Positions 1 to 22,849 of a DNA stretch of 22,849 nt are shown piece by piece. Position 1 is the first letter of the stretch; each line of letters begins with the position of its first letter. Origin of the DNA: a virus; the IMG/VR virus record IMGVR_UViG_3300017989_002520, positions 1 through 22,849 of that record; one strand, given 5' to 3'. Made by a program: the position numbers and the translations under genes. The notes under the pieces are model-generated. The model saw only the letters and a list, made by a program, of their open reading frames with translations. It was not told where the DNA came from and made no database searches.

Positions 1-105
1 GCCCAAGGGGACAATCCTGAGACGGTGCTGATGGCGTGGACATCGGAGCTACGGCAGCAGGGCGAAGAGATACCTGCCGGCCTGCTAGGTGACGGGAGCG
101 GTTAG
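1..105 (+). CDS. C-terminal end of an unidentified gene (partial)
   Basis: Frame 1 is open from the first base to a TAG at 103-105 and gives 34 residues, including WTSELRQQGEEIPAGLL. The start lies outside the window. The piece is hydrophilic and ends in a Gly-rich tail. I do not recognise the family. It is called coding because the frame is open to the edge, its composition is ordinary protein, and a non-coding stretch begins right after its stop. Confidence 0.5.
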   Translation, partial: AQGDNPETVLMAWTSELRQQGEEIPAGLLGDGSG

Positions 106-601
106 CTGTCGTGATGGTGTCGCGAAAAAGGTGTGCGGATCTGGGATAGGTTAACATAATGTATCTTCTGCGCAGTAGATTTGACGCTATACGGTCGTTT
201 CTGGAGTAGCGACAGTATTATCAGCTCGCGACAGTCAGTTTGGCAGGGATCGCTGTCGCTTATCGGGGTCGTGGTCGTGGTGTCGATCGCGAGCGCATAT
301 CGCGGCCGGAGCGGCGGTGTAGCAATCGAGGATCGACGACAGCCGACGACGACGGACCAACCACACGATCACCTGACCAACCGGCAACCGCCCCAGGCGA
401 CCGAGCCTCTCCCGCACCCCAAAATATGACCCTCTCCGTTCATTCTCCTGGATTTTTTCTGCATTTTTTTTGGTAGAAAATTAGGGTTGGGGGTGGTGAG
501 GAAACCCAGGTGTTGCATTTAGGGGACCGTGGTGTAAGATTAGGCGTTGAGGATGAATTTGCCGCGAGGATATGCAACATATCGGGAGTGAGGCGATTTG
601 A
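106..601 (+). other. About 500-base gene-poor region, possible control region
   Basis: No reading frame here has a ribosome binding site and natural composition; the two longest (181-429 and 240-476) are rich in Arg/Pro/Thr and overlap each other. The hexamer CGACAG occurs at 210-215, 229-234 and 337-342 in direct orientation, and CTGTCG at 253-258 inverted. AGCGACAG (208-215) and CTGTCGCT (253-260) form an 8-base inverted repeat. The end (about 420-480) is T-rich. The region separates the upstream gene from the HTH/methyltransferase operon and probably carries its control signals. Confidence 0.4.
513..540 (+). promoter_or_regulatory. Putative promoter for the HTH/methyltransferase operon
   Basis: TTGCAT (513-518), a 16-base spacer, then TAAGAT (535-540). 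The -35 is poor and the -10 matches TATAAT at four of six. TAAGAT is also the -10 of the better promoter at 21446-21474. Transcription would start about 50 bases before the GTG at 602. Confidence 0.35.
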
Positions 602-787
602 GTGGATCGGGTTGAGAAGGCAGGAATTGTGCGTGAGTGGCGTCGCGTGAAGGGATATACGGTATCAGAGGCGGCAGTGCGTTGTGGAGTGACGCGTACG
701 ACGATATGGCGTTGGGAGCGAGGTAGGACAGTACCTCCGCGTCGGCGTTGGATGGAGATATTGGAGGAGTTGGTGAGGGAGTGTTGA
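602..787 (+). CDS. Small HTH (XRE/Cro-like) DNA-binding protein
   Basis: This 61-residue protein is almost all one helix-turn-helix: VSEAAVRCGVTRTTIWRWERG at about residues 21-41 (less its ends) has the Ala-Ala, Gly-Val-Thr and Trp-Arg-Trp-Glu-Arg-Gly pattern of XRE-family domains. It starts with GTG after GGGAGTGAGG at 584-593. Its TGA (785-787) overlaps the start of the methyltransferase gene, so the two are translationally coupled. A small HTH gene just before a methyltransferase and a nuclease recalls the controller (C) proteins of R-M systems, but it could equally be a general phage regulator. The DNA-binding role is firm; the target is unknown. Confidence 0.75.
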   Translation: MDRVEKAGIVREWRRVKGYTVSEAAVRCGVTRTTIWRWERGRTVPPRRRWMEILEELVREC

Positions 788-2511
788 AGCCATACTACGA
801 GGGAACGGGGATCGTGATTTATCACGGGGACTGTCGGGATGTGTCGGTTTCTGGGGTGTCTGCTGTGGTCACGGATCCGCCGTACGGGCTCAAGTTTATG
901 GGCAAGGGGTGGGACAAGGGCGTGCCCGGAACGGAGTTTTGGGGGCATATCGGGGCGAGTTGCGTGCCCGGCGCCCACATGGTCGCGTTTGGCGGTACTC
1001 GGACTCACCATCGGTTGATGTGTGCGATCGAGGATGCGGGTTGGGAGATACGAGACTGTTTGGTGTGGTTGTACGGGTCGGGGTTCCCGAAATCGTTGGA
1101 TGTGTCGAAAGCGATTGATAAGGCGGCGGGTGTGGAACGGGAAGATTTAGGAATGTCGCCAAACTGGCGTGATTCAAAACGTGATCGTGAACGATTTGGT
1201 TCAATGGAGGTTCGGGGTGACGGTGCGGGGCGTTTGACATTGGCGACGAGTACTGCTGCGAAGCAATGGGACGGCTGGGGTACGGCACTGAAGCCTGCAC
1301 ACGAAATCATCACCTTAGCTCAGAAACCCTATGATTTATGTGGCGAATGTGGCATATTGGTTCATAACTTAATGGAGGCGATATGCCAATTACCATCATA
1401 TGCGAAAACTGCGGGGCTGCTTTCGACGTTAAGCCAAAACGAGTCAGGCGAGGCGTGCGGTTCTGTTCTGTGGACTGCCGTAGAAAAGTGCAGTACACCG
1501 GGCGCTTTGTCCGCTCTGATGGATACGTTGCCGTCCGGGTCGGTGATACCTTTGAGCTTGAACATCGCGTTGTCATGGCTCGTCATCTTGGGCGACCTCT
1601 TGAAACACGAGAAAACGTTCACCACAGAAACGGCGATAGGGCTGACAACCGACTTGAGAACCTTGAATTGTTCACCATCGCCGATCACGCCAGCCACCAT
1701 CATCGAGGCCGCGACTGGTCAACCTGGCACCGAGTCAAATGCCTTACTTGTGGGTGTTACTTTCTCCGCCGTCGCCGCCAAACTGAAGCTCATCCTCGCA
1801 CGTACTGTTCAAGAGCCTGTTACCTCGTCGGAGTTCGTTCCTAACTACACGCCGATTGTGTTGGCCCGGAAGCCGTTTAGGGGCACGGTGGCGTCGAATG
1901 TACAGGAACACGGTACGGGGGCGTTGAACGTTGATGCGTGCAGGATTAAGGGACTAGAGCCTCATCATAACTATGGTCGTCCGTCGGGTAGCAACTCTTT
2001 TGTCGGTGCATCAGAAGAAGGATACAAGATGCCTTCGACCGGTCGCTGGCCCGCGAACGTGGTACTAGACGAAGAGTCGGCGGCGATGTTGGATGAACAG
2101 GCTCCAGTTGCCGGGCAGATGGCGCCATTACGGGGCACTGAGCCACGATCGAACGGTATGAGCGGTCCCGTATACGGTGAAGGTAAAGGAGCTCGCGCTT
2201 TTACGGCCCATGACGTGCCAGCCGGCGCCTCTCGTTTCTTCTACTGCGCGAAGGCGTCTCGTTCCGAGCGTGGTGGGGGGAATACACATCCCACAGTCAA
2301 GCCACTCGCCCTGATGTCGTGGCTAATTAGGCTCGTGACGCCTCCTGGTGGTCTGGTACTGGATCCGTTCATGGGTTCGGGCTCGACTTTACTGGCGGCT
2401 CAGAAACTCAATTTTCCGGTGATTGGTATCGACAACGACGAAGAGTCGTGTGAAATCGCCGTTCGTCGGCTTTCTCAGGGTGTTTTGGCCTTATCGGAGC
2501 CATCTGCTTGA
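781..2511 (+). CDS. DNA methyltransferase (N6-adenine/N4-cytosine type) with a large in-frame insertion
   Basis: Transfers methyl groups from S-adenosylmethionine to DNA. The start is taken as GTG 781, giving [18 protein letters not shown], the usual opening of this family; an ATG at 748 would add 11 unlikely residues. The catalytic motif DPPY lies at about residues 32-35, and the SAM-binding FMGSGS at about 530-535, after [10 protein letters not shown]. This order (catalytic motif before SAM motif) is that of the beta-class enzymes. The conserved run KPAHE - PIVLARKP is split by about 182 residues (bases 1306-1851). A separate HNH gene lies there in another frame, yet the methyltransferase frame stays open throughout. 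Without the insert the protein would be about 394 residues, normal for phage enzymes. Whether the long form is active is unknown. Confidence 0.85.
1383..1844 (+). CDS. HNH homing-type endonuclease nested in another frame of the methyltransferase gene
   Basis: This 153-residue protein is read in the frame one base back from that of the host gene. It has its own GGAGG at 1374-1378, four bases before the ATG, and a TAA at 1842-1844, a few bases before the methyltransferase core resumes. Two Cys pairs near the N-terminus (CENC at 7-10, CSVDC at 28-32) and CLTC with YCSRAC near the C-terminus look like zinc-binding sites. The nuclease core is [13 protein letters not shown] (59-71) followed by [19 protein letters not shown] (78-96), the HNH_3-type arrangement with His80-His81, Asn83 and Asn93. 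Such enzymes cut DNA to spread their own gene; insertion in a conserved phage gene fits this. Confidence 0.88.
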
Positions 2512-2514
2512 ATG

Positions 2515-2520
2515 TAAGAT
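2515..2520 (+). promoter_or_regulatory. Possible -10 element before the nuclease gene
   Basis: TGTAAGAT spans the end of the methyltransferase gene and the 22-base gap, repeating the TGTAAGAT at 533-540. No good -35 lies 16-18 bases upstream (TTATCG at 2491-2496 is the best). The gene at 2534 may simply be read from the upstream promoter. Confidence 0.2.
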
Positions 2521-2533
2521 AGAGGAGTGAGGG

Positions 2534-3082
2534 ATGCTTAGGGACAGGGTGAAGCCAGAGAAGTTTGAGTACGCGCGCCGTATGCGGAAGAACCCTACGC
2601 CGGCCGAGAGGGAGTTGTGGGAGTATTTGCGTTGCAAGCGTCTTGGTTTGCGTTTTGGTCGTCAGCGTATTCTTCGTGGGTATATCGTCGATTTTTATGC
2701 TCCGCAGGTTCGGTTGGTGGTAGAGGTTGATGGGCGCCATCACGTACAGGACGAGTCTGTTGTGTTGTATGATCGTCATCGTGATGGGGTTTTGGCGGCA
2801 CTGGGTATTTTGACGTTGCGGTTTTGGAATGATGACGTGTTTTCTGATGTAGAGGGTGTGGTATCGCGGATACGGGAGGTAGTGGAATCGCGCCGTATTG
2901 GCGGTGTGCGGCCGTTTGGTGGCAAGGGGTGGGGTTTGTCTTATGGGGAGGAAAACAAGCAGTTACGGGAGCAGGTGGGCGCAGCAGAGGCGTTGTTGCT
3001 AGCGTCTCGAGAGGGTGTGGATGATGAGTGGTGCGATCGTCGGGATGAGTGGTTGCGTTCGGCAGGGCGTGGTGATAAATGA
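2534..3082 (+). CDS. DUF559/Vsr-like PD-(D/E)XK endonuclease
   Basis: Residues 10-115 match the DUF559 family, relatives of the very-short-patch repair nucleases. They include ARRMRKNPTPAERELW, a Phe-Gly-Arg-Gln core, IVDFYAP (51-57) with the first acidic residue, and LVVEVDGRHH (61-70) with the E-V-D centre, then YDRHRDG, GILTLRFWNDDV and an Arg-rich end. The last 60 residues (from about 120) are outside the family and look like a charged helical tail. The start ATG has GAGGAG at 2522-2527, six bases away. It follows the methyltransferase by 22 bases, so nuclease, methyltransferase and HTH gene may form a modification unit. DNA cleavage is likely from the family; the target is unknown. Confidence 0.82.
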   Translation: MLRDRVKPEKFEYARRMRKNPTPAERELWEYLRCKRLGLRFGRQRILRGYIVDFYAPQVRLVVEVDGRHHVQDESVVLYDRHRDGVLAALGILTLRFWNDDVFSDVEGVVSRIREVVESRRIGGVRPFGGKGWGLSYGEENKQLREQVGAAEALLLASREGVDDEWCDRRDEWLRSAGRGDK

Positions 3083-3115
3083 GACAGAGGACGTGGTTTG
3101 TGGCACATCTGGGGG

Positions 3116-3144
3116 TTGATTTTGGTGTGAAACGGGGGTAGAAT
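3116..3144 (+). promoter_or_regulatory. Putative sigma70-type promoter
   Basis: TTGATT (3116-3121), a 17-base spacer, TAGAAT (3139-3144; five of six matches to TATAAT). It lies in the 110-base gap after the nuclease gene and about 49 bases before the next start codon. It probably drives the long small-gene operon that follows. Confidence 0.6.
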
Positions 3145-3192
3145 GTGACATTGGCAGCGGCTCGTACCTCTTTTTTTGGAAAGTAGGGTAGG

Positions 3193-3366
3193 ATGACGGC
3201 TAACGGGAACATCGTGGTCACGTTGACGGGGGATCGGTTCGTGGACCCACTGACGGAGAAGCAATCGATTATCGACGGGATCAGAAAGCCTTCGATCTGG
3301 GCGCGGCTACGTCGGTTCTTGTTTTACTGGCCGGTACGGTCACATAGTCGGAGTGAGTACGAGTGA
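3193..3366 (+). CDS. Small hypothetical protein (57 residues)
   Basis: Starts at ATG 3193 after AGGGTAGG and ends with TGA at 3364-3366, which overlaps the GTG start of the next gene at 3363. The product is basic in its second half, with an aromatic hydrophobic patch RRFLFYWPVR near residue 45 that could touch a membrane or a partner. It is the first gene after the promoter at 3116-3144. I do not recognise it; the coupling to the next start and the ribosome binding site support it as real. Confidence 0.6.
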   Translation: MTANGNIVVTLTGDRFVDPLTEKQSIIDGIRKPSIWARLRRFLFYWPVRSHSRSEYE

Positions 3367-3557
3367 CTGATGATGTGTTGGTGCTGGCGTGGCGTCGTGA
3401 GCTGGTTTTGACGCAGGCACAGGCGGCGGAGCTACTGGGTGTCGATCGGCGTACGTGGGTACGATGGGAGGGAGGTGGTAGGGTGACGCATGAACGCGGT
3501 GGTGAGTGTGTGTGGCGCCGGATGTTGGCGGAATTATTGGATCGGAAGGTAGCGTAG
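3363..3557 (+). CDS. Small HTH (XRE-like) DNA-binding protein
   Basis: A 64-residue protein with a clear helix-turn-helix, TQAQAAELLGVDRRTWVRWE at about residues 17-36: Gln-Ala-Ala, Leu-Gly-Val-Asp and Trp-x-x-Trp-Glu are typical XRE positions. The GTG start overlaps the preceding TGA. It resembles the HTH protein at 602 in size and pattern (Trp-Arg-Trp-Glu there, Trp-Val-Arg-Trp-Glu here), so the phage carries two small regulators, each near the front of a transcription unit. The target is unknown. Confidence 0.75.
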   Translation: MTDDVLVLAWRRELVLTQAQAAELLGVDRRTWVRWEGGGRVTHERGGECVWRRMLAELLDRKVA

Positions 3558-3562
3558 AAAAG

Positions 3563-3571
3563 TTTTCCACA
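3563..3571 (+). promoter_or_regulatory. DnaA-box-like site
   Basis: TTTTCCACA matches the relaxed bacterial DnaA box TTWTNCACA. It sits in the 27-base gap between two genes, partly overlapping the leader of the gene at 3585. A single site is weak evidence for DnaA binding; a perfect box lies about 1 kb downstream. Confidence 0.3.
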
Positions 3572-3584
3572 TACAGGAGGAGTT

Positions 3585-3887
3585 GTGACTTTTACGCCGA
3601 ATAAAGTACCCGCTGTTGAGGTAGCTACGCCGGAGGTATCGGCCGGATTTGACACGGTTGTGGAGCAGATCGGCCTAACAGTGACGCGTTTTGAGCAGGC
3701 TGTGACGGTATTGGAGCAGTGTAACGACAAGTTGTACGGGGCGGATCCGAAGGCAGAGCAAACGCCGCAGCAGGGTACTGTGGCCCCACATTCGATTCTG
3801 AACGGGCTCCGAGAACTGCTGTACCGGGTTTCTAGTGTTGCTGACCGTGCGGAGCTGGAGATACGGCGGTTGGAGGAAGGATTGTGA
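3585..3887 (+). CDS. Hypothetical protein, helical (100 residues)
   Basis: GTG start with a strong CAGGAGGAG leader. The N-terminal 20 residues are Val/Pro/Thr-rich; residues 22-50 (GFDTVVEQIGLTVTRFEQAV) and 70-100 (LRELLYRVSSVADRAELEIR) are heptad-like helices separated by a Gln/Pro linker, suggesting a small coiled-coil dimer. Its TGA overlaps the start of the next gene (TGATG). I do not recognise a family. Confidence 0.7.
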   Translation: MTFTPNKVPAVEVATPEVSAGFDTVVEQIGLTVTRFEQAVTVLEQCNDKLYGADPKAEQTPQQGTVAPHSILNGLRELLYRVSSVADRAELEIRRLEEGL

Positions 3888-4231
3888 TGGGCACCAACTA
3901 CTACGCATACACAGACACCTGCCCGCATTGTGGAAGGGGTGATGAAAGGATCCACATTGGCAAACAGTCCGGTGGTTGGACTTTTGGTTGGCACGGCATT
4001 TCTGGTGTGATGGATGGTGTCGAATTGCGATCGTGTGCCGATTGGTACGAGTTTTTGGCCCGTGACGGTGTTTCGATCGCCGATGAGTACGGTCATTCAG
4101 TGACGCTCGAGGAATTCCGTGAGATGGTTGATGCCCAGCGCAACGCGCGCCGCAATCATGCACTGGAATACCCAGATCGCTGTTGGGTTGACGCCGACGG
4201 CTGTGGGTTCTCGTCGGGGGAGTTTTCGTGA
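3887..4231 (+). CDS. Conserved phage hypothetical protein (MGTNYY... family)
   Basis: The ATG at 3887 is preferred to the GTG at 3884: it gives MGTNYYAYTDTCPHCGRG, an opening I recognise from many phage proteins, and follows GGAGGAAGG at 3871-3879. CPHC near residue 12 is half of a possible metal site; the family then has HIGKQSGGWTFGWH and an acidic DEYG...LEEF segment, all present here. A late Cys pair occurs near the C-terminus (CWVDADGC). The function of the family is unknown to me. It overlaps its neighbours at both ends and belongs to the small-gene operon. Confidence 0.82.
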   Translation: MGTNYYAYTDTCPHCGRGDERIHIGKQSGGWTFGWHGISGVMDGVELRSCADWYEFLARDGVSIADEYGHSVTLEEFREMVDAQRNARRNHALEYPDRCWVDADGCGFSSGEFS

Positions 4232-4530
4232 CTGACACTGAACTGATTTCTTTGGCGGCGCAATCGTACTGCATACACGCTGCGTGGCGCCAGGCCGGGC
4301 AGGAGCCTTGGCGGTGTCCGGAACCGACCGCGGAGCGGATTGTTGAGCAGGAGCTCGACGCTCGAGGAATAACGGAGCGGCCGGAACGAGGGATTAGATG
4401 GGCGGTTTTGATTGGCTCGGCGTTTGAGCTTGCGGAGCCGCAGAGTGCGGGGACGGCGCGCGACAGGCCGTCGACTGTGGAGGTCATGAGCATAGCCGAC
4501 TTGCCGTTCGGCGGGAGGATTCGGCACTAA
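4228..4530 (+). CDS. Hypothetical protein (100 residues)
   Basis: The GTG start overlaps the previous stop (GTGA), with GGGGGAG six bases upstream. The product is mostly helical, with Trp-rich HAAWRQAGQEPWRC near residue 18 and no membrane segment. I recognise no family. Natural composition, coupling and a good ribosome binding site support it. Confidence 0.65.
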   Translation: MTDTELISLAAQSYCIHAAWRQAGQEPWRCPEPTAERIVEQELDARGITERPERGIRWAVLIGSAFELAEPQSAGTARDRPSTVEVMSIADLPFGGRIRH

Positions 4531-4539
4531 GGTGACGAT

Positions 4540-4548
4540 TTATCCACA
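4540..4548 (+). promoter_or_regulatory. Perfect DnaA box
   Basis: TTATCCACA, identical to the strict bacterial DnaA box, in the 74-base gap between two genes; a partial second copy, ATCCACAG, follows at 4551-4558. With the TTTTCCACA at 3563 it might mark a replication or host-timing control region. There is no AT-rich unwinding element next to it. Confidence 0.4.
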
Positions 4549-4604
4549 CAATCCACAGTAATGTGGAGAACGAGAAAAGGAAGGTGAATGATGGAGGCGA
4601 TCCA

Positions 4605-5276
4605 GTGACATCAACCGCAGTAGTTCCACACGAAGCGTTCCAACCATACCAATTTGTGCCATCGGCGGACCTCGATTGGGATACCACTCAGGGGTTCTGG
4701 GACGCCCTTATGGAGCTTGAGGACCAACTCCCTTGGTGGATTGGCGGGATTCTGAACACGACCGAGGCCAAATGGGGCGAGACGTACAGCCAGCTCATCG
4801 ATTTGACCGGAAAGTCGTACGAGCGGCTCTCGCAGTACGCGAGTGTCGAAGCCAGGGTCCCGCCCGAGAACCGAATTTTATGTGCGCACACAAAATTGAC
4901 GTGGACGCACTGCCAGCTCGTGTCGAAATTCGATACGAAGACGCAGAAAGAGTGGCTTGAGCGTGCGATCGACGAGTCATGGGGTACTCGGGAACTGAAA
5001 GACGCGATCCGGCAGTCCGAAAAGGTTGACCGGCTGGCGCTCGATCCAAAAAGCCCTCCGGAGGTCTCTGCAGAGAAGGCCCAGCAAGAGCCGGAAAGCG
5101 GACTGGACGATGAGGTCGACGTAGACGACATCGCGCCAGAGGTCCATGATCGCGTTCCTGACGGCGAGTTCATGAAACAGCCAATCAGGTACAGAATCGA
5201 CGCTGAGAGCAACGGGCTGACGGTACGCGGGCCCGAAGAGCTGCTCATCGCGCTCGCGAATGTGGTGGAGGGATGA
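4605..5276 (+). CDS. ParB/DUF3102-like phage DNA-binding protein (putative)
   Basis: GTG 4605 is chosen over GTG 4563 because GGAGG (4593-4597) sits seven bases before it and none precedes the other. The 223-residue product has a segment LPWWIGGILN then KWGETYSQLIDLTGKSYERL. That pattern occurs in phage and plasmid proteins with a ParB-like or DUF3102-like helical core: the W-W-I-G motif, a G-E-x-Y stretch, and a later KEWLERAIDESWGTRELKDA module like the ParB helical domain. The C-terminal third is acidic (DDEVDVDD) and ends in a small beta-rich tail. It may regulate transcription or segregation. The family link is from memory of the pattern. Confidence 0.6.
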   Translation: MTSTAVVPHEAFQPYQFVPSADLDWDTTQGFWDALMELEDQLPWWIGGILNTTEAKWGETYSQLIDLTGKSYERLSQYASVEARVPPENRILCAHTKLTWTHCQLVSKFDTKTQKEWLERAIDESWGTRELKDAIRQSEKVDRLALDPKSPPEVSAEKAQQEPESGLDDEVDVDDIAPEVHDRVPDGEFMKQPIRYRIDAESNGLTVRGPEELLIALANVVEG

Positions 5277-5279
5277 AAC

Positions 5280-5801
5280 ATGAAAGCGGCCCAGCCTAGC
5301 CAGAGGTTTCAGATTGGCGATGTAGTGATGGTTGTGGATAGAGGTTTTTATCGTCTACAAGAGCACAACCGATTCGGTTGTTGGGGTGTGATCTCGGGTT
5401 GTTTTTCCGATGGGTGTTATGTCGACTACGTGGACTGGAACGGTCGTTATTGCACTGCTTGGTGGCACCCCAACTACGAACTCAGATCATTATGTACGGA
5501 CGTCGGCAAGTTGACGGGTGCGGTGGGCCAGTCTCTCGCAAAACGTGAAAAAATCGTATGCAATTTTGCCGACCCTAACGAGATGTACTGCAGATGGATT
5601 GAGGATATAAAGGGCCGGCCCTTGGGGAAGATAGTAAAAGTAGACTTTTATCAACAGACGGCAACGCTAAGGCTACGACCATGGGAGGGTGAAGATGGGC
5701 CGACGATAACTCGACCATTCGAACTATATACGCCTGATTGGCAAGAGAGGCTAGAGGGATATGAAAGAACAAACAAAAAAAAAGAACGAACTGCTACATG
5801 A
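5280..5801 (+). CDS. Hypothetical protein (173 residues)
   Basis: ATG start behind GGTGGAGGG. The first 70 residues, with GDVVMVVDRG, GCWGVISGCF and GCYVDYVDWNG, look like a small beta-barrel of KOW/SH3 type; a second beta-rich part (GKIVKVDFYQQTATLRLRPW) follows near residue 135. The tail is Lys-rich and is overlapped by the start of the next small gene. Base use is more AT-rich near the 3' end than in the neighbours. The function is unknown. Confidence 0.7.
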   Translation: MKAAQPSQRFQIGDVVMVVDRGFYRLQEHNRFGCWGVISGCFSDGCYVDYVDWNGRYCTAWWHPNYELRSLCTDVGKLTGAVGQSLAKREKIVCNFADPNEMYCRWIEDIKGRPLGKIVKVDFYQQTATLRLRPWEGEDGPTITRPFELYTPDWQERLEGYERTNKKKERTAT

Positions 5802-5868
5802 AGCTGAGGATGCTCTAACTGAGACCGACGCCGTCACCCTCCGCATAGATGTTCCGAAGGAGGGTTGA
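5761..5868 (+). CDS. Very small hypothetical protein (35 residues)
   Basis: Starts inside the preceding gene at ATG 5761, with AGAGGG close upstream, and ends with a TGA whose last base begins the next ATG (TGATG). The product MKEQTKKKNELLHEAEDALT... is a charged helix. The end TLRIDVPKEG carries the ribosome binding site for the next gene. It is either a real microprotein or a coupling element; coding status is uncertain. Confidence 0.4.
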   Translation: MKEQTKKKNELLHEAEDALTETDAVTLRIDVPKEG

Positions 5869-6047
5869 TGGCGGAAGACCTACTGGCTACACATGCCCGC
5901 AGCGACGTGAAAGCGATTGAGGCCGACGAACTACGCAGCTATGCGGATGCGCTCAGACGCAAACTGGGTCGCTACATGCGCAAATACAAGATTCTGCGCG
6001 AGCGGCTAACGGAAGTGGAGCAGGAAATCGGCGAACGCTGGCCGTAA
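5868..6047 (+). CDS. Small coiled-coil protein (59 residues)
   Basis: ATG 5868 follows AAGGAGG at 5857-5863; a TTG one codon earlier is less likely. Nearly the whole product is one amphipathic helix with heptads (LRSYADALRRKLGRYMRKYK, LRERLTEVEQEI), ending in GERWP. It is probably an oligomerising accessory protein; no family is recognised. Confidence 0.65.
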   Translation: MAEDLLATHARSDVKAIEADELRSYADALRRKLGRYMRKYKILRERLTEVEQEIGERWP

Positions 6048-6072
6048 ACACAAAACATAGAGAGGGTGTTTC

Positions 6073-6306
6073 ATGACTGAAGAGAAGAAGCGGACCCGCA
6101 GGCCCAACGTTGTGCGCGTGGCGCTTGAGTTCACGGACGAAGAGAAGGCGGCGATCGGGAACGGACGAAAGGCCGACAACGCGGCGATTACGAAGTGGGT
6201 TGCGGAACAGTTGGAGGAACGGCGTGTGGCGTTGCTTGAGGCGCATTACGAGGCCAAGCTGGCGGCCTTGCGTTCCGGCTGGCCGTCGAGTGTCGGCAAC
6301 ACATGA
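6073..6306 (+). CDS. Small hypothetical protein, possible ribbon-helix-helix type
   Basis: AGAGAGGG precedes the ATG and lies in the loop of a short inverted repeat (AAACAC 6046-6051, GTGTTT 6066-6071). The 77-residue product starts with a basic arm (KKRTRRP), then VVRVALEFTDEEKAAI, a strand-helix order like ribbon-helix-helix regulators, then a helical tail. The resemblance is weak. It ends in an ATGA overlap with the next gene. Confidence 0.6.
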   Translation: MTEEKKRTRRPNVVRVALEFTDEEKAAIGNGRKADNAAITKWVAEQLEERRVALLEAHYEAKLAALRSGWPSSVGNT

Positions 6307-6509
6307 GCGCGGTCATTATCGCTTTGAACAATGGTGAAGCCTTCTACACGAAGGCTTACAGCAACCCTGAAGAGGTGCGTGCCGCTGTGGAGCGTGGTGA
6401 AGTGATTCCGGTATTCTGGTTCGCGCGCTGGGGTCGACGGTTCGACGAGAAGCTGTTGTTGGAAACCCCTGAGGTCGCATATTACCTCACAGAACGGGAG
6501 ATTCCATGA
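6303..6509 (+). CDS. Hypothetical protein (68 residues)
   Basis: Coupled to both neighbours by ATGA overlaps. It begins MSAVIIALNNGEAFYTKAYS and has an alpha/beta look (strand, helix NPEEVRAAVERGE, strand VIPVFWFARWG). I recognise no family. The position in the unbroken gene chain supports it as real. Confidence 0.7.
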   Translation: MSAVIIALNNGEAFYTKAYSNPEEVRAAVERGEVIPVFWFARWGRRFDEKLLLETPEVAYYLTEREIP

Positions 6510-6814
6510 GCAACCACGGCATATCAGAAGAGTTCATTGACGGCATGAAGTCGCGGATGCACCTCAGCCACTTTAAGTACGGCGAGTTGAAGGACTCGTA
6601 CCCACACGAATACGTGGCATGGGAGACGGTGGGTGCGTGCATCAACAAGTACGTTAGGACTGGCAACAAAGAGTTCTTGATGGATGCCGCGAACTACTGC
6701 ATGATCGAGTTCCAGTGTCCTGCGGTCGAGGGCGCACATTTCAAGGCCACTGACAGCGCGGACACGCCTGGGCGGGTTCACGCGGCAACTGGCCGGGTGG
6801 TGAAGCAGAAATGA
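6506..6814 (+). CDS. Conserved phage hypothetical protein (SNHGISEEF... family)
   Basis: A 102-residue protein of a family often found in phages of Gram-positive hosts. Its marks are FKYGELKDSYPHEYVAWET, a short helix INKYVRTGNKEFLMDAANYC, MIEFQCP, and an end AHFKATDSADTPGRV. No enzymatic motif is visible and the function is unknown. It is joined by ATGA overlaps at both ends. Confidence 0.82.
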   Translation: MSNHGISEEFIDGMKSRMHLSHFKYGELKDSYPHEYVAWETVGACINKYVRTGNKEFLMDAANYCMIEFQCPAVEGAHFKATDSADTPGRVHAATGRVVKQK

Positions 6815-7020
6815 GCAAGGGTAGCGTTCGCCGGCCAGCCGTAAAACCGGGATCGTACGAGCGGAACTACGTGTTCATCGACTGGGGTGAAACCAGAACG
6901 CGGCCTGCGGGCTGGAAAGGAGATGAGAGTGCCTTACAAACACGTCGGCGCGAGAGTGTATGTGAAGAAGAAGGGGAAGTGGCAACTCCTGAAGAAACAC
7001 CCGAACGAACAGAAAGCTAG
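6811..7020 (+). CDS. Small phage protein of the MSKGS...RP type
   Basis: ATGA overlap with the preceding gene. The first 25 residues, MSKGSVRRPAVKPGSYERNY, match the opening of a very common small phage protein that normally stops after about 35-45 residues. Here the frame runs on for another 40 residues, overlapping the next gene, and this tail (Glu/Arg/Thr-rich) is probably not conserved; a lost stop codon may explain it. Function unknown. Confidence 0.6.
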   Translation: MSKGSVRRPAVKPGSYERNYVFIDWGETRTRPAGWKGDESALQTRRRESVCEEEGEVATPEETPERTES

Positions 7021-7069
7021 GGCTCACGCTCGGGCGCTGAACGCGAACGTCAAACACAAGGGGGATTAA
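6929..7069 (+). CDS. Small basic phage protein (46 residues)
   Basis: Starts at GTG 6929, six bases after AAAGGAG (6916-6922); the ATG at 6923 lies directly against that site. The product MPYKHVGARVYVKKKGKWQL then LKKHPNEQKARAHARALNAN is a well-known small phage family: a beta hairpin rich in Lys and a helix ending ARALNANV. It is probably a nucleic-acid-binding or structural accessory protein. Its last base is the first base of the next ATG. Confidence 0.75.
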   Translation: MPYKHVGARVYVKKKGKWQLLKKHPNEQKARAHARALNANVKHKGD

Positions 7070-7215
7070 TGCCACCGTACAATTGGGGCGATATGGAACG
7101 CAACGAGGACCCACCACAGGTCTCTCAGGGTCTCCAGGGCCTTGTGGTCGGCTCGATTGGTGGGTTTGTGATAGGCTACCTCGCACACATGCTGTTGACC
7201 GCGATCCGGGGTTGA
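7069..7215 (+). CDS. Tiny single-pass membrane protein (48 residues)
   Basis: ATG 7069 lies four bases after AAGGGGG (7058-7064). An N-terminal hydrophilic part (MPPYNWGDMERNEDPPQ) is followed by one hydrophobic Gly-rich segment, GLVVGSIGGFVIGYLAHMLL, at about residues 24-43. This is the first of four small membrane proteins encoded within 1.5 kb, before the terminase gene. Possible roles include lysis accessory or superinfection exclusion, without direct evidence. Confidence 0.6.
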   Translation: MPPYNWGDMERNEDPPQVSQGLQGLVVGSIGGFVIGYLAHMLLTAIRG

Positions 7216-7218
7216 TGA

Positions 7219-7458
7219 ATGAGAATACGCTCAATGATCGGTATTATCTGGGATCGGCGTTGGTACAAGGAGCATTGGGGTTGTGGGCCTATCCAGGCGA
7301 TCCGTGATATAAATGCGACTGAACGCCGTCTCGAAAAAGAGGGCGTGTCCACACCTTCAACCATCTACGGTCGCGTCACGACCAATCCAAAGTACGACGT
7401 GGTCGTTTTGTGCCTCCTGTCATTCGCACTTGGTTTTGTCGGAGGTCAGTTGATATGA
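7219..7458 (+). CDS. Small tail-anchored membrane protein (79 residues)
   Basis: GGGG at 7208-7211 precedes ATG 7219 by seven bases. The first 57 residues are soluble and charged (ATERRLEKEG); the last 20, VVVLCLLSFALGFVGGQLI, form a C-terminal membrane anchor. It ends in an ATGA overlap with the next gene. A 30-codon frame from ATG 7215 overlaps it and is less likely. No family recognised. Confidence 0.65.
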   Translation: MRIRSMIGIIWDRRWYKEHWGCGPIQAIRDINATERRLEKEGVSTPSTIYGRVTTNPKYDVVVLCLLSFALGFVGGQLI

Positions 7459-7706
7459 CCGGCTTCGCAGACAAAGACATCGAGATCAATGGCATCAAGT
7501 TCGATGCGTTGGGCTGGTGGCCGATGGCCCTCAGAGAACGCGCTGACGGTATCATGCTGACTGTACAACTCAAGGATGGCGAGTACACAGGTGATCAGGT
7601 CAGCGAGGCGCTGGTTGGGGCAACGCTTTCAGGCCACAAAATACGCGGTGTCGAGATGTTCGCTGTTCCTGGACAGACTGATCACAAGATCGGGATTCTG
7701 ATATGA
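7455..7706 (+). CDS. Hypothetical protein (83 residues)
   Basis: The start is set at ATG 7455 by the ATGA overlap and by GGAGG at 7441-7445. The product is a compact alpha/beta protein: DIEINGIKFDALGWWPMALR, a strand pair around IMLTVQLKDGEY, a helix DQVSEALVGATL, and a final strand. No membrane segment or known motif is seen. Confidence 0.65.
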   Translation: MTGFADKDIEINGIKFDALGWWPMALRERADGIMLTVQLKDGEYTGDQVSEALVGATLSGHKIRGVEMFAVPGQTDHKIGILI

Positions 7707-7819
7707 GCCAAAGCAAATATTATGCATGGTGGGCCCCTATAGCGATCGGCATTGGTATCGTCGCGTTGGGGTTTATCTGTTACGGCATCGGGAAATTGCT
7801 TGGGACGCTGCTGATATGA
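7703..7819 (+). CDS. Tiny single-pass membrane protein (38 residues)
   Basis: ATGA overlaps at both ends (7703 and 7816). After MSQSKYYAWW the rest is one long hydrophobic segment, APIAIGIGIVALGFICYGIG, with a short KLLGTLLI end. Nothing soluble remains, so it must sit in a membrane. The double coupling argues that it is translated. The role is unknown; small holin-like or toxin-like proteins have this form. Confidence 0.6.
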   Translation: MSQSKYYAWWAPIAIGIGIVALGFICYGIGKLLGTLLI

Positions 7820-8031
7820 GTGAGAATACCACGATAACCATATCATCGAGCCACTGCCTGTTGCCTGGTGATATCGTCGAATTCAAAACAAACGACGGCA
7901 GAACCGCTTTTATGCGAATAACCGAAGTCTCCAACGCTACCACACTAACGGTGCGAAACCTGCGCTGGTATGAGGTATGGTGGTACAGGATCAAGCGGTT
8001 TTTCGCGAGGATTCTGAGGGGTGAAAAGTGA
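7816..8031 (+). CDS. Small beta-barrel-like protein with amphipathic basic tail (71 residues)
   Basis: Starts at ATG 7816 by ATGA overlap. Residues 1-48 (ITISSSHCLLPGDIVEFKTN, then TAFMRITEV, TTLTVR) look like a small beta barrel of the kind found in phage virion proteins. The end RWYEVWWYRIKRFFARILRG is strongly amphipathic, aromatic and basic, and could lie on a membrane or bind nucleic acid. No family assigned. Confidence 0.65.
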   Translation: MSENTTITISSSHCLLPGDIVEFKTNDGRTAFMRITEVSNATTLTVRNLRWYEVWWYRIKRFFARILRGEK

Positions 8032-8327
8032 CCATGAACCGCCGCGAGCCGCTGGTGAGAGAAACCGCAGTCCAGAACCTACTCCAGTCCTGTGATGCCG
8101 TCTCCCGACCGGATATCTGTAAGCAGATCGCAGAGCGGATCCTAAACGCAGACCCATCCGCGATGATAGTCAGTGTGGCAAACGGATGCGAATGTCGCGG
8201 GGACGGGATGGTATTGAGTGTCGATGAGAGTAAGGGGGCATGGACGTTAAGTCCAGAGGGAGTGAACCTAAACTGGTGGCTTCAGTTGCCTGACATTGGC
8301 GCATATATGAGGAAATATTTGAAATGA
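8028..8327 (+). CDS. Hypothetical protein (99 residues)
   Basis: GTG 8028 overlaps the previous stop (GTGA); GAGGGG lies seven bases upstream. A helical N-terminal half (RETAVQNLLQSCDAVSRPDI, CKQIAERIL) precedes a beta-rich half with paired Cys (NGCECRGDG) and Trp-rich end. Its place before the terminase would suit a small terminase subunit, but no small-subunit HTH is visible, so I leave it unassigned. Confidence 0.6.
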   Translation: MTMNRREPLVRETAVQNLLQSCDAVSRPDICKQIAERILNADPSAMIVSVANGCECRGDGMVLSVDESKGAWTLSPEGVNLNWWLQLPDIGAYMRKYLK

Positions 8328-8398
8328 ACCGGCGCTCGTTCTTCAGGTGGGCCACGGCAACGGGAGGGTCAAATGATCTGCAAGGCTGTGCGCTTTAA
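8324..8398 (+). CDS. Leader-like micro-ORF with twin-arginine N-terminus (24 residues)
   Basis: ATGA overlap with the preceding stop and a TAA at 8396-8398 inside the next gene. It begins MNRRSFFRWATATGG, which looks like the start of a Tat signal peptide (Arg-Arg-Ser-Phe-Phe), but ends too soon to export anything. Either a remnant of an exported protein or a coupling peptide. A similar start (MKRRS) recurs at 8525. Confidence 0.3.
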   Translation: MNRRSFFRWATATGGSNDLQGCAL

Positions 8399-8528
8399 TT
8401 GTTGGGCGACCACCATCGGCCTTATTGCGATAGGCTTGATATCTCAGGCCCTGGGCGAGAAATGGAACCCAGCCACCACATCTTTTCTGGTAGCGATAAC
8501 GGCATTGTTGTGGAAGAACTACGAATGA
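8373..8528 (+). CDS. Small membrane protein with two hydrophobic segments (51 residues)
   Basis: GGGAGGG at 8363-8369 precedes ATG 8373. Two hydrophobic segments, WATTIGLIAIGLISQALG (about 11-28) and TTSFLVAITALLW (about 35-47), are joined by a short GEKWNP turn, giving a hairpin topology like that of class II-type holins. Length and context (just before the terminase, not beside an endolysin) do not prove a lysis role. Confidence 0.6.
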   Translation: MICKAVRFNCWATTIGLIAIGLISQALGEKWNPATTSFLVAITALLWKNYE

Positions 8529-8554
8529 AACGGCGCTCATTGCCAAGCCAATGA
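8525..8554 (+). CDS. Nine-codon minicistron before the terminase gene
   Basis: ATG 8525 overlaps the upstream TGA (ATGA), encodes MKRRSLPSQ, and stops at TGA 8552-8554, which overlaps the terminase ATG at 8551 (ATGA again). A weak GGAAG lies at 8512-8516. The terminase start itself has no ribosome binding site. The minicistron could hand ribosomes on by termination-reinitiation. Its peptide need not have a function. Confidence 0.35.
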   Translation: MKRRSLPSQ

Positions 8555-10311
8555 CCAACAAGCCCAAGAAAACCGACCTCCACGGCCTCATTCAGATGCA
8601 GGCCATCGGCGCCGTCGAAGAATACAAAGTGGACGGCTCGTGGTCGACTAGCGTCCAACCTCACACAGATTACCAGAAAAAACCGCTTGAGTGGATTGAG
8701 AAGTACCTCGGCGTACCACGGAACACGTTGGTATGGTCGCTGAACGAGGGGTACAAGGAACACGATTGGGACGGCGACAAGGACCCGTTGGCAACGACAC
8801 TTGAAGCTCTGGCGAACTGGCAGGACGTCGGTATCGAGTCAGCGACCGGAGTAGGGAAGACGTACATCGCCGCGTGTGTCACTCTTTGGTTTCTTGCATG
8901 TTTCCCTGATTCCCTAGTGCCCACTGTTGCACCGAAAGCCGCTCAACTTTACGGGCAGGTTTGGAAAGAAATCGGGCGATTGTGGCCCAAGTTCAAGGCG
9001 ATCTTCCCGCAGGCCGAGCTTCTGACCGGTGTATTGCGCATGAAGCCGGCCGTCGAGGACAAGGAAGTCTGGGCGGCATGGGCGTTTGTGTGCGGAGTCG
9101 GAGCTTCAGAGGAATCCGCTACCAAGGCACAAGGGATCCACGCTGAACACGTTCTGTTCATCACAGAAGAGACGCCGGGGATCCACCCCGCGATCATGGC
9201 CGCGATCTACAACACGCGGACAGACGACCACAATCTCCATCTTGCGCTAGGAAACCCTGACCACCAGCTCGACGAACTCCACAAGTTCTGTAAGGATCCA
9301 GACGTTTTGGCGCTCCGGATCAGCGCTGATGATCACCCCAATATCGTCACTGATAGAATTGTCGTCCCGGGCGCTATCGGGAAAGTCCGGTTGGCGCGCC
9401 GGAAACGCATGCTCAAGGGTACGCGCCTTTACGAGTCGCGTATTCGCGGCATCTCGCCGAAAGAGGCCGAAGATGCGCTTATTCGGCGGGAATGGTGTGA
9501 AGCGGCGGCGCGGAAGTACGAAGACGAGAAGATGCGCGCAGGGCCGCTCTGGATCGGCGCTGACGTGGCTGACCAGCCGACCGGGGACGCAGCTGCGATC
9601 GCGCGAGGGCAAGGTGCATGCTGTACAGAAGTCCAGCGATTCCAGGTCAACGACGCCAATGATGTCGGCGATCGAGTCTACAATGAGGCTCATAACCCAG
9701 ATGCACCCGTAGATCCACGATATATCGGTATCGATAGTGTTGGTGTGGGCGCTTCAGCCGTGAACCATATGCGCCGGCTAGGGCTCAAGGTCAGGCATAT
9801 CGGTGGCGGCCGAAAGGCTGTGCCGGGGCTTGACCAGGACACACTGTGGAGTACGACCGAACCAGACCTCGAAGGGAACTTGAAGCCATCGGGGCCGCGG
9901 ATTATTGAGGCCGAACGGTTCGCGGATCTCCGGACCCAGGTTCATTGGCGGGCCCGAGAGGATCTACGGCTTGGCCGAGTGGCGCTACCGTACGACGAAG
10001 AGCTATTTGACGATCTATGTGCTGCGACGTGGACAACCCGCAACGGCATGATCGTCATGGACTCAAAGGACGATGTTAGGGCGGTTTTGGGCCGGAGTCC
10101 GAACAAAGGCGACGCGTTCGTATACGGGAATTTCGTGCGAGCTCGCATGCCCAAGGACCTCAAGGCCAGTGAGGAACAGATGGAGGCTGCGGGGATGGTC
10201 AAATCAACGCCGCAGCGTGATACAGGGCTCGAGCGTATGCGGGAACGGGTAATGAAGCGTCGGGAGGCGGAGGATCGACGGTTCCAGAAACGGTACGGGA
10301 GTAGGAAATGA
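8551..10311 (+). CDS. terL: Terminase large subunit (ATPase-nuclease packaging motor)
   Basis: Drives DNA into the procapsid and cuts it. The 586-residue length is normal. The ATPase domain has a Walker A SATGVGKT at residues 97-104, a Walker B-like VLFITEE at 201-207 (with Glu-Glu), and the coupling motif LALGNP at 231-236. The nuclease domain has an RNase H-like acidic set: Asp338 in IGADVA, Asp395 in YIGIDSVG and Asp521 in KGDAFVYG. The C-terminus is basic (RMRERVMKRREAEDRR). The start lacks a ribosome binding site and depends on coupling to the minicistron at 8525-8554. No small subunit is recognisable in the window. It ends in an ATGA overlap with a sulfotransferase-like gene. Confidence 0.92.
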   Translation: MTNKPKKTDLHGLIQMQAIGAVEEYKVDGSWSTSVQPHTDYQKKPLEWIEKYLGVPRNTLVWSLNEGYKEHDWDGDKDPLATTLEALANWQDVGIESATGVGKTYIAACVTLWFLACFPDSLVPTVAPKAAQLYGQVWKEIGRLWPKFKAIFPQAELLTGVLRMKPAVEDKEVWAAWAFVCGVGASEESATKAQGIHAEHVLFITEETPGIHPAIMAAIYNTRTDDHNLHLALGNPDHQLDELHKFCKDPDVLALRISADDHPNIVTDRIVVPGAIGKVRLARRKRMLKGTRLYESRIRGISPKEAEDALIRREWCEAAARKYEDEKMRAGPLWIGADVADQPTGDAAAIARGQGACCTEVQRFQVNDANDVGDRVYNEAHNPDAPVDPRYIGIDSVGVGASAVNHMRRLGLKVRHIGGGRKAVPGLDQDTLWSTTEPDLEGNLKPSGPRIIEAERFADLRTQVHWRAREDLRLGRVALPYDEELFDDLCAATWTTRNGMIVMDSKDDVRAVLGRSPNKGDAFVYGNFVRARMPKDLKASEEQMEAAGMVKSTPQRDTGLERMRERVMKRREAEDRRFQKRYGSRK

Positions 10312-10826
10312 CACCGCTTCTGAACTACCACATTGACGAAGAACGCCGGCTACTGTGGATTATCCACCGCAAAGTGGCGGGATCGTCCATACGAGAAGCG
10401 ATCGGTTGTCGCGTGATGATCGATCTTGAGAAAGCGTTGACGGCCAGGCACTTCCACACAATCACGGTGGTTCGCCATCCGTGGGCGCGAGTGACGTCTG
10501 CGGCACACAACCCGTATGATGACGACCGGTCGTTCGCGCAGAAGATCGAGGAAGAGATCTTATCGAAACGGAGTCCGGTACACGTCGATTGGCATTTTCT
10601 ACCGCAGTGGCTGCCATTGGCGGCGTTCCAGGTAAATCGGTACATCTTGATGGAGAATCTGACGAACGAGTGGCCGGATCTGCAGCGCCGGTATGACTAT
10701 GGGGAGTTGCAGCACAAGAACCGTGGCGACGCGCACGACTGGCGGGAGATGGATTTCGACTGGAGTTTGTTGGAGCCGTGGTACTACCGTGATTTCGACA
10801 TCAACCCTGATTGGGAGCGCGAGTGA
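10308..10826 (+). CDS. Sulfotransferase-fold protein, copy 1
   Basis: 172 residues with the marks of the sulfotransferase family 2 fold. A 5'-phosphosulfate loop-like HRKVAGSSIREAI lies at 20-32, the 3'-phosphate motif VVRHPWARVTSA at 54-65, and HVDWHFLPQ at 92-100, followed by a strand and Glu-Asn (ILMENL). Families with these three motifs use PAPS to sulfate sugars or other molecules. The protein is shorter than most cellular members. It is coupled to the terminase gene upstream and to a paralogue downstream. It may modify host surface sugars, phage particles or a small molecule; activity is an inference. Confidence 0.7.
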   Translation: MTPLLNYHIDEERRLLWIIHRKVAGSSIREAIGCRVMIDLEKALTARHFHTITVVRHPWARVTSAAHNPYDDDRSFAQKIEEEILSKRSPVHVDWHFLPQWLPLAAFQVNRYILMENLTNEWPDLQRRYDYGELQHKNRGDAHDWREMDFDWSLLEPWYYRDFDINPDWERE

Positions 10827-11365
10827 GACCGCCTCAGCCGCGCCTCAATTTCTTCCACCACGAACCGAGCGATACGTTGTGGATCATCCACCGCAAGGTA
10901 GCAAGCAGCTCGCTCCGGCACGCGTTGGGGGTCAAGGCGATGCTAATGCCTGGGGAGGCGAAGAAATACGCGAATTGTCGCACCTTCATGCCGGTCAGGC
11001 ACCCGTGGCAGCGCATCACGACCGCCATCATCAACACATTGGGACCGTACAAGTGCTCGTTCGCCGAACGGATCCAGCAGGAAATCCTGGGCAAAGAGCG
11101 GGTTGAGGACATCGACTGGCATGTCTGGCCGCAATGGTACGGCGCAGCTGGGTTTCGGGTAGATGATGTAATTCCATTCGAAAACCTACCCGAGCGATGG
11201 GGAGAACTGCGCGAGGAGTACGGTTTACCGCGGCTTCCCTATATCAACAAGGGCCGATCGCGGGACATTTGGCATCGACCGGACGGGGATCCGTATGACT
11301 GGTCGCCACTACTTCCTACTTACGATCTCGACTTCGGGTACTGTGAAAGGTGGAAAAAGACGTGA
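10823..11365 (+). CDS. Sulfotransferase-fold protein, copy 2
   Basis: GTG 10823 overlaps the previous TGA. The 180-residue product repeats all motifs of copy 1 at similar spacing: HRKVASSSLRHAL at 23-35, PVRHPWQRITTA at 57-68, and DIDWHVWPQW at 96-105, then IPFENL. Identity outside the motifs is low, so the duplication is old or the genes arrived separately. Copy 1 has Gly-Ser-Ser and this copy Ser-Ser-Ser in the phosphate loop. The C-terminus is longer (DIWHRPDGDPYDW). Two adjacent copies may act as a heterodimer or on different acceptors. Confidence 0.68.
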   Translation: MRPPQPRLNFFHHEPSDTLWIIHRKVASSSLRHALGVKAMLMPGEAKKYANCRTFMPVRHPWQRITTAIINTLGPYKCSFAERIQQEILGKERVEDIDWHVWPQWYGAAGFRVDDVIPFENLPERWGELREEYGLPRLPYINKGRSRDIWHRPDGDPYDWSPLLPTYDLDFGYCERWKKT

Positions 11366-11736
11366 AGTCTGAGTATCGCGACAACCCTTGTTGGGATGAA
11401 AAAAAAAGGCTTGTGCGCGAAAGGTCTGGGGGGATATGCGAGCGTTGTGGATGTCGTGAAGCTGAACACGTTCACCACCTTTGGTACAACGGTCCAATAG
11501 GTAGTGAACAGATATATCAACTACAGCACGTATGCCTGGATTGCCATGAGTTTTACCACCCGCACCGGAAATTTCGCGGTCAAAAGGCTCAACGGAAAAT
11601 CGCACGACGGCGTAAACGCAAAAACAAACCACAAAAACAACAGCCGTCTCGTGGAAAAGCAATTCAAAAAGCTCGTGCCGCATTAAAGCAAAAAGAGGCC
11701 GAGATCGACGCCCGATATGCAAAGAGGTTGGCATGA
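11362..11736 (+). CDS. HNH endonuclease (small, zinc-binding)
   Basis: The start is GTG 11362, overlapping the previous TGA and eight bases after GGTGG; GTG 11350 is an alternative adding four residues. The 124-residue protein has CERC at 26-29, EHVHHL at 35-40 with the catalytic His pair, and CLDCHEFYH at 58-66: the compact HNH fold. The last 50 residues are very basic (ARRRKRKNKPQKQ) and bind DNA. HNH proteins near terminase genes often help in packaging cleavage in phages with cohesive ends; a homing role is also possible. The gene is more AT-rich than its neighbours. Confidence 0.8.
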   Translation: MKSEYRDNPCWDEKKRLVRERSGGICERCGCREAEHVHHLWYNGPIGSEQIYQLQHVCLDCHEFYHPHRKFRGQKAQRKIARRRKRKNKPQKQQPSRGKAIQKARAALKQKEAEIDARYAKRLA

Positions 11737-12125
11737 TCCGTTGGCCCTGGGTATCCCGAACCCTGTACGATCTCGTGCTTTCGCAGAACGAGAAGCTGTG
11801 GGGGCAGATAAACTCGATGGTCGATCGCGAAGCATTCAACGTGGTATTCGAGGAACGGGAGTATCTGCGGGAAAAGGTTAGCGATCTCATGGACCACACT
11901 AAGAGAATCGATCGCGTTGAGCACGGCCTCAGCGAAGAGGAGCGCAAGGAACGGGCGGATTTGGGCGAAATGCCGGTTGATATGCAGAAGTATTTCAGTG
12001 GCTGGCCGCCGGCGATACGGCAACACCAGATCAACCTGGCATGGGCGCAACGCCGAGCTGGCCGTACGTGGGACGATATATGGGCCGAGATACTGACAAA
12101 GCGGAAGGAGCGTGACGATGAATGA
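11733..12125 (+). CDS. Phage hypothetical protein (MIRWPW... type, 130 residues)
   Basis: ATGA overlap with the HNH gene. It starts MIRWPWVSRTLYDLVLSQNE and has a long helix including REYLREKVSDLMDHTKRIDR, then VEHGLSEEERKERADLG, and a second region with IRQHQINLAWAQRRAG and TWDDIWAEI. The opening and the RIDRVEHGL motif recall a phage protein found beside head genes, whose role is not known to me. Its end overlaps the next start. Confidence 0.65.
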   Translation: MIRWPWVSRTLYDLVLSQNEKLWGQINSMVDREAFNVVFEEREYLREKVSDLMDHTKRIDRVEHGLSEEERKERADLGEMPVDMQKYFSGWPPAIRQHQINLAWAQRRAGRTWDDIWAEILTKRKERDDE

Positions 12126-12579
12126 GCAGAAGCAGGGACCACTAGCGGCCGACATGAAGCGCTACATCGGACCTCGACCCCACGGTATGCGGACGGTGGT
12201 GCGGGTAGGGCCGCTCGAGGAGACGCTGAAGGAATTCCGGTCGGAGATCGGGAAATCACTGTCAGTATGGTACGCTCACGCCGTTTTGCCCGTACACAAA
12301 GACATTGCCGTGCGGCTTGCCCATCTTGAGTACATGGCGTTGCCGTGGTGGAAACGGCTGCTCATCAGGGTTGCTAATTCAAAGCTCGGGCACTGGTTCA
12401 CAACGAAGTTCGGGGAAAAACCCCAAGACACAGAGGAGGAGCCGCAGGAAGAGTCCGAAACCGGCAGCGCATTGGCCGAAGAAGAGCAGGTCCGTACATG
12501 CCCTAAGTGCGGAGAACGGTTCAAAGTCCACGGAAACCACAGAATTTGTCCCGTATGTCGAATCAAAGTTCAGCAGTAG
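12118..12579 (+). CDS. Hypothetical protein with C-terminal zinc ribbon (153 residues)
   Basis: ATG 12118 is favoured because AAGGAG (12105-12110) is seven bases away; GTG 12112 would be too close. The N-terminal 100 residues are helical with LPWWKRLLIRVANSKLGHW. An acidic linker (EEEPQEESE) leads to a zinc ribbon, CPKCGERF at about 129-136 and HRICPVCR at about 142-149. It probably binds nucleic acid or a partner protein through the ribbon. Function unknown. Confidence 0.68.
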   Translation: MNEQKQGPLAADMKRYIGPRPHGMRTVVRVGPLEETLKEFRSEIGKSLSVWYAHAVLPVHKDIAVRLAHLEYMALPWWKRLLIRVANSKLGHWFTTKFGEKPQDTEEEPQEESETGSALAEEEQVRTCPKCGERFKVHGNHRICPVCRIKVQQ

Positions 12580-12746
12580 ATCCCGCAATTCCTACGCACC
12601 TATCGTCCACAGCACAATGGGCATTGCGGGTGATCGCCACACACCTGGCCGGCAAGCTCACGGGCAAGATAGAGGTGATATGTTGCGATGGGGGTGTGAC
12701 AGCCGTGGTACGTACTGAGACAGAAAGGCCGCCTAAGAAGAAGTAG
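12555..12746 (+). CDS. Small hypothetical protein (63 residues)
   Basis: ATG 12555 lies inside the zinc-ribbon codons of the previous gene and has no clear ribosome binding site. The middle, LAGKLTGKIEVICCDGGVTA, is like small phage proteins of the form G-K-I-E-V-x-x-x-x-G-G-V; the end is Lys/Pro-rich. It is the last gene before the tRNA promoter. Probably real but the start is uncertain. Confidence 0.5.
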   Translation: MSNQSSAVDPAIPTHLSSTAQWALRVIATHLAGKLTGKIEVICCDGGVTAVVRTETERPPKKK

Positions 12747-12773
12747 TTGACCGTCCCGGCGCACCGCTATAAT
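12747..12773 (+). promoter_or_regulatory. Promoter of the tRNA array
   Basis: TTGACC (12747-12752) and a perfect TATAAT (12768-12773) with a 15-base spacer; a TAATAT at 12770-12775 would give a 17-base spacer. It begins right after the stop codon of the upstream gene and about 60 bases before the first tRNA. Confidence 0.65.
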
Positions 12774-12833
12774 ATTTGACCATGGATATAACTGAATTCC
12801 GCGACGACCGACCGTCTGAGCCATCACCGACCT

Positions 12834-12906
12834 ATGGTGGTGGCGCAGCTGGTAGCGCACCTGCCTTGGGAGCAGGGGGTCGCGGGTTCGAGTCCCGCCC
12901 ACCATA
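12834..12906 (+). tRNA. tRNA-Pro (UGG)
   Basis: Acceptor arms ATGGTGG and CCACCAT pair fully, D stem GCGC/GCGC, anticodon stem CCTGC/GCAGG with loop CTTGGGA (anticodon at 12867-12869), T arm GCGGG-TTCGAGT-CCCGC. Discriminator A; no CCA is encoded. All expected tRNA-Pro features are present. Confidence 0.92.
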
Positions 12907-12956
12907 TCTAGTTCGATCGTTACGACTGTCATTGCGACTCAGCTATTGAGTCATTT

Positions 12957-13044
12957 GGCGGGGTTGCGTAGCGGCGAACGCACCAGACTGTAAATCTGAC
13001 CTCACTCGAGATTAACACCGCAGGTTCGAGTCCTGCCCCCGCCA
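12957..13044 (+). tRNA. tRNA-Tyr (GUA)
   Basis: Acceptor GGCGGGG/CCCCGCC, D stem GCGT/ACGC, anticodon loop CTGTAAA (GTA at 12990-12992), a long variable region of about 20 bases as in bacterial tRNA-Tyr, T arm GCAGG-TTCGAGT-CCTGC, discriminator A, no CCA. The outer pair of the anticodon stem is mismatched (C/A). A perfect 6-base hairpin GACTCA/TGAGTC lies just upstream at 12936-12952 and may serve in processing. Confidence 0.88.
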
Positions 13045-13046
13045 CT

Positions 13047-13131
13047 GGAAGGTTGCCCGAGCGGTAAGGGGCCGGGTTGCTAACCCGCGGCTGCGGTACC
13101 ACGCACCGAGGTTCGAATCCTCGACCTTCCG
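13047..13131 (+). tRNA. tRNA-Ser (GCU)
   Basis: Acceptor GGAAGGT/ACCTTCC, anticodon stem CCGGG/CCCGC with loop TTGCTAA (GCT at 13079-13081), long variable arm typical of tRNA-Ser, T arm CGAGG-TTCGAAT-CCTCG, discriminator G as usual for serine. No CCA. Only two bases separate it from tRNA-Tyr. Confidence 0.9.
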
Positions 13132-13134
13132 TAC

Positions 13135-13208
13135 GTACCCCTGGCGGAATGGCATACGCGGCGTCCTCAAAAGGCGTGCAATTCTGGGTTCGAGTCCCAG
13201 GGGGTACA
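13135..13208 (+). tRNA. tRNA-Leu-like (CAA) without a long variable arm
   Basis: Acceptor GTACCCC/GGGGTAC is perfect; the D arm TGGCGGAATGGCATACGC is of tRNA-Leu type; anticodon stem GCGTC/GGCGT has two G-T pairs around loop CTCAAAA (CAA at 13168-13170); T arm CTGGG-TTCGAGT-CCCAG is perfect. The variable region is only six bases (13178-13183), so the gene is 74 bases long, whereas bacterial tRNA-Leu has a long variable arm. The gene is otherwise intact. Confidence 0.8.
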
Positions 13209-13211
13209 TGA

Positions 13212-13285
13212 GCCAGGGTAGCCCAACGGCAGAGGCGACGGTCTTCAAACGGCGTTTAGTGTAGGTTCGAATCCTACGTGTGGTA
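13212..13285 (+). tRNA. Degenerate tRNA-like element, possible UCA anticodon
   Basis: The T arm GTAGG-TTCGAAT-CCTAC is perfect, and the D region TAGCCCAACGGCAGAGGC and loop CTTCAAA are tRNA-like; TCA at 13245-13247 would be the anticodon. The anticodon stem does not pair as written (ACGGT against CGGCG), and only the outer four acceptor pairs are good (GCCA with TGGT). Its first seven bases equal those of the tRNA-Leu at 13821. It may be a decayed tRNA, perhaps hit by the HNH insertion next to it, or an unusual suppressor-type tRNA. Confidence 0.4.
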
Positions 13286-13310
13286 TGTGACTGGCAGACG
13301 TGCGCGTTAC

Positions 13311-13330
13311 GGCATACATTACAGTATGCC
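13311..13330 (+). promoter_or_regulatory. Inverted repeat spanning the HNH start codon
   Basis: GGCATAC (13311-13317), six-base loop ATTACA, GTATGCC (13324-13330). The ATG at 13326 lies in the 3' arm. In RNA, the hairpin would hide the start codon; in DNA it could be an operator or cleavage site. Confidence 0.5.
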
Positions 13331-13817
13331 TAAACAACGGAAGTACACCGAAGAGATACTTGCGCCAATAGTGGCTCGGTGCACGACAATGGCGGAGGTT
13401 TGTAGGGAATTGGGGGTAGCGACCAACTCCGGTGGGACGCACTCTTATATCACTAAAAGAGTGAGAGAGTACGAACTGGACACATCGCACTTTCTCGGGA
13501 AGGCCCACCAAAAGGGAAAGCCGGGCCGCAAGTTCGATCCAGCGCAATTCAAAGAAATACTCGTGCGAGATTCGAAGTACACCCGATGTCACCTCAAGCG
13601 GCATCTATTAGAAGAGGGGCTACTAGAAAACACATGCTCTCTTTGCGGACTTACAGGGGAGTGGCACGGCAAGCCGTTGAGGATGGTTCTCGACCACGTC
13701 AACGGCGACGGCAGAGACAATCGACTCGAAAACCTGCGGATGCTGTGCCCGAACTGCAACAGCCAGCAGCCAACGTTTTGCGGTAGAAAGAACAAGGGTC
13801 GAGCGCGGAATTGGTAA
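13326..13817 (+). CDS. HNH endonuclease inserted in the tRNA array
   Basis: The 163-residue protein has an N-terminal HTH-like region (TMAEVCRELGVATNSGGT, about 21-38) that probably reads DNA, a basic linker (KGKPGRKFD), and a C-terminal HNH domain. CSLC lies at 104-107, LRMVLDHVNGDGRDNRLENL at 118-137 with His124 and Asn132, and CPNC at 141-144. This family is widespread in phages and commonly sits between genes. ATG 13326 avoids overlap with the tRNA-like element; a GTG at 13278 would overlap it. No ribosome binding site is seen and the start lies in a hairpin, so expression may be restrained. Its TAA is followed within four bases by the next tRNA. Confidence 0.85.
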   Translation: MPKQRKYTEEILAPIVARCTTMAEVCRELGVATNSGGTHSYITKRVREYELDTSHFLGKAHQKGKPGRKFDPAQFKEILVRDSKYTRCHLKRHLLEEGLLENTCSLCGLTGEWHGKPLRMVLDHVNGDGRDNRLENLRMLCPNCNSQQPTFCGRKNKGRARNW

Positions 13818-13820
13818 CAG

Positions 13821-13903
13821 GCCAGGGTGGTGGAATGCAGACACGCCGGGTTTAGGCCCCGGTGCTCATTTAGAGCGTGAGAGTTCGAATCTCTCCCCTG
13901 GTA
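13821..13903 (+). tRNA. tRNA-Leu (UAG)
   Basis: Acceptor GCCAGGG/CCCTGGT (one G-T pair), anticodon stem CCGGG/CCCGG with loop TTTAGGC (TAG at 13853-13855), a long variable arm GTGCTCATTTAGAGCGT, T arm GAGAG-TTCGAAT-CTCTC, discriminator A, no CCA. A normal class II tRNA-Leu, unlike the short one at 13135. Confidence 0.9.
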
Positions 13904-13904
13904 T

Positions 13905-13985
13905 GGAGGGTACCGCTGAATGGTCGGCAACCGGTCCTGAAAACCGGGGAGGCGCACGCTTGGGGTTCGATTCCTCTACCCTCCT
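13905..13985 (+). tRNA. tRNA-Ser (UGA) with unusual C33 and weak D stem
   Basis: Acceptor GGAGGGT/ACCCTCC, anticodon stem CCGGT/ACCGG with loop CCTGAAA (TGA at 13938-13940), a long variable arm, T arm TGGGG-TTCGATT-CCTCT (outer T/T mismatch), no CCA. Position 33 is C in place of the near-universal U, position 8 is A, and the D stem has about three pairs. The 3' end abuts a transposase remnant. Confidence 0.72.
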
Positions 13986-13989
13986 TACT

Positions 13990-14235
13990 ATGAGAATGAA
14001 CGTCAGACGGTTGACGAGGCTCACGAATGGCCACAGCAAGAAGTTAGAGAATCATGGTCATGCGATCGCCCTGCACTACATGTACTACAATTTCTGTCGG
14101 AAGCACGAGACGTTGACAAAGGCGAAGGGCGGAGTCCACACCACGCCAGCGATGGCGGCCGAAGTGACCGACCACGTTTGGAAGGTGTCCGAGATCGTGG
14201 AACTCTTGGAGGCGACGGAAAACAAAGCGAATTAG
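13990..14235 (+). pseudogene. C-terminal remnant of an IS transposase
   Basis: About 81 residues, from MRMNVRRLTRLTNGHSKK through ALHYMYYNFCRKHETL, TTPAMAAEVTDHVW and SEIVELLEA. This is the C-terminal end of a DDE-type transposase family common in bacterial genomes (IS1-like as I recall), where LTMRM...RLTN...SKK, HYxYYNFxRxH.TL and TPAMAAGVTDH are conserved. The Leu-Thr before the ATG also fits, so the match reaches about base 13984, into the tRNA-Ser end. Everything N-terminal is missing. Not functional; it marks past recombination at the left edge of the foreign island. Confidence 0.72.
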
Positions 14236-14307
14236 CGTCCCCGCCCCGTCCGTTTTAAGTTGGGTTGTGAAGCGTGCCGAAGGACTAACTGGCGAAAGAG
14301 AACCCAC

Positions 14308-15276
14308 ATGGTGAAGATGCCCCTCACGTCGATTGAACTTTGCTCGGGTGCCGGGGGCCAGGCCCTCGGCCTTGAGCGTGCGGGCTTCGTTCACGAAGCG
14401 ACCGTCGAGAATGATCGCTGGTGCTGTGAGACGCTACGTGCGAACCGGCCCACCTGGAACACGCTCGAGATCGACCTGCGCATGTTTCGCGGCGACGACT
14501 ACCGAGGTGCCGATCTTGTGGCTGCGGGGCTTCCGTGCCCTCCGTTTTCGATTGCAGGGAAGCAGTTGGGCCGCGATGACCAACGCGACCTCTTCCCGGC
14601 AGCACTCACGGTCATATCCGAGGTACGGCCCCGGGCCGTGATGATAGAAAACGTCCGCGGCTTCGGCTCCGCGAAGTTCGAGAACTACCGAACGTGGTTC
14701 GAGCGCCATCTAGCGAAGCTGGGTTACAAGACAGTGTCACACATCCTGAATGCGAGTAGTTTTGGTGTGCCACAACTTCGGCCAAGGTTCATTCTAGTTG
14801 GCCTGCGAGCACGTGACCTTGCCCGGTTCTCGTGGCCCAACGGAAAGAGGTGTGGGCCGCCGACCGTCGGAGGCGTACTCCGCCGTGCAATGGCAAGCAG
14901 GGGCTGGCCGGGGGCTACCGAATGGGCGAAGCGTGCAAACGCCATCGCCCCTACTCTTGTCGGTGGGTCCAAGAAACACGGCGGGCCTGACCTGGGACCG
15001 ACACGCGCCCGGCGCGAGTGGGCGGAGCTGGGAGTGGACGGCCTCGGTATCGCCGACGAGGCTCCCGGTCCGGATTTTCCGGTCGATGCCCAGCCCCGGC
15101 TCACGGTGGAGATGGCGGCGAAGCTACAGGGCTTTCCGTCCGACTGGTTCTTTGCGGGGGGCAAGACCGCGGCGTACCGGCAGGTAGGGAACGCATTTCC
15201 GCCGCCGGTTGCGGAAGCGGTGGGTACGCGCCTGGCCGACGCCATAGGAGCCCACTCAAAGCAGAGGGCAGTATGA
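14308..15276 (+). CDS. C5-cytosine DNA methyltransferase
   Basis: Methylates cytosine at carbon 5 in a specific DNA site. The 322-residue enzyme has motif I IELCSGAGGQALGLERAGF at 9-27, motif IV GLPCPPFSIAG at 74-84 with catalytic Cys77, motif VI ENVRGF at 114-119, motif VIII QLRPRFILVG at 156-165, and motifs IX-X near the end (RLTVEMAAKLQGFP, YRQVGNAFPPPVA). The target-recognition region lies between VIII and IX. ATG 14308 follows a weak AAAGAG; upstream codons are not conserved. Its TGA overlaps the ATG of an HNH nuclease gene, the layout of a type II R-M system. The gene is clearly more G+C-rich than the phage genes (44 of 60 bases at 14341-14400). Confidence 0.92.
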   Translation: MVKMPLTSIELCSGAGGQALGLERAGFVHEATVENDRWCCETLRANRPTWNTLEIDLRMFRGDDYRGADLVAAGLPCPPFSIAGKQLGRDDQRDLFPAALTVISEVRPRAVMIENVRGFGSAKFENYRTWFERHLAKLGYKTVSHILNASSFGVPQLRPRFILVGLRARDLARFSWPNGKRCGPPTVGGVLRRAMASRGWPGATEWAKRANAIAPTLVGGSKKHGGPDLGPTRARREWAELGVDGLGIADEAPGPDFPVDAQPRLTVEMAAKLQGFPSDWFFAGGKTAAYRQVGNAFPPPVAEAVGTRLADAIGAHSKQRAV

Positions 15277-15845
15277 GCCCAAAGACTAGAAGTGGTAAAG
15301 AGAAGATCCGCCGGTTCCTCTGTGCCAATGTCGGGCGCGTCATTGAGTCCCATGAGATCCAAGAGGCCGCGGGTGGTGCGGTGCAATACAGCCGCCGTCT
15401 ACGCGAGCTACGGGAGGATGAGGGATGGAAGATCCTCTCGCATCACGATAGCACAAGTCTTAAGCCTGGACAGTACATGGTCCGGGAACCGCCACCAACG
15501 TTCGACATCCCCAAGGTCGCACGTAACATCTCTGCGAAGCTCAGGGCGCAGGTACTCGACCGCAATGGGTTCACATGCCAGATGTGCGGGCTCACCCCAG
15601 GCGACGTCGACCCGGCCACGGGACGCAAGGTGCGGCTCCACATCGGTCACATCAAAGACAAGAGCCTTGGCGGCAAGGACGAACTATCCAACCTGCGCAC
15701 CCTGTGCTCTACCTGCAATCAGGGCGCGAAGAACATCACTAGCGAGAAGCCGAGCACCATTTGGCTTCTGTCGCAAGTCAGACGCGCCGGGATCGAAGAA
15801 CAAGAAGCCGTCTTCAAGTGGCTGCGTGGTAAGTTTGGCTCGTAG
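15273..15845 (+). CDS. HNH nuclease, probable type II restriction enzyme
   Basis: ATGA overlap with the methyltransferase gene. The 190 residues comprise an N-terminal winged-helix-like part (KEKIRRFLCANVGRVIESHE, QYSRRLRELREDEGWKI) and a C-terminal HNH domain: CQMC at 102-105, RLHIGHIKDKSLGGKDELSN at 121-140 with His126 and Asn140, and CSTC at 145-148. This architecture, directly after a C5 methyltransferase and before a Vsr gene, is found in bacterial R-M systems of HNH type. The cut site cannot be told. Restriction of competing phage DNA or of host DNA is an inference from context. Confidence 0.8.
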   Translation: MSPKTRSGKEKIRRFLCANVGRVIESHEIQEAAGGAVQYSRRLRELREDEGWKILSHHDSTSLKPGQYMVREPPPTFDIPKVARNISAKLRAQVLDRNGFTCQMCGLTPGDVDPATGRKVRLHIGHIKDKSLGGKDELSNLRTLCSTCNQGAKNITSEKPSTIWLLSQVRRAGIEEQEAVFKWLRGKFGS

Positions 15846-15846
15846 C

Positions 15847-16290
15847 GTGACCTACCGGCCAAAGCCCCGGCACGAGATTGCCCGCAACATGTCAGCCATC
15901 AGGTCAACGGGCAACCAGACAGAGACTGCCCTCCGCAAGCTTGTTCACCGCCTCGGCTACCGCTACCGCAAGTACGCCGCAGATCTGCCCGGCACGCCGG
16001 ACTTTGTGTTCCCGACCGAGAAGGTGGCCGTATTCGTGGACGGTGATTACTGGCACGGGCGGCTGCTGCGCGAACGTGGCCCTGGGGTGGTGCGCGAGCG
16101 CATGAAGACACCCAACAAGGACTACTGGATCGGCAAGTTTCAGCGAAACACCGAACGTGACACCTTGGCGACGGAGGCGCTGGAAAGCAAGGGATGGACC
16201 GTCCTCCGTTTCTGGGAGTCTGATGCGGGTCGCGACATAGAAGGTACGGCACGGCGTATCATCCGGACCATTGAAGCCCGGCGGCGCTAA
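15847..16290 (+). CDS. vsr: Vsr-type very-short-patch repair endonuclease
   Basis: Nicks DNA at T:G mismatches that arise when 5-methylcytosine deaminates, as the partner of a C5 methyltransferase. GTG 15847 follows the nuclease stop by one base. The 147-residue protein is of normal length, with RNMSAIRSTGNQTETALRK (13-31) including Glu26, LPGTPDFVFP (47-56) with catalytic-type Asp52, VAVFVDGDYWHG (60-71) with the Trp-His pair, NKDYWIGKFQRN (90-101) and GWTVLRFWESD. The zinc-binding cysteines seen in many Vsr proteins (CFWHGC) are replaced here (DYWHGR). It completes the island. The gene shares the high G+C base use of its two neighbours. Confidence 0.88.
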   Translation: MTYRPKPRHEIARNMSAIRSTGNQTETALRKLVHRLGYRYRKYAADLPGTPDFVFPTEKVAVFVDGDYWHGRLLRERGPGVVRERMKTPNKDYWIGKFQRNTERDTLATEALESKGWTVLRFWESDAGRDIEGTARRIIRTIEARRR

Positions 16291-16329
16291 CCACTCCCAT
16301 GGAAGTCAAACTGTACCAGTACCCTACGC

Positions 16330-16358
16330 TTGACACCCTGTCTTATTGGCAGTAATGT
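16330..16358 (+). promoter_or_regulatory. Promoter before the head-gene module
   Basis: Perfect -35 TTGACA (16330-16335), a 17-base spacer, and TAATGT (16353-16358) as a modest -10. It lies in the 179-base gap between the R-M island and the portal gene. The -10 sits in the centre of an 8-base inverted repeat. Confidence 0.6.
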
Positions 16359-16365
16359 GCCAATA
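16344..16365 (+). promoter_or_regulatory. Palindromic operator-like site over the -10
   Basis: TATTGGCA (16344-16351) and TGCCAATA (16358-16365) are perfect inverted repeats with a six-base centre GTAATG. The placement over the -10 is where a repressor would act. It could also fold in RNA only if transcription started further upstream. Confidence 0.6.
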
Positions 16366-16398
16366 CGGCAGTCCAGTAGAAGTTCCGGATAGCATGAC

Positions 16399-16414
16399 CC
16401 TGCTGGAAAGCAGG
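16399..16414 (+). other. GNRA-capped RNA hairpin in the portal leader
   Basis: CCTGCT (16399-16404), loop GGAA, AGCAGG (16409-16414): a perfect 6-base stem with a GNRA tetraloop, downstream of the promoter at 16330-16358 and before the terminator-like hairpin. A fold of this type is typical of structured RNA. Confidence 0.5.
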
Positions 16415-16423
16415 TAATCACAG

Positions 16424-16459
16424 CCCTGGGAGCATTTATGCTTCCGGGGTTTCTCGTTT
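16424..16459 (+). terminator. Rho-independent terminator-like hairpin before the portal gene
   Basis: CCCTGGGAGCAT (16424-16435) pairs with ATGCTTCCGGGG (16438-16449) over 12 positions with two G-T pairs, followed by TTTCTCGTTT. It could stop transcription of the R-M island, end a short RNA made from the promoter at 16330, or act as an attenuator just 10 bases before the portal start. The T-tract is interrupted, so leakage is likely. Confidence 0.6.
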
Positions 16460-16469
16460 ACGGGGCAAA

Positions 16470-18677
16470 ATGACCGCGATCGCGCCTATAGAAGAGTCTG
16501 TGGTTGTCGCTCCTGTTCTTGAGCAAAACCAGCTTTCCGATGCTCAACGAGTTACGAACGACAGTACAGCCAAAGAAATCATGGAGATGCACCTCGCTGG
16601 CCTTGAGGCGAGGCGACGGCGCGATCTTCTGTCTGAAAAGTTGTTGTTGCATGTAGATGGATCAGGCGATTTACAGTTTGCCGAACTGTACGACAGCACC
16701 AAGCTGGTCATTCCGGACTTCATCTCACCGTACAAGAAATCAGAAAACCTCCTTCGATTGATCGTCGACAACGCTGTAGCCCACCATACATCCACACCTT
16801 TCAAGTTTCACGCTGACTCACGTCAAGACAGACGGTCGCGTGAGAAGGCTTTAATGGATTCGCTGTGGATCAATTCCATAGCATGGACTCAAGACTTGAA
16901 CGGTAAGGCCGCCGACGCGCTCTATATGTCGATGTCGACGGGTTTTTGCCCAATCCATACATATTGGTGCGAAAACTCCTACACCCAGCACGAGCCCATC
17001 AATCACGCTGCCACAGACGGCCCCATGGCCCAGATCGAACATCTATTGGACGGCAAAGCCGGTCATGTCGAAATATGGGTTGGGAACCCGTTTGACACGG
17101 TGTTCAACAACGGTTCGAAACGTGGGTCAGTCCATTGGTGTTCATATGGACGTGTGCTGCCAGCGCAGGCGGTTCGTGACACTTTCGGCCATATGCCGGG
17201 TGTTATGGAGCTTCAGGGCACTGATCGGGTGCCGAGTGCGTCGCAGTGGCAACGGATAGCATCGAAATGGAATCTTGATGGCATCGGTAGACACGGGTCG
17301 GCGGTCGTTGGTGATACACACCGTAGTCGGCAACCCGAAGAACTGATGACCATCGTTTGCCGTGAGGTAGCGCCTGGATTCGAGACGGCTTGGCCGCGCG
17401 GCAGGCTACAGATCATCGCGGTACCTGAAGTGACCACCGAACGGTCGCGGATGCGCAATCCGGTTCTGCTGTACGACAACGAGCTTCCGGGCGGGGATTT
17501 CTCTTTTGAGAATATCTATTCTCATCAGCGTAGCGACGATGTTCTCGGTAAGCCGTGGATTGAGGATCTCGACTCGAATCAGGTCGATCTCAACATCGCG
17601 TTGTCGGAGTATTGGGAATATCTGCAGAAGATGAAGAATACGCCGATGATCGCGCCGGGCGGTGCCTTGCCTAGCGATATGCTGAACCTAAACGGTTACG
17701 ACATTATCGAGGTCGATCCGAGCCTGGGTGGATTTACGCCGCGCGTGCCGCAGTGGCCCGCCGAAGTCCTGACTGGTCTTGAGAAAACGATCGCCGAGAA
17801 ACGACAGGCGATTTGGCGTGGTGGCGGGTATCAGGCAGCATCTCGCGGTGAGTCAGCTGGCTCGAGACAGGCCGCCAAGGCGATCATGGCTCTGCAGGTG
17901 GCTGACAATAGTGTACATGCGCCTGTCAACATGCGATTCCGCCGTTCGATGTGCAATTTCGCACAGAAGAACTGGAAACAGATGAAGATGTACGGCGACA
18001 TCGGCATGATGGTGGACATAGTCGGCGACGATTACCAGCACATGGCAGAACCGTACATCGATCGTACGAAGCTGTCTGATCGGCCGCCCTCATATAGAAT
18101 GGTTAATTCCTTTGGTCCGAGTCCGGAACTCAGGGCTCAGGAACTATTGGAATTGATGCAGGTTCGTGGCGGTGATGGCATGCCGTTTTTGCTCACCGAA
18201 GAGGCGCGGCGCGCATATCCCAACCAAGACATTTTTGTGCACCGGGCCGAACCGAAGGTTGTTGCGCTACGCAGGGCCAAAGAAATCGCCAGTAAGTTCC
18301 ACGTTCTTGCGGACGATATTCGCGAAAACACTGGGTTCGAAGAGTGGGGCATGAACCATCCGTGGGTGAAACAGTATGCTCTCGCGGTATGGAAACAAGT
18401 GGAACTGTCCTACCCGATCATGCGGAACGACGATCTGCAGGCACACATCAATTCACTCACCGAAATCACACAAGATGAAACCGCCGACCCTATTGCGCGG
18501 CACGCTGCATTGCGTCGGTTAGACGGATATTACGCTTGGCAGGCCAAGATAGCGGCGCAAATGATGGGTGCGCAGCCACAAAACGACCAGCCGGCGGGGA
18601 CCGCACCAAAACAGTCCGATGAAAGAGCTGTAGCTAATGAAATGGCTCAAACGGGCGGTGGTGCCGTTCTTGGGTAG
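16470..18677 (+). CDS. Portal protein
   Basis: Forms the ring at one capsid vertex through which DNA enters. The 735-residue length, order before scaffold and capsid genes, and content fit the large P22-like portal class. There is a helical start (AKEIMEMHLAGLEARRRRDL), a region with VIPDFISPYKKSENLLRLIV (about 80-99), the Trp/Tyr-rich central wing (WIEDLDSNQVDLNIALSEYW), and a long helical stem and crown with LELMQVRGGDGMPFLLTEEA. The tail is Gln/Pro-rich. ATG 16470 has only GGGG as ribosome binding site. No catalytic motif is expected. The call rests on organisation plus general pattern rather than one motif. Confidence 0.8.
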   Translation: MTAIAPIEESVVVAPVLEQNQLSDAQRVTNDSTAKEIMEMHLAGLEARRRRDLLSEKLLLHVDGSGDLQFAELYDSTKLVIPDFISPYKKSENLLRLIVDNAVAHHTSTPFKFHADSRQDRRSREKALMDSLWINSIAWTQDLNGKAADALYMSMSTGFCPIHTYWCENSYTQHEPINHAATDGPMAQIEHLLDGKAGHVEIWVGNPFDTVFNNGSKRGSVHWCSYGRVLPAQAVRDTFGHMPGVMELQGTDRVPSASQWQRIASKWNLDGIGRHGSAVVGDTHRSRQPEELMTIVCREVAPGFETAWPRGRLQIIAVPEVTTERSRMRNPVLLYDNELPGGDFSFENIYSHQRSDDVLGKPWIEDLDSNQVDLNIALSEYWEYLQKMKNTPMIAPGGALPSDMLNLNGYDIIEVDPSLGGFTPRVPQWPAEVLTGLEKTIAEKRQAIWRGGGYQAASRGESAGSRQAAKAIMALQVADNSVHAPVNMRFRRSMCNFAQKNWKQMKMYGDIGMMVDIVGDDYQHMAEPYIDRTKLSDRPPSYRMVNSFGPSPELRAQELLELMQVRGGDGMPFLLTEEARRAYPNQDIFVHRAEPKVVALRRAKEIASKFHVLADDIRENTGFEEWGMNHPWVKQYALAVWKQVELSYPIMRNDDLQAHINSLTEITQDETADPIARHAALRRLDGYYAWQAKIAAQMMGAQPQNDQPAGTAPKQSDERAVANEMAQTGGGAVLG

Positions 18678-18698
18678 GACAGACACGAGGGAGAGAAG

Positions 18699-20078
18699 AT
18701 GGCAGAAGAAGGAGTAGCCGCGACCAGCGAAACGCCCGTCGCCGAGACCCCTGCAGCCGCTGCAGAAGATACAGCTGCTGAAGTAGCGCAGACTCCGGAG
18801 GCCACACCAACAGAGGCCCCCGTAGAAGGTGGTACGCCCGCTGAAAAGCCTGCGAAACCGCCAACCATGAAGGATTTCGAGAACGCAGTGCGGGAGCGGG
18901 CACGTAAGCGGCGTGAGGCCGCCGAGCAAGCTGCTGCTGCGTCGCAAGTAGGTGAACAGGAAAGTAAAGCAGGTGAGGAGGAAGGGGCTGCGGAACCCGC
19001 GGAAGGCGAGCCCGAGGCACCAGCGGAGAGTGGTGAAGAGGAAGGGGAGAAGCCGGAGGGCGAATCTGGGGAGTCGCAGTACGTAGAGGTTGATGTCAAC
19101 CCGAACCTGCCGCAGTACCAGAACCAGTCGAAGATCCGCGTGGCTGATGAAATGAGTGCTCGGATGGTGCGGGCTTTGATGAACAGCAACGTGAAGCAGA
19201 ACCAAGCGGATCTCGAAGCCACACAGACGCAACTGGCTGAGTACAGAAAACAAATCCAAGAACTTCACGAGAGAAACGACCGCACTGCGGCCGATCAAAC
19301 TGCATGGCGGAAGTGGGAATCGTCCGAACAGGGCCAGGCAGCTCGTGCCGAATTCACGCGACTGAAGGAAATGGAGCAAAACCAGGAGGTCGCTGAGGGC
19401 ACGGCGGAAGCGTACTGGCGGGGTGCGTCTCAGGGCTATCACGACATCGCCCAACAGGAATTCCAGGCTCGTGTCGATCAACGCACGAAAGAGACCGAAG
19501 AGTCGCAAGCCGCAGAAGCGGCTGAAGTCCGCCAGCAGTTTGTTGACCAAGCCGCTGCAAACCAGAAATACCTCGGTGATTCGTTGCTGAATCACCCGCA
19601 ATATCAGGAATGGTTCAATGAGGCCATCGACCTGTTCGATTACAAACTGACGAAACATCAGATTCCCGACGTAAAACCCGGGAATGCCCAGAGCGTGCAC
19701 AACGCGTTCAATAGATTTTTCCGCGCCCAGTTGTTCCAGCATGAGCCAGCAATAAAGGCAATGCAGGAAGCAAAAGCGCAGAAAACAGCGCAGGAAGAGA
19801 AGGCTGTCGCCGAAAAGGCCGCAGAAGAAAAACGAATGGCGAAACTTCGCGAGGAGATTCGCAACGAGGTGCTGGCTGATCTCGCGAATAGGCGAGGCGA
19901 CGTTCCCCGTCCCAGTCCGATCGGGAACCTTACCGCTGCAGCGCGCGACACAACCGCCCAACCGGCGTCCCAAAACGACGGGCCTGCCCCTTCGGAAGAG
20001 ACTCCGCAGCAAAGACAACGCGCAGCCGAGAACCGTATCCGCGAAAAGGCGCGGCAAAGAGCGGCTATGCGCAGGTAA
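18699..20078 (+). CDS. Capsid scaffolding protein (putative)
   Basis: 459 residues, extremely rich in Ala, Glu, Gln and Lys. The first 140 are low-complexity acidic (many Glu-Ala-Pro repeats). The middle (about 160-400) is a long predicted coiled coil including QADLEATQTQLAEYRKQIQE. The C-terminus is short and basic (AENRIREKARQRAAMRR), the part that usually contacts the coat protein. AGGGAGAGAAG precedes the ATG. Composition and position between portal and major capsid genes are typical of scaffolds, which guide shell assembly and then leave. No protease domain is visible. Confidence 0.8.
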   Translation: MAEEGVAATSETPVAETPAAAAEDTAAEVAQTPEATPTEAPVEGGTPAEKPAKPPTMKDFENAVRERARKRREAAEQAAAASQVGEQESKAGEEEGAAEPAEGEPEAPAESGEEEGEKPEGESGESQYVEVDVNPNLPQYQNQSKIRVADEMSARMVRALMNSNVKQNQADLEATQTQLAEYRKQIQELHERNDRTAADQTAWRKWESSEQGQAARAEFTRLKEMEQNQEVAEGTAEAYWRGASQGYHDIAQQEFQARVDQRTKETEESQAAEAAEVRQQFVDQAAANQKYLGDSLLNHPQYQEWFNEAIDLFDYKLTKHQIPDVKPGNAQSVHNAFNRFFRAQLFQHEPAIKAMQEAKAQKTAQEEKAVAEKAAEEKRMAKLREEIRNEVLADLANRRGDVPRPSPIGNLTAAARDTTAQPASQNDGPAPSEETPQQRQRAAENRIREKARQRAAMRR

Positions 20079-20093
20079 GGGGAACGTTAGCAA

Positions 20094-20113
20094 CGCCGTA
20101 GGACGGCGAGGAG
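20094..20113 (+). promoter_or_regulatory. Small hairpin against the capsid-gene ribosome binding site
   Basis: CGCCG (20094-20098) and CGGCG (20104-20108) pair around TAGGA, ending where GAGGAG (20108-20113) begins, nine bases before the ATG at 20123. It may keep the binding site exposed or protect the mRNA. Confidence 0.35.
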
Positions 20114-20122
20114 TTCGATAAA

Positions 20123-21445
20123 ATGGCGGACTATTACGGGAGCCAGCAGTCGCAGGTGCAGGGGCTCGCTGATATTTCCGAACAGGTACATGACATATTT
20201 CTCGGTGAGGTCGTGGACGCAGTGCCGCGGAGCTCGCCGACAGCCGATCTGTTCGAAGACTTAGGGGCTGGGGAGTACCACTTCTCAGGTGATACCATGC
20301 ATGGTGCTGTCGATCTGCAGTTCAAGACAGCCGGCATGTCAACCGAAGGACAGATTCCCGACTTTCAGGGGATGGACACCGTTGAGTACGACGTGACGCC
20401 TATCCGTCGTTACTCGCGGATCGCGAAGGACAACTTTGTATCGGCACGGGCAACCGGGCCGGGATCCTACGAGGACCAGGACGTACGTTTGTACCGGCTG
20501 TTGTGGTCTTCGTGGAAGAACATGACCATCAGGCATGTTATCGGTGCCGCTTCAGGGCTGTTGGGTAAGGTCTCGAGCCGCACCAGCTCAACCGTGTTTG
20601 TCATGAAAGACGGATACGGGAACGAAGATACCAACCCGTGCATGCACATCTCCAAGGGCGCCATTCTGGCGTGGTACGATGTTGGGGATAGTGCGATTGA
20701 GGGTGCAGGTGTGGTTTCTGACGTCGATTACTCGACAAACACCGTCACCATGGATGCAGCGTCCACTTGGGAGCCTGGCGACACGTTGGCTGCCGACGAC
20801 CTGATCTACATGGCGACAACCAACAACATCGGCACGGACTACTTCGCTACCGAGCGGAACCTCACTCCGAACGGAGTCGGGACGATTCTCGATCCCGCTG
20901 GTGACAGCACGACCGTCTTCGGCATCGCCGAAGGGACGTGGGAGAACTGGAAGCCTTACCGTGTCGCTTCTACCACATTCGATCACCTTGAAGTGCAGGA
21001 GCATCACCTCCAGCTCTCTTCGAAGAGCCACATGGACGTGACGCCGCAGACTCATATGTGCGTGGGCCACGGGTCCGTAATCGCACAGCTCGCCCGTACG
21101 CTCATGGCGTACCAGCAGCAGTCGAATCTCGGCGGACAGCTGAAAGGTGGTTGGACCGGCGTGACCATCGGGAATATGGAAGCCCGGAAAGACAATTTCT
21201 TCTACCATGACGTATTCGCGACCTTCTACATGGATTCGCTGAAACGGATCCCGCTGGGCAAGGACGCCGATTTCGAAGATCAGGACGGTTCGATGTGGGC
21301 GCGTATCGCGAACTACGACGGCATGGAAGCGTACGTACTCGAGTACATGAACTACGTGTGCAACAACCGCGGTGCGAACGGCGCTCTGACCGGAATCACG
21401 ACGGACGTGACGGACTCCGGCTGGGATCCGGTACCCAACTATTAG
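20123..21445 (+). CDS. Major capsid protein
   Basis: The 440-residue product has the composition and order expected of a major capsid protein of HK97 fold. There is an N-terminal arm (SQVQGLADISEQVHDIFLGE), a segment with VEYDVTPIRRYSRIAKDNFV (about 87-106) that would form the spine strands, and a middle insert domain rich in Gly/Thr/Asp (EPGDTLAADDLIYMATTNN). A closing region follows with TFYMDSLKRIPLGKDADFED. No cleavable delta domain is evident. It follows the scaffold gene and has a strong GAGGAG leader. The assignment is from context and general features. Confidence 0.82.
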   Translation: MADYYGSQQSQVQGLADISEQVHDIFLGEVVDAVPRSSPTADLFEDLGAGEYHFSGDTMHGAVDLQFKTAGMSTEGQIPDFQGMDTVEYDVTPIRRYSRIAKDNFVSARATGPGSYEDQDVRLYRLLWSSWKNMTIRHVIGAASGLLGKVSSRTSSTVFVMKDGYGNEDTNPCMHISKGAILAWYDVGDSAIEGAGVVSDVDYSTNTVTMDAASTWEPGDTLAADDLIYMATTNNIGTDYFATERNLTPNGVGTILDPAGDSTTVFGIAEGTWENWKPYRVASTTFDHLEVQEHHLQLSSKSHMDVTPQTHMCVGHGSVIAQLARTLMAYQQQSNLGGQLKGGWTGVTIGNMEARKDNFFYHDVFATFYMDSLKRIPLGKDADFEDQDGSMWARIANYDGMEAYVLEYMNYVCNNRGANGALTGITTDVTDSGWDPVPNY

Positions 21446-21474
21446 TTGACAAACAGCCTGCCATCTACTAAGAT
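21446..21474 (+). promoter_or_regulatory. Strong promoter right after the capsid gene
   Basis: TTGACA (21446-21451), exactly 17 bases, TAAGAT (21469-21474). It starts at the first base after the capsid stop codon and 50 bases before the HNH start, so it most likely belongs to the inserted HNH gene. Confidence 0.65.
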
Positions 21475-21509
21475 TGGTGGAAGCACATACTGTGTCTACA
21501 TCATCTTAG
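21468..21509 (+). promoter_or_regulatory. Inverted repeat in the HNH gene leader
   Basis: CTAAGAT (21468-21474) and ATCTTAG (21503-21509) are perfect 7-base inverted repeats; between them CACA-TAC-TGTG (21484-21494) forms a small inner hairpin. The right arm ends next to the ribosome binding site AGAGG at 21511-21515, so a transcript from further upstream could fold and hinder HNH translation, while one from the local promoter would lack the left arm. Confidence 0.4.
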
Positions 21510-21523
21510 CAGAGGCGGGCCAG

Positions 21524-22225
21524 ATGGAAGAAAGAAGAGAGGAATGGCGGGATGTATCGAGGTGGCCGGATCATGAGGTTTCAAGCTTGGGGCGTGTGCG
21601 ACGCAAACTGTCTAACGACCGTATGCCTGGGCACGTCCTCAAGCAAAACACTCGGGGGGATGACTATCTCTACGTTGTCTTCCGGGTCCGTGTGCATGCC
21701 TTGGTTGCCGAGGCGTTTCATGGGCGCCCGCCAATTAAGGGACAGGTCGTCAACCACAAAAATGGAATCAAGTCCGACAACCGTCCAGAAAATTTGGAAT
21801 GGGTCACGGAGGCCGAAAATACCGCCCATGCTTACGCGATTGGGCTGCATAAGCGTGGCGCAGGTCATGGCCGCGCTAAACTCACTGATGCTCAAGTCGT
21901 GGAGATCCGTGAGCGGTATCAAGGGCAATGGGGTTCGCAGTCTGCGTTGGCCAAGGAGTATGGTGTTTCGCAGGGGCTCATTAGCCAGATTGTCAAAGGC
22001 GAAGTCTGGACGCATTTGCCAGTTGGTGATGTCGGTTTTTCGGGACGGCGACCCTTTGGAGAAGATCATCCTAGCGCCACCGTCACAGAGTCTGACGTTA
22101 GGGCTATTAGGGCGGAAGCTGCGGCAGGTGGTGTCAGTAATCGACAGATCGCAAAGAAGTACGGTGTCAGCCACACGACGGTTCGTCGAATCGTCGATCG
22201 GCAGACCTGGAAACACGTCACTTAG
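21524..22225 (+). CDS. HNH homing-type endonuclease with duplicated HTH modules
   Basis: ATG 21524 follows AGAGGCGGGC; a TTG at 21446 is inside the promoter and is rejected. The 233-residue protein has a NUMOD4-like start (EEWRDVSRWPDHEVSSLGRV), then an HNH_3 core: VHALVAEAFHGR (about 56-67), QVVNHKNGIKSDNRPENLEW (about 73-92) and ENTAHAYA. Two similar C-terminal repeats follow, each with an HTH: SQSALAKEYGVSQGLISQIV then VWTHL, and SNRQIAKKYGVSHTTVRRIV then TWKHV. These are the DNA-reading parts. Insertion between two virion genes with its own promoter and terminator is typical of freestanding homing endonucleases. Confidence 0.88.
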   Translation: MEERREEWRDVSRWPDHEVSSLGRVRRKLSNDRMPGHVLKQNTRGDDYLYVVFRVRVHALVAEAFHGRPPIKGQVVNHKNGIKSDNRPENLEWVTEAENTAHAYAIGLHKRGAGHGRAKLTDAQVVEIRERYQGQWGSQSALAKEYGVSQGLISQIVKGEVWTHLPVGDVGFSGRRPFGEDHPSATVTESDVRAIRAEAAAGGVSNRQIAKKYGVSHTTVRRIVDRQTWKHVT

Positions 22226-22245
22226 CATTTTGAGTAGTGTTCGTG

Positions 22246-22263
22246 CCTGCCCGGAAGGGCGGG
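22246..22263 (+). other. GNRA-capped hairpin after the HNH gene
   Basis: CCTGCCC (22246-22252), loop GGAA, GGGCGGG (22257-22263) with one T-G pair. No T-tract follows at once. It shares the GGAA loop with the hairpin at 16399-16414. Confidence 0.5.
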
Positions 22264-22269
22264 TTCTGC

Positions 22270-22309
22270 GGGAGACGGGGCTTGGGCCCTGGTCTCCCTT
22301 TTGGTGTTT
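22270..22309 (+). terminator. Rho-independent terminator after the HNH gene
   Basis: GGGAGAC (22270-22276) pairs perfectly with GTCTCCC (22292-22298), with a further GGG/CCC inside the loop, followed by TTTTGGTGTTT. It lies 45 bases after the HNH stop and would end transcripts of the capsid and HNH genes, at least in part. Confidence 0.7.
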
Positions 22310-22313
22310 GCTA

Positions 22314-22339
22314 GGGTGGGGCTGGTAACGGCCCCGCCC
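22314..22339 (+). other. Strong G+C hairpin in the leader of the last gene
   Basis: GGGTGGGGC (22314-22322), eight-base loop TGGTAACG, GCCCCGCCC (22331-22339). It lacks a T-tract on the + strand, so it is not a terminator. It may protect the 5' end of the downstream mRNA. Bases 22340-22440 show nothing further. Confidence 0.5.
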
Positions 22340-22451
22340 GCCAACAAAAGAAAAGGGTGGATGAATTACCGGGATTGTTAAATCTGCCCAGAAGGACTTC
22401 TAACCAGACTACGGCGGCGGGCCGGTACTCGCCTGCAAGGAGAAGTAAAAA

Positions 22452-22849
22452 ATGCCAAGAAGGCGAATCAATCCACTGACCAGTTTTGGTGTGCCGGTGA
22501 AGGGCGGCGGAGTGTTGCAAGCCAACACCGAATACCAGTGGTTTGTGGATTACAATTGGGACAAGGGTTTTGGCGACGGTAGGACGCAGGACCGTCCGCT
22601 GAAGTACTTGCAGGACGCGATCGACAATTGTGTCGATTATCGCGGCGACGTTATTTACGTTGGTAGATCATACACGCCACTTACCAGTTCACTCCTGTTC
22701 AACAAGCACGGGATCAGCGTTATCGCGATGGACTACGGCCTAGCGCCGAAAGCGAATGGCGAGTATTTCTGTCACGATTTTTCAAGCACCACAACCGAAC
22801 CGGCCGCTATTATCTCGAAAGCCTGCTTCATCTACGGGCTCGGGTTCCA
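22452..22849 (+). CDS. Putative beta-helix head/tail surface protein (partial, 5' part)
   Basis: AAGGAG precedes the ATG by about a dozen bases. The frame runs off the window after 132 residues. After a basic start (MPRRRINPL) come a Gly-rich stretch and FGDGRTQDRPLKYLQDAIDN (about 46-65), a 'G-D-G-x-x-x-D-R' entry seen before right-handed beta helices of phage fibre or decoration proteins. Alternating short strands follow (GDVIYVGRSYT, HGISVIAMDYG, EPAAIISKACFIYGLGF). A place after the capsid gene fits a head fibre or decoration protein. The specific role is not provable from this part. Confidence 0.65.
   Translation, partial: MPRRRINPLTSFGVPVKGGGVLQANTEYQWFVDYNWDKGFGDGRTQDRPLKYLQDAIDNCVDYRGDVIYVGRSYTPLTSSLLFNKHGISVIAMDYGLAPKANGEYFCHDFSSTTTEPAAIISKACFIYGLGF

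Follow-up and report, generated by a model that had tools for sequence, protein, structure and literature searches.

How can a phage gene accommodate a second, complete gene at a conserved site of its protein and still be read from end to end? This question is raised by a locus in a metagenomic phage contig (IMG/VR virus record IMGVR_UViG_3300017989_002520, positions 1 to 22,849; the whole stretch of 22,849 nucleotides is called the window here), in which a gene for an HNH endonuclease lies in a second frame of a DNA methyltransferase gene. Selfish genes within genes are usually explained by splicing, while the comparisons presented below point to a third way, that of staying readable in the host frame and using another one. 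With a probability of about 0.85, we assign the insert to the published ShiLan-domain class and interpret it as a mobile gene of the HNH homing type, which occupies the conserved ALKPAxE/P site of a phage N6/N4 methyltransferase and does not depend on splicing. The features of the locus are as follows.

781..2511, plus strand: N6/N4 DNA methyltransferase, beta-class (permuted), host gene, read through the insert (PF01555, E 1.9e-25)
1306..1851, plus strand: insert of 182 codons with 0 stops in the methylase frame, as compared with the empty sites of Moldemort, Mahavrat and Shauna1
1306..1332, plus strand: diverged target-motif copy carried by the element, IITLAQKPY; nested inserts have it, as E-x4-A-x-K-P, at their 5' end
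1333..1373, plus strand: host-frame linker between the motif copy and the HNH ribosome-binding site, part of the non-overlapping 5' region that is constrained in the methylase frame
1374..1378, plus strand: Shine-Dalgarno sequence GGAGG of the HNH gene, 4 nt before the ATG, lying in the methylase-frame 'MEA'
1383..1844, plus strand: HNH endonuclease gene (153 aa) with two CxxC zinc fingers around an HNH_3 core (PF13392, E 3e-12), frame-shifted relative to the methylase
1852..1878, plus strand: original (downstream) copy of the target motif, PIVLARKPF, modeled as a beta strand (residues 358-363, local pLDDT about 93)

The Methylase Gene Remains Open Across the Insert

The methylase open reading frame (748-2511) comprises 587 open codons with a match to Pfam N6_N4_Mtase, and translation likely starts at the GTG at 781. 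Its motifs DPPY (874-885) and DPFMGSGST (2362-2388) are kept in an alignment of 40 sequences, in which the catalytic DPPY and DPF.GSG motifs are still conserved in the nested copies. A first-pass annotation, made from the sequence of the window alone, had described an insertion of 546 bases, a multiple of three, with the host frame open for 182 codons. Recomputing the coordinates gave the same result, with KPAHE ending at 1305, PIVLARKP starting at 1852 and a stop-free methylase frame between them. The alignment of interrupted with uninterrupted homologues that had been suggested as a check identified empty sites in the mycobacteriophages Moldemort, Mahavrat and Shauna1, and the window copy sits at the insertion site ALKPAxE/P (ALKPxxE/P) of the methylase family. 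The empty allele of Moldemort reads ALKPAFEPIVVARKPLAGTV, and the occupied allele of Murica reads ALKPSYEPVCVAMKPYGV...[HNH]...TAFEPIVVARKPLAGTV.

A DUF559 endonuclease-like gene (2534-3082; PF04480, E 4.5e-30) is located directly 3' of the nested methylase, and three further HNH genes are found at 13278-13817, 15267-15845 and 21446-22225, of which the third also has a NUMOD4 motif and an HTH. An additional stretch at 11350-11736 appears HNH-like by eye and has no Pfam match at E<=0.001. At 14260-16290, a C5-cytosine methylase, an HNH endonuclease and a Vsr mismatch endonuclease follow each other in an arrangement resembling a restriction-modification cassette.

The HNH Gene and Its Translation Start

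The claim that the insert contains a complete HNH gene with its own ribosome-binding site in another frame was borne out by the HNH_3 open reading frame and the GGAGG in front of it. The HNH frame is offset from the methylase open reading frame by 635 (mod 3 = 2), a phase shared with the compared phages, and the Cys and His columns of the protein, including the CxxC pairs, are invariant among aligned relatives. The predicted structure (pLDDT 90) has its best PDB fold match in I-HmuI (1u3e, E 0.065, prob 0.94); at the sequence level, the HNH profile retrieved just weak zinc-finger matches from the PDB.

For the mycobacteriophage elements, a GTG located 18 bp into the insert has been proposed as the HNH start, with leaderless initiation, since no ribosome-binding site was detectable (Arsenault 2025, PMC11855218). 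In six of eight mycobacteriophages that we checked (Pollywog, Murica, Starcevich, Bipolar, OwlsT2W and Filuzino), an in-frame stop codon lies 15 codons upstream of a downstream GTG, so that translation in these phages cannot begin as far upstream as has been published. The downstream GTG is preceded by GGAGG at a distance of four bases, and its position aligns with the HNH ATG of the window. Across the nested loci, a Shine-Dalgarno-like site was present at the HNH start in 33 of 50, whereas other starts of that phase predict 3.6, and 17 of 50 lacked a clear one. Together, the upstream stops and the frequency of these sites suggest that the HNH protein is more likely initiated from a Shine-Dalgarno site, encoded in the methylase frame as LEA, LED or MEA, than by a leaderless mechanism.

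Distribution and Mobility of Nested Copies

A search for other methyltransferases with the same in-frame segment, proposed with the original claim as a way of checking it, was productive. With tblastn against annotated phages, we detected 10 with this arrangement, identical in site and relative frame, the Mycobacterium phages Pollywog, Murica, MISSy, Starcevich, Bipolar, Totinger/Mantra, OwlsT2W, ShiLan and Filuzino and the Cylindrospermopsis phage Cr-LKS3. In the phage regions fetched, the annotated methylase coding sequence is continuous across the insert and the HNH start minus the methylase start, mod 3, equals 2. The methylases of ShiLan and Starcevich also carry a separate intein-like insertion elsewhere in the gene. 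Scanning viral contigs with an HNH profile revealed dozens more copies at the same methylase site and one on a bacterial MAG contig (L175), and a full nested copy was not found in plasmid searches. The resulting set contains about 55 distinct nested copies with a GC content of 28-67% (58 rows including three near-duplicate pairs, after removal of two mis-sorted free-standing loci, L153 and L158, which account for all 6 stops in the unfiltered nested table).

Some loci deviate from this arrangement. One contig (L129, around 1800-3400) carries the HNH gene with only the C-terminal half of the methylase, in an open host frame, and the upstream sequence is a C5-cytosine-methylase-like open reading frame instead of the N-terminal half, so that the locus is either a chimera or a natural split. 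In another (L137, 2300-3356), an HNH gene of the same family occupies a neighboring methylase site, after GSGFPKSH and before GTSLKPAWEP, with the methylase frame open. Six further methylase inserts (L151, L160, L162, L164, L167 and L171) contain a more distantly related HNH gene and a longer 5' segment in an open host frame, and possibly represent a second clade of such elements.

Pairs of inserts were found to be 92-99% identical while the flanking methylase sequences were only 47-83% identical (e.g., Murica/Pollywog and Cr-LKS3/L127), values that come from related copies, the window copy having no close relative. Such near-identical inserts in diverged methylases indicate that the inserts move, and phylogenetic tests for mycobacteriophages point the same way (Gosselin 2023, PMC9957025). 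From this distribution and divergence we infer that the HNH element is probably capable of homing.

Stop Codons Are Avoided in the Methylase Frame

In about 55 distinct nested copies the host frame contains no stop codon, compared to 80-85 expected under synonymous codon shuffling, a conservative null that keeps codon usage, and about 370 expected when codons are redrawn from base composition. In contrast, free-standing HNH relatives carry 86 stops in the corresponding frame versus 84.5 expected. The third frame of the nested set contains about 500 stops, and nested copies at 31-41% GC have 14-24 stops in the third frame and none in the host frame. Avoidance is apparent at the level of individual codon contexts as well. 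In the HNH frame, CTG or GTG before A occurs in 0 of 258 cases in nested copies versus 34 of 91 in free-standing ones, and ATG before A in 0 of 128 versus 8 of 49, while CTA or GTA in nested copies is absent before a purine (0/763) and present before a pyrimidine (33/393). For the window alone, the probability of zero stops is about 0.06 under synonymous shuffling and <1/300 under the composition redraw, so that the single locus is suggestive and the proof rests on the family.

A recount of the window HNH codons (Leu: CTT 6, CTC 2, TTG 1; Val: GTC 7, GTT 5, GTG 3; NTG before A, 0) agrees with the codon pattern from which selection for a readable host gene had initially been proposed, namely nine Leu codons with none ending in TA and six CTT, mostly GTC or GTT for Val, and no NTG before A. 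The statement that neighboring genes use GTG and TTG freely also holds, those reading frames having 2-14 stops when read with the corresponding frame offset. Homologues with the methylase frame closed in the insert, named by the first-pass annotation as counterexamples, amounted to 0 of about 55 distinct nested copies. The proposed selection is thus upheld by the comparison of nested with free-standing genes, together with the constraint on the 5' linker described below.

Amino Acid Constraint and the 5' End of the Insert

Constraint in both frames, which had been suggested as a further check, was found in part. The HNH frame is under purifying selection (pN/pS 0.22-0.27), with substitutions concentrated at HNH third positions. 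In the HNH overlap, host-frame pN/pS was 1.09, a value from pairs that are not independent. When only HNH constraint and stop avoidance were simulated, values of 1.3-1.7 were obtained, and the addition of half-strength host constraint lowered these to 0.86. Since the observed value lies between the two, host-frame amino acid constraint in the overlap is weak. Likewise, strong amino acid conservation across the whole host-frame insert was looked for among relatives and not found, the conservation there being only weak. In one case (L038/L136), a nonsense codon breaks the HNH frame and leaves the methylase frame intact.

The part of the insert that does not overlap the HNH gene differs in this respect. 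Among related inserts, pN/pS of this 5' region was 0.43 when read as methylase, whereas the two other frames gave 1.49 and 0.81. This difference implies translation of the insert as part of the methylase and is the clearest sign of it. A GILVHN string at 1351-1368, intein-like by eye, was rejected, as related inserts do not conserve it. The insert opens with IITLAQKPY, a diverged version of the PIVLARKPF that follows the insert, so that the target motif is duplicated, as in the other nested loci compared. This likeness of the first 11 amino acids to the sequence after the site has been published and discussed as a possible group I intron hint (PMC11855218). Because no intron was found, we read the motif copy as element-borne coding sequence, which may either restore the last part of the N-terminal methylase domain or protect the occupied allele from being cut. 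In an AlphaFold model the insert is of low confidence and the downstream motif copy is placed in the sheet, the input alignment having favored this copy.

Alternative Explanations and Proposed Mechanism

GC-rich codon usage of HNH genes could leave the frame open by chance, as the shuffling P of about 0.06 for the window alone would allow. We give this explanation virtually no weight, since copies at 28-45% GC are also stop-free in the host frame while their third frame has as many as 24 stops, and free-standing relatives carry the expected stops, a comparison that refutes it. It is very improbable that the insert is an unrecognized self-splicing intron or an intein and its open host frame incidental, although the disjunct distribution, the conserved insertion site and the group I intron hint mentioned above would fit such an element. 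An Rfam scan of the window from 700 to 2700 gave no match to an intron RNA structure at E<=1, a Pfam scan of host-frame 1306-1854 gave no match to a Hint splicing domain at E<=1, and no Hint or intein domain was recognized by Pfam in the methylase open reading frame. Moreover, an intron would need neither absolute stop avoidance nor a linker conserved in the host frame. The initial suggestion that the element is tolerated through dual coding rather than as an intron or intein is therefore retained. Somewhat less improbable, but still unlikely, is that the frame is kept open just for the coupling of transcription and translation, avoiding polarity, and that the long methylase is inactive. The weak constraint on host-frame residues in the overlap and the reported non-essentiality of the methylase (PMC11855218) are in line with this. 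However, the catalytic motifs are still conserved in nested copies, translation of the HNH gene would itself cover the mRNA, and the 5' linker is constrained in the host frame.

For the favored splicing-free HNH element, we propose that the HNH gene has invaded the conserved site of the phage methylase. One frame supplies it with a separate start, Shine-Dalgarno site and stop codon, and the methylase frame passes through stop-free, giving a long, probably disordered insertion in the methylase. The element brings along the diverged motif copy and a methylase-frame-conserved linker at its 5' end. The HNH protein may nick or cut empty alleles, with homing to follow, the long methylase is presumably made and active, and the motif copy may help to keep the methylase folding or block self-cutting. 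As a broader interpretation of these sequence comparisons, it seems somewhat more plausible than its opposite that such elements are widespread splicing-free homing elements in phages of many hosts, which persist via dual coding, with the motif patch and conserved linker, an internal Shine-Dalgarno-started nuclease and an active host enzyme.

Comparison With Known Systems

Among solved structures, HNH homing endonucleases of the I-HmuI type provide the best fold match, and the predicted structure shares with them an HNH core together with DNA-binding modules. The gene for I-HmuI resides in a group I intron, whereas the insert in the window shows no intron in the Rfam scan. Inteins with homing endonucleases likewise constitute an open in-frame insertion at a conserved protein site, but the host-frame product in the window is without a Hint domain, and the nuclease is encoded in the other frame with its own start and stop.

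The closest known system is the ShiLan domain, a hidden out-of-frame HNH described in phage DNA methylases, mainly of mycobacteriophages, ten or so of which were the first reported carriers (Gosselin 2023, PMC9957025; Arsenault 2025, PMC11855218), and phage ShiLan itself was among the matches of our annotated-phage search. The window element shares with it the host gene family, the site, the relative frame, the two-zinc-finger HNH, the open host frame and the resemblance between the start of the insert and the residues that follow the site, and the related nested copies share its disjunct distribution and movement between diverged methylases. ShiLan and its relatives have a GGAGG before the downstream GTG, just as the window HNH ATG has a clear one. 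In contrast, the window HNH, which stems from the contig of a metagenomic phage, shares about 44% identity with its mycobacteriophage counterpart. By sequence comparison, we regard the element as a new, divergent member of a class whose kind is already known. The large set of copies turns a report on a few mycobacteriophages into a testable system, in which constraint is measurable in both frames, and suggests an internal ribosome-binding site instead of leaderless initiation. Compared to the published work, our analysis extends the breadth of the family, proves dual-frame selection statistically, identifies a 5' linker conserved in the host frame and corrects the HNH start.
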